Positions 1 through 64,000 of a stretch of 64,000 bases of DNA are shown piece after piece. The stretch lies in assembly GCA_016786765.1 (NCBI GenBank), contig JAEUUZ010000025.1, positions 1 through 64,000 on the forward strand, in the 5' to 3' direction. Each line of letters opens with the position of its first letter. Position 1 is the stretch's first letter. Source of the stretch: Chitinophagales bacterium. Its GTDB lineage: Bacteria > Bacteroidota > Bacteroidia > Chitinophagales > LD1. A program made the position numbers and the translations under genes. A model generated the notes under the pieces. That model saw only the letters and a program-made list of their open reading frames with translations. It was not told the origin of the DNA and did no database searches.

Positions 1-199
1 TATCAAGTTCCTCGACATCGCTGTCTTCAACCGATGGGGTGAAAAGGTATACGAATCTAAAGACATCTTCTTCCAATGGGATGGTCGATACAAAGGCGTA
101 TACCTCGAACCGGGGGTGTACGTATATACCATCAACATCACCTTCCTCGATAACCACTCCGAATCCAATCAAAGAGGGTCCATTACTATTTTGAGGTAG
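1..199 (+). CDS. C-terminal end of a gliding/T9SS type B sorting-domain protein (partial)
   Basis: Only the last 65 codons are present; the reading frame is open from base 2 to the TAG at 197-199. The translation contains VFNRWGEKVYES, then FFQWDGRYKG, then LEPGVYVYTI, which is the usual layout of the gliding motility-associated C-terminal domain (CHU_C type, T9SS type B sorting signal): an N-R-W-G-x-x-V-[YF] strand, a W-[DN]-G turn and a P-x-G-V-Y-x-Y strand. Proteins with this end are exported by the type IX system. The protein's function lies outside the window. A strong hairpin 20 bp downstream ends the gene. Confidence 0.85.
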   Translation, partial: IKFLDIAVFNRWGEKVYESKDIFFQWDGRYKGVYLEPGVYVYTINITFLDNHSESNQRGSITILR

Positions 200-219
200 G
201 GAGAAAGAGCGGTATAAAC

Positions 220-252
220 AAAATGCCCTGTATCAATGATACAGGGCATTTT
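220..252. terminator. Bidirectional intrinsic terminator between convergent genes
   Basis: A 14 bp perfect stem (220-233 paired with 239-252) encloses a 5-base loop. The arms begin with A4 and end with T4, so either strand gives a hairpin followed by T residues (TTTTGTTTT on the plus strand). It lies between the rightward gene ending at 199 and the leftward gene ending at 274, and serves both. Confidence 0.85.
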
Positions 253-273
253 GTTTTAGCTGAAAGCTTATAA

Positions 274-624
274 CTATTGAGGCGCACCATTTTGCACCCA
301 ACAAGAAATGAGTTTAACATCTGCTTCATCAAGTGCAGCTCTTCCATCGGGCATAGCCTTAAAGCCTGACTTATGTTGAATAGATCCAAGAAATGCGGAT
401 TTACCGCTTGCACTTTTGGAGCCGGAATAGGAACTCAAATCGTAACCATCTTTCTTGGCAGAAGCACTGTGACAGCTGGATGTAGCACAATTAGCATCTA
501 GAATTGGTTTAATATCAACGGTATAGGTTGGTGCAACACCGGTGCAATCGTAAGTGGTAATAGTATCTTTTTTACAGCTTGCGATAATGGTTAACGCCAA
601 ACAAGCGACATAGATTTTCTTCAT
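274..624 (-). CDS. Cytochrome c-like lipoprotein with a CX4CH haem motif
   Basis: The start chosen is the ATG at 624, because MKKIYVACLALTIIASCKKD is a classical lipoprotein signal with lipobox IIAS-C; a longer open frame to 693 only adds a non-signal extension. The mature ~100 residue domain begins with a VDIKPILDANC stretch followed by CATSSCH, then MPDGRAALDEADVKLISCWVQNGAP at the C-terminus. That is the fold signature of small class I cytochromes, with the Met of KAMPDG as the likely sixth ligand. The haem site is CX4CH rather than CX2CH, a variant also found in planctomycete-type cytochrome domains. It is probably anchored in the membrane facing the periplasm. Redox partners are unknown. 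Confidence 0.7.
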   Translation of the reverse strand: MKKIYVACLALTIIASCKKDTITTYDCTGVAPTYTVDIKPILDANCATSSCHSASAKKDGYDLSSYSGSKSASGKSAFLGSIQHKSGFKAMPDGRAALDEADVKLISCWVQNGAPQ

Positions 625-773
625 TTTAAAAACTGATTTATTGTTTAAACGAATGTAACGTATTTTCAAATAAGATGCAATGAATAAACACACATATATA
701 AATAGAACATGATAAAAGTTAGGGAATTAAAGATGCGTATAAATTATATTGGCACCCCAAAAAAAGGGGAAAC

Positions 774-2054
774 ATGTTTGATAACAAAAATGAAACAACT
801 GCTACATCGAAAAAAAACACGCCAACAAACATTGAGTTAATGGCACCTGCAGGTTCGTATGAATCAATGATGGCTGCAATTAAAGCGGGTTGCAATGCTA
901 TTTACTTTGGTGTAGAACAATTGAATATGCGTGCGCGCTCCACTAACAATTTCACTTTATCGGATTTAGATAAAATTGCCGAGATAGGAAAATCGAATAA
1001 TGTAAAAACATATCTCACCCTCAATACGGTGTTGTACGATCACGATATTCGCCTCATGAAAAGCATTGTACAAGCGACTAAAAAGAGCAACATAACCGCT
1101 ATTATCGCATCAGATCATGCCGCTATCAACTACGCATTTAAAGAAGGTGTAGAAGTACATATCTCCACACAAGCCAATGTTTCGAATATCGAAACCATTG
1201 AGTTCTATAGCACCTTTGCGGATGTAGTTGTACTTGCACGCGAACTCAGTTTAAAACAAGTAGCAGACATTTGTGCCAATATCAAACGCAAAAACATAAC
1301 AGGTCCTTCAGGCAAATTAATGCAAGTGGAGATTTTTGTACATGGTGCATTATGTATGGCTGTTTCAGGCAAATGCTATTTGAGTTTGCATTCGCACTAC
1401 GCTTCTGCCAATCGGGGAGCCTGCATCCAAAATTGTAGAAGAAGTTATGTAGTTACCGATAAAGAAGAGGGGATTGAATTTGAAGTAGATAATGAATATA
1501 TTATGTCGGCCAAAGATTTATGTACCATCGATTTCCTCGATAAAATTATTGACTCGGGTGTTTGTGTGATGAAGATTGAGGGCCGCGGACGATCTGCCGA
1601 TTACGTATACACCGCAACGAAATGCTACAGAGAAGCGATTGATTCTTATTTAGACGGCACTTATACGCAAGAAAAAATTGAAGAGTGGAAGACAAGATTA
1701 GCCACAGTGTACAATCGTGGATTTTGGGATGGTTATTATTTGGGCAAAAAAATAGGCGAATGGAATAACGAGTACGGTTCAAAATCAACACAGAAAAAAA
1801 TATACATTGGCAAAGGAGTGAAATATTTTTCGAAGGCTGCTATAGGTGAATTTAAAGGGGAAAGTAATCAATTGGAAGTTGGCGATAGAGTAATGATTAC
1901 AGGACCAACAACGGGTTACATTGAGACCACTATTGAAGAACTTAGATTAGAGGATAAGACCGTAACCAAAGTCGGCAAAGGCGATACGTTCTCGTTTCAA
2001 GTAGGCGAAAAAATTCGTCCTTCCGACAAGCTCTACAAAATTGTTGTAGCTTAA
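774..2054 (+). CDS. Peptidase U32 family protein (TrhP/YegQ-like)
   Basis: The 426 residue protein starts with ELMAPAGSYESMMAAIKAG and carries the complete U32 signature around residues 189-207 (EIFVHGALCMAVSGKCYLS), followed by the Cys-rich NRGACIQNCRR segment. The four cysteines of this region are conserved in U32 proteins and are thought to hold an Fe-S cluster. Named as collagenase-like peptidases, the family members studied in E. coli (TrhP) and B. subtilis act instead in 5-hydroxyuridine formation at tRNA position 34; that role is inferred here. The next gene, two bases downstream, encodes a ferredoxin, which could supply electrons. The family assignment is secure, the substrate is not. 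Confidence 0.88.
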   Translation: MFDNKNETTATSKKNTPTNIELMAPAGSYESMMAAIKAGCNAIYFGVEQLNMRARSTNNFTLSDLDKIAEIGKSNNVKTYLTLNTVLYDHDIRLMKSIVQATKKSNITAIIASDHAAINYAFKEGVEVHISTQANVSNIETIEFYSTFADVVVLARELSLKQVADICANIKRKNITGPSGKLMQVEIFVHGALCMAVSGKCYLSLHSHYASANRGACIQNCRRSYVVTDKEEGIEFEVDNEYIMSAKDLCTIDFLDKIIDSGVCVMKIEGRGRSADYVYTATKCYREAIDSYLDGTYTQEKIEEWKTRLATVYNRGFWDGYYLGKKIGEWNNEYGSKSTQKKIYIGKGVKYFSKAAIGEFKGESNQLEVGDRVMITGPTTGYIETTIEELRLEDKTVTKVGKGDTFSFQVGEKIRPSDKLYKIVVA

Positions 2055-2056
2055 AC

Positions 2057-2287
2057 ATGTATAAAATTATTCAGTATAGAAATAAGTGCATTGGTTGTAA
2101 TGCTTGTGTTGAAGCGGCTCCAAAACGTTGGATTGTTTCCCGAAAAGACGGCCGTGCGATATTGGTAGGTGCCAATATCAAAAAAGGCATCCACATGGTA
2201 GATATTGAAGATTGGGAATTTGAAGAGAATGAAAATGCTAAGCACAATTGCCCTGTAAATATTATAGCGATTAAGAAAATTGGATAG
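2057..2287 (+). CDS. Small 4Fe-4S ferredoxin
   Basis: The 76 residue protein contains CIGCNACVEAAP near residue 13 and a partner NCPVNII near residue 65. This gives four cysteines in a CX2CX2C...CP arrangement, the ligand set of a single 4Fe-4S cluster ferredoxin. The region between the two halves is short and acidic (DIEDWEFEENENA). It starts two bases after the stop of the U32 gene, so the two are probably co-transcribed and translationally coupled. This suggests it is an electron donor for the U32 enzyme or serves a general redox role. Confidence 0.85.
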   Translation: MYKIIQYRNKCIGCNACVEAAPKRWIVSRKDGRAILVGANIKKGIHMVDIEDWEFEENENAKHNCPVNIIAIKKIG

Positions 2288-2299
2288 CCAACAATTGGG

Positions 2300-2330
2300 T
2301 TGAGAAAATAAACAAAGATATTTATCTTAC
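2300..2330 (+). promoter_or_regulatory. Candidate Bacteroidota promoter for the tail-specific protease
   Basis: TTG at 2300-2302 is followed after 20 bases by TATCTTAC at 2323-2330, close to the Bacteroidota -33 (TTTG) and -7 (TAnnTTTG) elements. The ATG is 16 bases downstream. The same TATCTTAC octamer with TTG 19 bases upstream precedes the permease at 19160, which strengthens the call, but two bases deviate from consensus. Confidence 0.35.
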
Positions 2331-2346
2331 ACGCCATAAACCCTCA

Positions 2347-4428
2347 TTGATGAAGCGACCTTTCTTGGTAGTTGTTGTTTTAAATGCATTGTATTTATTT
2401 GCAGGAAAAGGAGAAACTTTCGATCACCACGCTCCTATACTTAAAGCCTTACTTCGAAAAACACATGTAAGCCCACCTAAGGAGGATTCGATTTTTTATA
2501 ACAATATTTTCAACGACTTTCTCTATAGATGCGATACGCGAAAAATTTATTTTCTTCAATCGGATATTGATACACTAAAAAAGTACAAACAACAGTTTAA
2601 GGACGAGGTAGACGGAAAAAATCATTTCTTCTTCCAACGTTTTGCCCCACTTTATCAAATGAGGGTAATGCAATGCGATACTTTTGTAATTAAAACTGCA
2701 ACAAAGCCGTTCAATTTCACAATCAAGGAAAGTTATTCTAGTGCCGACAGTACTTATTGTACTACACGCCAAGCATTGGAAACACGGTGCCAACAATACA
2801 TGAAAGCTAAATGCTTAAGAAAACTACTGGTAACTCTTGAGTACGATTCAACAGCAACTGCAGATACATTATTGAAAAAGGAACCGCTCATGCGGGCCAA
2901 AACTTTTCGAGAACTGAGCCGCAGTTTTGATTACTTGATTTACGACAAAACTACTATCGAGTTTGTATGCGGTGAGGTTTTGTGCGAAACTATAGCTGCG
3001 CAATACGATCCTCATACAAACTATTTCACGGCTGAAGACAACTCCCATTTTAAAGAACTTATTGCCGGAGAAGAAAAATTGTTCGGTTTCAATATTGAAG
3101 AGAATGAAAAAGGGATTATAACCCTAAATCAAATATTACCGGGGAGTCCTGCGTGGAAATGTGGAGAACTAAACAATGGCGATGTACTTATTGCAGCACG
3201 AGAGGAAAAAGGGGAATGGCTTTCTTTTGATGGAGAGAATAGACAGAGCGCTCATGAACTGCTAAACAGCATTAACTCCGACAAAATTGAAATGCAAGTG
3301 GCGAAGGCCGATGGGAGCAGAAAAAATGTAATTCTTCAACGCGAAAAAATTAAACCGGACGATAACTTTGTGAGAAGCTGGATTATCCAAGGACCATCAA
3401 AAATTGGCTATATGCAGCTCCCAGGATTTTACACTGTGTCGGAAAATATAAAAGGGGCACATTGTGCTGATGATGTAGCCAAAGAACTTGTTAAGCTAAA
3501 AGCGGAAAATATAGAAGGTTTGATATTGGATATTAGAAACAATGGAGGCGGTTCAATGGATGAAGCACAACGTTTGGCCGGTATTTTTATCAATGAAGGG
3601 GTACTGGATTTTGTGCGCTATAATGAAGGCAAACCTATTGCCGATAAAGATCCAAATCAAGGTGTTTTATTCGACAAACCGATGGTGGTTATGATTAATG
3701 GAGCAAGCGCTTCAGCTTCTGAGATGCTGGCAGGTACATTGCAAGATTATAACAGGGCAATAATTATGGGATCACCATCTTTTGGAAAAGCTACAACGCA
3801 AATCGTATTGCCATTAGACAGTAATCTCAACTTAAGAAGCGATTTTCGCAATAAAGTAAATGCTCAAGATTATGTGAAAGTAACCATTGGCAAGCTATAC
3901 CGACCATCAGGCAGCAGTAATCAATTGTGTGGAGTGCAACCCGATATTGAATTACCGGATGTCATCAAAGCGCTGGGCTATGCTGAGGCAGCAGAAAAAA
4001 ACTGTTTACCGCGAGATACTGTAAAACGAGCCGTTTATTTCAGTCCGCTTACCCCACTCCCAGTTCAGGAATTAAAAACAAGAAGTGAAGCACGTACAAA
4101 AACAAAAAAAGAAATTTTAGCGTTGGATGCACTTAAAACAAGAATATTAGCCCGAAAAAAGGAGACAGAGAAAGCTATTCCTTTGCAATGGGAAGAGTAT
4201 ATTCTGCGTTGGAAGTCAGACCGCAACTCCTATTATAATGCATACAAAAATCCTGAAAACAGTAATCCTCTACCCATTAGCAATCACAGCTTTGATATTG
4301 AGCAGATGAAAGTGGACCAGCAAAAAGAAATCTATAATAAAAAGGCATTGAAAAGCATTGCCAAAGATTCGTATATTGAAGAGAGTGTGCTTATTCTTTC
4401 CGATTTAATTCAGCTTCAAAAAAAGTAA
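2347..4428 (+). CDS. prc: Tail-specific (C-terminal processing) protease, peptidase family S41
   Basis: The 693 residue protein has a signal peptide (about residues 1-20), a TSP N-terminal region, a PDZ domain (about 240-320, with GSPAWKCGELNNGDVLIA), the S41 catalytic domain, and a basic C-terminal Tsp extension. The catalytic residues by alignment to E. coli Tsp (S430, D441, K455) are Ser456 in GASASASEMLAG, Asp467 in LQDYNRA and Lys481 in SFGKATTQ. Length matches E. coli Prc (682). It is expected to cleave proteins with nonpolar C-termini in the periplasm. It stands in its own transcription unit with a candidate promoter just upstream. Confidence 0.93.
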   Translation: MMKRPFLVVVVLNALYLFAGKGETFDHHAPILKALLRKTHVSPPKEDSIFYNNIFNDFLYRCDTRKIYFLQSDIDTLKKYKQQFKDEVDGKNHFFFQRFAPLYQMRVMQCDTFVIKTATKPFNFTIKESYSSADSTYCTTRQALETRCQQYMKAKCLRKLLVTLEYDSTATADTLLKKEPLMRAKTFRELSRSFDYLIYDKTTIEFVCGEVLCETIAAQYDPHTNYFTAEDNSHFKELIAGEEKLFGFNIEENEKGIITLNQILPGSPAWKCGELNNGDVLIAAREEKGEWLSFDGENRQSAHELLNSINSDKIEMQVAKADGSRKNVILQREKIKPDDNFVRSWIIQGPSKIGYMQLPGFYTVSENIKGAHCADDVAKELVKLKAENIEGLILDIRNNGGGSMDEAQRLAGIFINEGVLDFVRYNEGKPIADKDPNQGVLFDKPMVVMINGASASASEMLAGTLQDYNRAIIMGSPSFGKATTQIVLPLDSNLNLRSDFRNKVNAQDYVKVTIGKLYRPSGSSNQLCGVQPDIELPDVIKALGYAEAAEKNCLPRDTVKRAVYFSPLTPLPVQELKTRSEARTKTKKEILALDALKTRILARKKETEKAIPLQWEEYILRWKSDRNSYYNAYKNPENSNPLPISNHSFDIEQMKVDQQKEIYNKKALKSIAKDSYIEESVLILSDLIQLQKK

Positions 4429-4471
4429 CCTTCGAAATATTTTTTTTCTTTACAACTCAAAATAAATAACA

Positions 4472-5518
4472 ATGAAAAAGCATGCCCTTTATCTCTTCGT
4501 CCTTTCTATTGTATTCACATTCAATATCCATGGTCAAAGTACTGCAAAAGATCCATTTGCATACCTCGAGAAAGTTAGTGATGGACAAGCCAAAACATCG
4601 CGAGAATTTTTAGGCTATATCAGTGCAGTTTCGCATGGGAAAAGTGCACGAAAAGTTTCACAACAACGCTCCGAACTTCTTACCGCTGTAACTGCATCGC
4701 GAGCTAGAGTAAGTCATTTGCCCGATTTTCAAGGCGATACCAGTTTACGTTGGGCCGCTTATAATTACTTCAATATTACGTACATTGTATTGAAAGAAGA
4801 TTATGCAAAAATCATGGATTTAGAAGAGATTTCGGAACAATCCTATGATAATATGGAAGCCTATATCACCATGCAAAAAAAGGCGAGTGAGAAGGTTAAA
4901 GAAGCTTTCGATAACTGCGATAAAGAATTCCGTGCTTTTGCAGCTAAAAACAACATTACCCTGCGTGACGAAAATACAGTAGAATCAAAAAAAATGGAAA
5001 AAGTAGGTGTGGTAACCAACTATTACAACAATACCTATCTCCCTTTTTTCAAATGCAACAAAGGTGAATTATATATGGTAAATGCTGTGAGCAAAAAAGA
5101 TTTGAATGCCATAGAACAAACAAAAGTTGCCCTTCAAGGATATATCGAAGAAAGTACAGCTAAACTTAATGCCATTGAGCCATTTGAGGGAGATGCCAGC
5201 ATGGTAAATACCAGTAAAAAAGTACTTGAATTTTATCAATCGGAGATTAAAGACAAAATGCCAATTGTAACCGATTATATCATGAAAAGCGAAAAGTTCG
5301 ATAAACTGAAAGCCGCAATGGATAAGAAATCAGCTTCAGAACGAACAAAAGAAGATATCGATCAATACAATGCAGCCGTAAATGATTTGAATGCTGCTTC
5401 CAACAATTACAATAAGGCTATTGGAGAAATGAATAACAGCCGAACGAAACTGATTAACGAATGGAATAAAGTGGCAAGTTCATTTATGGATAAGCATATG
5501 CCGGTGTATAACCATTGA
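4472..5518 (+). CDS. Secreted helical protein of unknown function
   Basis: The 348 residue protein has a clear signal peptide (MKKHALYLFVLSIVFTFNIHGQS) and no lipobox. The rest is charged and predicted largely helical, with Lys/Glu-rich stretches and a C-terminal coiled-coil-like segment (VNDLNAASNNYNKAIGEMN). It resembles ~350 residue secreted proteins common in Bacteroidota and loosely the LIC11966 surface-protein family, but I see no catalytic motif. It lies 43 bases after prc and 6 bases before the SnoaL-like gene, so it may be read together with them. Confidence 0.6.
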   Translation: MKKHALYLFVLSIVFTFNIHGQSTAKDPFAYLEKVSDGQAKTSREFLGYISAVSHGKSARKVSQQRSELLTAVTASRARVSHLPDFQGDTSLRWAAYNYFNITYIVLKEDYAKIMDLEEISEQSYDNMEAYITMQKKASEKVKEAFDNCDKEFRAFAAKNNITLRDENTVESKKMEKVGVVTNYYNNTYLPFFKCNKGELYMVNAVSKKDLNAIEQTKVALQGYIEESTAKLNAIEPFEGDASMVNTSKKVLEFYQSEIKDKMPIVTDYIMKSEKFDKLKAAMDKKSASERTKEDIDQYNAAVNDLNAASNNYNKAIGEMNNSRTKLINEWNKVASSFMDKHMPVYNH

Positions 5519-5524
5519 GCACTT

Positions 5525-5881
5525 ATGCATACACCGAAGGAAATTGCAATACAATGGTTTGAAGCTTTCAATGCGCATAATATTGAAAACTTGTTAGCCC
5601 TTTATGCTGACGATGCTGAACATTACAGTCCAAAGCTAAAAGTGCATCAACCGGATACCAATGGCTTGATTAGAGGAAAAGCTGCATTAAGAGCATGGTG
5701 GACTGATGCATTTAAACGTCTTCCAAATCTGCATTATGAAGTGCTAAAACTCACTGCCGATGAACAGCAGGTATTCATGGAATATATTCGCCAAACACCC
5801 AATGAGGCAGATTTACGCGTTGGAGAAGTGTTGGTAATCAATAATGAGAAAATTACGGCCTCGAGAGTATATCATTCCTAA
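5525..5881 (+). CDS. SnoaL-like / NTF2-fold protein
   Basis: The 118 residue protein has the pattern of a SnoaL-like polyketide-cyclase-type NTF2 fold: WFEAFNAHNIENLLALYADDAEHYSP at the N-terminus, IRGKAALRAWWTDAFKRLPNLHYEV in the middle, and a closing strand. It is the usual length for a stand-alone member. These domains bind small molecules in a cone-shaped pocket and may be isomerases or hydrolases; nothing here names the substrate. It starts 6 bases after the preceding gene. Confidence 0.75.
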   Translation: MHTPKEIAIQWFEAFNAHNIENLLALYADDAEHYSPKLKVHQPDTNGLIRGKAALRAWWTDAFKRLPNLHYEVLKLTADEQQVFMEYIRQTPNEADLRVGEVLVINNEKITASRVYHS

Positions 5882-5937
5882 TTCTTGCTAAACAAATAAG
5901 TAGTTTAAATTTTAGACAATAAATTGCCAGCAAAAGT

Positions 5938-6789
5938 ATGCAATACCGCACTATTCATAAAGTTATTTATGCGCCATTATTTAACATGGGCGACATACAA
6001 GTTCGACAGTCATTGCCTTCAAGCGCTATCGAGTATTTAGATCCGTTTGTGCTTTTACACCACGGACATTTGGTCCTTGACCCGAATGTAGATTTAAAAC
6101 ATGCAGGTGTAGGTCCACATCCCCATCGTGGTTTCTCACCGGTAACTTATGTATTCAAAGGAGGAACAAGGCATCGCGACAGTCGGGGAAACGACCACAA
6201 AGTGTATGCAGGTGGTACGCAATGGATGAACTCGGGAATGGGCATAATGCATAGTGAACGTCCATTGGAACACGAAATGGAAATCATTCAAATGTGGATT
6301 AATTCGCCTGCCAAAAACAAGATGGATGCGCCATTTTATTTTCCTTTGGAAAAAGAAAATACACCACAGTATTTGACAGATGATAAATTGGTTGAAGTGA
6401 ATGTAGTAACAGGGAGTATATTGGGCATTAATGGTCCAATACCTACAATCACAGCTATTCAATCAGCTACGCTGCATATTCTGCCAAATGGGAAATTATT
6501 ATTGCCAATTCCACATGGGCATAACGCATTTTTGTATTTGTTAGATGGTAAGTTAAAACTGAATGAAACATCAATTGTTGAAGGATTACACATGGTAGTT
6601 CTGAATAACGATGGCGATGGAGTTCAAATTGAAGGTTTAGAAAACACCAGAGCTTTATTCATGAGTGGAGAGCCTATTGGTGAAGCAATAGCTACACACG
6701 GTCCATTTGTAATGAATACACAAACTGAAATTATGGAAGCCTATCGCGATTTACGCCTCGGCAAAATGGGGATCTTAATTGAAGAATGA
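5938..6789 (+). CDS. Pirin family protein (bicupin)
   Basis: The 283 residue protein shows the pirin N-terminal cupin with VGPHPHRGFSPVTYVFKGG and, further on, GMGIMHSERPLE; the two His of HPH and the His and Glu of MHSE are the metal ligands in pirins. A C-terminal cupin (HGHNAFLYLLDGKL, then LFMSGEPIGEAI) follows, as in YhhW/pirin proteins of this length. Some pirins oxidise quercetin, others regulate transcription or redox enzymes. The gene precedes the CoA-disulfide reductase, but a palindrome and promoter between them suggest separate transcription. Confidence 0.85.
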   Translation: MQYRTIHKVIYAPLFNMGDIQVRQSLPSSAIEYLDPFVLLHHGHLVLDPNVDLKHAGVGPHPHRGFSPVTYVFKGGTRHRDSRGNDHKVYAGGTQWMNSGMGIMHSERPLEHEMEIIQMWINSPAKNKMDAPFYFPLEKENTPQYLTDDKLVEVNVVTGSILGINGPIPTITAIQSATLHILPNGKLLLPIPHGHNAFLYLLDGKLKLNETSIVEGLHMVVLNNDGDGVQIEGLENTRALFMSGEPIGEAIATHGPFVMNTQTEIMEAYRDLRLGKMGILIEE

Positions 6790-6797
6790 TAAAATTA

Positions 6798-6821
6798 TAA
6801 GTGTGACAATTGTTACACTTA
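6798..6821 (+). promoter_or_regulatory. Crp/Fnr-like palindromic operator upstream of the CoA-disulfide reductase gene
   Basis: A 24 bp palindrome has a single mispaired position, a G:T wobble pair. Its core, TGTGA-N6-TTACA at 6802-6817, differs at one base from the Crp-family consensus TGTGA-N6-TCACA. Its centre (6809/6810) is about 41 bases upstream of the start point predicted from the -7 element at 6839-6846. That is the position of class II activator sites, so it probably activates the gene at 6864. Confidence 0.55.
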
Positions 6822-6838
6822 AAACAACTTGAAGTACT

Positions 6839-6846
6839 TACTTTTG
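6839..6846 (+). promoter_or_regulatory. Bacteroidota -7 promoter element (TACTTTTG)
   Basis: TACTTTTG is a perfect match to the Bacteroidota -7 element TAnnTTTG and lies 17 bases before the ATG at 6864. No good TTTG sits at the expected -33 distance; the Crp-like palindrome occupies that area instead, as expected of an activator-dependent promoter. Confidence 0.55.
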
Positions 6847-6863
6847 TTATATAAAAAGAACCA

Positions 6864-8534
6864 ATGAGATATATTATAGTAGGGGCAGTGGCCGGAGGAG
6901 CCAGTACAGCAGCAAGATTGAGAAGATTAGATGAAAATGCAGAGATACTACTTTTCGAAAAAGGAGAATATATTTCGTATGCGAATTGCGGCTTGCCTTA
7001 TTATATCGGGGATGTGATTAAAGACCGAAATGCGTTATTTGTGCAGACGGCTGCTGCTTTCAACAAACGATTTAACATTGATGTGCGTACTCAAACTGAA
7101 GTAATGTCGATTAATGCTGAGGAAAAAACGATTGTAGCTAAAAATCAAATTACAGGAGAAGAATACACTGAAAATTACGATAAATTGGTGCTTTCACCGG
7201 GTGCGGAACCTGTTCGTCCGCCACTTCCGGGCATTATGAGCGAAGGTATTTTCACCCTTCGCAATGTGAATGATACCGACTATATCAAAAAGTTTGTACA
7301 ACAAAAAGAAGTCAAAAAAGCGGTAGTGATTGGTGCAGGATTTATAGGTTTGGAAATGGCGGAAAACTTACATGAATTAGGATTGCAAGTATCAGTTGTT
7401 GAAATGGCCAACCAAGTGTTAGTGCCGGTAGACTATCCTATTGCTGCATTATTACAACAACACATTCGCAGCAAAGGTGTTGAACTGCTTTTAAATACGG
7501 CCGTTGCAGGCTTCGAGCGCACAGACTCCGGATTAAAAGTGCAATTGAAAAACGGGAATGTGTTAGATGCAGATGTAGTGATACTTTCGATTGGCGTGAA
7601 ACCGGACACCAAATTAGCAATAAATGCAGGCTTGAAACTAGGTGATGCTCGTGGCATTTGGGTGAATGAATTTTTACAAACATCAGACCCCAATATTTAT
7701 GCTGTTGGCGATGCTATAGAATTCACGAATCCAATAACCGGGCAAAGCATGATTACCTATCTTGCCGGTCCTGCAAATAAACAAGGCCGCATTTGCGCCA
7801 ACAACATTGCATTGGGTAATAAACATAGCTATCACGGAGCCATCAACACAGCTATCGTAAAAGTATTTGACATGACAGTAGCTACAGCAGGAACTGCAGT
7901 AAAGCATTTAAAAACAGTAGGTATTAAACATATTGTTTCGACCACACACAGTGGTTCGCATGCCGGTTATTATCCGGGCGCTAAACAAATGAGTATCCAA
8001 ATCGCTTTTTCTCCCGAAGATGGACGCTTATTGAGTGCACAAATAGCGGGTTTCGATGGGGTAGATAAGCGAATAGATGTTTTAGCCTCAGTGATTAAAC
8101 GAAACAGCGACATTAACGAACTCACCGAATTTGAACATGCCTATGCTCCACCCTATTCTTCAGCAAAAGATCCTGTAAATATAGCCGCTTTTGCCGCTGA
8201 AAATATTCTATTCGACAAAGCAAAAGTGTATTACTGGGATGAAATCGCAATATTGCCTTCAGATGTGGTGTTGTTGGATGTACGTACACAAAAGGAAGTA
8301 GATGCAGGTATCATTCCAAATGCGCTACACATCCCTGTTGATGAACTTCGTGGAAGAATTGCAGAAATTCCAACCGGCAAAGCTGTTTATATTTATTGCG
8401 CAGCAGGTTTAAGAGGCTATTTGGCCCAACGTATCCTTCTACAACATGATTTTGCTCAGGTGTTCAACTTGTCAGGCGGATACCAGCTTTGGAATGTTTG
8501 TCAAAAAGAATTAGCCTTGTTACCGAAAAACTAA
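6864..8534 (+). CDS. CoA-disulfide reductase-type FAD/NAD(P) oxidoreductase fused to rhodanese
   Basis: The 556 residue protein starts with a dinucleotide-binding VGAVAGGASTAARLRRL and carries the redox Cys42 in SYANCGLPYYIG, as in CoA-disulfide reductases and NADH oxidases. A second GxGxxG (VIGAGFIGLEMAENL) near residue 156 binds NAD(P)H, and VGDAIEF is the FAD-binding C-terminal motif. The last ~90 residues form a rhodanese domain with active-site Cys512 in YIYCAAGLRGYLA. The fusion is the CoADR-RHD type, linked in studied members to reduction of CoA or polysulfide/persulfide disulfides. The di-haem peroxidase gene follows after 9 bases, suggesting a thiol/peroxide-stress operon. Confidence 0.9.
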   Translation: MRYIIVGAVAGGASTAARLRRLDENAEILLFEKGEYISYANCGLPYYIGDVIKDRNALFVQTAAAFNKRFNIDVRTQTEVMSINAEEKTIVAKNQITGEEYTENYDKLVLSPGAEPVRPPLPGIMSEGIFTLRNVNDTDYIKKFVQQKEVKKAVVIGAGFIGLEMAENLHELGLQVSVVEMANQVLVPVDYPIAALLQQHIRSKGVELLLNTAVAGFERTDSGLKVQLKNGNVLDADVVILSIGVKPDTKLAINAGLKLGDARGIWVNEFLQTSDPNIYAVGDAIEFTNPITGQSMITYLAGPANKQGRICANNIALGNKHSYHGAINTAIVKVFDMTVATAGTAVKHLKTVGIKHIVSTTHSGSHAGYYPGAKQMSIQIAFSPEDGRLLSAQIAGFDGVDKRIDVLASVIKRNSDINELTEFEHAYAPPYSSAKDPVNIAAFAAENILFDKAKVYYWDEIAILPSDVVLLDVRTQKEVDAGIIPNALHIPVDELRGRIAEIPTGKAVYIYCAAGLRGYLAQRILLQHDFAQVFNLSGGYQLWNVCQKELALLPKN

Positions 8535-8543
8535 GACACTAAT

Positions 8544-9524
8544 ATGTTTAGTGGAACAAACTATACTATTCCAATTTACAGATACCTAATCGCATTAATT
8601 TTTATTGGATATACGATTGCATTTTCGCTAGGTTTTGCAGATGCCGAAAAAACAAAGCTTACAGAAGTTCAACTGGGCGAAAAATTATTCTTCGAAAAAA
8701 CGCTTTCGCTTGACAGTTCTATCAGTTGCGCATCGTGCCATAAACCGGAATTTGGGTTTGCCGATAATGTACCCTTCAGCATTGGGGTTGACGGTAAAAA
8801 AGGGAAACGCAATGCCCCGGCTGTGATGAATATGATTGGTAGAGATTTACTATTCTTTGATGGAAGAGCTAAAGATTTGGAAGATCAAGTTCACTTCCCC
8901 ATTGAAGATGCCAATGAAATGAATTTGTCCTATACCGTTGCTGTTGCTCGGCTAAACAAAAACAAACAGTACCGAAAATGGTTTCGCGAAGTGTATAAAG
9001 ACAAGCCTACAAAAGAAAATGTAGCCCTTGCCATTGCAGCCTTCGAGCGCAGTATGGAAACCAACAATACACTTTTCGATCACCGTACCGATAAAACAAA
9101 AACACAAATGAGCGCTTCCGCAGAGCGAGGGCGTGTACTGTTTGTGGGTTCAAAAGCAAAATGTTTCGACTGCCATTTCACACCCGATTTTACAGGCGAT
9201 GAATTCAGAAACATTGGTTTGTATGATGGTAGCGTGCGAAAAGATGCAGGGCGATTTGAGATCACCAAAGACTCTAGCGATTTAGGCAAATTTAAAGTAC
9301 CCGGACTCAGAAATATTGCGGTTACCGGTCCCTACATGCACGATGGCAGTATGAAAACATTGCGTGAAGTAATCGACTACTACGACAACCCATTTAAAAC
9401 CATTGCAAACCCTATCAACATAGATACATTGTTGCAAAAGCCATTGGGACTTACGGAGCAAGAAAAGCAAGATCTAGAAGCATTTTTAAATGCCTTAACC
9501 GATGAACGGTTTTTAAAAAAATAA
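8544..9524 (+). CDS. Di-haem cytochrome c peroxidase (MauG/CCP family)
   Basis: The 326 residue protein has an N-terminal hydrophobic segment (about residues 11-31) serving as signal or membrane anchor. Two CX2CH haem sites follow: C62-A-S-C65-H66 and C207-F-D-C210-H211, each in its usual context (SISCASCHKPEFGFAD; KAKCFDCHFTPDFTGD). GPYMHDGSMKTLREV near the end supplies the conserved C-terminal motif. Bacterial CCPs reduce hydrogen peroxide in the periplasm using electrons from small cytochromes. The gene follows the CoADR-rhodanese gene by 9 bases and converges with the PAP2 gene, whose stop is one base away. Confidence 0.92.
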   Translation: MFSGTNYTIPIYRYLIALIFIGYTIAFSLGFADAEKTKLTEVQLGEKLFFEKTLSLDSSISCASCHKPEFGFADNVPFSIGVDGKKGKRNAPAVMNMIGRDLLFFDGRAKDLEDQVHFPIEDANEMNLSYTVAVARLNKNKQYRKWFREVYKDKPTKENVALAIAAFERSMETNNTLFDHRTDKTKTQMSASAERGRVLFVGSKAKCFDCHFTPDFTGDEFRNIGLYDGSVRKDAGRFEITKDSSDLGKFKVPGLRNIAVTGPYMHDGSMKTLREVIDYYDNPFKTIANPINIDTLLQKPLGLTEQEKQDLEAFLNALTDERFLKK

Positions 9525-9525
9525 A

Positions 9526-10269
9526 CTACCTTCTATTCCACAACGTGGTGCGATGTAATGCCGGAACACCAACACCAACAAGTGCTCCAATGGCATAACC
9601 AATCATTACATCGGTCCAGAAATGCTTTCCGGCTTTATAACGTAAAAGTCCTGTAGTTAAAGGCATTACCGCAGCAGTAGTCCACACTAACGGCAACAGT
9701 TTATTTTTGGGATTATAGGCTGTAAACACATAAGCAAAGAAGAACGACTGACTCGCTACGGTTGACGTATGTCCTGAAAAAAACGACTTAAAATTGTCGG
9801 CCCCACGCTTTTTGTAAATTGGAATTTCGGGGTTGTAAACTAACGGACGTGGACGTTGCACCAATTCTTTCACCAGGTTCGTTAATGCTGTATTCAGGGC
9901 TATTACTTCAGCATCCATCAAAGCAATCTTGCCGAAATCTTTGCGCATAGCTTTATCGCCCAACAAGGTAAATGGCAATGCAAATGACGAAAATAGTAAT
10001 CCATTACTTATCATATCAGCAGCACCGGAACGCATGCGTATGGCAGAACGATCGAACCGATTCACCTGAGATGGTTTCAAACTGTTAATATACTCTACCG
10101 TTTTTAATGCATGCTTTTGCTTTGCCCCATACGTTCCTCCCCACATCGAAAATGTAGCCATAAAAATAGGCGCTTCTACCTCCCCTTTCAAAACAAACGG
10201 ACTTTGGGAAAAAACCGGTTGAAAAGAAAATCCTATAAAAAGCAAAAAGACTAGTATTTTTCGACTCAT
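9526..10269 (-). CDS. PAP2-family phosphatase (membrane/secreted)
   Basis: The start is placed at the ATG at 10269, giving a signal peptide MSRKILVFLLFIGFSFQPVFS; an upstream in-frame start at 10302 would overlap the divergent gene and spoil it. The PAP2 motifs are visible: KELVQRPRPLVY (motif 1, K-x5-RP), FFSGHTSTVASQS (motif 2, SGH) and KAGKHFWTDVMIGYAIGALVG (motif 3, H-x3-D, preceded by LLRYKAG). The family includes undecaprenyl-pyrophosphate, lipid A and phosphatidate phosphatases. With a cleavable signal and few hydrophobic spans it looks periplasmic or outer-membrane associated. The substrate is unknown. Confidence 0.85.
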   Translation of the reverse strand: MSRKILVFLLFIGFSFQPVFSQSPFVLKGEVEAPIFMATFSMWGGTYGAKQKHALKTVEYINSLKPSQVNRFDRSAIRMRSGAADMISNGLLFSSFALPFTLLGDKAMRKDFGKIALMDAEVIALNTALTNLVKELVQRPRPLVYNPEIPIYKKRGADNFKSFFSGHTSTVASQSFFFAYVFTAYNPKNKLLPLVWTTAAVMPLTTGLLRYKAGKHFWTDVMIGYAIGALVGVGVPALHRTTLWNRR

Positions 10270-10295
10270 AATTGATTGGATATTAAACCGAATAT

Positions 10296-10637
10296 ATGTC
10301 ATCTAATAAGAATAAAGGAAATTCACCAATAGTTTATTCCACAAATCCGGATTTTAAACCTTTGGGTGAAAATGAACATGAAGAAACATTAGCTCCCAAT
10401 CAGCAATTGCTATACGTTTCATTGGAGCGTTTGAAAGGCAATAAAATGGCTACTGTAATTGATAATTTTATTGGAACGGCTGACGATTTAAACGATTTAG
10501 GTAAGCTATTGAAAACGAAATGCGGTGTAGGTGGAAGTTCAAAAGACGGTGTCATTATCATTCAAGGCGAAAAGCGCGACATGGTGATGAATCTATTGCA
10601 AGAAAAAGGATATAAAGTAAAAAAACGAGGTGGGTAA
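10296..10637 (+). CDS. SUI1/eIF1-like translation factor (YciH family)
   Basis: The 113 residue protein ends with a typical SUI1 domain: VSLERLKGNKMATVIDNF, then LNDLGKLLKTKCGVGGSSKDGVIIIQGEKRD and a final basic strand GYKVKKRGG. The GxGGSxKDGxIxIQGD-like loop is diagnostic. Bacterial YciH proteins resemble eukaryotic eIF1 and are thought to affect initiation fidelity; the role in Bacteroidota is not settled. It is divergent from the PAP2 gene and lies 36 bases before recQ. Confidence 0.88.
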   Translation: MSSNKNKGNSPIVYSTNPDFKPLGENEHEETLAPNQQLLYVSLERLKGNKMATVIDNFIGTADDLNDLGKLLKTKCGVGGSSKDGVIIIQGEKRDMVMNLLQEKGYKVKKRGG

Positions 10638-10673
10638 ATTCTGTTCTTCATTACATCATCAACCCCATAAACA

Positions 10674-12572
10674 ATGGAACTGAACTCGCCATCATCCATA
10701 CTCAAAAAGTACTGGGGCTATGATAGTTTTCGGCCTTTGCAAGGAGCTATTGTTCAATCGGTTTTAGACACAAAAGATACTGTTGTTTTGTTGCCTACAG
10801 GTGGTGGGAAGTCGCTCTGTTTTCAAGTTCCAGCTTTGCTAATGGACGGTTTGTGCATTGTAATTTCCCCGTTGATTGCTTTAATGAAAGACCAAGTGGA
10901 GAATTTGCAAAAGCGAGGAATAAAAGCCGCCTATATCAATAGTGAACACAGTTCTACCAAACAAATTGAGATACTCGACAACTGTGAATTTGGCGGAGTA
11001 AAACTACTTTATATCGCCCCGGAAAGAATTCAATCGGAAGCCTTTCAATTACGGATTAAACAACTTAACATTTCGCTTATTGCCATTGATGAAGCGCATT
11101 GTATTTCGCAGTGGGGATATGATTTTCGTCCGAGTTATTTGAAGATAAATACGATTCGTGAAATTTGTCCAACGGCTCCCATTATTGCGCTTACAGCATC
11201 AGCTACAAACGAAGTGCTGAAAGACATTCAAGTTCGCCTAGCATTAAATACACCTACTGTTTTTAAAGGATCGTTTGCTCGTCCGAATTTAGTATATGTT
11301 AACCGAGAAACAGAGACCAAGAAAGAAGCCATTCTCGAAATCCTAAAACGCGTTCCGGGCAGTGGCATTGTCTATGTTCGGAATCGAAAAGAAACACAAA
11401 ATCTTGCCTTTTGGTTGCGTGAACAGGGTATTTCAGCCGATCATTATCATGCTGGATTAAGCATGAGCGATCGTAAAAACAAACAAGACGCTTGGACGAA
11501 CAATAAAACGCGAATCATTGTGTCTACCAACGCTTTCGGTATGGGCATTGATAAACCGGATGTACGAACAGTAATTCACTTTGCCCCTCCTGATAGCATT
11601 GAAGCGTATTATCAAGAAGCCGGTCGTGGCGGTCGTGATGGACAAAAAGCTTTTGCAGTATTGCTTTACGAAAAGCACGACTTAGCGCAACTAGAAAAGA
11701 AGAAGCAATCGGATATTCCAAATAGCAATGATGTAAAACAAATCTATGACACCTTATTGAGTTCGCATCAAATTGCGATGAATGCTGGTGCCGGAACGCA
11801 ATTCGATTTCGATTTAGGAAAGTTTTGCAAAGTGAATAATCTTTCCTTCAACAAGGTTATCAGCACACTCAAAATACTGGAATACCATGAATTGATAAGC
11901 TATAACGAATCAACTATTGAACGTCCCAAAGTGCAGATTACAGTGAGCAATGAAACACTCACTCGGTTCATGCAAAACAACAAAAAAGTGGAACCTTTGG
12001 TGAAGTTGATGTTACGCACCAGTCCGGGAATTTTCGAACAACCCATCAATATTAATGAGCATTTGTTGGGACAAAAATTGCAATTATCGAAAGCTGATTT
12101 CGAACAGCAAATGAGTTTCTTGAAAAACTCGTCCATTATTTTTTATTCCAAAAGCGATGAAACCCCAATTATAAAGCTATTGAAAGACCGTTTGTCTATC
12201 GATGATATGGGCCTTGATGCCGATTTTATTCACAAACGCGGTAATGCCATGATAGAGCGTATTGAAGCCATTAATAATTACGTGTTACAAAAAACGTTAT
12301 GCAGAAGTGTAGTGATTGCCAGCTATTTCGGGGAAAAATTCGAAAACGTTTGCGGAGTATGTGACGTATGTTTAGCCAATAATAAGGCTGAAAAAATTGA
12401 TTTTGATACACTTTACACTCAACTTACCGATTTACTTCAAACGCCTAAGAAAATCACAGAAATTGCAGATGCGTTAAAAACATCTACCTTAGTGACCAAT
12501 CAATTACTGGAATGGGGATTAAGCATGAATAAAATCATTAAAACAGAAGACGGAAACTATTACAATGTCTAA
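10674..12572 (+). CDS. recQ: ATP-dependent DNA helicase RecQ
   Basis: The 632 residue protein has all superfamily 2 motifs: motif I LLPTGGGKSLCFQVP (residues ~41-55), motif II IDEAHCISQWGYDFRPSY (DEAH plus the RecQ aromatic loop), motif III LTASATNEV, and motif VI YYQEAGRGGRDG. The RecQ zinc site is LCRSVVIASYFGE followed by CGVCDVC. A short winged-helix region precedes the end, and there is no HRDC domain, as in shorter RecQ proteins. It unwinds DNA 3'-5' in recombination and repair. The last 8 bases overlap the next gene. Confidence 0.95.
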   Translation: MELNSPSSILKKYWGYDSFRPLQGAIVQSVLDTKDTVVLLPTGGGKSLCFQVPALLMDGLCIVISPLIALMKDQVENLQKRGIKAAYINSEHSSTKQIEILDNCEFGGVKLLYIAPERIQSEAFQLRIKQLNISLIAIDEAHCISQWGYDFRPSYLKINTIREICPTAPIIALTASATNEVLKDIQVRLALNTPTVFKGSFARPNLVYVNRETETKKEAILEILKRVPGSGIVYVRNRKETQNLAFWLREQGISADHYHAGLSMSDRKNKQDAWTNNKTRIIVSTNAFGMGIDKPDVRTVIHFAPPDSIEAYYQEAGRGGRDGQKAFAVLLYEKHDLAQLEKKKQSDIPNSNDVKQIYDTLLSSHQIAMNAGAGTQFDFDLGKFCKVNNLSFNKVISTLKILEYHELISYNESTIERPKVQITVSNETLTRFMQNNKKVEPLVKLMLRTSPGIFEQPININEHLLGQKLQLSKADFEQQMSFLKNSSIIFYSKSDETPIIKLLKDRLSIDDMGLDADFIHKRGNAMIERIEAINNYVLQKTLCRSVVIASYFGEKFENVCGVCDVCLANNKAEKIDFDTLYTQLTDLLQTPKKITEIADALKTSTLVTNQLLEWGLSMNKIIKTEDGNYYNV

Positions 12573-13656
12573 GCGAATTATCTTTTGTGTAACCAACGAC
12601 CTGAACACCGATCAACGGATGATTCGTATATGCACTTCACTGCAAGATGCAGGATATGCAACAACACTTGTTGGTAGACAACTGCAAGATTCACTCCCGC
12701 TGAAAGAACGCACATTCAAACAAGTACGATTGAATTGCTTTTTTACTAAAGGAAAATTCTTTTACTTGGAATATAATATTCGGTTGTTGTTTTGGCTGAT
12801 ATTTCAAGCTACCGATGCGATTTGCGCCATTGATTTAGACACCATTGTTCCTGCTTCAATTGTTGCAAAATGGAAAAACAAAAAGTTGATTTACGATGCA
12901 CATGAATATTTTCCATATGTACCTGAGGTGATTGAACGTCCGTTTACACAAAAGATGTGGCGCTGGGTAGAGAAAACATTTCTACCAAAGTGTGATTTAG
13001 TGTACACTGTTTCGGGAAGTATTGCAAAAGAGTTTGAAAAGCATTACGGAAAGAAAGTGTACACCATTCGGAACGTTTCGTTCGAAAGAGAATGGACAGA
13101 CATTGTAAAACAGGAAAAACATTTAATTTATCAAGGTGCTTTAAACACGGGGCGCGGTTTAGAGCAACTGATAGAAGCGTGTAACGGGAAAGATTACGTT
13201 TTGCACCTCTATGGAGATGGAGATGTAAAACAGGAATTACAAGCCATGGTGAGCAGTTTTGGGTTAGAAAAACAAGTCTTATTCAAAGGCAAAATTTCAC
13301 CAGATGAACTATGGAAGGAAACCCAACAAGCCTATATAGGAATAAACCTTGCGGAAAATAAAAGCCTTAGCTATTGGTTATCGTTGAGCAACAAACTGTT
13401 CGATTATATTCAAGCCGGTGTACCTCAAGTGATGATGAATTTCCCGGAGTTTGTGGCATTAAACGAACCTAGTGCCTTTGGCGTAGTGATTGAAGATCTA
13501 AAACCGGAAACTATTCAACATGCGATCGACAGTTTGTTGAATAATGCTAATTTATACAACCAACTCAGGAATAATTGCGTAGCATTGAGGAAAGAACTAA
13601 CTTGGGAAAACGAATCCGTTAAACTTGTTCAATACTACCATGAGCTTTTCAAATAA
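12565..13656 (+). CDS. Family 4-type glycosyltransferase
   Basis: The 363 residue protein has a GT-B architecture: an N-terminal Rossmann half with ICAIDLDTIVPA and KKLIYDAHEYFP, and a C-terminal half with LIYQGALNTGRGLEQLIEA, HLYGDGDVKQELQ and a KLFDYIQAGVPQVMMNFPE segment, the last carrying the nucleotide-sugar binding region of GT1/GT4 enzymes. It overlaps recQ by 8 bases and the next glycosyltransferase by 17. The cluster ends in kdsB, so a role in lipopolysaccharide or other surface glycan assembly is likely. Donor and acceptor sugars cannot be read from sequence. Confidence 0.85.
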   Translation: MSKRIIFCVTNDLNTDQRMIRICTSLQDAGYATTLVGRQLQDSLPLKERTFKQVRLNCFFTKGKFFYLEYNIRLLFWLIFQATDAICAIDLDTIVPASIVAKWKNKKLIYDAHEYFPYVPEVIERPFTQKMWRWVEKTFLPKCDLVYTVSGSIAKEFEKHYGKKVYTIRNVSFEREWTDIVKQEKHLIYQGALNTGRGLEQLIEACNGKDYVLHLYGDGDVKQELQAMVSSFGLEKQVLFKGKISPDELWKETQQAYIGINLAENKSLSYWLSLSNKLFDYIQAGVPQVMMNFPEFVALNEPSAFGVVIEDLKPETIQHAIDSLLNNANLYNQLRNNCVALRKELTWENESVKLVQYYHELFK

Positions 13657-14767
13657 ATCCATTCACATTGTTTCGTTCAACATTCCCTTTCCTGCCGATT
13701 ATGGCGGAGTGATTGATGTGTTCTATAAAATCAAATCGTTTACCGAAATTGGCGTAAAAGTGCATCTGCATTGCTTTGCATACGGACGAGAAAAAAGTGC
13801 AGAGTTGGAAAAAATTTGCGAGTCGGTTACTTACTATGAACGCAAGAAATTTTATCAAGCAATCTACTCATCAGTGCCCTACATTGTAGGCTCGCGAAAA
13901 TCGGGCGAATTGTTGGCTACTTTGGCGGAAGATGATTATCCAGTATTGTTTGAAGGTTTACACACCTGTTTTTACTTGTCGCATCCTTCGTTGAAAAACA
14001 AGAAAAAAGTGGTGCGTATGCACAACGTTGAGTGGGATTATTACAAAAAGCTAGGAACAGCAGAGCGCAACTATTTGATTAAGTTTTACTACAACATGGA
14101 ATCGTTGCGCTTGAAAAAATTCGAGGAGCAATTACAACATGCGGATACTATTTTTACGATTAGCCAGAACGACTACAATTATCTTGCAGACACCTATAAA
14201 AACACGTATTACATCCCTGCATTCCATCCGAACGAAATGCTTACTGCTATTGAAGGAAGGGGGAACTACATATTGTATCATGGTAATTTAAGTGTACCTG
14301 AAAATATTCAAGCGGCCCTATATATTGCTAAGAAAATTGCGCCAAAGGTTTCAGTTCCAATTATTATTGCCGGAAAAGATCCAAGCAAATTAATTGTGGA
14401 TGAAATCAAAAAACACAAAAATATTTCTTTGGTGATGAATCCATCAGATGACAGTTTATATGATTTGATTAAGAACGCTCAGATTAATTTTTTGGTCACT
14501 TTTCAAAACACAGGCATCAAACTAAAACTGCTGAATGTATTGCACCGTGGGCGTTTCTGCCTAGTGAACCCACCCATGGTTGAACAAACGGGTTTAGACA
14601 CCTTGTGTATTGTTGAAAATGACACTCAAAAGCAACTAGAATTGGTTGATCAATTGATGCAGAAAACATTTACAGCAGAAGATATAGCGGCTCGAAAAGC
14701 ACAATTAGCCGATTCATTTTCGAATCACGAGAACATCCTTAAAATGGCAAGAGCGATATGGGATTAA
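13640..14767 (+). CDS. Glycosyltransferase (GT-B fold)
   Basis: The start is the ATG at 13640 (MSFSNKSIHIVSFNIPFP), which has better spacing than the non-ATG codon at 13625. The 375 residue product has an N-terminal half typical of sugar transferases (ADYGGVIDVFYKIKSF, YGREKSAELEK) and a C-terminal half with YILYHGNLSVPENIQAALYI and KLLNVLHRGRFCLVNPPMVE. It overlaps the preceding glycosyltransferase by 17 bases and kdsB by 10, so all three are translated as a coupled set. A role in cell-surface polysaccharide synthesis is inferred from neighbours. Confidence 0.78.
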   Translation: MSFSNKSIHIVSFNIPFPADYGGVIDVFYKIKSFTEIGVKVHLHCFAYGREKSAELEKICESVTYYERKKFYQAIYSSVPYIVGSRKSGELLATLAEDDYPVLFEGLHTCFYLSHPSLKNKKKVVRMHNVEWDYYKKLGTAERNYLIKFYYNMESLRLKKFEEQLQHADTIFTISQNDYNYLADTYKNTYYIPAFHPNEMLTAIEGRGNYILYHGNLSVPENIQAALYIAKKIAPKVSVPIIIAGKDPSKLIVDEIKKHKNISLVMNPSDDSLYDLIKNAQINFLVTFQNTGIKLKLLNVLHRGRFCLVNPPMVEQTGLDTLCIVENDTQKQLELVDQLMQKTFTAEDIAARKAQLADSFSNHENILKMARAIWD

Positions 14768-15504
14768 GGATTATGGGTATTATTCCTGCTCGATTTGCAT
14801 CGACACGCTTTCCCGGCAAACCATTGGTTGACATAGCCGGTAAGTCAATGATTATGCGTGTTTATGAACAAGCAAAAAAGGCAACACTGCTTTCTGATGT
14901 TATTGTGGCAACGGATGATGAACGAATTTTCAATCATGTTAAAGAACATGGCGGTAAAGTATTGATGACTGCAACAACCCATCAAAACGGTACTGAACGC
15001 TGTGCTGAAGTGGCGGAACAATTTAGCAGTGAAGCCGATGCATTCATCAATATTCAAGGCGATGAACCATGCATTCATCCGGAGCAAATCAATCAAGTGG
15101 CGGAATTGCTGATGCAACAAGGTGTACAAATTGCCACTCTGCAAAAACGAATTGATGATGTATCTTTGCTTCAAAACCCAACGATCATTAAAGTAGTATC
15201 AACCGGTGGAAAAGCGCATTATTTCAGTCGTTCAGCCATTCCATTTTTCAGAAATGATAGTTTTGACAACTGGCTCAAGCAGCATACCTATTTTAAGCAT
15301 ATTGGCATTTATGGTTTTCAAAAAGATGTACTTTTAAATGTGGTTAAAATAGTGCCCAGTCCATTAGAGATGGCAGAGCAACTGGAGCAGTTGCGTTGGT
15401 TAGAAAACGGCTACACAATACATTTAGGTGAAACTACGCAAGAAAGTTATTCCGTAGATGTAGAAAAAGACGTAGACAGGATAGTTTCGATACTAAATCG
15501 TTAA
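14758..15504 (+). CDS. kdsB: 3-deoxy-manno-octulosonate cytidylyltransferase (CMP-Kdo synthetase)
   Basis: The 248 residue protein has the nucleotide-binding start MGIIPARFASTRFPGKPL, then ATDDERIFNHV, FINIQGDEPCIHPEQIN, YFSRSAIPFFRN and HIGIYGFQK, all signatures of KdsB. It activates Kdo with CTP for lipid A core attachment in the cytosol. The ATG at 14758 overlaps the end of the upstream glycosyltransferase; an ATG five codons later (14773) is an alternative. With lpxK further along the window it shows that the organism makes Kdo-lipid A. Confidence 0.95.
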   Translation: MGLRIMGIIPARFASTRFPGKPLVDIAGKSMIMRVYEQAKKATLLSDVIVATDDERIFNHVKEHGGKVLMTATTHQNGTERCAEVAEQFSSEADAFINIQGDEPCIHPEQINQVAELLMQQGVQIATLQKRIDDVSLLQNPTIIKVVSTGGKAHYFSRSAIPFFRNDSFDNWLKQHTYFKHIGIYGFQKDVLLNVVKIVPSPLEMAEQLEQLRWLENGYTIHLGETTQESYSVDVEKDVDRIVSILNR

Positions 15505-15527
15505 AGATTCTTTTACCTTAAAAAATT

Positions 15528-17153
15528 TCAGTCGAGAACGATCCTCTTTACTATTTGTTCGTCATTATGCTGAATCTTGAAAATATAAATTCCTTTAGCG
15601 TAATCTGAAAGATTCAAAAAGGTGTTTATTGATGTAATTGGTGAATTATAAAGTACTTTTCCTTGAATATCCATTACCCACAAAATATCGCCTATAAACG
15701 TTTTATTTAAAGAGATATTCACTTTCCCAGATGTTGGATTTGGATATATTATGGCATCATTACTACTTGTTCGTTGATCAACAATACCTGTTGTTATTGT
15801 TCCACAATCGACTAAAGTGTTTCGATAAAAATCACGGACATGCGAAATATCTCTTAATAAAGGCGTAACCAATTCATATCTACTTAATGTTGTACTAAGA
15901 CTAGTTACATAAGCTAAATCAACAGTTTGAGTACTTCCTGCTGGTAACTGGTCTAAATATAGATTGGCAATCATTCGTCTATCTCCAGGTGCAATAGTAG
16001 CCCCTACTTGCTGATTGACTTCCGACCACTCAGATGCGTTAGCCGGATTACCTGGAAAACAATATTTAGTTGCGATAGTTCCAATTGAGCCAGTACCTCC
16101 ATAAGTAACGGGATTACCATTTAATAATAAACTCTTTTGAACATTTCTATATCCATTACAATTCGTTGGATCACCAAAAGGAGAACTAGTTGAATTGATT
16201 CCATAAACAAATCCATCTAATTTATGATTTAAAACAGTCATTCCTTGCGCTACTCCTAACGTACCATAACCAGGTACTCCTACCAAACACAACAAATCAT
16301 TGACTGGTTCATTATAAGCATAACAACTGTTTGTTAGTGTATCACACCCTACACGGTCGTTACTTAAGCAACCTAAATCCGGATCAATAAAATTGGAGAA
16401 ATAAACATCAGAATAGTTTTTAGCTGAACGATTGGTTATAGCAACTTTTAAAAAAACTGTATTGTCAATCGCAGTATCATTGCTTGCAAAGGCATAGGCT
16501 AAAACTTTCAACTCAACTCCCATTTTTGAACACCCTGATTCAGTGGAGAGCTGGGCCTTATCATTCATCATAAAAAAAGCTGCCTGATCGCCACATATAT
16601 CAGGATAGTCACCAATCGAAGGCTCATATAAACCATTTCCATTTAGATCAACGAAAGGAGCAAGACGGAAGCTTTCGCCATTTGCAGTTCTTCCATTTCC
16701 GGGCCACAATTTAATATCCGCAGGCATGTTGTAAGAAGAGGAAGTGTAGTTCGTTCTATGGTAATTAATTTCGAATAAACTTACTGTAAAAATGCGGTTG
16801 TAAATAGAGTCGAATGCTTTGTTATAGGTTGTGGCAATGGGTCCCGATGACCAATCGTGTTCTTGATCAAATCTAGTGGCTACCCCACATAAGTTATTTG
16901 CTGAATCTAATCCACTTAACCAAAATGAAGATACGAATATCGAATTTTTCCCACTGCCCTTTGGCACTTCAAACCCAGGAAATGTAAGCTGTCCGCCTTG
17001 AAATTTGCCAAACATAATACCACCCGGATAAAAGCCAGCACTTATGTCGTTTACATCAAGATAAACATTTGCTTGCGAAAAACAGGAATTAAAAAATACA
17101 CTTGTTAGGATAACAATTAAAAAAAAACGAAGAGGAGAGAAATTTGCTTTCAT
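15528..17153 (-). CDS. Secreted T9SS type A sorting-domain protein (paralogue 1)
   Basis: The 541 residue protein has an N-terminal signal segment and ends in a T9SS type A sorting domain: IYPNPTSGKVNISL, VMDIQGKVLY, then LSDYAKGIYIFKIQHNDEQIVKRIVLD. The body holds many short motifs shared with the next gene: YLDVNDISAGFYPGG, KGSGKNSIFVSSFWLSGLD, LWPGNGRTANGES, APFVDLNGNGLYEPSIGDYPDI, DPDLGCLSNDRVGCDTL. The Asp-rich DLNGNGLYEPSIGDYP stretch resembles a calcium-binding loop. No enzyme motif is recognised. It is probably a surface or adhesion protein. Confidence 0.8.
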   Translation of the reverse strand: MKANFSPLRFFLIVILTSVFFNSCFSQANVYLDVNDISAGFYPGGIMFGKFQGGQLTFPGFEVPKGSGKNSIFVSSFWLSGLDSANNLCGVATRFDQEHDWSSGPIATTYNKAFDSIYNRIFTVSLFEINYHRTNYTSSSYNMPADIKLWPGNGRTANGESFRLAPFVDLNGNGLYEPSIGDYPDICGDQAAFFMMNDKAQLSTESGCSKMGVELKVLAYAFASNDTAIDNTVFLKVAITNRSAKNYSDVYFSNFIDPDLGCLSNDRVGCDTLTNSCYAYNEPVNDLLCLVGVPGYGTLGVAQGMTVLNHKLDGFVYGINSTSSPFGDPTNCNGYRNVQKSLLLNGNPVTYGGTGSIGTIATKYCFPGNPANASEWSEVNQQVGATIAPGDRRMIANLYLDQLPAGSTQTVDLAYVTSLSTTLSRYELVTPLLRDISHVRDFYRNTLVDCGTITTGIVDQRTSSNDAIIYPNPTSGKVNISLNKTFIGDILWVMDIQGKVLYNSPITSINTFLNLSDYAKGIYIFKIQHNDEQIVKRIVLD

Positions 17154-17211
17154 GTATTGGAGTTTTACAATACAAATCTAAAAAAACATTTTATTTCGCC
17201 ATTTATTAGAA

Positions 17212-17236
17212 AAAGCCCGTTGTATAAACGGGCTTT
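17212..17236 (-). terminator. Intrinsic terminator of the leftward T9SS gene
   Basis: A 10 bp stem (17212-17221 with 17227-17236) has a 5-base loop. Read on the minus strand it is followed by TTC after the last stem T residues, giving TTTTTC. It lies 105 bases after the stop of the 17341-18975 gene, so the two paralogues are probably transcribed separately. Confidence 0.7.
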
Positions 17237-17340
17237 GGTATTGGGGTAATATACCATATAATACCTAATCTATTTGTTGGCTTTGAGACGAAATTGAAAG
17301 ATGAACATCTGATTGCTTAATTGCAGTTACCTAATTTTTC

Positions 17341-18975
17341 CTATTCAATAATAAATCGTTTGGTGGAAGAGTTTTCACCCCATTGAACTTTAAGCAAATA
17401 AACCCCTTTTGCTAAGCTTGACAAATCAAGTGTGGTTTCATTTAAAGATGTGCTCATTTGCTTAACTTCTTGCCCTTGAATACTCATCAATTGAAGTTGA
17501 GCTTCGTTGACAAGGTTAGGTAATTTTACGGTTAGTTTTCCAGCAGTAGGATTTGGAAATAATTCCACAGTTAAAGGCAATTCATTCGCATTCTGAATTC
17601 CGGAATATACTTGACCGCAGTAGTTAAATTGTTGTTGATACAAAGATCGAACATGTTGAATGTCGGATAAAAAGGTATTGACCAACTCTATATTACCAAT
17701 AGTTGTACTTAGTGTAGATACAGAAGCTATATCAATTACCTTTTGTTGATTGACTTTGAAAGTATCTATGAAGATTGTACTCACTATACGTCTATCTCCC
17801 GGCACGATAGAATCTGCAGTTTGCGTATGGACTTCAGACCAACTTAATGGATCATTCGGATTCCCTGGAAAACAAAAAGGAGTAATTGCACCTGTTCCTA
17901 AGTAACCATTTCCACCATAGCGAAGCGGTGTACCATCTCTAAATTTTCCGGTTTGATAATTTCGATATTCGTTACATAATGTAGGGTCTCCCATTTGACC
18001 ACCGGGACTATTATTGTAAAAATTAAACCCTGTCATTTGTTGATTCAAAAAGGTGAACCCTTGAACAATACTTGTATCCGTATATCCTTTTAATCCTATA
18101 ATACATCCATCCGGATCATTAGCCGTTCCATTGTATGCATAATACGAATTGGAAAGGGTGTCACACCCTACTCTATCATTCCTATAACAGCCTAAATCAG
18201 GATCAACATAATTAGAAAAACACACACCATGATAATCGTTCGCAGACTTATTAATAAACTTCAAACGTAGAAAAATGGTATTGTTTAAAACACTATCCTG
18301 ATTGCAAAATACTGCATAGGCTAATACATGTAACTCAACATTCATCTTTAAACAATTCGCATACGAGGATGTACTCTTTACATCATTCAATATAAAAAAT
18401 ACGGCTTGCTCGCCAATGATATCGGGATAATCACCTAAGGCTGGCTCATAAATTCCATTACTGTTCAAATCAACAAAAGGAGCCATTTGTGCCGTTTCGT
18501 TGAATTGAGTCCTTCCATTTCCTGGCCATTGCTGTATTTCATTAGGCACTGTATATCCCAGATTTAAAAAATTCGCTCGATGCAAATCTATCTCTTGCTT
18601 AGATACCTTATACACTCTTTTGTATAAAGAATCATAAAGTGAATCGTATTGTGTTGAAATAGGACCTGCAACCCAATCATCATTTGCGCCATATCGAGTA
18701 ACTGCACCATGTAAACTATTCGAGTTATCTATGCCACTTAACCAAAGTGAAGTGGTAAAAATTGAATTTTTACCTGAGCCTATGGGCACTTCATAAGATC
18801 CTCTTTCGAAATTTCCATTAACGCTTTCACTGAACAAATTTCCTCCTGGAAAAAAGCCGGCTTTCACATTGTTCGCATCGAGGTATACCATACCCTGCGA
18901 AAACGAGTTAAAAACCAAAGTACTCAAACAAACCGTTATCAGTATTGTTGAGAAAAAAAAGCTTCGTCTTTTCAT
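17341..18975 (-). CDS. Secreted T9SS type A sorting-domain protein (paralogue 2)
   Basis: The 544 residue protein has a signal peptide and a C-terminal T9SS type A domain (LFPNPTAGKLTVKL, LMSIQGQEVKQ, LSSLAKGVYLLKVQWG, KRFIIE). It aligns over its whole length with the downstream gene, sharing YLDANNVKAGFFPGG, GSGKNSIFTTSLWLSGID, QWPGNGRTQ, APFVDLNSNGIYEPALGDYPDI and DPDLGCYRNDRVGCDTL. The two are tandem paralogues. The function is unknown. Confidence 0.8.
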   Translation of the reverse strand: MKRRSFFFSTILITVCLSTLVFNSFSQGMVYLDANNVKAGFFPGGNLFSESVNGNFERGSYEVPIGSGKNSIFTTSLWLSGIDNSNSLHGAVTRYGANDDWVAGPISTQYDSLYDSLYKRVYKVSKQEIDLHRANFLNLGYTVPNEIQQWPGNGRTQFNETAQMAPFVDLNSNGIYEPALGDYPDIIGEQAVFFILNDVKSTSSYANCLKMNVELHVLAYAVFCNQDSVLNNTIFLRLKFINKSANDYHGVCFSNYVDPDLGCYRNDRVGCDTLSNSYYAYNGTANDPDGCIIGLKGYTDTSIVQGFTFLNQQMTGFNFYNNSPGGQMGDPTLCNEYRNYQTGKFRDGTPLRYGGNGYLGTGAITPFCFPGNPNDPLSWSEVHTQTADSIVPGDRRIVSTIFIDTFKVNQQKVIDIASVSTLSTTIGNIELVNTFLSDIQHVRSLYQQQFNYCGQVYSGIQNANELPLTVELFPNPTAGKLTVKLPNLVNEAQLQLMSIQGQEVKQMSTSLNETTLDLSSLAKGVYLLKVQWGENSSTKRFIIE

Positions 18976-19115
18976 AACACATCATTTTAAAAGGTTAAAA
19001 AATATAAGGCTAAAACTATAGAATGGAAATGCTTTTATTGTCACCAAACTGTAAAACAAAAAATGCAATTTATCTTATGACTCAATAATGACAATTCGAT
19101 TTCTAAACCCAGAAG

Positions 19116-19145
19116 TTGTTGGTTGCAAATAATGGTTTATCTTAC
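19116..19145 (+). promoter_or_regulatory. Candidate Bacteroidota promoter for the amino-acid permease
   Basis: TTG at 19116-19118 is followed after 19 bases by TATCTTAC at 19138-19145, 14 bases before the ATG at 19160. The octamer is identical to the one before prc. Confidence 0.35.
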
Positions 19146-19159
19146 ACAAAAGCAGATAC

Positions 19160-20599
19160 ATGGAAAACAAACCTTCGCTCAAACTTATAGATGCGATTTT
19201 AATTGTGGCCGGCTCAATGATTGGCTCCGGCATTTTTATTGTCAGTGCCGATATGTCGCGCACAGTAGGCGGCACCGGCTGGATGCTCCTATTATGGGTG
19301 CTTTCAGGATTAATCACAGTGCTTGGCGCTTTAAGCTATGGAGAATTAGCAGGTATGTTTCCTAAAGCAGGTGGCAACTATCACTACTTGAAAGAAGCGT
19401 ATAATCCGCTAGTAGGCTTTGTGTATGGTTGGACATTATTCCTCGTTGTTCAATGTGGTACCATTGCTGCAGTGGCTGTGGCTTTTGCAAAATTCAGTGG
19501 AGTGTTGTTTGCGCCATTCAGCGAAAAAAACATACTATTCTCAATCGGCAGTTTTTCATTTTCAGCAGCGCAATTAATAGGCATTTTATTGATTGTTTTC
19601 CTCACATGGATGAACAGCAAAGGTATTCAGTATGGCAAGTGGATTGTACGTATTTTTTCATCGTCAAAAATCATTGCACTCTTCGGTATTATTATCCTTG
19701 GCATCTTTGTTTTTGGCAATCAAGAGGTATGGTTGGAAAACACAAAAGACTTATGGCGTTCCGGTTCCATTGCTGAAACAGTTGACGGTATTAGCAATAG
19801 TCCGCTTACTACAATCGGATTAATATCTGCATTGGGTATTGCCCTCGTTGGCTCTTTATTTTCAAGCGATGCTTGGAATAACGTTACGTTCATTTCTGGA
19901 GAAATCGAAAACCCAAAAAAGAACATTCCTTTAGCCTTATTGATAGGTACACTTTCGGTTTCAGTGATTTACTTTTTCGCGAATATTGCCTATCTCCACT
20001 TGCTTCCCTTTTACGGTAATCCACATGGAACTACTATTTTTGAAAAAGGCATCATGTTTGCCGATCAAGACCGTGTGGGCGTTTCAGCCGCTTTTATGAT
20101 ATTTGGAGGTGTTGCTTCCATTATCATGGCCGTATTAATTATGGTGTCTACATTCAGTTGTAACAATGGAATCATTCTTTCTTCAGCACGTTTATTTCAA
20201 GCTATGGCCAAAGACGGATTATTCTTCGACCGTATGAAAAACAACAACGAAGCGGGTGTTCCCTCTTTCGCCCTTTGGGTGCAATGTATTTGGGCTTCGG
20301 TGCTTTGCCTATCGGGCAAGTATGGGCTACTCTTAGATTACATCATGTTCCCAGTAATGTTCTTTTATATCATCACCATTGCCGGCATCTTTATTCTTCG
20401 CAAAAACAAACCGGAATTAGATCGTCCGTATAAAGTTTGGGGCTACCCAATTATACCTGTGCTCTATATTATTTTAGCCGCACTTTTCTGCATTAATTTA
20501 TTGATTAACAAACCACTAACAACCTACCCGGGTTTCGCCATTGTTTTGCTCGGAATTCCTGTTTATTATTATTGGCAGAACAAACAAAAGACCGTTTAA
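19160..20599 (+). CDS. APC-superfamily amino acid permease
   Basis: The 479 residue protein has about 12 hydrophobic segments. The first contains the APC consensus IVAGSMIGSGIFIVSADMSR, the GSGIF loop that contacts substrate backbone in LeuT-fold amino acid carriers. Further signatures are LSYGELAGMFPKAGGNYHYLKEAY and, in the middle, GSLFSSDAWNNVTFISGEIENPKKNIPLAL. It is an inner-membrane symporter or exchanger for amino acids. The closest general type is the LAT/serine-threonine exchanger-like group, but the substrate is not readable. Confidence 0.88.
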   Translation: MENKPSLKLIDAILIVAGSMIGSGIFIVSADMSRTVGGTGWMLLLWVLSGLITVLGALSYGELAGMFPKAGGNYHYLKEAYNPLVGFVYGWTLFLVVQCGTIAAVAVAFAKFSGVLFAPFSEKNILFSIGSFSFSAAQLIGILLIVFLTWMNSKGIQYGKWIVRIFSSSKIIALFGIIILGIFVFGNQEVWLENTKDLWRSGSIAETVDGISNSPLTTIGLISALGIALVGSLFSSDAWNNVTFISGEIENPKKNIPLALLIGTLSVSVIYFFANIAYLHLLPFYGNPHGTTIFEKGIMFADQDRVGVSAAFMIFGGVASIIMAVLIMVSTFSCNNGIILSSARLFQAMAKDGLFFDRMKNNNEAGVPSFALWVQCIWASVLCLSGKYGLLLDYIMFPVMFFYIITIAGIFILRKNKPELDRPYKVWGYPIIPVLYIILAALFCINLLINKPLTTYPGFAIVLLGIPVYYYWQNKQKTV

Positions 20600-20621
20600 T
20601 TTCAAAAACCATTTTCATTTT

Positions 20622-21161
20622 ATGCAACAAGCGCAAAGCATCGAAACCAGACTTCAATCGGCCATTAAAGATGTGGTTGGCTTCCCAAAACCGGGTATTT
20701 TATTCAAAGACATCTCTCCTATTTTTTTGGATGCTGAATTATGCCGAGACGTAACCAAAGAATTTGTGAAGCAGTTGCGTAACATTCCGGATGCTATTTG
20801 CGTAATAGAAAGCCGAGGGTTTTTCTTTGGCATGTTGATTGCCCAAGAGTTGCAAATTCCGCTTATTCCGCTCCGAAAAAAAGGCAAATTGCCCGGAACA
20901 GTTCGTTCATTCACCTACGATTTGGAATATGGTTCAGCAACACTTGAAGTACAATCAAACATACTGAAGCCGGGATGGAATATCCTGATTCATGATGATG
21001 TGTTAGCAACCGGTGGTACGGCTATTGCTGCTGCAGAGTTGGTAAAAGCAGAAGGTGCAAATGTAGCTGAATTCTGCTTTCTGATGAGTCTTGATTTTCT
21101 GAACGGAACCGAAAAACTAGCCGGCTATGCAACACCGGTAAATAGTTTGGTACGCTTTTAG
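20622..21161 (+). CDS. apt: Adenine phosphoribosyltransferase
   Basis: The start is the ATG at 20622 (MQQAQSIETRLQSAIKDV), giving 179 residues, the usual APRT length; an open extension to 20541 overlaps the permease gene and is not homologous. Signatures are FPKPGILFKDISPIF at the N-terminus, IESRGFFFG, IPLRKKGKLPG and the PRPP-binding loop ILIHDDVLATGGTA. It makes AMP from adenine and PRPP in purine salvage. It lies 22 bases after the permease gene. Confidence 0.95.
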   Translation: MQQAQSIETRLQSAIKDVVGFPKPGILFKDISPIFLDAELCRDVTKEFVKQLRNIPDAICVIESRGFFFGMLIAQELQIPLIPLRKKGKLPGTVRSFTYDLEYGSATLEVQSNILKPGWNILIHDDVLATGGTAIAAAELVKAEGANVAEFCFLMSLDFLNGTEKLAGYATPVNSLVRF

Positions 21162-21189
21162 ATAATCAAAGGGAAATGACAAAACAACT

Positions 21190-21789
21190 ATGAAACTACA
21201 TTTACGAAAAAACATCCTCACTGCTATAGTATTCGGCAGTATTTTTTCTGTATCGGCACAAATTGATACTACCATTTGGAATAGCACAAAAAAAATCGAA
21301 GACAATCGCTTTGTTGCTGAAATTCCTCAAGATTGGAAAGTGGTAACTATTGCCAATGCTTCAGAATACTCACACAAATACGAGTTTACGGGTATAGGCA
21401 TTAAGCCTATGGTGTTACAAAGTCCGGTGACTGCTTTTCTTACCATTAAAAAAGCAACACAAACTGACGTAAAAGCTATTCTTGAAGAAGAACTAAAAGA
21501 CTTCAACACCTTTTACGATAAAGTACAAGAAGCTAACTACACTGTAGATTCTTCAACCGTAAAACTAAAAACTGGCGAAGATGGCTTCTATTTGCATACT
21601 CGCTTCTACAGACGATCAAAAGCAAGTAATTACAGTCGCTTTTACCTTGTTGCACAAAACAAGAAAACAAACGAATATTACGTATTTGCCTATTGGTTTC
21701 AATATAAAGATCCCACCTACGATATTGAGCGCAACAACCGACTGAAAGAATATGTATTAAAAGCAATGAGCAATATCTCGTTCCGATAA
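21190..21789 (+). CDS. Secreted protein of unknown function
   Basis: The 199 residue protein has a signal peptide ending near VSAQ (residues 1-25) and a soluble domain of mixed alpha/beta pattern, with NRFVAEIPQDWKVV and FYRRSKASNYSRFYLVAQNK. The IPQDW-type strand recalls PsbP-like or other stress-associated periplasmic domains, but this is only a resemblance. It is converging with the membrane glycosyltransferase, whose stop is 5 bases away. Confidence 0.6.
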   Translation: MKLHLRKNILTAIVFGSIFSVSAQIDTTIWNSTKKIEDNRFVAEIPQDWKVVTIANASEYSHKYEFTGIGIKPMVLQSPVTAFLTIKKATQTDVKAILEEELKDFNTFYDKVQEANYTVDSSTVKLKTGEDGFYLHTRFYRRSKASNYSRFYLVAQNKKTNEYYVFAYWFQYKDPTYDIERNNRLKEYVLKAMSNISFR

Positions 21790-21794
21790 GTTGT

Positions 21795-23378
21795 TTATCT
21801 GTCGCCTTCGGTGAACTTCAACAAGTAGGTATCAGGGTTCGGTAATTGAATAGCGATTGGAAATTTTGCCTGATTCTTCTGAATCGCTGGATAAAGATAT
21901 TTCGCAGTAGAAGCAAAACCAAGTTGCTCTAAAACCACATAATCAACGCTGTTCTCGCGGAAATAATCCAATACTACGGTATCACTCAACGATGGTTTAT
22001 CGCCAATAGTTGTTCTATCGGCAAAGTACATGAACATATCCGGCTTTCTGGCACTGAACACTGCGTCTTTTGGTGTGTTAGCTTTGGCCCATTTCGCCAA
22101 CTCAAAGTAATTCCTATAATTCTGTGGCGTTGGCTCAGTAAGTTTATTTTTTAAAGTCTCCAAGGGCGAATAATAATACATCGCAAAAAACAGTAACCAA
22201 TATGGACTGAAACTTGCAATCGATAATTTTCCAAGAACAAATTCAATTAAACCAATAATGCCATAAATAAACAAGAACAAAAATACAGGTACCAGCACTT
22301 CAATGAAACGCAATCCACCAAAGGCATCCGGCCACGCCAACAAAATGGTAAATACAGCAACAATGTAACCTAAAAAGAAAAACTTGTAATCTTTCAAACG
22401 GAAAATCCCGAAAAGAATAAAGGCTATGATTAGTAATCCGGTAATCCAAAACGAAAGTGGTGTTTTCTCTGTAGTGAGTTCTAGTCCGAAAATACTTGTT
22501 GGAATATCTAATGAAACATAACGAATAAAATTGTTTTCGATACGCTCAATAAAGGAAGCCATGGTTAAGTTCCCTAACTCGGGTTTATATGGATTTACTT
22601 GCATTAACTGCGATGCATACGAACTGCCCACTTGCTTACCGCGAATGTACCAAGGCAATACCATCAACACGTAAGCGCCTGTTGACACTAACAAATGTTT
22701 CCACTTTTTGGAGAACAAGAAATACAGAAACATAGCCCCAAAAAGCGCAATACCAATAGATTTGATGTAGTAACCAATGGCGAAAGCGCCTACCGACAAT
22801 AACAATTTCCAGCTTTTCAACGGATTGTCATCGCTAGCCGAACGCACCAAAAAGAAAATCCCTGCAATGCTGGCCAATACAAAAGGAATCTCACTCATAC
22901 ACGACACCGCACTACTCATCAACAATTGATTCAACAACACAAAAATGCTCACCACAAAGGCCAACGCTTTCGATGCTTGAATTTTTGTTAGCGAAAAATA
23001 AAACAATAGAATAGAAACAAAATAGAACAACCCCATTACAAAACTCACATCCATCATATCGGCATTAAACAACTTAATGCAAGCCGCAATGATGAATGGA
23101 AAGCCGGGAGGGAAATGGATTTGAGGTGTTGGATGAATAGACGTGGCATTCACATACCCATGGCCTTCTGCCAAACCACGACCTAAAAGAAAATACGCAA
23201 AATTATCGCCATTCAAATCCACAAAATTGGAATTGAAAATCCATAAGTAAATCATCCAAAACAAAGCAGAAAGTATGAAAACGTGCACCCAATCTACATT
23301 CAACGAGAAACTTGAATTTTTTTTCTCTGTTGCAGTTTCAGTCTTCTTCGTATTACTTGCTTGTACTTTTTTTGCCAT
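21795..23378 (-). CDS. Membrane glycosyltransferase of the ArnT/PMT type (GT-C)
   Basis: The 527 residue protein starts with a basic, Lys/Thr-rich cytoplasmic tail followed by about ten hydrophobic segments. The first external loop has NFVDLNGDNFAYFLLGRGLAEGHGYVN, with the acidic residue expected of GT-C transferases, and a later YYIKSIGIALFGAMFLYFLF helix. The C-terminal soluble part (LAKWAKANTPKDAVFSARKPDMFMYFADR) is typical of ArnT/PMT-like proteins of Bacteroidota. It uses a lipid-linked sugar donor; the acceptor is unknown. It follows hmgA by 26 bases. Confidence 0.7.
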   Translation of the reverse strand: MAKKVQASNTKKTETATEKKNSSFSLNVDWVHVFILSALFWMIYLWIFNSNFVDLNGDNFAYFLLGRGLAEGHGYVNATSIHPTPQIHFPPGFPFIIAACIKLFNADMMDVSFVMGLFYFVSILLFYFSLTKIQASKALAFVVSIFVLLNQLLMSSAVSCMSEIPFVLASIAGIFFLVRSASDDNPLKSWKLLLSVGAFAIGYYIKSIGIALFGAMFLYFLFSKKWKHLLVSTGAYVLMVLPWYIRGKQVGSSYASQLMQVNPYKPELGNLTMASFIERIENNFIRYVSLDIPTSIFGLELTTEKTPLSFWITGLLIIAFILFGIFRLKDYKFFFLGYIVAVFTILLAWPDAFGGLRFIEVLVPVFLFLFIYGIIGLIEFVLGKLSIASFSPYWLLFFAMYYYSPLETLKNKLTEPTPQNYRNYFELAKWAKANTPKDAVFSARKPDMFMYFADRTTIGDKPSLSDTVVLDYFRENSVDYVVLEQLGFASTAKYLYPAIQKNQAKFPIAIQLPNPDTYLLKFTEGDR

Positions 23379-23404
23379 AATGTATTTCGTTTGAAATTGC
23401 TATT

Positions 23405-24559
23405 TTATAACCAACTCTTATAATATTCTTTGTCTTCAATATCGAGGGCCTCTTCACAAATGTGGAGCGGACGGAAAGTATCGACCATCACGGCCAACTC
23501 ATGTGTTGCTTCTTTACCAATGCTTTTCTCGATTGTTCCGGGATGCGGTCCATGCGGAATACCTAGCGGGTGATGCGAAATCATTCCCCGTTCCACATGC
23601 TTTCGGCTCATGAAATCACCATCAACATAATACAACACTTCGTCTGAATCTACATTGCTGTGAAAATAAGGTGCAGGTATGGCCAACGGATGATAATCGT
23701 ATTTGCGTGGCACAAAACTGCAAATCACAAAATTGCGTGCTTCAAAGGTTTGATGCACCGGTGGCGGTTGATGCACTCGTCCGGTAATAGGTTCAAAATT
23801 GTGAATAGAAAACGCATAAGGATATAGACAACCATCCCAACCAATTGCATCAAACGGATGATGTTTGTAATGATATGGAAACAGATGATCCGATTTCTTG
23901 ATATACACCAAAAAATCACCAGTTGCATCGTTCGTTTTCAATTGCCCCGGTTCACGAATATCACGTTCACAGAAAGGTGAGTTTTCAAGTAATTGGCCAA
24001 ATTCATTTCGATAGCGTTTTGGATATACTACGGGTGAGAACGATTCAATAATCAACAACCTATTGTCTTCCGTATTAAATTCCATCTGATAAATGGTGCC
24101 GCGCGGAATCACCAAGTAATCGCCATATCCAAATGTTATTTCTCCGTACAACGATTTCAATGTACCACTCCCTTCATGCACAAAAATAACTTCATCGGCT
24201 TCTGCATTTTTGTAAAAATAATCGGTCATGCTTTTACGTGGAGCCGATAGCGCTAAATATACATCAGAATTCACCAACACATATTTTCGCGACTGCAAAA
24301 AATCGTCTTGTGGCTGAACTTTAAAGCCCTTGTAACATCTATTTTTCAGATTCTTGTACTCAGCTACTATTGGAGCAAATAGCGCGGGTTCACCAACCTC
24401 TAAAACTGCTGTGGGCGGATGCACATGATAAACAATAGAAGACAAATCCGAGAAACCTTCTGTTCCCACTAATTCTTCAGCATACAACGAACCATCCGGT
24501 TTTCTATACTGCGTATGGCGCTTAGCAGGGATATCCCCTCGTTTACAATAATGTGGCAT
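23405..24559 (-). CDS. hmgA: Homogentisate 1,2-dioxygenase
   Basis: The 384 residue protein has the family N-terminus (MPHYCKRGDIPAKRHTQYRK, then GFSDLSSIVYHVHPPTAV) and the cupin core with FHSNVDSDEVLYYVDGDF, where a His and a following acidic residue are candidate non-haem iron ligands, and ISHHPLGIPHGPHPG, which supplies the last His. It opens the ring of homogentisate in tyrosine and phenylalanine degradation to give maleylacetoacetate. It lies 59 bases after sufS on the same strand, so it may be in the suf transcript. That would fit an iron-requiring enzyme, but an independent promoter cannot be excluded. Confidence 0.85.
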   Translation of the reverse strand: MPHYCKRGDIPAKRHTQYRKPDGSLYAEELVGTEGFSDLSSIVYHVHPPTAVLEVGEPALFAPIVAEYKNLKNRCYKGFKVQPQDDFLQSRKYVLVNSDVYLALSAPRKSMTDYFYKNAEADEVIFVHEGSGTLKSLYGEITFGYGDYLVIPRGTIYQMEFNTEDNRLLIIESFSPVVYPKRYRNEFGQLLENSPFCERDIREPGQLKTNDATGDFLVYIKKSDHLFPYHYKHHPFDAIGWDGCLYPYAFSIHNFEPITGRVHQPPPVHQTFEARNFVICSFVPRKYDYHPLAIPAPYFHSNVDSDEVLYYVDGDFMSRKHVERGMISHHPLGIPHGPHPGTIEKSIGKEATHELAVMVDTFRPLHICEEALDIEDKEYYKSWL

Positions 24560-24618
24560 GGCTTGATTATTTCACCCAAAATAAGCCGAAATTTGATTAT
24601 TACAAACCCGATAAAAAA

Positions 24619-25836
24619 TTAACGAAGACGAGCAACAACCTTCTTCAATGTATCAACAAACACGTCAATTTCTTCCGTAGTGTTATAGAAAGCGAAAGAA
24701 GCTCTGCATGTACCGTCAATATTCAATCGTTGCATCAACGGCTGACAACAATGATGGCCCGTGCGAATTGCAATCCCATTCGCATCGAGCATTGTACCTA
24801 TATCGAAAGGGTGACAACCATCTACCAAAAAACTAATCACAGAACATTTATTTTTCGCTGTTCCAATGAATCGCATACCATCAATTGCACTCAACAATTT
24901 TGTGCCATGCGCTAACAACAGATTTTCTTGCTGTTGAATATTGTCTAAACCAACATTTTGCATGTATTTCAACGCTTCTGCCAATACTATACCCCCTTCA
25001 ATATGCGGAGTACCGGCTTCAAACTTATAAGGCAATCGATTGTACGTTGTTTTCTCAAACGTAACCGTATCAATCATTTCACCGCCACCCATGTAAGGCG
25101 CTAAGGCATTCATTACCTCGGTTTTACCATACAATATACCGATACCTGTGGGTCCAAAAACTTTATGTCCGGAAAATGCTAACCAATCGCAATCGATGTC
25201 TTGTACGTCAATCTTCTTGTGCGGAGCAGCTTGGGCGGCATCAACAAAAACCTTTGCGCCAATAGCATGTGCTTTGGCTACAATTTCCTTGATAGGATTG
25301 ATGGTTCCCAAAGCATTAGAAACATAAGTACAAGATACTACCTTAACGTATTCAGTCAGCAACTTTTCGTATTCCTCCATCAGCAATTCTCCTGCATCAT
25401 TGATTGGGATTACTTTCAACGTTGCCCCGGAAGCTTCACAGGCCATTTGCCAAGGCACTATATTAGAATGATGCTCCAAAGTTGAAATCAAAATTTCGTC
25501 ACCCGGTTTCAATTCCTTTGCCATACCCGCAGCCACCAAATTTACAGCCTCTGTAGTACCACGCACAAAGTTGATTTCTGCGCTTGTTGCCGCATTAATA
25601 TATGTAGCAATAAAATCGCGCGATTGCTCATAGGCCTCTGTAGCCACATTCGCTAAGTGATGCGCCCCACGATGAATATTACTATTATACCTTTTGTAGT
25701 AATCTGAAATCGCATCAATAACCACAGTAGGCTTTTGCGAAGTAGCTGCATTATCGAAATAAATCAACGGCTTCCCATTCACTGCTTGGTGAAGGATAGG
25801 GAAATTGTTGCGCACTGTCGCCACATCTATTGCCAT
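24619..25836 (-). CDS. sufS: Cysteine desulfurase SufS
   Basis: The 405 residue protein is a class V aminotransferase with the pyridoxal-phosphate lysine in FSGHKVFGPTGIGILYG and the active-site cysteine in RTGHHCCQP, the SufS-type (group II) context. Other marks are YFDNAATSQKP, HRGAHHLANVATEAYE and STLEHHSNIVPWQ. It takes sulfur from cysteine for Fe-S cluster assembly. It is the last suf gene of the operon, 11 bases after sufD. No SufE/SufU partner or DUF59 gene lies in the window. Confidence 0.95.
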   Translation of the reverse strand: MAIDVATVRNNFPILHQAVNGKPLIYFDNAATSQKPTVVIDAISDYYKRYNSNIHRGAHHLANVATEAYEQSRDFIATYINAATSAEINFVRGTTEAVNLVAAGMAKELKPGDEILISTLEHHSNIVPWQMACEASGATLKVIPINDAGELLMEEYEKLLTEYVKVVSCTYVSNALGTINPIKEIVAKAHAIGAKVFVDAAQAAPHKKIDVQDIDCDWLAFSGHKVFGPTGIGILYGKTEVMNALAPYMGGGEMIDTVTFEKTTYNRLPYKFEAGTPHIEGGIVLAEALKYMQNVGLDNIQQQENLLLAHGTKLLSAIDGMRFIGTAKNKCSVISFLVDGCHPFDIGTMLDANGIAIRTGHHCCQPLMQRLNIDGTCRASFAFYNTTEEIDVFVDTLKKVVARLR

Positions 25837-25847
25837 ACTACTTTCTA

Positions 25848-27014
25848 TTAGAAGTCGATGTCCGACTCTTTCTTCAATTTCTCTATCAAATACGCTTTCA
25901 ACTTTTCGTCTGAAACACGCTCATACAATTCTACCACATAGGCATAATTCAAAATAGCAGCCGCTTTCTTCTCATCAATACCACGCGCCATGAAATAAAA
26001 AATCTCGTTCTTATTCATCTGACCAATAGCCGCTCCGTGACTACATTTCACGTCATCTGCAAAAATCTCTAATTGCGGTTTGGTGTGAATAGTTGCAGTT
26101 TCCGACAATAACACGGCCTTTGACGATTGATACGCATTGGTTTTCTGCGCATCTTGATGCACCATAATCTTGCCATTAAACACACCGGTTCCTTCGCCAT
26201 CCAATAAGCCTTTAAACAACTGGTGACTTTCGCAATTCGCTACTTTATGATCGATCAACACATGGTTATCGACTAACGATTCACCATCGGTTTGATAAAA
26301 GCCATTCAACGAAGCGTATGCGTTTTCGCCATTTAATCGAGCTTGTATAGTATTGCGGATAAATCGGCTGTTCTGCGATAAAGACACATACTGAAAACGC
26401 GCATCACGAGCCACTTGTGCTTCTACATGATTCACCACATTCAATGCGCCATTATCGTGTTGAATAGCATGCCAATTTACATTCGCGTTCTCTTCTAAAA
26501 ACACTTCAATAACCGCTGAAACATTGGCTGTAGAGGAAGTAGTATAAAACTCGTTCACCACCACACTGCTACTGCGTTTCGCAGAAAGCAATATTCGAGG
26601 AAATACAAATTCAGCTTTAGTGATAATATGAAATATATGTATCGGCTGATTTTCTCCCTTCACCGAAATGCAAAGTGCATCTGTATAGTTTGCGGCATTT
26701 AAAGCGGTGAAATAATTTTCTTCTTGTATCCCCGAACCCAACAATGGATGTGTATTCGTCACTTCAATAGTATTATCGAATTGCGAACGCTCTGCATCCA
26801 AAACACCATTCACCAATACAATTTTATTGCCTTCGCAATTGTGGTAATAGGCAGGAAGTTCAACCGAAGTGCTATTCGGAGCTACTGCATCGGTAAAGTA
26901 TTTCCGCAAATTGGTAAAACGCCATTCCTCATCGCGAGAGGTAGGCATACCATTCGTTTGCAAAAATGCTTTTGCCCTAGTTCTAAAATCTTCGTTTATC
27001 ATTGTCGCACTCAC
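25848..27014 (-). CDS. sufD: Fe-S cluster scaffold protein SufD
   Basis: The 388 residue protein begins with INEDFRTRAKAFLQTNGMPTSRDEEWRFTNLRKYF, the SufD pattern, and has the conserved C-terminus ADDVKCSHGAAIGQMNKNEIFYFMARGI. The start at 27014 is GTG, preceded by AGAAGGAAG at good spacing; an ATG four codons later (27002) is the alternative. SufD binds SufB and SufC to form the SufBC2D scaffold. It follows sufC by 13 bases. Confidence 0.92.
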   Translation of the reverse strand: MSATMINEDFRTRAKAFLQTNGMPTSRDEEWRFTNLRKYFTDAVAPNSTSVELPAYYHNCEGNKIVLVNGVLDAERSQFDNTIEVTNTHPLLGSGIQEENYFTALNAANYTDALCISVKGENQPIHIFHIITKAEFVFPRILLSAKRSSSVVVNEFYTTSSTANVSAVIEVFLEENANVNWHAIQHDNGALNVVNHVEAQVARDARFQYVSLSQNSRFIRNTIQARLNGENAYASLNGFYQTDGESLVDNHVLIDHKVANCESHQLFKGLLDGEGTGVFNGKIMVHQDAQKTNAYQSSKAVLLSETATIHTKPQLEIFADDVKCSHGAAIGQMNKNEIFYFMARGIDEKKAAAILNYAYVVELYERVSDEKLKAYLIEKLKKESDIDF

Positions 27015-27027
27015 GTCTTCCTTCTGT

Positions 27028-27783
27028 TTAGTTTGCGGCTAATTCTTCTTTCACCCAATCATATCCCTTTTCTTCCATTTGCAAAGCCAACGATTTATCG
27101 CCTGTCTTCACAATTTTTCCGTCATACATAATATGCACAAAATCGGGTACGATGTAGTTCAACAAACGCTGATAGTGTGTAATCACTAAAAACGAATTTT
27201 CTTTGGTGCGCAACGAGTTCACGCCATTCGCTACAATTCGCAATGCATCAATATCCAAGCCTGAATCGGTTTCATCCAATATCGCCAACTTCGGATTCAA
27301 CATGGCCATTTGAAAAATCTCGTTTCGTTTTTTCTCTCCACCCGAAAACCCTTCGTTGATCGAACGCGATAAATAACTCTTATCCAATTCTACAATCTGA
27401 CGTTTCTCGTTCATCAACTGCAAAAACGATTTTGCATCTAATGGCTCTAATCCATCATGCTTGCGTTTCGCATTCACAGCGGCTTTCATAAAGTTGGTAG
27501 TTGTCACACCCGGAATTTCTACCGGATATTGAAACGCCAAAAATACACCGGCCAAAGCTCTTGCATCAGGCGTTAGTTCCAACAAATTCACTCCTTCAAA
27601 AAACACCTCTCCACTTTCTACTTCATATTCAGCTTTACCGGCTAAAACCGAAGCCAAGGTAGACTTACCGGTTCCATTCGGTCCCATAATCGCATGCACT
27701 TCACCGGCATTAATCGTCAACGAAAAATCTTTAAGAATTTTCTTTTCGCCTATTGCTACGTTTAGATTTCGTATTACTAACAT
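27028..27783 (-). CDS. sufC: Fe-S cluster assembly ATPase SufC
   Basis: The 251 residue ABC ATPase has Walker [10 protein letters not shown], the Q-loop in [11 protein letters not shown], the signature segment [14 protein letters not shown], Walker [12 protein letters not shown] and the SufC-specific [19 protein letters not shown]. It drives conformational change in the SufBCD complex. It is separated from sufB by a four-helix-bundle gene and AT-rich repeats, about 600 bases in all, which is unusual for suf operons. Confidence 0.96.
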
Positions 27784-27897
27784 CTACCTATTTATTTATG
27801 ATTTATGATTTTTTGATTTAAGATTTATCTCTATTTAAGATTTAGGATTTTTTGATTTAAGAATTAGTCCTCTTATTTTCAGTTTCTGTTTTTTGAT
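27784..27897. repeat. AT-rich degenerate repeat, GATTTAAGATTTA orientation
   Basis: The 114 bases between sufC and the four-helix-bundle gene are an array of decamer-like units, GATTTAAGATTTA, ATTTAAGATTTAGG and similar, with poly-T spacers. The same units occur in opposite orientation on the other side of the gene (28290-28382) and at 31348-31430. No gene or terminator is visible. Confidence 0.75.
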
Positions 27898-28263
27898 TTA
27901 AGATTTGCGGCTTTTTGCTCTTACTGTTTTGAGTGTTGCTGCAAAAATTTTCACCAATGCTGTATTCTCTTCTTTTATAATTTTCAATTTATGTTCTTCA
28001 ATAATCTTAGCTTCTTCTAAAAGTTCAAGCCAAAACAATGTTTCATCCGCCTCTTCCAACACCACGCTAATTTTATAACTAAAATCAGCATCCGATTTCG
28101 CCCGACAAGAAGCTCTGTAATTTGCACCAACAGAGCAACCCGACCTTATAATTTGTTTCCCTAATTCATAACCTACAATGGTCTTAGGAAAAGCATCTAC
28201 CAATATTACGATGCTAGTAGAAAACATCTTCGTACGTTCAAGTAATTCAAATTTATTCATCAT
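27898..28263 (-). CDS. Four-helix-bundle protein (S23 / TIGR02436 type)
   Basis: The 121 residue protein matches the small S23-like four-helix-bundle family: FELLERTKMFSTSIVILVDAFP, then YELGKQIIRSGCSVGANYRASCRAKS, DFSYKISVVLEEADETLFWLELLEEA and a final helix. These proteins were first noticed in intervening sequences of 23S rRNA genes and occur in many Bacteroidota; their job is unknown. Here the gene sits in the middle of the suf operon, in the same direction, bracketed by AT-rich repeats in inverted orientation. This points to insertion into the operon. Confidence 0.85.
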   Translation of the reverse strand: MMNKFELLERTKMFSTSIVILVDAFPKTIVGYELGKQIIRSGCSVGANYRASCRAKSDADFSYKISVVLEEADETLFWLELLEEAKIIEEHKLKIIKEENTALVKIFAATLKTVRAKSRKS

Positions 28264-28289
28264 TGGGGCTTATGCTGAACTAATTAATA

Positions 28290-28382
28290 GGTTATCTTCT
28301 CAAATCAAAAATCTTCCTTCTTAAATCTTAAATCCAAAAATCTTAAATCCTAAATCCTACCTCTTAAATCTTACATCATAAA
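28290..28382. repeat. AT-rich degenerate repeat, AAATCTTAAATC orientation
   Basis: These bases, just after the sufB stop, hold at least six units like CTTAAATCTTAAATCC and AAATCCTAAATCC. They are the reverse complement of the units at 27784-27897, so the four-helix-bundle gene lies between inverted arrays. Confidence 0.75.
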
Positions 28383-29828
28383 TCACCCCACACTGCCCTC
28401 AAGACTTATTCCTAATAGTTTCTGCGCCTCCACAGCAAACTCCATCGGCAATTGGCGAAACACTTCCTTACAATAGCCATTCACAATCATATTCACTGCT
28501 TCTTCTGTGCTCAAACCTCTTTGATTGCAATAGAACAACAAGTCCTCCCCTATTTTAGAAGTAGTTGCCTCGTGCTCTACATTTGCTGTTTTGTTTTTGA
28601 TATCCAAATACGGAAACGTATGCGCACCGCATTTATCGCCAATCAACAACGAATCGCACTGCGAGAAATTATACGCATTTTCAGCCGTTGCATTCACTTG
28701 CACCAAACCGCGATAAGCATTCTGCGATTTACCGGCAGAAATCCCCTTACTCACAATTCGGCTACGGGTATTTTTCCCGATGTGAATCATCTTCGTGCCT
28801 GTATCGGCTTGCTGAAAATTGTTGGTTACTGCCACCGAATAAAACTCGCCAATACTATTATCGCCTTTCAAAATACACGATGGATATTTCCACGTAATGG
28901 CCGAGCCCGTTTCCACTTGCGTCCAGCTTATCTTTGAATTATTCCCTTTGCACAAACCGCGCTTCGTCACAAAATTATAGATACCGCCTTTGCCCTCTTT
29001 ATCGCCCGGATACCAGTTCTGTACCGTAGAATACTTGATTTCCGCATTTTCCAGCGTTATCAACTCCACAACAGCCGCATGCAATTGGTTTTCATCGCGC
29101 TTCGGAGCTGTACAGCCCTCTAAGTAACTCACATACGAATTGTCATCAGCAATAATCAAGGTACGTTCAAACTGCCCCGTGTTCTCTGCATTAATTCTGA
29201 AATAAGTAGAGAGTTCCATCGGACAACGCACTCCCTTCGGAATGTAGACAAACGAACCATCCGAGAACACCGCAGCATTCAAAGCCGAGTAATAGTTATC
29301 ACGCACCGGCACCACCGATCCCAAGTATTGTTTCACCAATGCCGGATGATCTTGAATCGCCTCGGCAATCGAACAAAAAATAATGCCCTTCTCTTTCAAC
29401 GAAGATTTAAACGTAGTAAACACCGATTCCGAATCCATTACAAAATCCACCGCCACACCGGCCAATAGTTTTTGCTCCTCTTTCGGCAAGCCCAATTTAT
29501 CGTATACTTTCAAGATTTCCGGGTCCACCTCATCCAACGAATTCAACTTCGCCTTTTTCTTCGCCACCGCATAATAAATAATGTCTTGAAAATTAATCTC
29601 CGGAAAAGTCACATTCTGCCAAGTCGGCTGCTTCATTTTCAGCCAGTGGCGGTAAGCCTCCAAGCGCCAATTCAGCATCCATTCCGGCTCGTTCTTCTTG
29701 GCCGAAATAAAACGAACGGTATTTTCCGTCAACCCCTTCTCGGCAAACTCTTGCTCGATATCGGTTACGAAACCGTATTTATACTCGCCATCAATCTGTT
29801 GGGTTAATATTTCGTCTTGCTCAGCCAT
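28383..29828 (-). CDS. sufB: Fe-S cluster scaffold protein SufB
   Basis: The 481 residue protein carries the SufB landmarks: [24 protein letters not shown] at the N-terminus, [52 protein letters not shown], and [28 protein letters not shown] at the C-terminus. It is the first gene of the leftward suf operon and carries the scaffold site. The ATG at 29828 is preceded by about 40 bases of leader after a perfect -7 promoter element. Confidence 0.97.
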
Positions 29829-29872
29829 GTATCGTTAACAGTCAAATTCCTTTAATGTTCGCTTCTAAACGG

Positions 29873-29880
29873 CAAATATA
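29873..29880 (-). promoter_or_regulatory. suf operon -7 promoter element (TATATTTG)
   Basis: On the minus strand the sequence reads TATATTTG, a perfect match to the Bacteroidota -7 consensus TAnnTTTG, 44 bases before the sufB ATG. The -33 region is covered by the palindrome at 29887-29905. Confidence 0.65.
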
Positions 29881-29886
29881 AGGTTT

Positions 29887-29905
29887 ATTTAGACATCGTC
29901 TAAAT
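29887..29905. promoter_or_regulatory. Palindromic operator over the suf promoter
   Basis: Two perfect 8-base arms, ATTTAGAC and GTCTAAAT, flank a 3-base spacer. The site lies 6 bases upstream of the -7 element and covers the -33 region, where a repressor would block RNA polymerase. A Rrf2-type (IscR/SufR-like) or iron-responsive DtxR/Fur-type regulator are the usual candidates for suf. The site does not match a consensus I can name, so the regulator is open. Confidence 0.6.
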
Positions 29906-30005
29906 TAGAAAAGCATTAATTTTAAGGCTATCCACTCCGAGTTGGTATCCTTGCCGAGGCGAAAATCGTAAATAGTTGCCTCTTAAATCAATACATGGCT
30001 TTGGG

Positions 30006-30080
30006 GCGTGATACCGCGCTTTCCGTTCCAATCTCTGCCGCTGGGAAGCCGCAGAGGATTTCCACTGCAATCGCGCACGC
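30006..30080 (-). repeat. Nested palindromic element, copy 1
   Basis: This is a 75-base element read on the minus strand: an outer GCGTG...CACGC pair, the conserved GCAGTGGAAATCC block, an inner hairpin (30033-30038 with 30051-30056, plus 3 bp beyond a C:C mismatch), and a closing block. Copies 2 (31269-31343) and 3 (35382-35455) share the frame but have a different inner stem that still pairs. A short open frame over this region (29900-30085) is not credible as a gene. The stretch 29906-30005 holds nothing I can name. Confidence 0.7.
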
Positions 30081-30124
30081 GGCATACTGCATAGATTGAT
30101 GTTTACGAATTATTTATAAGAGCC

Positions 30125-30150
30125 GTCACTGCGAGCATCAAAGCAATCGC
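30125..30150. repeat. REP-like interspersed repeat (GTCACTGCGAGCATC type)
   Basis: The segment GTCACTGCGAGCATC-AAAGCAATCGC closely resembles the widespread bacterial interspersed sequence of the form GTCATTGCGAG...GAAGCAATC. It lies immediately before the first hairpin repeat. Only one copy is seen in the window. Confidence 0.5.
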
Positions 30151-30154
30151 TGCA

Positions 30155-30180
30155 TTGGTTGGTGGCGGAACACCAACCAA
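30155..30180 (+). repeat. 26 bp hairpin repeat, copy a
   Basis: Ten-base arms TTGGTTGGTG and CACCAACCAA flank the loop GCGGAA. It is followed by AAGG, as are the other forward copies. Six copies (a-f) occur between 30155 and 33564. Confidence 0.85.
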
Positions 30181-30203
30181 AGGGACAAGCGCTGTCAAAC
30201 CGA

Positions 30204-30239
30204 TTATTTGCGCAAAACCCAAGTATAGTTTTTACAATT
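30204..30239 (-). pseudogene. Remnant of the 3' end of a lipoprotein gene
   Basis: On the minus strand this stretch translates as NCKNYTWVLRK followed by TAA. The intact lipoprotein gene at 31475-32011 ends in SYTNYTWVLRK-stop, so eight consecutive residues and the stop are shared. The remnant lies between hairpins a and b, and its 5' side ends exactly at hairpin b. It may be all that is left of a paralogous gene; alternatively the shared bases belong to the repeat itself. Confidence 0.5.
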
Positions 30240-30263
30240 GGTTGGTGGCGGAACACCTACCAA
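30238..30263 (+). repeat. 26 bp hairpin repeat, copy b
   Basis: The arms are TTGGTTGGTG and CACCTACCAA (one mismatch) around the loop GCGGAA, in the same orientation as copy a. It ends 30 bases past the stop of the leftward membrane-protein gene. Confidence 0.85.
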
Positions 30264-30293
30264 AGGAAAAGTAAGAAGAAGCAAAGACATTAA

Positions 30294-30872
30294 TTATAAA
30301 TCCTTGAATTTCCGGCTTGCAACATTGTAACTACAAGAATCCTTACTTGTTACAAAAATTATTGAATCGTATTTATCATAAACCTTAAGCGTACTATCAG
30401 AACCCCACAAATCGAAGAATACATCTTTATCAGCAAGCAATGTTCTACAGCTACCGGTATGAATAATAGTATTCTTAAACAAAAAATCATCTCTATATAT
30501 ATGAAAAACAGTGTTTGAAGATTTAATCTTGATACATTGAACATATGATCCAAAAAAACCTGGCGTATTAAATAAGTATTGAATAATAATAACCAAATAA
30601 AAAAACATGCATAATACCAATGAAAGGAATATGGAAAAGAATATAGCCCACCCCTTTGTTATTTTAAAACGAGATTGGGAGCTATCGTTCTTCATAAAAA
30701 AGCGATAAACTACCTTAAAGAATATTGCAATGATTAAAACATCATAAACAATTAATGCAATCAAAATGATAGAAAATAAGCTAGGGATAACTAAATATCG
30801 AACTTCCAGTAAAAACAACACAGCATGAAGCAATAATCCCAATATGATAAAGATTGTACGCCTCATTTTCAT
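30294..30872 (-). CDS. Membrane protein of unknown function
   Basis: The 192 residue protein has three hydrophobic segments in its first ~110 residues (about 5-25, 28-56 and 75-100), with a basic loop between the second and third, and then a soluble C-terminal domain of ~85 residues rich in beta strands (KSSNTVFHIYRDDFLF, FFDLWGSDSTLKVYDKYD). No family is recognised. Base composition is distinctly AT-rich with many ATA/AAT codons, unlike the flanking core genes. The gene is isolated between hairpins b and c, which are in inverted orientation, and looks like accessory cargo. Confidence 0.6.
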   Translation of the reverse strand: MKMRRTIFIILGLLLHAVLFLLEVRYLVIPSLFSIILIALIVYDVLIIAIFFKVVYRFFMKNDSSQSRFKITKGWAIFFSIFLSLVLCMFFYLVIIIQYLFNTPGFFGSYVQCIKIKSSNTVFHIYRDDFLFKNTIIHTGSCRTLLADKDVFFDLWGSDSTLKVYDKYDSIIFVTSKDSCSYNVASRKFKDL

Positions 30873-31154
30873 TGGATGATTTTAATATCGATAATACCTG
30901 CTTGTAGAAATGTTTTTCACGCTCGCTTTAATCTAAAATTAAACAAATTCCCTAACTAGCGCGAATGTTTTTCACTCGTTCTACCTTTTTCACATTTGAT
31001 AACGAGATACATAGCGACATAGTTTGTGACTTATATCAACTTAAAACCCATACCACATCCCAAAAGATGTCTCCATTTCCACTACCATTTTTAAATATAA
31101 TCCATATAATGCTTTATACAAACCCATTTATATTCAGTCATATTTCCCCTGTGT
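30873..31154. other. Gene-free stretch
   Basis: This AT-rich interval has only short open frames without coding character. The leftward gene's promoter should lie in its first 60 bases, but I see no clear TAnnTTTG. Nothing else is recognised. Confidence 0.5.
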
Positions 31155-31176
31155 TTGGTGTTCCGCCACCAACCAA
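31155..31176 (-). repeat. Hairpin repeat, copy c (inverted)
   Basis: The core TTGGTG-TTCCGC-CACCAA reads as the reverse complement of copies a and b, with the left arm shortened (TTTGGTG). The right side continues as ACCAATACTAACC, similar to the flank of copy e (ACCAACACTATAC). Confidence 0.75.
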
Positions 31177-31268
31177 TACTAACCAAAAAAGTTAAGAAAT
31201 GAATGGACGGTGATAACACCGACCATAAGTAAAGTGTCAGGTTAATTTATCAATGAAGCACAATGCCC

Positions 31269-31343
31269 GCGTGCGGGATGGCAGTGGAAATCCTTTGGCC
31301 ATTCCCATGGACAATGATTGCAACGTACAGCCCGATAACACGC
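31269..31343 (+). repeat. Nested palindromic element, copy 2
   Basis: It has the same 75-base length as copy 1, with outer GCGTG/CACGC, the shared GCAGTGGAAATCC block and an inner stem TTGGCCAT/ATGGACAA (one mismatch). The closing block ATTGCAACG-TACAGCCCGATAACACGC corresponds to copy 1's ATTGGAACG...GCGCGGTATCACGC. Confidence 0.7.
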
Positions 31344-31347
31344 TCAA

Positions 31348-31430
31348 ATTATAAATCATAAAGCTCAAATCACAAACTCCAAATCATAAATCCTCCCTTC
31401 TTAAATCGTAAATCAAAAAATCATACATCT
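31348..31430. repeat. AT-rich degenerate repeat, third array
   Basis: These bases are units such as AAATCATAAA, AAATCACAAAC, CTTAAATCGTAAATC, the same family as the two arrays in the suf operon. The array ends 6 bases before hairpin d. Confidence 0.65.
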
Positions 31431-31435
31431 TAATA

Positions 31436-31461
31436 TTGGTTGGTGACGGAACACCAACCAA
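31436..31461 (+). repeat. 26 bp hairpin repeat, copy d
   Basis: Perfect 10-base arms TTGGTTGGTG/CACCAACCAA enclose the loop ACGGAA. The hairpin ends 13 bases beyond the stop of the leftward lipoprotein gene. Confidence 0.85.
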
Positions 31462-31474
31462 AGTGGCAAATTCG

Positions 31475-32011
31475 TCATTTCCGCAGCACCCAAGTGTAGT
31501 TTGTATAACTGCTAGACGGAGATCCCTTTATAAATACGGTTGAATTTGGAAAATTAAGATAGTAAGCGATGTATGCACTATCGGTAACTGAACGAATATA
31601 ATAGGCACTATCGGTATTAAATACTTTCTCTAAAAAGAAAAGATTATCTGGCCGTTTTTCGCTTGTCTTCTCCTCAAACGCAATATAAGTACCTGCTCTT
31701 CCATTTCTATCCAAAACCCAATTTCCCAAATTATTGATGGTCATGTAATATTTCCCGCTTTCCGCTTCAATCAGTTTAATTTTTGCAATCTGACCAGTGC
31801 CCACCGCTAAACCATAAGGCGAAAAGCTAGCGCTCCCCGAAGTATTCGTATAAAAGTTCAAAGATTGATTGCTTGGTCCTATTGGTGAAAAAAGTGAGAT
31901 AGACCATTCACCGGCTAAAGAACTTTGTGCAGGTGCAGGTGTCTCTTTCTTGCACGACCAAAACGCAATAGCCAAAATAACAACAATAATACTTATATGC
32001 ATATGTTTCAT
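31475..32011 (-). CDS. Lipoprotein of unknown function
   Basis: The start is the ATG at 32011 (or 32002, three codons later), giving a lipoprotein signal MKHMHISIIVVILAIAFWSCKKE with the lipidated Cys after FWS. A longer frame from 32110 would begin inside hairpin e and is rejected. The ~160 residue mature domain (LAGEWSISLFSPIG, SGKYYMTINNLGNWVLDRNGRAG, YYIRSVTDSAYIAYYLN, ending NYTWVLRK) is beta-rich and recalls lipocalin-like or ricin-like lipoprotein domains of Bacteroidota, without firm assignment. The gene lies between hairpins d and e, which are inverted to each other. Confidence 0.65.
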   Translation of the reverse strand: MKHMHISIIVVILAIAFWSCKKETPAPAQSSLAGEWSISLFSPIGPSNQSLNFYTNTSGSASFSPYGLAVGTGQIAKIKLIEAESGKYYMTINNLGNWVLDRNGRAGTYIAFEEKTSEKRPDNLFFLEKVFNTDSAYYIRSVTDSAYIAYYLNFPNSTVFIKGSPSSSYTNYTWVLRK

Positions 32012-32088
32012 GGGCGAAAAACTTTTTATGCAATATAGTATTCCTTTTGAAATTGCAATAGCGTACAACATAAATGACAATTTCTCCT

Positions 32089-32114
32089 TTGGTTGGTGTT
32101 CCGCCACCAACCAA
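32089..32114 (-). repeat. 26 bp hairpin repeat, copy e (inverted)
   Basis: Perfect 10-base arms enclose the loop TTCCGC, the reverse complement of copy a. It lies 78 bases upstream of the lipoprotein start and closes an inverted pair with copy d. Confidence 0.85.
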
Positions 32115-32151
32115 CACTATACTCAAAGTTGATAGCATAATAAGAAAAAGA

Positions 32152-32185
32152 ATGGTTGGTGATACCACCCCAACTGTTCGGAAGA
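32152..32185 (+). repeat. Left terminal inverted repeat of the IS
   Basis: It begins ATGGTTGGTGAT and continues ACCACCCCAACTGTTCGG and then AAGA. The outer 12 bases match the right end except for two positions; the remaining 22 match perfectly. Confidence 0.8.
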
Positions 32186-32186
32186 C

Positions 32187-33356
32187 TTATGAAGAGTTGA
32201 AATTGAGAAAGTTGTCAACTTTTTTCGGGTCTCCTCCACACATTTTTACGAAATTTTTCACTAACTCTTTCTCTAGCTCCTGCACGAATTTCAGTTTCAT
32301 AATTTTATAACCATTCAAATTGTTTTTCTTTTTGTATACTAAAAGTAAAGTTGCAGCAATCAATGTAGCATACAACATTACTCTAATCCCATTTTCACTT
32401 CGATTAATTAAATGAGAGAAATTGAGCTCCTGTTTTAAAAATTTGAAGAACACTTCTATATCCCAGCGCTGTCTGTAAAGAGTAGTGATGCTTTCTGCAC
32501 TTAAATCATAAATATTTGACACAAAACATATCTGTTCATTAGTTGATTTCTGAACACATTTGATAAAGCGTATTGGATGCTTAGCTATTTTTGACCCCTC
32601 CGAAAACATATACACTACTGTATCTCTAATTATCAAAAGGGTACTTGTCTCTATGGGTTTGATAATACTATTTCCTGTTACTTCCTTTATCTTACTATTC
32701 GTATTGGCGCGAGTCACAAATGGAATCTTTTTTTCTGTTAAGGTGTCGTATGTTTTCCGAGAGTTAAGTCCCCTATCAAAAACATGAATACCTTTGTTTT
32801 TGTCTGGCTCAAATGAAAGAATAGTCTCTCTTAATGCAACGTTTTCGCTGTTGAAATTTTGCTCGGAATAAAATTTTGCTACAATAGGAAGATCGGAATA
32901 CCCAATCGTAAATTTGAGTTGGCGCATATGGTCTGCATCTCCACCTTTTAGGTGATACCCGACTTTTAATAACTTGCTTGACAATGCTACTATTGTAGAA
33001 TCAAACCGAATGATGGAAGGTGTCTTTTCGTGTAAAAGTTCACCATATATTTCCAAACAGCAGTGATATATTTTTTCAAAATATACTGGGTTTATTGTGC
33101 TTAATCTTTCACTGATTGAGCTGTAGCGAATTTGCTGTTTCTTCCTTCCCGCATTAAGTATATTAAACCCTATTGATTCATATGCGGATTCCATTGTGCG
33201 TAAACTATTATCCTTGTGCGAAAGAATACAGTGAAGAAGTAACTTGAAAACTAATTCGCCTTGAAGTTTTTTACTGTATCGATTAACTGCTGTATCATCA
33301 GCAAGTTCTGTTAAAAGAGACTCTGGAAGTAGCGATAATATTTTTGAGACATCCAT
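32187..33356 (-). CDS. IS4-family DDE transposase
   Basis: The start is the ATG at 33356 (MDVSKILSLLPESLLTEL), giving 389 residues; the upstream TTG frame adds nothing. The DDE residues are visible: first Asp in IIRFDSTIVALSSKLL, second Asp in IHVFDRGLNSRKTYDTL, and the Glu in the family YREK-type motif LYRQRWDIEVFFKFLKQEL (Y-x2-R-x3-E-x6-K). A basic N-terminal DNA-binding region precedes them. The gene appears intact, so the element may be active. It fills nearly the whole element. Confidence 0.92.
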   Translation of the reverse strand: MDVSKILSLLPESLLTELADDTAVNRYSKKLQGELVFKLLLHCILSHKDNSLRTMESAYESIGFNILNAGRKKQQIRYSSISERLSTINPVYFEKIYHCCLEIYGELLHEKTPSIIRFDSTIVALSSKLLKVGYHLKGGDADHMRQLKFTIGYSDLPIVAKFYSEQNFNSENVALRETILSFEPDKNKGIHVFDRGLNSRKTYDTLTEKKIPFVTRANTNSKIKEVTGNSIIKPIETSTLLIIRDTVVYMFSEGSKIAKHPIRFIKCVQKSTNEQICFVSNIYDLSAESITTLYRQRWDIEVFFKFLKQELNFSHLINRSENGIRVMLYATLIAATLLLVYKKKNNLNGYKIMKLKFVQELEKELVKNFVKMCGGDPKKVDNFLNFNSS

Positions 33357-33436
33357 GAAGCAAATCTTATCCAATAGATTCGCTCATGTGCAATTTTGAT
33401 TCCCTTAGTTATCCTGATTATCAAAAGTTTGTACTA

Positions 33437-33470
33437 TCTTCCGAACAGTTGGGGTGGTTTCACGAACCAT
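33437..33470 (-). repeat. Right terminal inverted repeat of the IS
   Basis: It is the reverse complement of the left end with two mismatches (positions 7 and 12 from the outer edge). It lies about 80 bases upstream of the transposase start. Confidence 0.8.
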
Positions 33471-33538
33471 GGAGTTGGAAAACCACCTCCGCCAGCGGAG
33501 GACAGGGAGCATTCTACTTCGTTTCAAAATTTAAAATT

Positions 33539-33564
33539 CTGGTTGGTGACGGAACACCAACCAG
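33539..33564 (+). repeat. 26 bp hairpin repeat, copy f
   Basis: The arms are CTGGTTGGTG and CACCAACCAG, loop ACGGAA. The outermost pair is C:G where the other copies have T:A, so pairing is kept by a double change. Confidence 0.85.
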
Positions 33565-33570
33565 CGGGGA

Positions 33571-34395
33571 AATTTCACCACCTCCGTCTCCGCCAAAGCG
33601 CGGAGCCACCTCCGCCCGCGGAGGACAGGGAGCATTCTGCTTTGTTTCAAAATTTCGTTTAAGGGTTGGTAGGTGCTAGTCCTTGTCCCCCGCTAGCGGG
33701 GGGTAGGGGGGTGGTTCTTTTTTTCAATAGCAGCTATTGTATCTTCTATCCGTTCAATCACTTTATGGAGTTGAGTTAAAACATCATCATCATCAAATCG
33801 CAAAACAGTGAATCCTGCTGCAGTTAAATCGGCATCTTTCTTTGCATCCTTTATAATTGTTTCCTCCCATTGATGCGTTAATCCATCTACTTCAATTACA
33901 AGTTTTAATTCCATGCACATAAAATCTGCAATGTAGTTGAGCACAGGTCGTTCCCTACGGAACGTATAGCCTTTCATGCCTTTGGCCCGTAATGCGTATT
34001 TCCACAAACAGGCTTCGGCCTTGGTCATGTTCTTTCGCAAATGGTTGGCGAAGGGTTGTAGGGTTTTGTTGTAGGCGTAAAGATTTTCTTTATCGGCTTT
34101 CATGTTTCTAAAATAAAAAAAGGAATGGGATGTTTAAGCACCACCTCCGTCTCCGCCAAAGCGCGGAGCCACCTCCGCCTGCGGAGGACAGGGAGCGTTC
34201 TGCATCATTTCTAAATTTCGTTTAAGGGTTGGTAGGTGCTAGTCCTTGTCCCCCGCTGGCGGAGCCTGTCCCGCTTTGCGGGAGGTAGGGGGTGGTAAGT
34301 ATGCTCAAATAATTTTTTCATATGAAGAAGAGACAGATGCTTCATCTAAAAAATTATGTATTCTTTTTTTGTTATCGCTTACTGGTTATACTTTC
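33571..34395. repeat. Tandem repeat unit 1 (825 bp)
   Basis: The unit starts with a GC-rich palindromic block (CACCTCCG...GGAGGACAGGGAGC), then a leader with TTGGTAGGTGCTA, a CCCCCGCTAGCGGGGG palindrome, and a DUF559 gene (33693-34103). A second GC-rich block (34141-34196), leader and palindrome follow (34224-34294) with a ~100 base non-coding payload (about 34295-34395) instead of a gene. Unit 2 repeats the same order. No further gene is seen in 34104-34395. Confidence 0.8.
33693..34103 (-). CDS. DUF559 (Vsr-like, PD-(D/E)xK) endonuclease-domain protein, copy 1
   Basis: The 136 residue protein has the whole DUF559 core: AEACLWKYALRAKGMKGYTFRRERPV, then YIADFMCMELKLVIEVDGLTHQ (D-x-n-E-x-D, the nuclease-fold acids), DLTAAGFTVLRFDD. 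Copy 2 (34501-34929) differs by six residues up to the shared HPPTP. The stop TAG (33693-33695) lies at the centre of the CCCCCGCTAGCGGGGG palindrome, and the last residues HPPTPR are encoded by the repeat. Such proteins are related to very-short-patch-repair endonucleases; the DNA target and partner are unknown. Confidence 0.85.
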   Translation of the reverse strand: MKADKENLYAYNKTLQPFANHLRKNMTKAEACLWKYALRAKGMKGYTFRRERPVLNYIADFMCMELKLVIEVDGLTHQWEETIIKDAKKDADLTAAGFTVLRFDDDDVLTQLHKVIERIEDTIAAIEKKNHPPTPR

Positions 34396-35176
34396 AATTT
34401 CACCACCTCCGTCTCCGCCAAAGCGCGGAGCCACCTCCGCCCGCGGAGGACAGGGAGCGTTCGGCTTCGTTTTAAAATTTCGTTGAAGGGTTGGTAGGTG
34501 CTAATCCTTGTCCCCCGCTAGCGGGGGGGTAGGGGGGTGTTTCTTATTTTCAATCGCAACTATTGTATCTTCTATCCGTTCAATCACTTTGTGCAGTTGA
34601 GTTAAAACCTCTTCATCATCAAATCGCAAAACAGTGAATCCTGCAGCAGTTAAATCGGCATCTTTCTTTGCATCCTTTATAATTGTTTCCTCCCATTGAT
34701 GCGTTAATCCATCTACTTCAATTACAAGTTTTAATTCCATGCACATAAAATCGGCAATGTAGTTGAGCACAGGTCGTTCCCTACGGAACGTATAGCCTTT
34801 CATGCCTTTGGCCCGTAATGCGTATTTCCACAAACAGGCTTCGGCCATGGTCATGTTCTTTCGCAAATGGTTGGCGAAGGGTTGTAGGGTTTTGTTGTAG
34901 GCGTAAAGATTTTCTTTATCGGCTTTCATGTTTCTAAAATAAAAAAAAGGAATGAGATGTTTGAGCACTACCTCCGCCTGCGGAGGACAAGGAGCGTTCG
35001 GCTTCAATTCTAAATTGCGTTAAAGGGATGGTAGGTGCTAATCTTTCTCCCCCGCTGGCGGGGGGTAGGGGGTGGTATTGATGCTCAAATAATCAATTCA
35101 CAAGAAGAAATGCCTACTACATCATCTAAAAAAATTATGTACTCTTTTTTTGTTACGCTTACTGGATATGCTATTT
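34396..35176. repeat. Tandem repeat unit 2 (~781 bp)
   Basis: It has the same order as unit 1: GC-rich block (34402-34456), leader, CCCCCGCTAGCGGGGG palindrome, DUF559 gene, a shorter GC block (34969-34995), leader, palindrome (35047 onward) and the second non-coding payload. The gene halves of the two units are nearly identical, while the non-coding payloads (about 34295-34395 and 35077-35176) are visibly more divergent. The interval 34930-35182 has no gene. Confidence 0.8.
34501..34929 (-). CDS. DUF559 (Vsr-like) endonuclease-domain protein, copy 2
   Basis: The start is the ATG at 34929 (MKADKENLYAYNKTLQPF), matching copy 1; an upstream frame to 35007 is repeat translation. The 142 residue product equals copy 1 except for six substitutions (for example NMTM for NMTK and FDDEEV for FDDDDV) and its C-terminus, HPPTPPLAGDKD. 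One extra G in the palindrome's G-run on the plus strand (seven instead of six) shifts the frame past the CTAG centre, so translation runs six residues further into the palindrome and the leader. Confidence 0.85.
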   Translation of the reverse strand: MKADKENLYAYNKTLQPFANHLRKNMTMAEACLWKYALRAKGMKGYTFRRERPVLNYIADFMCMELKLVIEVDGLTHQWEETIIKDAKKDADLTAAGFTVLRFDDEEVLTQLHKVIERIEDTIVAIENKKHPPTPPLAGDKD

Positions 35177-35182
35177 AGTATG

Positions 35183-35240
35183 ACCACCTCCGTCTCCGCC
35201 AAAGCGCGGAGCCACCTCCGCCAGCGGAGGACAGGGAGCA
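35183..35240. repeat. GC-rich palindromic block, terminal partial copy
   Basis: The block ACCACCTCCGTCTCCGCC... to GGACAGGGAGC repeats the start of units 1 and 2 and ends the tandem array. It holds CTCCGC/GCGGAG and CCTCCGC/GCGGAGG inverted pairs. Confidence 0.75.
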
Positions 35241-35258
35241 TTCCGTTCCATTAAGTTT

Positions 35259-35327
35259 TCAAATTGAATTGGGTATACGAGGAAGATGCTATCTTCCTTC
35301 TTCTTTTCCTCGAACAGTTCAATTTGA
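35259..35327. repeat. Three-tier imperfect inverted repeat
   Basis: Outer arms TCAAATTGAA (35259-35268) and TTCAATTTGA (35318-35327), middle CGAGGA/TCCTCG (35278-35283 with 35307-35312) and an inner GGAAGAT/ATCTTCC hairpin (35281-35297) occupy the region. The middle and inner arms overlap and exclude each other. The interval 35241-35559 contains no gene; its remaining part holds palindromic element copy 3. Confidence 0.55.
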
Positions 35328-35381
35328 TATATCAAAAAACAATCATTTGAATAGCAGTGCAATTTTTGTTTGAACCCAAAC

Positions 35382-35455
35382 GCCCGCGAGTGATGGTAGC
35401 GGAAATCCTTTGCCAATGCTTATTGGCAAAGATTGCAGCGAACAGCACGGCCCGC
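35382..35455 (+). repeat. Nested palindromic element, copy 3
   Basis: It shares GCCCGCG and GCGGAAATCC with copy 2 and closes with GATTGCAGCG-AACAGC. The inner hairpin is a perfect 10 bp stem CTTTGCCAAT/ATTGGCAAAG (35408-35417 with 35422-35431), with sequence unlike copies 1 and 2. Confidence 0.7.
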
Positions 35456-35559
35456 TTCCCAGCGGTGCGCGCCACATCCATACATCGGCTTTCAAAAAAA
35501 ACAGGCATTGGTTTTGTATTCCTTTGCTTTTGTTATTTTTAAAAATAAAATGTTGAGCT

Positions 35560-37104
35560 ATGCCGATACGAATGGTGGAAGACGAGAATCAAAATTCTAA
35601 TGACAATAACCCCGGTGGGGGAGGAGGCCGAGGCGGTGGCGGAGGTGGTGGTATTGGCGGAGGCATCATTGGGATGTTGTTGCCGTTGTTGTTTCGCAAC
35701 CCGAAGTTGTTTATTCCGCTGTTGTTGATTGGTGGGGCGGTCTATTATTTTATGGGCAGTGGAGGCGGAGGTCCGGTGGCCAATGCAGCTAGCAGTTTTG
35801 TTACGGGCGGTGTGCTCGATGAAAAGCAATTTGATAAAGCCGAAGTGTTTGAGCCTTTGGCGGATAACACCAAAAACCCTTTGCCGGAGCGCGTTTCGTT
35901 GGAGCAATATTGTCCGGATCGAATGAACCAAGGCAGCCAAGGTTCTTGCGTGGCTTGGTCAAGTGCTTATGCCGCACGAACCATTTTGGAAGCCAGACGC
36001 ACCGGGCAAAATCCAAATCAAGTGGCCTTTAGTCCTTCGTTTTTGTACAATCAAATTAAGTTGGACGAAAACTGTCAGGGTTCTTATATCATCCGTGCTA
36101 CAGAGAACATGACACAGCGTGGAGTATTGCCTTTCAACGAGTTTCCGTACAACGAAAATTCCTGCGATAAATCGCCCAACAGCACCGAAATGCAAGAGGC
36201 GTTGCAATACAAGATGCGTGGTGCCAACCGTTTGACGAAGAATGGCGATGACTATGAAATTGACATGCTAGCCATGAAACAAAATTTGGCGCAAGGTGCT
36301 CCGGTGATTATTGGTATGATGGTGGGCGGCTCTTTTATGCAAGAGATGATGGGAAAAAAAGTGTGGATCCCTACGCGTGACGATTACAGTATGAGTGGCT
36401 TTGGCGGACATGCGATGTGTGTGATTGGCTACGATGATTTCTTGGAAGGCGGTGCGTTTCAAATTATGAATAGCTGGGGCAAAGACTGGGGCGAAAATGG
36501 TTTGGCGTGGGTGCGTTACAGCGATTTCAAAGCGTTTTGTAAAGAGGCTTATGGTACTTATCCGATGGGCTCTTCAGCCGCTCCACAGCCAACAACATTG
36601 AGTATTTCGGTGGGATTAATTGATAATCAGTCGAAGAAAAATATTCCATTGGTGTTGAAAGGCGATAATTTGTTTGCCACACAAAGTCCGATTAAAATTG
36701 GCGATAAATTCAAAGCCGAGGTAACGAATAACAGAGAGTGTTACACGTATATTTTCGGACAAGAAACCGATGGTTCGAGTTATGTGTTGTTCCCTTACAC
36801 GCCAAAGCATTCGCCTTATTGCGGCATTACCGGAACGCGTGTGTTCCCGAAAGATTTTTCGATGCAAGCCGATAACAAAGGCAACAAAGATTTAATTGCG
36901 ATTGTGGTAACAAACGAGCCGATTGATTACAAAGGCATGAACGAAAGCATCAATAAAAAATCGGGTAACTATCAGCAAAAAGTGAATGCGGCTTTGGGCA
37001 ATGTTGCGGCTGTAAACTTTAAGGCATCGACTAATGTGAGTTTTGAGAAACCGGCTGCAGATACAAAACCAGTAGCGGTGATTGTGGAAATTGATAAAAA
37101 ATAA
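35560..37104 (+). CDS. Membrane-anchored papain-like (C1) peptidase with DUF4384 domain
   Basis: The 514 residue protein starts with a Gly-rich segment and a hydrophobic anchor (about residues 25-65), then a C1-type peptidase domain: MNQGSQGSCVAWSSAYAARTILE (oxyanion Gln and catalytic Cys), GGHAMCVIGYDD (catalytic His) and IMNSWGKDWGENGLAWV (catalytic Asn). From about residue 340 a DUF4384-like domain follows (SISVGLIDNQSKKNIP, YTYIFGQETDGSSYVLFPYTP). A cell-surface or envelope peptidase is likely; substrates are unknown. It overlaps hutI by one base (TAATG), so both are co-translated although functionally unrelated. Confidence 0.85.
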   Translation: MPIRMVEDENQNSNDNNPGGGGGRGGGGGGGIGGGIIGMLLPLLFRNPKLFIPLLLIGGAVYYFMGSGGGGPVANAASSFVTGGVLDEKQFDKAEVFEPLADNTKNPLPERVSLEQYCPDRMNQGSQGSCVAWSSAYAARTILEARRTGQNPNQVAFSPSFLYNQIKLDENCQGSYIIRATENMTQRGVLPFNEFPYNENSCDKSPNSTEMQEALQYKMRGANRLTKNGDDYEIDMLAMKQNLAQGAPVIIGMMVGGSFMQEMMGKKVWIPTRDDYSMSGFGGHAMCVIGYDDFLEGGAFQIMNSWGKDWGENGLAWVRYSDFKAFCKEAYGTYPMGSSAAPQPTTLSISVGLIDNQSKKNIPLVLKGDNLFATQSPIKIGDKFKAEVTNNRECYTYIFGQETDGSSYVLFPYTPKHSPYCGITGTRVFPKDFSMQADNKGNKDLIAIVVTNEPIDYKGMNESINKKSGNYQQKVNAALGNVAAVNFKASTNVSFEKPAADTKPVAVIVEIDKK

Positions 37105-38336
37105 TGCGCACTTTAATTCGAAATATTAAAACACTGGCGGGTATTTTACCAGAGGGGCAACGATTGCTGAAAGGTGAGGCTATGGCACATCTTGAAGCTA
37201 TTGATAATGCCTTTGTGTTGATCGAAAATGGATTGATTTCAGATTTTGGATGTATGGTGGATTGTCCGGACAATGCGGATGAAATGATAGATGCCGGCCA
37301 CCGATTTGTTTTGCCGGCTTGGTGCGATTCGCATACGCATTTGGTATTTGCGAAATGGCGCGAAAAAGAATTTGCCGATAAGTTGCGTGGTTTATCGTAC
37401 GAAGAGATTGCCCGAAATGGCGGTGGAATCTTGAATTCAGCCAAGGTGTTGCACGAAACATCGGAGGAAGAATTGTTTGATGCGGCATTGGAACGCTTAA
37501 CCGAAATTCAACACACCGGAACAGGAGCTGTAGAAATTAAATCGGGTTATGGCTTGAGTTATGAAGGCGAATTGAAGATGTTGCGCGTGATTCGGAAATT
37601 GAAAGAGCGTTCGCAACTATTAATAAAATCTACTTTTTTAGGAGCGCATTCGTATCCGATGGAGTATCGCCAGAACCACGATGGATACTTGGATTTACTG
37701 ATTAATCGTTTGCTGCCGCAAATTGCAGATGAAGGCTTAGCGGATTATGTGGATGTGTTTTGCGAAGATGGTTTTTTCAGTGCTGAGGAGACTGATAGGA
37801 TTCTTGCAGCTGCTGCTAAATATGGCTTACAGCCTAAGATTCACGCTAATGAACTTGCATTTTCTGGCGGAATAGAAGTAGGCGTGAAGCACAATGCCCT
37901 TTCGGTAGATCACTTGGAATGTACTGCTGATGAGCAAATTGAGGCGTTGTTACATTCTGAAACTATGCCAACGGTGTTGCCCACTACGGCTTTCTTTTTG
38001 AAATTACCTTATGCTCCTGCTCGCACAATGATTGATGCAGGTTTGCCTATTGCTTTGGCAAGCGATTATAATCCGGGTTCATCGCCTAGCGGGAATGTGC
38101 CGTTTGTTTTGTCGTTAGCTTGCATACATCAAAAATTATCTGTAGAAGAAGTAGTGAATGCCGCCACCATCAATGGCGCTTATGCTATGGGCGTAGAAAG
38201 TTTGGCCGGCAGTATTACCAAAGGAAAGCGAGCAAATTTGATTATCACTAAACAAATTCCATCACTTGATTTTATTCCGTATCGATTCGGTACAAGCTGG
38301 ATTGATAAAACAATTGTGCATGGAACCTCCAACTAA
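37104..38336 (+). CDS. hutI: Imidazolonepropionase
   Basis: The 410 residue amidohydrolase has the metal-binding CDSHTHLVFAKWREKEF (D-x-H-x-H), GTGAVEIKSGYGLSYEGELKML (substrate region), FLGAHSYPMEYR, HANELAFSGG and SVDHLECT, and the late IALASDYNPGSSPSGN, all HutI features. It hydrolyses imidazolone-5-propionate to formiminoglutamate in histidine degradation. No other hut gene is in the window. The ATG overlaps the stop of the upstream peptidase gene; the DUF983 gene overlaps its end. Confidence 0.95.
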   Translation: MRTLIRNIKTLAGILPEGQRLLKGEAMAHLEAIDNAFVLIENGLISDFGCMVDCPDNADEMIDAGHRFVLPAWCDSHTHLVFAKWREKEFADKLRGLSYEEIARNGGGILNSAKVLHETSEEELFDAALERLTEIQHTGTGAVEIKSGYGLSYEGELKMLRVIRKLKERSQLLIKSTFLGAHSYPMEYRQNHDGYLDLLINRLLPQIADEGLADYVDVFCEDGFFSAEETDRILAAAAKYGLQPKIHANELAFSGGIEVGVKHNALSVDHLECTADEQIEALLHSETMPTVLPTTAFFLKLPYAPARTMIDAGLPIALASDYNPGSSPSGNVPFVLSLACIHQKLSVEEVVNAATINGAYAMGVESLAGSITKGKRANLIITKQIPSLDFIPYRFGTSWIDKTIVHGTSN

Positions 38337-38697
38337 AGGCATTGGTCTTTTTCGTAGTGTAGTCACCTGTCAATGTCCATCGTGTAGACGTGCAAATTTA
38401 TTCAGTGATGCACGTCATTACCATTTAACTACACTTTTTGATATGCCTGATCGTTGTCCAAACTGCGGACAAGATTTCATTATCGAACCCGGTTTTTATT
38501 TGGGTGCTTTGTGGGTGAGTTATCCGATTGTGATTGCGTTGGAACTTATTTTTATTGCTATTAGTTTATTTGTTTTCAAACAAACATTAACCGTTTCGTT
38601 TATTGTAGCGAGCTTTATGTTATTGCTGTTAAGCCCTGTATTGATAAGAGTTTCGCGGTCGCTGTTCATTCATATTAATGTGGGGTTTAAGCGGTAA
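38320..38697 (+). CDS. DUF983 family membrane protein with zinc-ribbon
   Basis: The start is the ATG at 38320 (MEPPTKGIGLFRSV), overlapping hutI by 17 bases; the upstream frame to 38266 lies wholly within hutI. The 125 residue protein has a CPSC...CPNC zinc-ribbon (residues ~18-50) and two hydrophobic helices, the usual DUF983 layout. Some DUF983 genes lie near cytochrome oxidase genes; here it is coupled to hutI. Function is unknown. Confidence 0.82.
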   Translation: MEPPTKGIGLFRSVVTCQCPSCRRANLFSDARHYHLTTLFDMPDRCPNCGQDFIIEPGFYLGALWVSYPIVIALELIFIAISLFVFKQTLTVSFIVASFMLLLLSPVLIRVSRSLFIHINVGFKR

Positions 38698-38756
38698 TCG
38701 TTTGTAGTCGTTTGTTTTTTATAGCTACGTATAGAATATTTTTTTTTGTCGTATAA

Positions 38757-39029
38757 ATGAAAATTATGGATGCAAAAGTTACCCTAAGTTTTGATGAAGA
38801 TGTGATTGTTCAGGCCAAAGAATTTGCAGCGAAGAATAATATAAGTCTTTCTCGACTTACCGAATTTTTATTGAAAAAGGCAATCAGTAAAACCTATTCA
38901 TCGTTAGATGAACTTCCGGTTTCCGATTGGGTAATGCAAGTTAGTGAAGGTGAGGTGGGATATGTTCGTCAGCCCAAATCCAACAAAGCATTGAAGAAAG
39001 CATTTTATACTAAAAAGAAGTTGAAGTAA
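38757..39029 (+). CDS. Antitoxin of a VapBC-type pair (DUF6364-like)
   Basis: The 90 residue protein has the ribbon-helix-helix start MDAKVTLSFDEDVIVQAKEFAAKNNISLSRLTEFLLKKAI, typical of DUF6364/VapB-like antitoxins, and a basic tail (KSNKALKKAFYTKKKLK). The PIN-domain gene starts right at its stop codon, so the two form a toxin-antitoxin operon. An ATG three codons inside (38766) is the alternative start. Confidence 0.75.
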   Translation: MKIMDAKVTLSFDEDVIVQAKEFAAKNNISLSRLTEFLLKKAISKTYSSLDELPVSDWVMQVSEGEVGYVRQPKSNKALKKAFYTKKKLK

Positions 39030-39458
39030 GTGCGAATCTTTCTGGATGCGAACATTTTGGTTTCGGTGTTGTGCAACGAATACCCATTGTTTACTTATTC
39101 TTCACGGGTATTGAGCTTAGCAGATTCAAATCGTTTTGAAGTGTATACTTCGCCATTGTGTTTAGCTATAGCCTATTATTTTGCTGAAAAGAAGAGTGGT
39201 AAAGCTTTGGCAAGGAAAAAGATAGCAATACTAAGTGCCAAAATAAATTGTACTACAATGGATAGCCAAGTTGTGCAACATACATACATGAATAAATCGA
39301 TTGTGGATTTTGAAGATGGACTACAGTACTATTCTGCATTAGGGTCTAAGTGTAAATGTATTGTAACTCAAGATGTAGGTGATTATTACTTTTCAGACTT
39401 AGAAGTATTACCTGCTGAATTATTTTTGCTGAAATATGTTGTGAAAAAGGCAAAATGA
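39030..39458 (+). CDS. PIN-domain toxin (VapC-like)
   Basis: The 142 residue protein starts with a GTG directly after the antitoxin's TAA. The PIN-domain acids are visible: FLDANILVSVLCNEYP at the start (Asp6), then DFEDGLQYYSALGSKCKCIVTQDVGDYY near the end, with the usual E-D-A-like region replaced by EDGLQ and the final acid in TQD. PIN toxins cleave RNA, often tRNA. Overlap-free, zero-spacing coupling is typical of type II systems. Confidence 0.8.
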   Translation: MRIFLDANILVSVLCNEYPLFTYSSRVLSLADSNRFEVYTSPLCLAIAYYFAEKKSGKALARKKIAILSAKINCTTMDSQVVQHTYMNKSIVDFEDGLQYYSALGSKCKCIVTQDVGDYYFSDLEVLPAELFLLKYVVKKAK

Positions 39459-39477
39459 AGAGGTGGTAATCGCGCTA

Positions 39478-41712
39478 CTAATCCTCATCCCCTTTACTCT
39501 TCGAAGGAATTAAATTGCCCAATTTTACTTTGCAACCAATATTGAAAAGAATACCTTCTAATGGTCCGTATATCTCTTTGAATTTTGGTTGTTGGTAGGT
39601 TGGGTTCGGCATTACTACCGGTCCGAATGAAGTTTGCCGTATGTTCAATATGTTCTCGAGGTTAGTGAAGAAAGTAACGTATTTGGTGATGATTTGTCCA
39701 TTGATACCCATTTCCCAAATGCCATGTGTGCTTGTGCCATCTGATAATTGCGATTTGCTGTAGTAGTAGCAATCCATACCTATCGAAAATTTATCTTCTT
39801 TTTCGTAGCCCAATAAAAGCGAAACAATATGTTTTGACGTGAGTGGTGCAACGCTCATCACCGAATTAATTTTTAAACTTTGGTCTTGTAATGTGTAAGA
39901 CCCTTTAAATGCAATGCCTTTGTAGGACAGCTGGAGTGTAGTTTCTAAGCCTTTACCTTGAATGTACCCGTTTTGTGTTGAATAGCGAACAAAGCTTTGT
40001 CCCCCTTGCGAAAATGTTTTTGCTATTAGTGGATTTGTAATGTGGGTGAAGAAAAACATTTCGTTGAATTGCACGCGGAATCCTTTTATGGAGGGCGAGA
40101 CTACTTTCATATCTACCACTACACCATACGATAACTCTGCTTTTGAGGTACTTCTATCGATGGCTTCAATATGTTGAAAATAACGTTCTTCGCTTTCTTC
40201 TTGAAAAATAGTAGGTAGTTTATAACCCATGCCAAAATTCACACGGCTGTGAAAAATATCGTTCCATTTCTGCAACCAGGCAAATTTTGGTAATGGCAGA
40301 ACACCATACTTATTGTTGTAATCGAGTCGGAAGCCGCCTTCCAGTATGGTTTTCGGGCTCACTAAGAATGTTTCTTGAATGAAAATCCCCGGAGTTAGAA
40401 ACGAATAGTTACGTTTTGCAAAGGTATCGTTTGTTGTCTCTGTGAATTGATCGCTTCTGAAATCGGCACCAATAATGAGTTTGTGGTTTTTGATGTTGAA
40501 GCTTACCAATGCTTCGGTGTAGCTGGCCAATTGATTGCCGTTGAAGGTATAGGTTGGAATGGAGAGGTCGCGTTTATAGTAATTGATACCATTGCGAATC
40601 ACAATTTTTGCTTTAGCGAGTTGAATGGTAGCATTCAAGCGGCTTTGTACGGCACTAGATGCATTAGATTCAATATAGGAGTAAATACCTGCCGAATCTA
40701 GTTTGTTCTGCAATGCCGGTAAGGCGCCTCCTTTGCGCGATTCATTGATATAGGTAACTCCGGCTGATAAGGTTAACTGCTTATTGACGAAAAAGTACAG
40801 ATCGGGCGAAATGTTCCAACGATTGATTTTGGCATAGTCGGAGAATTTATCGCCATCCCAATCTTTGGGTTGTTGATTGCGGTATTGTCCTAATAAGGTG
40901 TATCCAAATTTATTAAATCGGTGACTGGCATAGAGCCCGGCATCAACAGATTTGGTGGATTCAATGTTAAACAACAGATTATAAACAGGCTTTTCGGAAG
41001 GTAAGGCCGAAATAAAATTAACCACACCGGCAATGGCATCGCCTCCATAAAGTGTAGAGGAGGAGCCTTTAATGATTTCAATCTGCTGCAACGAAAGCGG
41101 TGAAGTGTGTGGTAACGCTAAATATTCTGAGAGCCCACCAAACAGTGGCATGCCGTCTTTTAGTACTTGAACGTATTTTCCGCGCAACGATTGTAATCGG
41201 ATATTAAATGCACCGCTGGATGCCGAAGTGCGCTGCAATTGAATACCGGTTTGTTCTTTCACGGCATGCGATATATCTGAAGGTTTATCGAGCGAACGTT
41301 CGTTTAATTCATCTTTATCAATAGCTTCGACCCGTGTAGCGAGGTTTTCAATGTTCGATCGTTCTTTGGTAGTTGATACTGTAATTGCTCGAATTTCTAT
41401 TTCTTGGGATTCCAATGCAATCGAAAGCGTATCGCGAATTACATTTCGCTTGAAATGATAATTTATCTTTTTTCTGAAAAAACCAAGATGAGTTAACGAA
41501 AAGCTCAACTTCTGGAATTCAGATGTAAAAATAATTTGACCAGAAGAATCTGTTTTATGGAACGAAGAATCGGTGAGGCAAAAAATATTTACATCGGGTA
41601 ATGCAACCAAAGTTTGGTCATTACTCACTTTAATAACGAGCGTTTGTGCCTTACTTCCGTTCGAAAAGCAAAGCAAAAGCGCAATAATGATATAAGAAAA
41701 CGCAAACTTCAA
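39478..41712 (-). CDS. TonB-dependent outer-membrane receptor
   Basis: The 744 residue protein has a signal peptide, a CarboxypepD_reg-like domain (residues ~25-105, LVIKVSNDQTLVALPDVNIFCL), then a plug (about 110-220 with VEAIDKDELNERSLDKPSDISHAV, GIQLQRTSASSGAFNIRLQSLRGKYVQVLKDGMP, EIIKGSSSTLYGGDAIAGVVNFI) and a beta-barrel to the C-terminus. Length and layout fit siderophore/cobalamin-type receptors rather than SusC. The ligand is unknown. No substrate-binding or SusD partner is adjacent. Confidence 0.9.
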   Translation of the reverse strand: MKFAFSYIIIALLLCFSNGSKAQTLVIKVSNDQTLVALPDVNIFCLTDSSFHKTDSSGQIIFTSEFQKLSFSLTHLGFFRKKINYHFKRNVIRDTLSIALESQEIEIRAITVSTTKERSNIENLATRVEAIDKDELNERSLDKPSDISHAVKEQTGIQLQRTSASSGAFNIRLQSLRGKYVQVLKDGMPLFGGLSEYLALPHTSPLSLQQIEIIKGSSSTLYGGDAIAGVVNFISALPSEKPVYNLLFNIESTKSVDAGLYASHRFNKFGYTLLGQYRNQQPKDWDGDKFSDYAKINRWNISPDLYFFVNKQLTLSAGVTYINESRKGGALPALQNKLDSAGIYSYIESNASSAVQSRLNATIQLAKAKIVIRNGINYYKRDLSIPTYTFNGNQLASYTEALVSFNIKNHKLIIGADFRSDQFTETTNDTFAKRNYSFLTPGIFIQETFLVSPKTILEGGFRLDYNNKYGVLPLPKFAWLQKWNDIFHSRVNFGMGYKLPTIFQEESEERYFQHIEAIDRSTSKAELSYGVVVDMKVVSPSIKGFRVQFNEMFFFTHITNPLIAKTFSQGGQSFVRYSTQNGYIQGKGLETTLQLSYKGIAFKGSYTLQDQSLKINSVMSVAPLTSKHIVSLLLGYEKEDKFSIGMDCYYYSKSQLSDGTSTHGIWEMGINGQIITKYVTFFTNLENILNIRQTSFGPVVMPNPTYQQPKFKEIYGPLEGILFNIGCKVKLGNLIPSKSKGDED

Positions 41713-41837
41713 GTACCTATTTTAAATAAAAGTACGATGTTTGGCAAATATTTTGACGTAAAATAAAGTGTTCAAAATGAAGATGATTTTTATTTTTCAC
41801 CTTTATTCCCCTTTATTTGCAAATTCAGAAAAACACT

Positions 41838-44177
41838 ATGGGAAAAAAATTAGTCATCGTTGAGTCACCTGCAAAGGCGAAAACTATTAATAAATTTCTG
41901 GGAGATGATTATGAAGTAACCTCTAGTTACGGACATATTCGCGACCTGCCTTCGAGCGGTTTGGCTATTAATTTGGAAAAGAATTACGAACCGGAATATG
42001 TGATTTCGGAGGATAAGGAAAAGATGATTAAGGAGTTACAGAAGTTGGCGAAGAAAGCAGATGAGATCTATCTGGCAACGGATGAGGACCGCGAGGGTGA
42101 GGCCATTGCATGGCACTTATGTGCGGTTTTAAATTTGGATCCTAAAGTAGCAAAACGAATTACGTACACCGAAATTACAGCCAAAGCCGTTAAGCATGCT
42201 GTCGCGAATCCGCGTACCATCAACTTAGACTTAGTGAATGCGCAACAAGCGCGTAGAGTGTTAGACCGTTTGGTGGGTTACGAATTATCGCCTGTGTTAT
42301 GGAAAAAGGTGAAACCATCATTATCTGCCGGCCGTGTGCAATCGGTAACTGTGCGTATTGTGGTGGAGCGTGAACGCGATATCAAAGCCTTTAAAGTAGA
42401 GTCGTTTTATAAGATTGCTGCTACGTTTGATGTAAAAGATGAGCGTGGTCGTACAGCTGTTTTAAAAGCTGAAAGTTCAGAAAAGCCGGCTACTGAATCG
42501 GCTGCCAATAAATATTTGAATGATTTGATTGGTGCTGTGTTCACTGTAAAAGGCACTGAAAAGAAACCTACAAAACGTACACCATCAGCTCCTTTCACAA
42601 CTTCTACCTTACAACAAGAAGCAAGTAGAAAGCTTGGTTTCTCGGTTTTGAAAACCATGTTGGTAGCGCAAAAGTTGTATGAAGCCGGACATATTACTTA
42701 TATGAGAACGGATTCGACCAGTCTTTCTGAACTCGCCTTACAAGATATTGCATCAGAAGTAAACAGCAAATACGGTGCGAAGTATCACAAACGCAGACAG
42801 TTTGCTACAAAGAACGAAAGTGCACAAGAGGCGCACGAGGCTATTCGTCCTTCTTATATTAATAAGATAGATGTGAGTGACGAGCGCGATGAACAACGCT
42901 TGTATGAGTTGATTTGGAAACGAACCATTGCTTCGCAAATGAGCGATGCGGAATTGGAGAAAACCATTATCACCATTCAGAACGATAAAAATGCAAAAGA
43001 ATTGCAAGCTACCGGTGAGGTTGTGTTGTTTGACGGATTCTTGAAAATATACACGGAGTCGGCTGATGAAGAGACCGATAATAATGAAGAGGATGGCGAT
43101 GTATTATTGCCGCCATTGAAAAACGGACAAGCCTTACCATTAATTGCGATGAGCGCCACACAGCGGTATACACGTCCGTTGCCACGCTATACAGAGGCTT
43201 CGTTAGTGAAGAAATTGGAAGAGTTGGGTATTGGTCGTCCTTCTACCTATGCGCCAACAATCAGCACCGTGCAGAAGAGAGGATACATCGTGAAAGAAGC
43301 CAGAGAAGGTGTGAATAGAGATTTTCAGGTGCTTACCCTTTCTGCCGATAAAGTAAAAACGGAAACGAAAACAGAAGTTACCGGTGCCGAGAAAAACAAA
43401 TTATTCCCAACCGATATTGGTGGAGTAGTGAACGATTTCTTGGTGGAGAATTTCAAAGATGTGTTGGATTTTAATTTCACGGCTGAAGTAGAAAAGCAGT
43501 TCGATGAAATTGCCGAAGGAAAAAAGGAATGGCATAAAATGATTGATGGCTTCTATATTCCTTTCCATAAAGATATTGAAACCACTACTAAGGAAAGTAA
43601 ACGCGCTACTGGAGAAAGAGCTTTAGGGAATCACCCGGAAAGTGGAGAACCGATTATTGCACGAGTAGGTCGTTTTGGGCCGATGGTTCAAGTGGGGACT
43701 ACTGAAAACGATAACAAGCCTAAGTTTGCGAAATTGAAGGCTGGTCAGTCTATTGAAGATATTACTTTAGAGCAGGCTTTGGATTTGTTCAAATTGCCGC
43801 GTGTGTTAGGCGATTTCGAAGAAAAGGAAATGAAAGTGGCGATTGGTCGTTTTGGTCCTTACATTCAACATAACAGCAAATTTGTTTCGTTGAAGAAAGA
43901 GCAAGATCCTTACGAAATAACCGCTGAAGAAGCGATTCAAACCATCTTAGAAAAACGTGAAAGCGATGCCAACAAATTCATTAAAGAGTTTGAAAAAGAA
44001 GGCATTCAGATTTTGTTGGGTCGTTGGGGAGCATATATCAAGAAAGGGAAAGACAATTATAAAATCCCGAAAGGCCGTGAGGCAAAGGATTTGGAGTTAG
44101 AGGAAGTGTTAGAAATAATTACCGAATCCGACAAAGCACCTAAAAAAGGGAAGTTCGGCAGAGCCAAAAAGAAATAG
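41838..44177 (+). CDS. topA: DNA topoisomerase I
   Basis: The start is the ATG at 41838 (MGKKLVIVESPAKAKTINKFLG), seven codons inside the open frame. The 779 residue type IA enzyme has the Toprim acids in YLATDEDREGEAIAWHL and the catalytic Tyr288 in HITYMRTDSTSLS. Its C-terminal third carries repeated topo_C modules (RVGRFGPMVQVG, AIGRFGPYIQHN, LLGRWGAYIKKG) and lacks the Cys4 zinc fingers of E. coli TopA, as is usual in Bacteroidota. It relaxes negative supercoils. Confidence 0.97.
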   Translation: MGKKLVIVESPAKAKTINKFLGDDYEVTSSYGHIRDLPSSGLAINLEKNYEPEYVISEDKEKMIKELQKLAKKADEIYLATDEDREGEAIAWHLCAVLNLDPKVAKRITYTEITAKAVKHAVANPRTINLDLVNAQQARRVLDRLVGYELSPVLWKKVKPSLSAGRVQSVTVRIVVERERDIKAFKVESFYKIAATFDVKDERGRTAVLKAESSEKPATESAANKYLNDLIGAVFTVKGTEKKPTKRTPSAPFTTSTLQQEASRKLGFSVLKTMLVAQKLYEAGHITYMRTDSTSLSELALQDIASEVNSKYGAKYHKRRQFATKNESAQEAHEAIRPSYINKIDVSDERDEQRLYELIWKRTIASQMSDAELEKTIITIQNDKNAKELQATGEVVLFDGFLKIYTESADEETDNNEEDGDVLLPPLKNGQALPLIAMSATQRYTRPLPRYTEASLVKKLEELGIGRPSTYAPTISTVQKRGYIVKEAREGVNRDFQVLTLSADKVKTETKTEVTGAEKNKLFPTDIGGVVNDFLVENFKDVLDFNFTAEVEKQFDEIAEGKKEWHKMIDGFYIPFHKDIETTTKESKRATGERALGNHPESGEPIIARVGRFGPMVQVGTTENDNKPKFAKLKAGQSIEDITLEQALDLFKLPRVLGDFEEKEMKVAIGRFGPYIQHNSKFVSLKKEQDPYEITAEEAIQTILEKRESDANKFIKEFEKEGIQILLGRWGAYIKKGKDNYKIPKGREAKDLELEEVLEIITESDKAPKKGKFGRAKKK

Positions 44178-44184
44178 TAACGTG

Positions 44185-45051
44185 ATGAATCCTAACGAAC
44201 TCAATGCATTGATAGCACTACTCGATGATGATGATCGGGAAGTGTTGGAAAATGTTTGGAATAGGATTAAAAGTTACGGTGAAGAAGTGATTCCACACTT
44301 GGAAAACGCGTGGACAGCCGATTTCAACGTGAAACAAAGTGAGCGCTTGGAAGAAATCATCCACGAAATTCAATACGAATCGTTGCTCGAGCAAATCGAC
44401 CAATGGCAAAATACACCTACACCCGATTTGTTACGCGGTTATTTTTTAATCTCGAAATATTTTTTCCCGAACATTAATTTTGAAGTGATTGAACGCAAGG
44501 TGATGCGGATTCGCCAGAGCATTTGGTTGGAGCTGAATTCCAATCAAACACCATTTGAGCAGATTCAAATTTTCAATCAGGTATTGTATTACCACTTAGG
44601 GTTTAAAGGGGAACAAGAGGCATCACAGAACGAAGATTTTTGTTTGAATCATGTATTAGAATCTAAAAAAGGGAATCCGATTTCGCTGGGCATTCTTTAT
44701 ATTGTATTGGCCAGAAGCTTGAACTTGCCTGTGTTTGGGGTGTGCTTAGTGAACTATTTCATATTAGCATTCTGCAGATCAGAGCAAATCGATTTTAAAG
44801 AAGACGAAGAGTTGCAAAAACAAGTTTTATTCTATCTGAACCCTTTTCAAAAAGGCGTAATTTTCTCCAAGAATCAAATTGATGATTACTTGAAACGCAT
44901 GGATACTAAGCAAAACAGCTTGTATTATTCTCCTGCAGATACGATTCGTGTTATCAAAGAAATGCTACACTATCTGATTGTGATTAACGAGCAGAAAAAG
45001 GAGATGGATGTTGTTACCGACTTGCGCGAAATTGCCGGAAGAATTCAATAA
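44185..45051 (+). CDS. SirB1-type transglutaminase-like protein
   Basis: The ATG at 44185 follows a GTG one codon upstream. The 288 residue protein has LNHVLESKKGNPISLGILYIVLARSLNLPVFGVCLVNYFILAF, the core of the SirB1/transglutaminase-like domain, and HEAT-like helices at the N-terminus (ALLDDDDREVLENVWNRI). The family's function is unknown. It is 8 bases from topA and converging with prfB, whose stop is 6 bases away. Confidence 0.8.
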   Translation: MNPNELNALIALLDDDDREVLENVWNRIKSYGEEVIPHLENAWTADFNVKQSERLEEIIHEIQYESLLEQIDQWQNTPTPDLLRGYFLISKYFFPNINFEVIERKVMRIRQSIWLELNSNQTPFEQIQIFNQVLYYHLGFKGEQEASQNEDFCLNHVLESKKGNPISLGILYIVLARSLNLPVFGVCLVNYFILAFCRSEQIDFKEDEELQKQVLFYLNPFQKGVIFSKNQIDDYLKRMDTKQNSLYYSPADTIRVIKEMLHYLIVINEQKKEMDVVTDLREIAGRIQ

Positions 45052-45056
45052 ACGAA

Positions 45057-46145
45057 TTACACTTTCTTGGTTGCGTGTAGTAAATACGCTTTGATAAATC
45101 CGTCCAAATCACCGTCTAACACAGGTTGTACGTTGCCGGTTTCGAATCCTGAACGTGTATCTTTTATCAATTTGTATGGGTGTAAAACATAGTTACGAAT
45201 CTGCGAGCCCCATTCAATTTTCAGTTTTGTTCCTTCTACTTTATCGCGCGCTTCGTTTTGTTTCTGTACCTCAATTTCGTAAAGTTTTGACTTCAACATT
45301 TGCAAAGCCATATCGCGATTTTCGTGCTGCGAACGAGTAACCTGACAAGAAACAACAATACCCGTTGGGATGTGTTTCGCTCGTACTGCGGTTTCTACCT
45401 TGTTTACATTCTGTCCACCCGCACCACTCGCCCGGAACGTATCCCATTCAATTTCCGATGCCGGAATTTTAATATCAATTGTATCGTCAACGATTGGATA
45501 AACAAATACAGATGCAAAAGAGGTATGTCGTTTCGCATTCGAATCGAAAGGCGATATACGCACCAAGCGGTGAACGCCATTTTCACTTTTCAAAAAGCCA
45601 TAGGCAAACTCTCCGGTAATTTCCAAGGCTACCGATTTAATACCGGCTACATCGCCTTCGGTTTTTTCTATTTCCGTTACCTTATACCCTTTCGATTGTG
45701 CCCACATTAAATACATCCTTAAAAGAATAGAAGCCCAATCGCAACTCTCTGTACCACCCGCACCCGAGTTGATTTCTAAGATAGCTCCTAGTGAATCTTC
45801 CGGATGGTTTAAAGTTGATTTAAACTCTAAATTTTCTATTTCTTCCTCTGCATTTTTGTATTGTGTCTTTAGATCGTCTTCCACATCTTCACCGGCTTCG
45901 AAAAATTCGCGAAGCACTTTACAATCTTCATATGCAGTAAGTGTTTTTTGGAAATCAGTTACCCAGAATTTATTCAGTTTAATTTCTTTCAGAATTTCTT
46001 CTGCTTTTTTCGGGTCGTTCCAAAAATCGGGGTGGGTGGACGTGTTTTCATCCTGCATAATTTTAATCTTTCGCTCTTCAATGTTGAGATAGCGCGATAG
46101 ATTATCGATTCGTTCCTTAATAGCTGCAATATTTTCGTTCGTCAC
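45057..46145 (-). CDS. prfB: Peptide chain release factor 2
   Basis: The 362 residue protein has the class I release factor landmarks: GGQ catalytic loop in [42 protein letters not shown], and [24 protein letters not shown]. The N-terminal region is that of RF2, which reads UGA/UAA. The start is GTG at 46145. The usual programmed frameshift at the RYL-D position is absent; the frame reads straight through RYLNIEERK. Confidence 0.95.
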
Positions 46146-46210
46146 CTGGAGAAATTTGAACCGCGAATTTAGCAGAAGTAATCAGCTATTCCTATATCGA
46201 GCGGGATTTT

Positions 46211-46564
46211 TTAGAAAAACGCATCCTCAATATGCTCTATCTCTATGCTATTACCCAATTTTGTAATCGCCATCACATCAAAGCGAATAGGACATTGTAG
46301 GGTGTTTTCGAGCAGATAGGCTTCAGCCCCCTGCATTAATTTTTCTTTCTTTTTGTCGGAAATGGCTTCTTCCGGGAATCCATATCGGTTGCCGGTTCTG
46401 GCTTTTACTTCAACAAAAATGATGGTGTTTTCTTGTTTGGCAATGATGTCGATTTCCGATTTTTCGAATCGATAATTCTTTGCTAAAATGGAATAGCCTT
46501 TGCCTTTCAAATACTGTTCAGCAAGGGCTTCTCCTTCAGTTCCAAAATCGTTGTGTGTGGCCAT
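46211..46564 (-). CDS. YraN/UPF0102 family nuclease-fold protein
   Basis: The 117 residue protein has GTEGEALAEQYLKGKGYSILAKNYRFEKSEIDIIAKQENTIIFVEVKARTG, the UPF0102 pattern with a PD-(D/E)xK-like core (EIDII then EVKAR). Its function is not settled. It is the last of a leftward pair with prfB. Confidence 0.9.
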   Translation of the reverse strand: MATHNDFGTEGEALAEQYLKGKGYSILAKNYRFEKSEIDIIAKQENTIIFVEVKARTGNRYGFPEEAISDKKKEKLMQGAEAYLLENTLQCPIRFDVMAITKLGNSIEIEHIEDAFF

Positions 46565-46579
46565 ATTTACTTATCTTGC
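46551..46579 (+). promoter_or_regulatory. Candidate promoter for the secreted protein at 46618
   Basis: TTG (46551-46553) is followed after 18 bases by TATCTTGC (46572-46579), a variant of the Bacteroidota -7 element. It lies 38 bases before the ATG at 46618, within the start region of the divergent yraN-like gene. Confidence 0.3.
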
Positions 46580-46617
46580 TCTTGAAAATATAAAATCTAA
46601 AGTCTCAACCCCGTTTT

Positions 46618-47220
46618 ATGTCGCTTATTCGAATCTCATCTTGGATATCAGTAGTTATTCAATTGATTGCATTTATTTTATTGCTCCCTTCATGTAAAAG
46701 AGATACGCCCACAACTTTATCGCATTGTTTAAGTCAGTATCGTAAAGAAGTTCAATTACACATTGGTATTGAGCAACTATCTGCAGGGAATGATATAAAT
46801 GTATACAGAGGTATTGACAGCAAAACATTTCAATATATAGGGAGTGTGAAGATGGATAGTGCTTACCAAACAATATTTTTGTATAGAGATACAACTGTTG
46901 CTGTTACTGAGAAGTATTTTTACAAAGTATCTTTTGGAAATAACATAAGTGAAGCAAATGCTATCGACTTAATGCCTGATTTTGAAAACTTTAAACTTTC
47001 TCCAAATCCAATAAAAGATACATTATTGATTAATAGAACCTATAATTGTGAACCTTACAATATTGTAATTGCCGACATTGGTGGTCAAATCAAATATAGG
47101 GAATACAACATTTCTGAAGCGGCACATACTATAGATTTATCAATGCTAAGTTCAGGAGTATATATTGTTCAGATTTTATATTCTGGCGGAAACACAAATC
47201 TTAAAGTCCTTAAATCTTAA
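46618..47220 (+). CDS. Secreted protein with a T9SS type A sorting domain
   Basis: The 200 residue protein ends in a T9SS type A domain (FKLSPNPIKDTLLIN, IVIADIGGQIKYREYN, LSMLSSGVYIVQILYSGG). The N-terminus has a hydrophobic segment ending in LLLPSCKRD, which reads as a lipobox. A protein with both a lipobox and a T9SS signal is uncommon. The middle ~90 residues (VQLHIGIEQLSAGNDINVYRGI) have no recognised family. Confidence 0.6.
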   Translation: MSLIRISSWISVVIQLIAFILLLPSCKRDTPTTLSHCLSQYRKEVQLHIGIEQLSAGNDINVYRGIDSKTFQYIGSVKMDSAYQTIFLYRDTTVAVTEKYFYKVSFGNNISEANAIDLMPDFENFKLSPNPIKDTLLINRTYNCEPYNIVIADIGGQIKYREYNISEAAHTIDLSMLSSGVYIVQILYSGGNTNLKVLKS

Positions 47221-47238
47221 ATCTAAAATTGAAGAATC

Positions 47239-47670
47239 TTACTTGCTTCCAATTACATCTCTCACTGCTAGTGTTAATCTGCTCACACACACCAATTTAC
47301 CTGCTTCACTCTCAATGCGAATATCCCATACATGTGTGCTTTTACCAATGTGGATGGGACGAGCCGTTCCATACACATAACCATCGCGCACGGAGCTGAT
47401 GTGATTGGCATTAATTTCTAATCCTACAACGAACTGTTTTCCAAGTTCCACACAACAAGCACCTGCTGCACTACCCAACGATTCGGCTAATACACAAGAA
47501 GCTCCACCGTGCAATAATCCATAGGGCTGACGAGTACGTTCATCCACCGGCATCTTGGCTTTGATATAATCATCGCCTACTTCGTAGAACTCAATGCCCA
47601 AAGCCTTGTCGATATTGTCGTTCGAGAAATTCGCAAACACTTCTTTTGACGGTCGCACCTTCCAGATCAT
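47239..47670 (-). CDS. Hotdog-fold thioesterase (PaaI/EntH-like)
   Basis: The 143 residue protein has the hotdog helix with RQPYGLLHGGASCVLAESLGSAAGACC and the strand core VGLEINANHISSVRDGYVYGTARPIHIGKSTHVWDIRIE. The HGG loop and the Glu of LAESLG are typical of the 4HBT/PaaI group. It would hydrolyse aromatic or aryl-acyl-CoA thioesters. The gene is isolated and convergent with the preceding T9SS gene. Confidence 0.85.
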   Translation of the reverse strand: MIWKVRPSKEVFANFSNDNIDKALGIEFYEVGDDYIKAKMPVDERTRQPYGLLHGGASCVLAESLGSAAGACCVELGKQFVVGLEINANHISSVRDGYVYGTARPIHIGKSTHVWDIRIESEAGKLVCVSRLTLAVRDVIGSK

Positions 47671-47742
47671 AGCTGTTTTTTTAATTGTTTTTCGATTTAC
47701 AATTTTATTTTGAATCTTCCATGCTGAAAGTAATAAAATCGT

Positions 47743-48990
47743 ATGAAACAGGTATTGATTTTGGGTGCAGGTAAGTCGAGTATTTACATTATCGACCGAC
47801 TAATTGAACACCAAGTCCAATGGAACATTCAGGTGATGTTGGCCGATATGAGCATAGAAAATTTAGAAGCTCGTGTAGGTAATAAACCGGCTCGAAAAAT
47901 TTTATTGGAAAGCGGTACAGTGGAAGAAATCGAAACATTGTTTACACCTGAAAGTATTGTTATTTCGATGCTTCCGCCTTTGATGCATATCGAAATGGCT
48001 AAATTGTGCTTGAAGTATAAAAGCCATTTAATTACGCCATCGTATATCTCGGAAGCTATGCAGGCTTTAGATGCAGAGGCGAAGCATAATGGTTTAGTTT
48101 TTTTAAATGAAATGGGATTAGACCCCGGCATCGATCACATGAGTGCGAAGCAAATCATTGATGAATGGCAAGCTAAAGGCGCTGTAATTAAAGGCTTACG
48201 CAGTCATTGCGGAGGATTAGTTGCTCCTGCTTCGGATAACAATCGATGGCATTATAAAATCAGTTGGAATCCTCGAAACGTTGTGTTAGCCGGAGCAGGA
48301 AACGATTTTATTAAGTATAAAAGTAAAGGCGAAAATGTATTGTTGCGTTACGAAGAATTGTTTGCGCACACCTCAGAAATTCGGCTTGATGATACCTGTG
48401 TTTTTGAGAGTTATCCGAATCGCGATTCATTAAAATACGAAACAGCATATGGGTTGCAAGGCATTGCCACATTATATCGCGGAACATTACGTGTGCCTCC
48501 GTTTTGCAAAGGATGGCAAAAAGTTGTGGCATTGGGATTAACTTCAACGGAACATGGTTTTCCTGCGTTGCAAAAGTCGGATGTACAAGATCCTGAAGTA
48601 GCGGAAATGCTCCAAGAATTGGGTGTTTTTGCGGTTCAATCCACAGAAAGCAAAGCTGCGGATGTATTACAGCAATTATTGGAAAAAAAATGGGTGATGG
48701 AAGCTACTGATAAAGATCGGGTGGTGATGATTCACGAATTTGAATTGGAGTATCAAGGTAAGGATGTGCACATTCGTTCAAGTTTAGTGCTCGATGGTGA
48801 TAATCAATTATACACAGCCATGGCGAAAACAGTGGGTTTGCCGATTGTATTTGCCACAGAAATGCTGCTGAATGGCGAGTTGAAAAGCCGTGGTGTGCTG
48901 ATGCCGCTCGACCGTGAAATTTACGAACCTGTTTTGCAAAAACTCGAAACGGAAGGTATTCGTTTTCAAGAAGAAATAGCGGGGCTGTAG
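47743..48990 (+). CDS. Saccharopine dehydrogenase-like oxidoreductase
   Basis: The 415 residue protein has an N-terminal NAD(P)-binding Rossmann start (MKQVLILGAGKSSIYIIDRL) and the C-terminal saccharopine dehydrogenase domain: NEMGLDPGIDHMSAKQIIDEW, GLRSHCGGLVAP and RWHYKISWNPRNVVLAGAG. These are the LYS9/LysDH features of lysine metabolism via saccharopine. The reaction direction and substrate need confirmation. No lysine-ketoglutarate reductase partner is adjacent. Confidence 0.82.
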   Translation: MKQVLILGAGKSSIYIIDRLIEHQVQWNIQVMLADMSIENLEARVGNKPARKILLESGTVEEIETLFTPESIVISMLPPLMHIEMAKLCLKYKSHLITPSYISEAMQALDAEAKHNGLVFLNEMGLDPGIDHMSAKQIIDEWQAKGAVIKGLRSHCGGLVAPASDNNRWHYKISWNPRNVVLAGAGNDFIKYKSKGENVLLRYEELFAHTSEIRLDDTCVFESYPNRDSLKYETAYGLQGIATLYRGTLRVPPFCKGWQKVVALGLTSTEHGFPALQKSDVQDPEVAEMLQELGVFAVQSTESKAADVLQQLLEKKWVMEATDKDRVVMIHEFELEYQGKDVHIRSSLVLDGDNQLYTAMAKTVGLPIVFATEMLLNGELKSRGVLMPLDREIYEPVLQKLETEGIRFQEEIAGL

Positions 48991-49043
48991 TTTCCTCCGT
49001 CTTCAAAAAACAAACTTTATATATTCGCTAAATAACTCGATGT

Positions 49044-50582
49044 ATGGATAAGTATCAATTGTTGAATGATAAAAAGACGCAAGCCGAATTGGGAGGAGGA
49101 AAAGATCGTATTGCTTCGCAACATAAAAAAGGCAAACTCACGGCTCGCGAGCGTGTTGAGTTGTTGGTAGATGAAGGTTCTTTTGAAGAGATTGGCATGT
49201 TTGTAGAACATCGCTCGAAAGATTTCGGTTTAGAGAAGGAAATCTATTTAGGCGATGGGGTGATTACCGGTTACGCCACAGTGAACGGTAGAGCAATTTA
49301 TTTGTTTTCGCAGGATTTTACGGTGTTTGGCGGTTCTTTATCGGAAACCCATGCCGAGAAAATTGTAAAAATTATGGACCTAGCCATGCGAAACGGTATT
49401 CCGGTTATTGGCTTGAACGATAGCGGGGGCGCACGTATCCAAGAAGGAGTGGTATCGTTGGGCGGTTATGCCGATATATTCTATAGAAATACTTTAGCAT
49501 CGGGTGTTATTCCTCAAATCTCGGCTATTCTAGGGCCTTGTGCGGGTGGTGCGGTATATTCCCCGGCCATCACCGATTTTATTATGATGGTGGAAAACAG
49601 TTCGTACATGTTTGTTACCGGTCCGAATGTAGTGAAAACCGTTACCCACGAAGATGTTACCAGCGAAGAGCTGGGAGGCGCATCGGCACACGGTTCTAAG
49701 TCGGGTGTAACCCATCTTACCTATCCGAACGAAGTAGAATGTATCAATGGCATCAAAAAATTATTGAGTTACATTCCACAAAACTGCGAAGAACAAGCAC
49801 CTGCATTTGCTTACGATTTAGGGGATGAAAGACGGGAGAAATTAAATTCAATTATACCTGCAAACCCTTCACAGCCCTACGATATGCGCGAGGTGATTGA
49901 AGAGATTGCCGATTCAGAATCCTTCTTCGAAATTCATAAAGACTTTGCTGAAAACATTGTGGTGGGTTTTGCGCGTATTGCCGGCAGAAGTATTGGTATA
50001 GTGGCGAATCAGCCTGCTGTACTGGCGGGAGTACTAGACATTAATTCATCGCGAAAAGGCGCGCGTTTTGTGCGTTTCTGCGATTGTTTCAATATTCCGT
50101 TGTTGACATTAGTTGATGTTCCGGGATTCTTACCGGGCACCGATCAAGAGTGGCACGGCATTATCACCAACGGAGCAAAATTATTGTATGCGTTTTCAGA
50201 AGCCACCGTTCCCAAAATTACGGTGATCACCCGCAAAGCCTATGGTGGTGCGTATGATGTGATGAATTCTAAACACATTGGTGCGGATATGAATTACGCT
50301 TGGCCAACCGCTGAAATTGCGGTAATGGGCGCAAAAGGCGCTGCTGAAATTATTTTCAAAAAGGAAATTTCTTCGGCTGAAAATCCGGCTGGTAAATTGG
50401 ATGAAATGGTAGCCAACTACACAGAGAATTTCGCTAATCCATATAAAGCTGCGGCTAGAGGCTTTGTGGATGAAGTAATTGAGCCGGCATTAACCCGTCA
50501 GAAGCTCATTCGTGCTTTTCAAGTATGCGAAACCAAAGCGGTGAAGCTACCACGAAAGAAACATGGCAATATTCCGTTGTAA
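49044..50582 (+). CDS. Acyl-CoA carboxylase carboxyltransferase (beta) subunit, propionyl-CoA carboxylase type
   Basis: The 512 residue protein is the crotonase-fold carboxyltransferase of propionyl/acetyl-CoA carboxylases: [103 protein letters not shown] and [13 protein letters not shown]. It transfers CO2 from carboxybiotin to propionyl- or acetyl-CoA. The biotin-carboxylase alpha subunit is not in the window, so the exact substrate is undecided; the length and motifs favour PccB. Confidence 0.9.
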
Positions 50583-50653
50583 ATTAATTCAACGATTTCG
50601 GCACGATGTTTGAAACCTTTACTTTGAATTTTATAAAAACAAAAATCTAAACA

Positions 50654-51076
50654 ATGAAAAAAGTGATGTTCATGCTTGTTGCACTATTGATTGCAGCAAC
50701 ATCTGTTAATGCGCAAGGTAAAGGAAAGGCTGCCGGAAAAGGTAAAGCTAAAAATGCGAATGCTAGTGTGGAAGAGTTAGCAAGAAAACGTGCCGACAAA
50801 ATGGTAGCAAAATATGGTTTTCCGCAAGAATTAAAAGAGAAAATTTACACCTTGAAGTTCGAAAGGATTACTGCTATTCGTGCTGCAAAAGCTACACAGC
50901 CTGTCGATAAATCTGCTGTTAAATCAGCAAACGAAAAGTACAAAGCAGGCTTGCAATCAGTATTAACGGCTGATCAATTTGCGCAAGTTAAAAAGGCTTG
51001 GGAAGCAGCTAAAGCTAAGAAAAAGGACAGCAAAAATGCGGCTAAAGCAAATGAGGAAGATGAGTTAGAAGATTAA
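50654..51076 (+). CDS. Small secreted basic protein with LTxxQ-like motif
   Basis: The 140 residue protein has a signal peptide ending near VNAQ and then a Lys/Ala-rich, very basic helical chain. A helical region (ARKRADKMVAKYGFPQELK) is followed by SVLTADQFAQVKKAWE, in which LTADQ resembles the LTxxQ motif of Spy/CpxP periplasmic chaperones. The tail is acidic (NEEDELED). Function is inferred only weakly. Confidence 0.65.
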   Translation: MKKVMFMLVALLIAATSVNAQGKGKAAGKGKAKNANASVEELARKRADKMVAKYGFPQELKEKIYTLKFERITAIRAAKATQPVDKSAVKSANEKYKAGLQSVLTADQFAQVKKAWEAAKAKKKDSKNAAKANEEDELED

Positions 51077-51098
51077 TTGTAATCTGTATATTTTGGAG

Positions 51099-51126
51099 AA
51101 GGGGTTGAAGTTTCAGCCCCTTTTTT
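51099..51126 (+). terminator. Intrinsic terminator after the small basic protein gene
   Basis: An 11 bp stem (51099-51109 with 51112-51122, one G:T pair) has AAGGGG/CCCCTT at its base and is followed by a run of six T residues at 51121-51126. It ends the transcript 23 bases after the stop. Confidence 0.75.
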
Positions 51127-51214
51127 AGTTTGAGAAATACCGTTCGTACATCCCTGCAAAGCAAAAGTTCCATTCAAAAGGCTTTTCTTATATATTTACC
51201 GCTCAAATTTTACT

Positions 51215-52615
51215 ATGTCAAAAATTAAATTCGGAACAGACGGATGGCGTGGAATTATCGCCAAAGATTTTACAGTAGCCAATGTAGCTCGTGTAGCAAA
51301 AGCAACAGCTGATTGGGTGTTACGTCAAAACCCTAATGCAGCAATTGTTGTAGGTTACGATTGCCGATTTGGTGGAACCTTGTTTTCTACAACGGCTATT
51401 AATGTGTTCGTGCAACACGGAGTAAAAGTCTATTTCGATCCGAATTTTGTGTCAACACCAATGATTTCCCTAGGCGCAAAAACTTTGGGCTGTGAGCTGG
51501 GTGTGATTTTTACAGCATCACACAATCCGCCTTCATACAATGGTTATAAATTGAAAGCTAAACATGGTGGACCATTGATTGTAAAATATATCGAAGAAAT
51601 CGAAAATGAAATTCCGGATGCGTTTGTTGTAGAAGAAACCGGTGTTGAAGAATTAGTGAAACAAGGCAAAGTGGAAGTAGTGGATTTGGAAGATATGTAC
51701 TTCAATCATGTAGCTGAACATTTTGATTTGGACGCTATAAATAACAGTGGATTTGTGGTAGCTTATGATGCCATGTACGGAGCCGGACAAAGTATTCTGC
51801 CGCGTATTTTACCACAAGCCGATTTGTTGCATTGTGAATACAATCCATCGTTCTACGGACAAGCACCGGAGCCGATTGCGAAAAATTTACAGGAATTTGC
51901 GAACTACCTTCGTCAAACGAAACATGCCGATTTCGGATTAGCTACTGATGGCGATGCCGATAGAATTGGCTTGTACGATGGTAAAGGAAACTTTGTGGAT
52001 GCGCACCATATGATTTTATTGTTGATTCACGTATTGCACAAATATAAAGGCATGACCGGTAAAGTGGTAGTGGCCTTCTCGGTTTCCGACAAAATTAAGA
52101 AGTTGTGTAATGCTTATGGCATCGAAGTGGAAGTGACCAAAATTGGATTCAAATACATCTGCGAAAAAATGATTACCGAAGATGTTTTAGTAGGCGGAGA
52201 AGAATCGGGCGGTATTGCCGTGAAAGGCCACATCCCTGAGCGCGATGGTATTTGGGATGGTTTGGTATTGATAGAGCATTTAGCACAAACAGGAATGAGC
52301 TTACCGGAATTGATTGCTGAAGTGTACGACATTGTAGGTAAATTCTCTTATAACCGCAACGATTTGCATTTGAAAGAAGAACAGAAGCAAGCCATTTTGG
52401 CGAAATGCAATGCACGTGAGTATAAGGCATTTGGCAATTTAACCATTGAGCGGTTAGAAGATATCGATGGATTCAAATATCACTTCGCTAACGAAGAATC
52501 GGTAATGATTCGTGCATCCGGAACAGAGCCTGTGTTGCGTGTGTACGCTGAAGCCGGCTCTCCGGAACGTGTAGAAGAAATTCTAACACAAGTGAAGGGG
52601 GCGTTGTTGGATTAA
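51215..52615 (+). CDS. Phosphoglucomutase/phosphomannomutase (phosphohexomutase)
   Basis: The 466 residue protein has the alpha-D-phosphohexomutase landmarks: substrate start KFGTDGWRG, active phosphoserine Ser102 in FTASHNPPSYNGYK, the metal loop ATDGDADRIG, the sugar loop VGGEESGGIAVKGHIPERDGI and the phosphate-binding RASGTEPVLRVYAEAG. It interconverts hexose 1- and 6-phosphates; whether it prefers glucose, mannose or glucosamine is not readable. It stands alone, with a TATATTTA -7-like sequence 15-30 bases before the ATG and a terminator after. Confidence 0.9.
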   Translation: MSKIKFGTDGWRGIIAKDFTVANVARVAKATADWVLRQNPNAAIVVGYDCRFGGTLFSTTAINVFVQHGVKVYFDPNFVSTPMISLGAKTLGCELGVIFTASHNPPSYNGYKLKAKHGGPLIVKYIEEIENEIPDAFVVEETGVEELVKQGKVEVVDLEDMYFNHVAEHFDLDAINNSGFVVAYDAMYGAGQSILPRILPQADLLHCEYNPSFYGQAPEPIAKNLQEFANYLRQTKHADFGLATDGDADRIGLYDGKGNFVDAHHMILLLIHVLHKYKGMTGKVVVAFSVSDKIKKLCNAYGIEVEVTKIGFKYICEKMITEDVLVGGEESGGIAVKGHIPERDGIWDGLVLIEHLAQTGMSLPELIAEVYDIVGKFSYNRNDLHLKEEQKQAILAKCNAREYKAFGNLTIERLEDIDGFKYHFANEESVMIRASGTEPVLRVYAEAGSPERVEEILTQVKGALLD

Positions 52616-52639
52616 TTTATTTGAACTAACTCTATATTG

Positions 52640-52673
52640 CTAGGCGTAGTCTTTTCGATTACGCCTAGTTTTG
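52640..52673 (+). terminator. Intrinsic terminator after the phosphohexomutase gene
   Basis: A 12 bp stem (52640-52651 with 52657-52668, one G:T pair) with a five-base loop is followed by TTTTGTTTTG. It also occupies the TTG codon at 52671, the farthest upstream in-frame start candidate of lpxK. Confidence 0.85.
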
Positions 52674-52772
52674 TTTTGTAGGAAATGTTTAAAGTTTCTA
52701 AATAAATTCAACCTCTATCACTCCTCCGTTTTAAATTCTATTTTTAAGTATAGTTCATCAAAATGTTTCTGT

Positions 52773-53945
52773 ATTAAAAAGCTACTCCAATATCTTCTTT
52801 TACCTTTTGCCGAGTTGTACGGATGGATAACCGATTTTCGAAATCGGATGTTTGATAAACGTTACTTCAAATCGGCTCGCTTTCAAATTCCGGTGATTAA
52901 CGTTGGGAATTTAAGTGTGGGCGGTACAGGTAAGTCGCCACATGTAGCGTATTTAGTAGCTTTGTTGCAACAGCAATGCAAAGTGGGTGCATTGAGTAGA
53001 GGCTACGGAAGAAAAACACGCGAATACCATATTGCGCAAATGGACTCAACAGCCGAGCAGGTAGGAGATGAGCCGCTTATGCTAAAACTGAAATACCCTA
53101 ATACGCAAGTGGTTGTAGGTATTGATCGTTTACAAACTATTCCCCGAATGATTGCCGATGCACCTGATTTAGATGTGATTATTTTGGATGATGCCTTTCA
53201 GCACCGCAGCGTTAGAGCGGGTTTGAGTATTTTACTTACCGATTATTCTAATTTGTTTACCGAAGATTATTTGTTGCCTGCCGGTCGTTTGCGTGAACGC
53301 AGAAAAGGGTATCACCGTGCCGATATTATCGTGGTCACTAAATGTCCTGAAAGTATTGATAATACTGAGCGAGAACGTATCATCAAACAGCTAAAACCAT
53401 TTGCCTATCAGCATGTTTATTTTTCATCCATTCGATACGGTAGTTTGTATCCTTTATTCAACTTCGGACAAGAAAATGCTTGGCGTTACGAAAATTATAT
53501 TGAAAACGGACAACAATTTTATCGCTTAGTACGCAATGAAATCAAACTGAAAGATAACTGTTTGTTGGTTACAGGCATTGCTAATGCAGCGCCATTGGAA
53601 AAAGAGCTAAGATCTTCTTTCAAGCAAGTGTATGCGCAACATTATGCTGATCATCATCATTTTGACGATCACGATTTGGAAGTGATTCGCACGGCACACA
53701 ACGATATAGGGGCTGAAAATTGCATGATTGTTACTACCGAGAAGGATGCCGTTCGTTTATTGAAATTCCGCGATTGGTTTACACGGAATAATATTCAGGT
53801 GTATTGTCAGCCTATTGAAGTGAAATTCGTGGGCGAAGACGCTGCGAATTTTAATGCGGATGTTCAAAAATATGTAACACACGATTTAAACATTTATAAG
53901 CCGGTACCGGAAGAAGAATCGACCTTCGACAATATTTTGGAATAA
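52773..53945 (+). CDS. lpxK: Tetraacyldisaccharide 4'-kinase LpxK (non-ATG start)
   Basis: The protein carries INVGNLSVGGTGKSPHVAYLV with the Walker A-like GGTGKSP, LSRGYGRKTREY, DEPLMLKLKYP, ILDDAFQHRSV and PAGRLRERRKGYHRADIIVVTK, all LpxK. It phosphorylates lipid A disaccharide at the inner membrane. The homologous N-terminus (KKLLQYLLLPFAELYGWITDFRNRMFDK) begins at an ATT (52773-52775), and no ATG or GTG lies in frame upstream. The first in-frame ATG (52848) would delete the membrane helix, and the TTG at 52671 is in a terminator. The start is therefore uncertain. Confidence 0.85.
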   Translation: MKKLLQYLLLPFAELYGWITDFRNRMFDKRYFKSARFQIPVINVGNLSVGGTGKSPHVAYLVALLQQQCKVGALSRGYGRKTREYHIAQMDSTAEQVGDEPLMLKLKYPNTQVVVGIDRLQTIPRMIADAPDLDVIILDDAFQHRSVRAGLSILLTDYSNLFTEDYLLPAGRLRERRKGYHRADIIVVTKCPESIDNTERERIIKQLKPFAYQHVYFSSIRYGSLYPLFNFGQENAWRYENYIENGQQFYRLVRNEIKLKDNCLLVTGIANAAPLEKELRSSFKQVYAQHYADHHHFDDHDLEVIRTAHNDIGAENCMIVTTEKDAVRLLKFRDWFTRNNIQVYCQPIEVKFVGEDAANFNADVQKYVTHDLNIYKPVPEEESTFDNILE

Positions 53946-54000
53946 GAGGTTTCCCACTTCGCGCTTTTTTGCATATTTACAGCATAAACACTAACCTATC

Positions 54001-54825
54001 ATGTCGAATTTATACGAACGCGTTACGCAAACTGCCGATTTTCTGAAATCAAAAATCACAAAATCCTATAACCATGGAATTATCCTTGGGAGTGGATTAG
54101 GCAACCTTACCACACAAATTAATGTGCATTTTGAAATCAGTTATAAAGATATTCCAAACTTTCCGGTGTCTACTGTGGAAGGGCATAAAGGCAGCCTCAT
54201 TTTTGGTGAACTAGGCGGAAAGAACATCATTGCCATGGGTGGTCGCTTCCACTACTACGAAGGGTATTCTATGGAAGAAGTAGTTTTCCCAATTCGAGTA
54301 ATGAAGTTTTTGGGTGTACAAAACCTTTTGGTGTCAAATGCTTCGGGTGGAATGAATAAAGATTTTGAAGTAGGCGATTTGATGATTATTACCGATCATA
54401 TTTACTTGCAACCCGATCATCCGCTACGGGGTAGAAATGACGAGCGATTTGGTCCTCGTTTCCCGAATATGAACGATGCTTACAATCCCGAGTTTATTAT
54501 AAAGGCAAAAAACATTGCTGCGCAAAACAATATTTTGGTGCATACTGGCGTTTACGTTGGCGTTCAAGGACCAACATTCGAAACACCGGCTGAATACAAG
54601 TGCTTTAGCGTTATGGGTGGTGATGCCGTGGGTATGAGTACCACTCCGGAAGTGGTAGTTGCGCGACATATGAACATGGAAGTATTCGCTATTTCAGTGA
54701 TTAGCGATATGGGCTATCCACCGGAAAAGGCAGATCGTGTTTCACATGCATTTGTTTTGGAGAAAGCAGCAGCAGCGGAACCAAAAATGACAAAGATTAT
54801 CATCGAATTGTTGAAGGAAATTTAA
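54001..54825 (+). CDS. punA: Purine nucleoside phosphorylase (type I)
   Basis: The 274 residue protein is a PNP-I: GIILGSGLGNLTTQIN (phosphate loop), VEGHKGSLIFGELGGK, GRFHYYEGYSMEEVVFPIRVMKFLGV, NASGGMNKDFEVGDLMIITDHI and VYVGVQGPTFETPAEYKCFSVMGGDAVGMSTTPEVV. It releases purine base and (deoxy)ribose 1-phosphate in salvage, complementing apt. The following porin gene begins two bases after its stop. Confidence 0.93.
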   Translation: MSNLYERVTQTADFLKSKITKSYNHGIILGSGLGNLTTQINVHFEISYKDIPNFPVSTVEGHKGSLIFGELGGKNIIAMGGRFHYYEGYSMEEVVFPIRVMKFLGVQNLLVSNASGGMNKDFEVGDLMIITDHIYLQPDHPLRGRNDERFGPRFPNMNDAYNPEFIIKAKNIAAQNNILVHTGVYVGVQGPTFETPAEYKCFSVMGGDAVGMSTTPEVVVARHMNMEVFAISVISDMGYPPEKADRVSHAFVLEKAAAAEPKMTKIIIELLKEI

Positions 54826-54827
54826 AA

Positions 54828-56789
54828 GTGATTTACAACGTAAAGTTTAGAAAATATATACCGCAATTGAGTTTCCGTTTTACGGCAGGCTCATTTTGCG
54901 GTTTATTTTTTTTGATGCTTATGTTGTTTAGCTTTAAACTATCGGCATCTCCTGATTCTACTTCCGTTAAAAAAGTTAAGCTGAAAGCCATTTATGATGT
55001 ATCGTATCAACGTCATGATGTGAATGCATTTACAGGGATTGATACCTCTATTTTTCAACTCCACCGAAACGATTTTGTAAACCGCGATGGTGCAGAATAT
55101 TTTCATTTAGGCAATGTTGGAACAGCTGCTTTCCCCATCATCTTTCAACCCGGTACGCAAAAAGATTTCGGCTCAGGTTTTTCTCAGTTTAATATCTACG
55201 GTTATAACCGCGATTCAATTCGTTACTACAATGCACAACGACCGTATACCGAATTAAGCTATATCATTGGACTCAAGAAAGAGCAAGTGTTTCGGGGGCG
55301 ATTTTTTCATTCTACAAAAGTAGGGTTTGATTATGGAGTCGATTTCTTTCGAATCAATTCTACCGGAAGTTATGCGCATCAAAATGCATTAGATGCAGGA
55401 TTTTATTTGTACGCAAAATATCATCCTAAAAATCAACGTTGGAATGTATACACTGACTTGCTGTTCAATCAGTATAAAGTGGCTGAGAACAGTGGTTTGC
55501 AAGGCGATTTCTTTGCCAACGATACCAGTTTTTTTCAAAAGAGTTTAGTTCCGGTGAACAATACTACTGCTGTCAACAACTATCGCGAATGGACATGGGC
55601 ATTAGGCATGAATTATAATCTCGGGAAAAAAATCAAGCAACAGATAAACGACACAACTGTTATACAGAAGGTAATACCACGGTTTCGAATCGGCTACGAG
55701 TTTTCTTTGCAGTCAAACCGTTACAAGTTTTTGGATACACAGCCAGATTCTCTTTTATATGGCGAATATTTTTATTTGCGCGATTCGCTAAAGAATCAGT
55801 TCGATTTTTTTAAAGCGGGAAACAGCATTTCGTTTACCTGGATGCCACAACGCATTACTTCTGATTCAACTTACAAAGAACAATTACTAACGGCAGGAGG
55901 CATAGTAAATTTAGATTATTGGTATTCGAAAACTAACAACGGTAAGTCGCCATTTGTTAACGGAAGTGTTGAGGGTTTTGTAAAAAGCAATACGGCTTTT
56001 AAAACCCCTATTCACTTTGAAGGGCGTGTGAAATATTTTTTTAGCGGCTATAATCGCAACGATTTAGTAGTAAATGGTAATATACGATATACTTGGAAAA
56101 ATTACCTTTCCGTAAAGGCTTATGTGCTTTATTCGCTAACAGAACCGGGCTACACACAACAATACTTTAATGTAAAAAATGGGGCGGGCTGGAACAATAA
56201 TTTCGGCAAACAAAATCAATTAACTGCAGGTGGAACTGTTTATTCACCGAAGATTGGCGTGGGTGCCGAGGTGTATAATACCATCTTACAGAATTTCATT
56301 TACTACAATAGTGATGCAAAGCCCCAACAACTCTCGTCTGCACTCAATGTGTTTGTTGTTCATGCTTATAATCGTTTTGCCATTAAAGGATTTCACCTAG
56401 ATAATGATGTTTGGTTCCAGAAAGCAAGCGGCACTGATGTCATTCGACTCCCACTTTTTGTGAGTAAGCATAGCTTGTATTACGAGAATCGATTGTTTAA
56501 AAAGAATTTGTGGTTTGCGATTGGTTGCGACCTGCGCTATTACACTAGTTTTTTTGCGAATGCCTACAACCCTTTAGTGGGGCAATTCTATTTGCAAGAC
56601 AATAAAAAAATGAGTTATGCTCCTGTTTGGGATGTGTTCTTGAATGTAAAAGTAAGAACAGTGCGTGTGTCTTTATTGGGAAGCGATCTTACCCAATTGA
56701 TTCAAGGAAGACCGCACTATAACGGTTATCTGTATCCGGCAAAGGATGCTTCTTTTCGTTTCTTTGTAACTTGGCGTTTCTTAGAATAA
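54828..56789 (+). CDS. Putative outer-membrane porin (Porin_10-like)
   Basis: The 653 residue protein starts at GTG (54828) two bases after the punA stop. It has an N-terminal hydrophobic segment with FFLMLMLFSFKLSASP as signal peptide and then alternating, Tyr-rich beta-strands throughout (QFNIYGYNRDSIRYYN, GFDYGVDFFRINSTGSY, YFFSGYNRNDLVVNGNIRYTW), ending in RFFVTWRFLE with a C-terminal aromatic-type strand. This layout fits Porin_10 (PF14121) outer-membrane barrel proteins of Bacteroidota. No transport substrate is inferred. Confidence 0.75.
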   Translation: MIYNVKFRKYIPQLSFRFTAGSFCGLFFLMLMLFSFKLSASPDSTSVKKVKLKAIYDVSYQRHDVNAFTGIDTSIFQLHRNDFVNRDGAEYFHLGNVGTAAFPIIFQPGTQKDFGSGFSQFNIYGYNRDSIRYYNAQRPYTELSYIIGLKKEQVFRGRFFHSTKVGFDYGVDFFRINSTGSYAHQNALDAGFYLYAKYHPKNQRWNVYTDLLFNQYKVAENSGLQGDFFANDTSFFQKSLVPVNNTTAVNNYREWTWALGMNYNLGKKIKQQINDTTVIQKVIPRFRIGYEFSLQSNRYKFLDTQPDSLLYGEYFYLRDSLKNQFDFFKAGNSISFTWMPQRITSDSTYKEQLLTAGGIVNLDYWYSKTNNGKSPFVNGSVEGFVKSNTAFKTPIHFEGRVKYFFSGYNRNDLVVNGNIRYTWKNYLSVKAYVLYSLTEPGYTQQYFNVKNGAGWNNNFGKQNQLTAGGTVYSPKIGVGAEVYNTILQNFIYYNSDAKPQQLSSALNVFVVHAYNRFAIKGFHLDNDVWFQKASGTDVIRLPLFVSKHSLYYENRLFKKNLWFAIGCDLRYYTSFFANAYNPLVGQFYLQDNKKMSYAPVWDVFLNVKVRTVRVSLLGSDLTQLIQGRPHYNGYLYPAKDASFRFFVTWRFLE

Positions 56790-56816
56790 TAAATAATACA
56801 AATTCAAATTTATAGT

Positions 56817-57161
56817 ATGGTAGTTTATGGTATTCCCAATTGCAATACAGTAAAAAAGGCGCAAGATTGGTTGAAACAAAATAAGGTGGAATACACATTT
56901 CATGATTTCAAAAAAGCAGGTGTAACTGCTTCCAAATTACAAGAATGGACGAAGCAATTGGGTTGGCAAGCGCTTGTCAATAAGAAGGGGACAACATGGC
57001 GTCAGCTCGATCCGGAAGTGCAGGAACGTATTGTGGATGAAGCATCAGCCATCGCTCTTATGTTGGAGAAAACGAGTGTTATTAAGCGACCGGTAATTGA
57101 AACAGGTAAAAAGTTAGTGTTGGGTTTTGACGAGAATGTTTTTGAAAAGGAAGTAAAGTAA
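56817..57161 (+). CDS. ArsC/Spx-family (YffB-like) protein
   Basis: The 114 residue protein has VVYGIPNCNTVKKAQDWLKQ, with one redox cysteine and no CX2C pair, and WRQLDPEVQE and SVIKRPVIETGKKLVLGFDENVFEK, matching the YffB/Spx arsenate-reductase-like fold. Members of the YffB branch are probably glutathione- or thiol-dependent reductases of unknown substrate, not true arsenate reductases. It converges with the DUF420 cluster. Confidence 0.85.
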   Translation: MVVYGIPNCNTVKKAQDWLKQNKVEYTFHDFKKAGVTASKLQEWTKQLGWQALVNKKGTTWRQLDPEVQERIVDEASAIALMLEKTSVIKRPVIETGKKLVLGFDENVFEKEVK

Positions 57162-57404
57162 TTATACGTTTTCTTCTCGCTTAGCTTTAACTTGTTTCCT
57201 CCACCAAATAAATCCAATTGTTGCTACAATTAGATATGGCATTAGGAACATGTAAAGCACCGCTTTATTAATACCTGCACCTTGCGATGAACCTTGTTTC
57301 ATTGCTTCATCGGCAACAGCCGTACACATAGCACACTGTGCTTGCAGTTCTTGCGATGCAAGAATAAAAACCATTAGAAGCAGTAGAACTATAATTCGTT
57401 TCAT
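57162..57404 (-). CDS. Small secreted/membrane protein of a cytochrome-oxidase cluster
   Basis: The 80 residue protein has a signal peptide (about 1-22), then AQCAMCTAVADEAMK with a CX2C pair, and one transmembrane segment (VLYMFLMPYLIVATIGFIWW) with a positive end. It is 3 bases after the DUF420 gene and in the SCO-DUF420 operon, so a role in haem/copper delivery to the terminal oxidase is inferred only from context. Confidence 0.65.
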   Translation of the reverse strand: MKRIIVLLLLMVFILASQELQAQCAMCTAVADEAMKQGSSQGAGINKAVLYMFLMPYLIVATIGFIWWRKQVKAKREENV

Positions 57405-57407
57405 AAT

Positions 57408-57956
57408 TTAAAGGGCGCTGTAATACGGACTAATAAGTAAATAAACCAAAACTCCACTTATGGACACATATAGCCAAATCGGGTAGGTGATACGGGCTAT
57501 CTTCTTGTGTGCAGCAAAATCGGCTGTCATGGCTCGGTAAGTAGTTAACAAGATAAACGGAAGAATAATGGCGGCTAAAACAATATGCGTAATAAGCAAA
57601 GGGAAATAGAAATAACGAATGGCTCCCTCTCCACCAAAATGCGTATCTACTGTAAGTAAGTGATGAAGAATATACGACACTAGGAATAAAAATGAAAGTA
57701 CCATTGCACCCATCATCACGCGTTTGTGATTTTCAAATTGTTTTTGTTTTACAAAGTACAATCCTAATAACAAGGTAAGCGATACCGTAGTATTAATAAT
57801 GGCATTGATTTTCGCAAAAATGTGCGGGTCAAAACCTAATTCAACATCTAATAATTTAAATCTGCCCAACGAAACAACTACTAAAAATACTACCAACGAA
57901 AATACCCCTATAATAGGGTAGGCTACTTTATCGTTTTTCTGAATTAATGCTTTCAT
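57408..57956 (-). CDS. DUF420 family membrane protein
   Basis: The 182 residue protein has about five membrane helices with FENHKRVMMGAMVLSFLFLVSYILHHLLT, with LLITHIVLAAIILPFILLTTYRA and AAHKKIARITYPIWLYVSISGVLVYLLI, the DUF420 pattern with conserved His residues that could bind haem or metal. DUF420 proteins are encoded next to SCO1/CtaG and cytochrome oxidase genes (CtaM-like). It follows the SCO gene by 7 bases. Confidence 0.85.
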   Translation of the reverse strand: MKALIQKNDKVAYPIIGVFSLVVFLVVVSLGRFKLLDVELGFDPHIFAKINAIINTTVSLTLLLGLYFVKQKQFENHKRVMMGAMVLSFLFLVSYILHHLLTVDTHFGGEGAIRYFYFPLLITHIVLAAIILPFILLTTYRAMTADFAAHKKIARITYPIWLYVSISGVLVYLLISPYYSAL

Positions 57957-57963
57957 GACTATT

Positions 57964-58698
57964 TTATTTGCTGAATAAACTACCTCTTTTTTTGGGGTCT
58001 TTTCGGAACGAATAATTTTTTTCTAAATCGCGGAGCAACAATACAATATCTCCCATCATTTTATTTACGCTATTACTGTCAACTCCGTTGTAATATCCGC
58101 GAATATTGCCGTCTGCATCTACCAAGGTAAGTTTTTCGCTGTGTAAAAACGATTCTGCTTGGCCCGGGTTATCTTTCGCTACTAAGAAAAATCCGTCTTT
58201 TGCAAGTTTAAAAATGTCTTCTTTTTCAGTTCTCAAAAAGTACCACTTTCCGGGTATTGCATTGTTGTTGCGGGCATATTCACGTAATGCTGAAAGCGTG
58301 TCTTTTGCCGGATCAACGGTGAAAGAAAGAATCTTGAAATTATGATCTTTTATAAATGCATTTTGTACGCGTTCTAACTGTTTAGTCATCACCGGGCAAA
58401 TACCCGGACAGGTAGCAAAAAAGAAATCGGCAACATAAACTTGTCCGCGTAAACTGTCTAATTCAAACTTTTCACCTTCGTGCGATGTAAAGACTTGATT
58501 TGGAATTTCATGATAAAAGGAATCATAAACCTGTTTACCTTTTTCATCTTTATAAGCATTTACTTCACCTGTGGGATAAAGCTTGTGCGGTGGATGAGGT
58601 CTAGGTACTTTACTTAAGGGACGAAATAGCAAGAGAAAAAAAGCCGGAACAGCAATCACTGTTACCAAAGCAATAATTTTTATAGTAGACCCTTTCAT
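57964..58698 (-). CDS. SCO1/SenC family copper chaperone
   Basis: The 244 residue protein has an N-terminal membrane anchor and a thioredoxin-fold domain with VADFFFATCPGICPVMTKQLERV, whose CX3C is the SCO copper site, and the third ligand His in AESFLHSEKLTLVDADGN. It inserts copper into the CuA site of cytochrome c oxidase, or reduces its cysteines. The DUF420 and small CX2C protein genes follow it, forming an oxidase-assembly operon. Confidence 0.9.
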   Translation of the reverse strand: MKGSTIKIIALVTVIAVPAFFLLLFRPLSKVPRPHPPHKLYPTGEVNAYKDEKGKQVYDSFYHEIPNQVFTSHEGEKFELDSLRGQVYVADFFFATCPGICPVMTKQLERVQNAFIKDHNFKILSFTVDPAKDTLSALREYARNNNAIPGKWYFLRTEKEDIFKLAKDGFFLVAKDNPGQAESFLHSEKLTLVDADGNIRGYYNGVDSNSVNKMMGDIVLLLRDLEKNYSFRKDPKKRGSLFSK

Positions 58699-58819
58699 GG
58701 CGTATTAATTAACTTTGCTAAAGAAACATGACTTAGCTTCAATTGTTTTGATTTAGCCATGCGAAGATATAAAAGTATATATCCTCACCTAGTAATGCAA
58801 TGTGTTAAACTATTTTGAT

Positions 58820-61800
58820 TTACCTGATGACCATGTTTCGGGTAGCTGTGCTGTGTCCATTCGCTCTCAATGATACATAATAAATACCGGCAGGTAATTT
58901 CGTGTTTTCGTAACGGACAGTTTGTGCAAAGGCGTCAATATCTATCGAATCAACTAATTGACCAAGTGTATTATAAACGTATAGCTGTAATGGTTCTTGT
59001 CTTTCAATTTTTGTTAATCGGAAGAATGTTTCATTCGTGAATGGATTAGGTGCTATGTCAAAGGAATTATTGCTTTCTGTAGTTTTAATGGCAAGAGCTG
59101 TTTCTTGAAAATGCAACAAAAATCGATCCCAATTGTCGTTAACATTGGCCTGAAAGCTATATGAATTTTGATAACGAATATTTGTCCACTCAGCTGTTAC
59201 TTTATCTTCCAACACAATTTGGGTAGATGGTGAAAAGGTATACAAGCTGTCGAATTGTAGCGTGAAGAACCCATTTGCACCGGGTTCCAAGCTAAGGGGT
59301 ACGGTTTTAGTTTCCGCTACAGCAGCAAAAGTATTAATAGCCATATGTTGTAATCCGCTCAATGTATAGAGGGTTGGCTGTCCTAATCTACTGTGAATTT
59401 TATTCGCATCTAACAATGGGTCGAAATCTGCAGTTGCGTTTCCATTAAACAGAATCGTTGTTTTATCGGCAAATCCATTGCCTGTAATGGTAATATCCAA
59501 CGTAGCATCATTCCCGGTTTTGTAGAAATTAGCGAGAGTAGTAGGAGCGTTAATACAATCGTTTCTTTGAATAGAAAATGGAGAAATGCCAACACTAGTT
59601 TTATGCACCATAAATCCCTGAAATGGCGGAATAATAGCATTTGTACCCATCATTAACGTTTGGTAAGTGCCTGAAAATGGCCCTGAAGTTTGCCAAATGG
59701 CTACTTGCGCATCAAAATCGGGTTGTGGATTAAGGTTGATAATAGATAAATAGGGATTGCCCACTAAATTCCATCCGGCCGACATTGGTCTTCCTTGCTT
59801 ACTTGTATGTGTTGCCCACCCTGTATTACTCAATCCAGCTAGAGTATAGCTGTTGGAAAAATTAGCTGCGCCATTAATCGAAAGTGTTTGATGTCCATCT
59901 AAATACACTGAGTATCCGCGACCATTTTCAGCATTGCCGCTAACCAATGCTTCCCAACCTTTCAAAGCACAGGATGCCGATTGGTCTTCGTGATTTTTAA
60001 AAACAATTCCATACGGTGAACCGCTTTGCGTTTGTGTTTCGTCACAATCAGCAGTAGGTATTATAAAGCCTGCAGTGCCATTTGCTCCCCATTGCGATAG
60101 GGGTAAATTATTCAATGGCGAAGTAATATAATGTTGATTTTTCCCGGCAGCAGGCACCCATCTTTCCGCCACAATGTTGCCATTAATGCTTCCTGTATTA
60201 GCAGCCGAAAAGTCAATAGTGGCAATATGTGTAGCTGAAGTGCTTAGGAATTTTAACGTTCCTCCTGTAGTGGTAAAAATACCTTTGCTAGGAATTAAGC
60301 GATATCGAATAGCAGTAGTTCCGGTTAAGCTGAACCCCGCACTGTTGTTTAATTCTAACGTATCAATTTGCGAAATGCCACTAAAGTTTTGTACTGCAGT
60401 TCCGTTCATTACTACTTTACCACCACTCACAATTGCATTTGCACCTCCACCGCTGAAATCCTTACAAACATTCAACTTCTTGTTGTTTTGAATAGTTAAA
60501 GTTGCTCCATTATTAATGGTTACATTGCCTGTTTGCACATCACCATAAATGATAGTAGGCGAGAAGCTTGTTCCTGCCGGAATAAGCACATTGGCATCAC
60601 AACTGTTTGGCCCACAGCAAACGGGATTTGGCGTCCAATTCAGCGGATCGTTCCAATTGTTTGATTTTGTACCATTCCAAACATAATTGTAAGCACAACC
60701 TCCCGTATCTATTGAAGCTGCCGGGTTGTAATTGCTCGAAGCAGGGTCTTTACAGCCATATACCGGAACGGTGAGCATGTTGAATGCATCGATTTTTCCG
60801 TAGCCCCATTTTACATTCGGAACAGCGCCTGTAAACACATCTGTTTTGGCTGTTTGCTGTATGGCTTGCATCACTTCGTTATAAGAAGCAGTTGGGTGTT
60901 TTTCCAAATACAATGCAACAATTCCGGCTACAATTGGCGATGCCATCGATGTTCCTCCATTGCGATGGTGCTTACCCCCTAGTCCCACTTTTAATCGATT
61001 GGCAGGTGCAGTAAGTAACAGTGCAATATTAAACGAATCTCCTGTAGCTATAGTGGTGCTTCCAGTGGCCGCAATGTTCGGTTTCTGCCTACCATCCCGT
61101 GTTGGTCCCCAGCTCGATGTAGGGAATAAATTTTGCACGGTTTCTCCGGCTATTAAAGGTACACGATTAATGTTGTCTACATCTTTGTAATAAGTACGAT
61201 TCGAATAATTGCCAACAGTAATCACTTTATCTGAACATTGCCACGATGAAACCAAAGTTTTTAACGAATCCCCAAAACGATAATTTGCGGTAGAAAATCC
61301 ACCCGGTAATGGGCTAAATTGCATATCGGAGGTGCCAATCAATGCCCTGTTGGCCCAAAGATCAAATTGCCCGGTTCCCTTGGTTTGCAGTCGCCATAAA
61401 TACGTGGTATTGGTCGGGATGATTACAAATTCAACATGGTAAGTACCGCCTTCCAGTGATGCATAAATGCTGTATTTGCCCAATTTGGTAATGCCGTTAA
61501 ATAGCGAATCATCAATTTGTACCACACCACCTTGAGGCGGATTGAAATCGGAAATAATATTGAAATACTTTGTGCGTTTTAAAAATACTGCAGTGCTGTT
61601 ATCGCAACCAATGGCAAAATTGGCTAATTTAAAATTGGCGGTATCAGCCCAAAAATCAAAATATACCATACCTGCAGATGCATTATACTTAAACCAAGTG
61701 AATAATGAATCGGTTGCACTCAGCGGATATGAAACATGCGTTCTTTGTGCGCCTGCATTACCGGCTGCTGCAACAAGCACTCTGCCTTTTTTTTCGCACA

Positions 61801-62692
61801 GTAAATTTTCAATAGCTAATGTTGCTAAGTCATTACCGTCATGCGAACCATAATATGTTCCCACACTGGTGTTGATTACGCATGGCATACCTAAGGCATC
61901 CGCTTTTTTATAAATGTAATCCACCGCATCCGCTATTTTTTGAAGGAAATCGGGACTGCTTATATCAATACGTACTACTACCAAATTGGCATCATAAGCT
62001 ACCCCTTTGTATTGCGCTTTCAATGGGGCGGTAGTTGCTCCAAGTCCGTTCCCTGCTGCAATTCCGGCTACATTTGTCCCATGTCCTTGGTCGCTCGATG
62101 GCGGTATATGTGTACAAGTGCCGTTGTTAATGGCGCTTGAATCCCAGTCTGCACCATAGTTGTAGGGAGCCGGGGCCGTTCCGGTTCCATTCTGATCCCA
62201 CAAATTACGAATGCGTGTTAAACCGGTTACTTTTCTGAAATCGCCATGCGGGAAATAAATGCCTCCGTCAATAATGCCCACCACTACATTCTTTCCCGAA
62301 TAACTTTGAATAAGCGGAGCTATGCCACTATGTACCTTATCAATGTTATTATTCACTCGTGCAGTATCCATCAATAAATGTCCGGGTCCAAACGAATTTT
62401 CTATTCGTTCCACACATGCTTCTTCCGAAAATGCTTTTAGATTTTTATACGGAATTTCAATCGCACAAATGTTTTTGGCATTGAATTTAAATAGACCATG
62501 ATAGTGTTCAACAACGCGTTGAATAGCTTCCGGATTTCCTTTCACTAACAAGGCTTGTCGTTTTTCGCTACCCGCAAATTCACTGCGTTTTAAACGCTCA
62601 GAGAGATATGACCCCAGTTTTGAATACTGTTGTGCCTGAACAAATGCTATGAGCAGAAAAAGGCAAACAAGAAGCATAAATAATTTTCTCAT
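58820..62692 (-). CDS. Secreted subtilisin-like (S8) peptidase with T9SS sorting domain
   Basis: The 1290 residue protein has a signal peptide (1-20), a propeptide region, and an S8 domain with Asp142 in VVGIIDGGIYFPHGDF, His204 in DQGHGTNVAGIAAG and the catalytic Ser in NGGTSMASPIVAGIVALYLEKHP. After the domain come CKDPASSNYNPAASIDTGGC-like repeats, long beta-rich regions (TNNGATLTIQNN-type), and a T9SS type A domain (FDIAPNPFTNETFFRL, YNTLGQLVDSID, LPAGIYYVSLRANG). It is exported and probably surface-attached. Substrate is unknown. Confidence 0.9.
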   Translation of the reverse strand: MRKLFMLLVCLFLLIAFVQAQQYSKLGSYLSERLKRSEFAGSEKRQALLVKGNPEAIQRVVEHYHGLFKFNAKNICAIEIPYKNLKAFSEEACVERIENSFGPGHLLMDTARVNNNIDKVHSGIAPLIQSYSGKNVVVGIIDGGIYFPHGDFRKVTGLTRIRNLWDQNGTGTAPAPYNYGADWDSSAINNGTCTHIPPSSDQGHGTNVAGIAAGNGLGATTAPLKAQYKGVAYDANLVVVRIDISSPDFLQKIADAVDYIYKKADALGMPCVINTSVGTYYGSHDGNDLATLAIENLLCEKKGRVLVAAAGNAGAQRTHVSYPLSATDSLFTWFKYNASAGMVYFDFWADTANFKLANFAIGCDNSTAVFLKRTKYFNIISDFNPPQGGVVQIDDSLFNGITKLGKYSIYASLEGGTYHVEFVIIPTNTTYLWRLQTKGTGQFDLWANRALIGTSDMQFSPLPGGFSTANYRFGDSLKTLVSSWQCSDKVITVGNYSNRTYYKDVDNINRVPLIAGETVQNLFPTSSWGPTRDGRQKPNIAATGSTTIATGDSFNIALLLTAPANRLKVGLGGKHHRNGGTSMASPIVAGIVALYLEKHPTASYNEVMQAIQQTAKTDVFTGAVPNVKWGYGKIDAFNMLTVPVYGCKDPASSNYNPAASIDTGGCAYNYVWNGTKSNNWNDPLNWTPNPVCCGPNSCDANVLIPAGTSFSPTIIYGDVQTGNVTINNGATLTIQNNKKLNVCKDFSGGGANAIVSGGKVVMNGTAVQNFSGISQIDTLELNNSAGFSLTGTTAIRYRLIPSKGIFTTTGGTLKFLSTSATHIATIDFSAANTGSINGNIVAERWVPAAGKNQHYITSPLNNLPLSQWGANGTAGFIIPTADCDETQTQSGSPYGIVFKNHEDQSASCALKGWEALVSGNAENGRGYSVYLDGHQTLSINGAANFSNSYTLAGLSNTGWATHTSKQGRPMSAGWNLVGNPYLSIINLNPQPDFDAQVAIWQTSGPFSGTYQTLMMGTNAIIPPFQGFMVHKTSVGISPFSIQRNDCINAPTTLANFYKTGNDATLDITITGNGFADKTTILFNGNATADFDPLLDANKIHSRLGQPTLYTLSGLQHMAINTFAAVAETKTVPLSLEPGANGFFTLQFDSLYTFSPSTQIVLEDKVTAEWTNIRYQNSYSFQANVNDNWDRFLLHFQETALAIKTTESNNSFDIAPNPFTNETFFRLTKIERQEPLQLYVYNTLGQLVDSIDIDAFAQTVRYENTKLPAGIYYVSLRANGHSTATRNMVIR

Positions 62693-62807
62693 TGCATGGA
62701 TTTGATTCAGAAATATAACAATAAATACGCCAATTCTTTAATTTAACTGCCTGCTTAACAAGTTGCTGATTTGTCTTTCTCCTTTCAATAAATAGCTATA
62801 TTTAGGA

Positions 62808-64000
62808 ATGCAACGAATTGTTTTTTTGACTTTACTGTTTTTATTTTTCTCGGTACCGGGTAGCGCTCAACAGATAGCAACTGTTATTAGTCGCTGTGGT
62901 GGTATCGATACGGTTTTTATTCCAACTATTATCGATGACGATCATGATAAAATGGATGATGCTTTGGAGCAGAAGTTAATTCGGAAATTTTGCCCAATGT
63001 TTATTCAGTTCGATGATGAAAGTTGCCCCGGACCTGCTTTAAACGGTACAGGTGACTCGAATCTTGTGGTGAGTCATATTTATCCTTATCCGCAACAGTA
63101 TTGTACTTCAAGTGCCTTAGATTCAGTGAAAATTAATCCATCAGCAGTTGTTCCGAAGCAAGGTTTATATCCGGGTCTGATTTGGTATAATCCTTTGATT
63201 ATGGTACACTCCGCTTTATTGTATGGTAAAGATTGCGGACTGTCGGGACATACAGCTGATGTAGAAGGGTTTAGTTATTCTATAAAATATATTGGACCTG
63301 ATACTGCTGCCGGATGGATGTACGATACCGTATTAACACATTGGCAAGGCGGCACTATTCAAACGGTATCTCACGCCTCTACGTTGTGCGAACAAATTGA
63401 AACAAAACCATCAAAAGCTATTCCTCCATTTCTTACCAACGACACAGTGTATGCGTCACCCGATAAACACGGCAATTATCTCACCATCAGCAAATGCGGA
63501 AGTTCATTTATTTGCAACCCGGGTTGCGGAGGTATTCCCGCTTCAAAAAAGGTTAAGCCTGTAAATATAGGTGAACCGGGGTTCGCACTCATTTCGGATC
63601 TAGGTACAGTTTATACAGCTTATGCAGGAAACGACCCTTGGGGAGCTGCAAATTTTTTGGCCGCACAAAGTGGGAGTGCAGGTGCAATAAAAGACAAGAT
63701 GATAAAGTCGCTCACGAGCGATTTTATTACCGGAGAAACCCTAGTTGCGAATCAAATTTGTCCGCTTTATGCCAATTGTTATGGTTCAAGCGGCACGGCT
63801 TATCTCGAATACATTTGTGCCGGTGAAACATATCCTTTCTACAATCAACAATTAACTACATCAGGTAGTTATAGTCATGTTGTATCGGATCGTTCTGGCT
63901 GTGATAGTACAATCACTGTAAATTTGGTGGTACGTCCGGTTTTTGTAAAGAATGATGCAAAACAAATCTGCTTTGGCGATAGTGTGCTTTTTGGAGGAAA
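62808..64000 (+). CDS. Large secreted protein, 3' end beyond the window (partial)
   Basis: From ATG 62808 the frame is open to the window edge, about 397 residues. It has a signal peptide (MQRIVFLTLLFLFFSVPGSAQ) and a ~270 residue N-terminal domain with DDHDKMDDALEQKL (a likely calcium loop), FDDESCPGPALN, LIWYNPLIMVHSALLYGKD, SGHTADVEGFSYSIKYIG and SHASTLC, which loosely resembles VPS62/DUF946-type domains. Then ICAGETYPFYNQQLTTSGSYSHVVSDRSGCDSTITVNLVV, a repeat common in large T9SS substrates, and a second one starting ICFGDSVLFGG. A C-terminal sorting domain is expected beyond the edge. A TATATTTA sequence just before the ATG resembles a -7 element. Confidence 0.75.
   Translation, partial: MQRIVFLTLLFLFFSVPGSAQQIATVISRCGGIDTVFIPTIIDDDHDKMDDALEQKLIRKFCPMFIQFDDESCPGPALNGTGDSNLVVSHIYPYPQQYCTSSALDSVKINPSAVVPKQGLYPGLIWYNPLIMVHSALLYGKDCGLSGHTADVEGFSYSIKYIGPDTAAGWMYDTVLTHWQGGTIQTVSHASTLCEQIETKPSKAIPPFLTNDTVYASPDKHGNYLTISKCGSSFICNPGCGGIPASKKVKPVNIGEPGFALISDLGTVYTAYAGNDPWGAANFLAAQSGSAGAIKDKMIKSLTSDFITGETLVANQICPLYANCYGSSGTAYLEYICAGETYPFYNQQLTTSGSYSHVVSDRSGCDSTITVNLVVRPVFVKNDAKQICFGDSVLFGG

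Follow-up and report, generated by a model that had tools for sequence, protein, structure and literature searches.

DUF559 genes of Bacteroidota are linked to palindromes that flank them, an association that is strongly supported across the phylum, and the units formed by such a gene and its palindromes look mobile. The reading that we favor, with a probability of a little over one half, is that these units are selfish elements, driven by a nuclease and ended by palindromes, which spread by homing-like cutting and copying. Two of them form a cluster in a 64,000-nt stretch of a contig from a Chitinophagales bacterium, which is called the window here.

In the cluster (window 33571-35240), a unit of approximately 0.8 kb is duplicated in tandem, and the parts follow one another in the order half element, R1, DUF559 gene 1, R2, payload 1, R3, gene 2, R4, payload 2, half element (Table 1). 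The building block is a single element of approximately 150 bp, composed of tail, palindrome, spacer (the "leader"), palindrome and tail. The GC-block motif CCTCCGCCNGCGGAGGACAGGGAGC is present six times, all inside 33486-35239, and the leader motif three times at up to 3 mismatches, where 100 shuffles gave an expectation of 0 for either one; a fourth, more diverged leader copy lies at approximately 35026-35055. The payload was not found in the genome beyond its two cluster copies, and a search of the window matched no Rfam family in the cluster.

Table 1. Features of the DUF559-palindrome cluster, in window positions
Feature	Position	Strand	Description
Half-copy of palindrome element, left cluster edge	33483..33532	+	left palindrome and start of spacer; 94% identity to reference copy
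Palindrome-pair element R1	33571..33718	+	tail CACCACCTCCG; left palindrome CCTCCGCCCGCGGAGG at 33609-33624; spacer/leader; right palindrome CCCCCGCTAGCGGGGG at 33687-33702; tail GGTAGGGGGGTGGT
DUF559 gene copy 1	33693..34103	-	136 aa; predicted PD-(D/E)XK/Vsr-like fold; Pfam E 6e-31; stop codon within right palindrome of R1
Palindrome-pair element R2	34139..34298	+	nested hairpin in right palindrome
Payload 1	34299..34398	.	approximately 100 bp, non-coding; sole other genomic copy is payload 2
Palindrome-pair element R3	34401..34541	+	95.7% identical to R1 (the pairs preceding the two genes); CCCCCGCTAGCGGGGG at 34512-34527
DUF559 gene copy 2	34501..34929	-	142 aa from homologous ATG; DNA 97.4% identical to copy 1 over 128 codons; reads through palindrome
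Palindrome-pair element R4	34966..35077	+	deletion variant without nested hairpins
Payload 2	35078..35180	.	81% identical to payload 1
Half-copy R5, right cluster edge	35183..35243	+	left palindrome and start of spacer; 98% identity

The motif counts, the shuffles and the identities between the units bear out the earlier note on this DNA, which had described tandem units of about 0.8 kb with DUF559 genes and palindromes, while several of its details are revised. GC block, leader and palindrome, which it had listed as separate parts, are all present but together make up the one element described above. Leader and palindrome do occur four times, as it had counted, but the payload-side palindromes are variants (CCCCCGCTGGCGGAGCC..., CCCCCGCTGGCGGGGG) that differ from the gene-side ones, and the fourth leader has diverged. 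The coupling of gene to palindrome is real; however, both genes lie on the minus strand, and the CCCCCGCTAGCGGGGG palindrome that was said to precede the gene is therefore 3' of it.

Other repeats and mobile genes are found around the cluster. An apparently complete insertion sequence adjoins it (32152-33470), in which a DDE transposase ORF (32187-33374) stands between inverted repeats of 34 nt with 94% complementarity. Within window 30154-33567, at least five copies, some of them inverted, belong to another family of palindromic repeats, TTGGTTGGTGRCGGAACACCAACCAA. At 27793-28385, an ORF (27898-28263) for a four-helix-bundle-like protein of the 23S rRNA intervening-sequence type is flanked by AAATCTTAAATC-type repeats, perhaps another coupling of gene and repeat, and neighboring DUF6364 and PIN-domain genes at 38757-39458 are a probable toxin-antitoxin pair.

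Elsewhere in the same genome the palindrome element brings its total to about ten copies, which is not a high copy number. Inverted palindromes paired across a spacer are seen both in the cluster (R1-R4) and as a solo copy without DUF559 (G000:C60:146912-147035; positions 1880-2036 of locus L032). The third DUF559 gene of the genome (C46:210885) also lies between inverted palindromes, but these have another sequence, CTCCCCTCCTTTCCAAGGAGGGGTTGGGGTGGT ... ACCACCCCTGCCCCTCCTTGGAAAGGAGGGGAG. Directly after the window palindromes stands the tag GTAG, and at other DUF559 loci TTAG, TTTAG, CTAG or TTGG is found.

Both window genes match Pfam DUF559 well above its cut-off (106.9 and 107.3 bits against 20.6), and the residues conserved in the protein include D60, E71 and D73, with H77 nearly so. 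An AF2 model of the protein (pLDDT 83.9) matches structure 3HRL (Z 15.4), the catalytic domain of the homing endonuclease I-Bth0305I (Z 11.8; Foldseek E 4e-4 for PDB 3R3P) and Vsr (Z 10.5); the next matches, Holliday-junction resolvases and TnsA, follow at about Z 7. PADLOC returned weak matches only, one of them to a homing endonuclease model (E 1.5e-4). We thus predict from the model that DUF559 is a putative nuclease of the PD-(D/E)XK fold (EDxHD), bearing in mind that a predicted fold is no proof of cutting. The comparison with homing endonucleases, proposed from the letters of the window, is backed by this predicted fold and by the site-specific occupied and empty alleles described below. 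In a report on Caulobacter (PMC12907096), the DUF559 protein VsrA is responsible for an SOS response in a methyltransferase mutant, and a repair function is the role proposed for it.

DUF559 is present in 222 of the 392 Bacteroidota genomes sampled, at up to 11 copies each, and most of 30 relatives retrieved on the basis of sequence have such palindromes on both sides. In a sequence-agnostic comparison that took 643 ORFs of the same loci as controls, an inverted repeat scoring at least 16 spanned the gene for 35 of 84 DUF559 ORFs but for only 11 controls (odds ratio 41, p 5e-27). A pyrimidine/purine palindrome stood on both sides of 32 of 59 independent DUF559 genes, against 2/643 controls (Fisher p 1e-36) and 0/19 RAYT genes; the counts for at least one side were 52/59, 50/643 and 4/19, respectively. 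These independent samples come from across the phylum and are a non-random set, being the better-scoring DUF559 matches. Because this class of palindrome was defined post hoc, after the flanks had been read, the count was repeated on 20 unseen loci, mostly from previously sampled genomes, and gave 11/20 for both sides and 16/20 for at least one. The palindrome families vary between DUF559 loci, and copies of the flank sequences elsewhere in the same locus are modestly enriched (15/75 against 50/546, p 0.008). A lack of palindrome enrichment near DUF559 genes in other genomes had been named as the outcome that would refute the coupling, and the association survived this test in both samples (32/59 and 11/20 against 2/643).

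The abundance of palindromes over whole genomes was rejected as evidence for DUF559. The count of CCCCTCN{2,10}GAGGGG per genome does correlate with DUF559 (rho 0.43, 392 genomes), but we dropped this correlation because it was lost when two palindromes were subtracted for each DUF559 gene and because RAYT genes co-vary with it. That subtraction is too strict, since many DUF559 palindromes fall outside the CCCCTCN{2,10}GAGGGG pattern. The idea that DUF559 drives the spread of solitary palindromes is not supported by these counts, which are uncorrelated once the gene-flanking palindromes are taken away.

DUF559 genes with their flanking palindromes are also found in frame inside conserved genes. 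The hosts include RecG, MetH, LeuRS and HsdR (identified by NCBIfam) and, as named from sequence, UvrC, HsdM, a type III modification gene, restriction-methylase genes, AddA/UvrD-type helicases and an acyl-CoA mutase. The in-gene copies are continuous open frames in which no stretch was recognized as an intein; free-standing copies are common as well. In LeuRS, the DUF559 inserts of different genomes lie at two distinct sites (locus L226 of genome G081; loci L100, L102 and L111).

RecG offers the clearest comparison of occupied and empty sites. In the genus of genome G085, which we take to be Flavobacterium, the motifs DEQHRFGVEQRSKLW and VMTATPIPRT enclose the insert in four genomes; in 34 loci the site is empty and scarless and has an 8-residue linker. 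A RecG tree with all occupied hosts in a single clade is rejected (AU p 2e-5), occupancy has changed at least three times, and no fewer than three distinct host lineages have the insert at exactly the same codon position. On the sequences compared, three gains would be more parsimonious than one gain followed by about six scarless losses. The RecG junctions can be placed only to within a few bases, and neither a target-site duplication nor a precise end of the insert could be established. One and the same loop of HsdR holds two DUF559 lineages with 36% identity to each other, in hosts whose identity is 79-81%. The MetH inserts have diverged about as much as their hosts, and some insertions may therefore be old and vertically inherited.

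Copies within genomes point the same way as the RecG comparison. On one Splendidivirga contig, the DUF559 genes of two loci approximately 525 kb apart (L040 and L045) lie in a common 584-bp block with 89.6% identity, outside which the sequences are unrelated. Genome G390 holds two 540-bp DUF559 units (locus L173, 7732-8271 and 10983-11522) that are 99.6% identical and 3.25 kb apart, and that we regard as a good candidate for an active element. At a site downstream of mnmE, DUF559 is missing from two congeners, in which the spacer has diverged too far to show precise boundaries. The number of tandem units beside DUF559 differs in loci L143 and L155; among the indels between close pairs, such tandem-unit changes were all that was seen beside DUF559, and no clean solo insertion was found. 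In the DUF559 tree, the window copies cluster with loci titled KSB1, Desantisbacteria, Syntrophaceae and Chlorobiota, of which single members may be misbinned since these loci are metagenome bins, and DUF559 sequences tend to group by insertion site. Against the possibility, raised in the earlier note, that DUF559 merely follows species phylogeny, the near-identical copies, the tree and the RecG changes speak for amplification inside genomes and for more than simple descent with the host species.

The homing-like reading builds on the palindrome association, the separate copies, the in-frame insertions with their empty sites, the three or more changes at RecG and the predicted fold. The window element would be a DUF559 nuclease gene set between inverted pyrimidine/purine palindromes with G-rich tails, accompanied by non-autonomous palindrome pairs of the same family. 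Most likely the nuclease would nick or cut an unoccupied target, and recombination by the host would then fill the break with a copy of the unit and its palindromes, in the manner of homing; we infer the cutting, its target, the copying that it drives and the role of the palindromes as recognition or end sequences. In-frame insertions would survive because palindromes and gene are translated together with the host gene and add a loop that the protein tolerates. The tandem in the window probably arose later, most likely when the repeated palindromes recombined or replication slipped between them. Several results sit less well with this scheme: no target-site duplication or exact boundary was fixed, the divergence of the MetH inserts would also fit ancient inheritance and later loss, a search of the one congener genome gave no empty counterpart of the window locus, and DUF559 counts after subtraction leave the solitary palindromes unexplained.

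The closest rival is a hairpin-directed transposition of the REPIN type, which we consider unlikely but well worth keeping in mind. DUF559 would here recognize the palindromes as hairpins or cruciforms in single-stranded or supercoiled DNA and cut their ends, so that pairs with or without the gene would be excised or copied, in the way that RAYT acts on REPINs. Palindromes that bracket the gene, fixed-spacer pairs that also occur solo (L032), gene copies at unrelated places and palindrome families that differ among DUF559 loci would all be expected of such a process, but it does not by itself account for the repeated occupation of one RecG codon position, and it is at odds with the small number of copies in the window's genome and with corrected genome-wide counts that do not track DUF559. 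A related proposal would make DUF559 a mere passenger between palindromes that RAYT (Y1) transposases spread. Palindrome-rich genomes do usually hold both families (29/30 each), and the likeness to REP-associated transposases that had been suggested for the cluster is true of the layout only; however, 19 RAYT loci in such genomes have other palindromes and none of them (0/19) is bracketed by the DUF559 type, which weakens a part for RAYTs, and G390, which has recent DUF559 copies, does not appear in the set of genomes that match Y1. We therefore hold the passenger proposal to be very improbable. The Bacteroidota RAYT genes examined (L235-L253) have palindrome families of their own, GACCCC..GGGGTC, GCCCTGAAAGGGC and GGCTTTAGCC, which differ from genome to genome.

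Two further explanations would dispense with present mobility altogether. Under one, a domain was inserted long ago and then ordinarily inherited, with units kept or lost by host lineages. It would explain why MetH inserts differ across families about as much as their hosts do, and why DUF559 groups by host gene; it would not explain the near-identity of the two G390 copies, the scattering of scarless empty RecG sites among occupied ones, the unrelated DUF559 lineages in one HsdR loop or the members assigned to several phyla in the clade of the window copies, and we find it improbable. Under the other, DUF559 is a Vsr-type repair enzyme useful to its host, and the palindromes are only transcription terminators. 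Although the predicted fold is Vsr-like and VsrA is linked to DNA damage responses (PMC12907096), terminators are not expected in frame inside MetH, RecG and LeuRS, the palindromes lie upstream as well as downstream, and control genes mostly lack them, so that this explanation has in our view only a slim chance of being right. The homing-like element remains the reading that we prefer.

The DUF559 family is widespread and has no assigned function; as the engine of a palindromic element it would likely gain one. We found no prior description of a link between DUF559 (PF04480, COG2852) and palindromes in open-access titles and abstracts, where absence is no proof of novelty. If DUF559 does power such an element, these units would be a nuclease-driven counterpart to REPIN/RAYT systems, and the inserts in RecG, MetH and LeuRS would be natural, testable cases of an unspliced selfish gene in essential proteins; with its occupied as well as empty alleles, RecG allows a direct test of homing. 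More tentatively, DUF559 elements might form a separate class of bacterial mobile element, in which a Vsr-fold nuclease with palindromic ends moves both itself and palindrome pairs and colonizes essential proteins in frame, unspliced.

Among known systems, REPIN/RAYT palindromes end in a conserved GTAG (or CGTC) tag. With these systems (REPtrons; GTAG REPs, PMC3733652) the DUF559 elements share a small gene flanked by palindromes, inverted pairs with a spacer, non-autonomous solo copies and tandem arrays, whereas they differ in having a predicted PD-(D/E)XK nuclease instead of a Y1 HUH transposase, pyrimidine/purine palindromes, in-frame insertions inside conserved genes and about ten copies in place of a high copy number. 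MITEs are likewise short, bounded by inverted repeats and present as non-autonomous copies, but no classical transposase is seen here, and the junctions are ambiguous by a few bases with no target duplication fixed. The Vsr mismatch endonuclease and Caulobacter VsrA resemble the window proteins in fold, and VsrA in its DUF559 domain, while the available text on VsrA describes neither palindromes nor mobility (PMC12907096). The Rickettsia palindromic elements are also palindromic and tolerated in frame in protein genes, as are the inserts in RecG, MetH, LeuRS, HsdR and UvrC, but the DUF559 inserts carry a nuclease-family gene of their own; to our knowledge, the Rickettsia elements encode no nuclease. 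The Vsr-like (EDxHD) homing endonucleases such as I-Bth0305I (PDB 3R3P) are similar in predicted fold (Z 11.8), in having occupied and empty alleles at one exact site and in the grouping of nucleases by insertion site; in contrast to them, DUF559 has no recognized intron or intein, and appears to stay in the protein as an extra loop bounded by palindromes.
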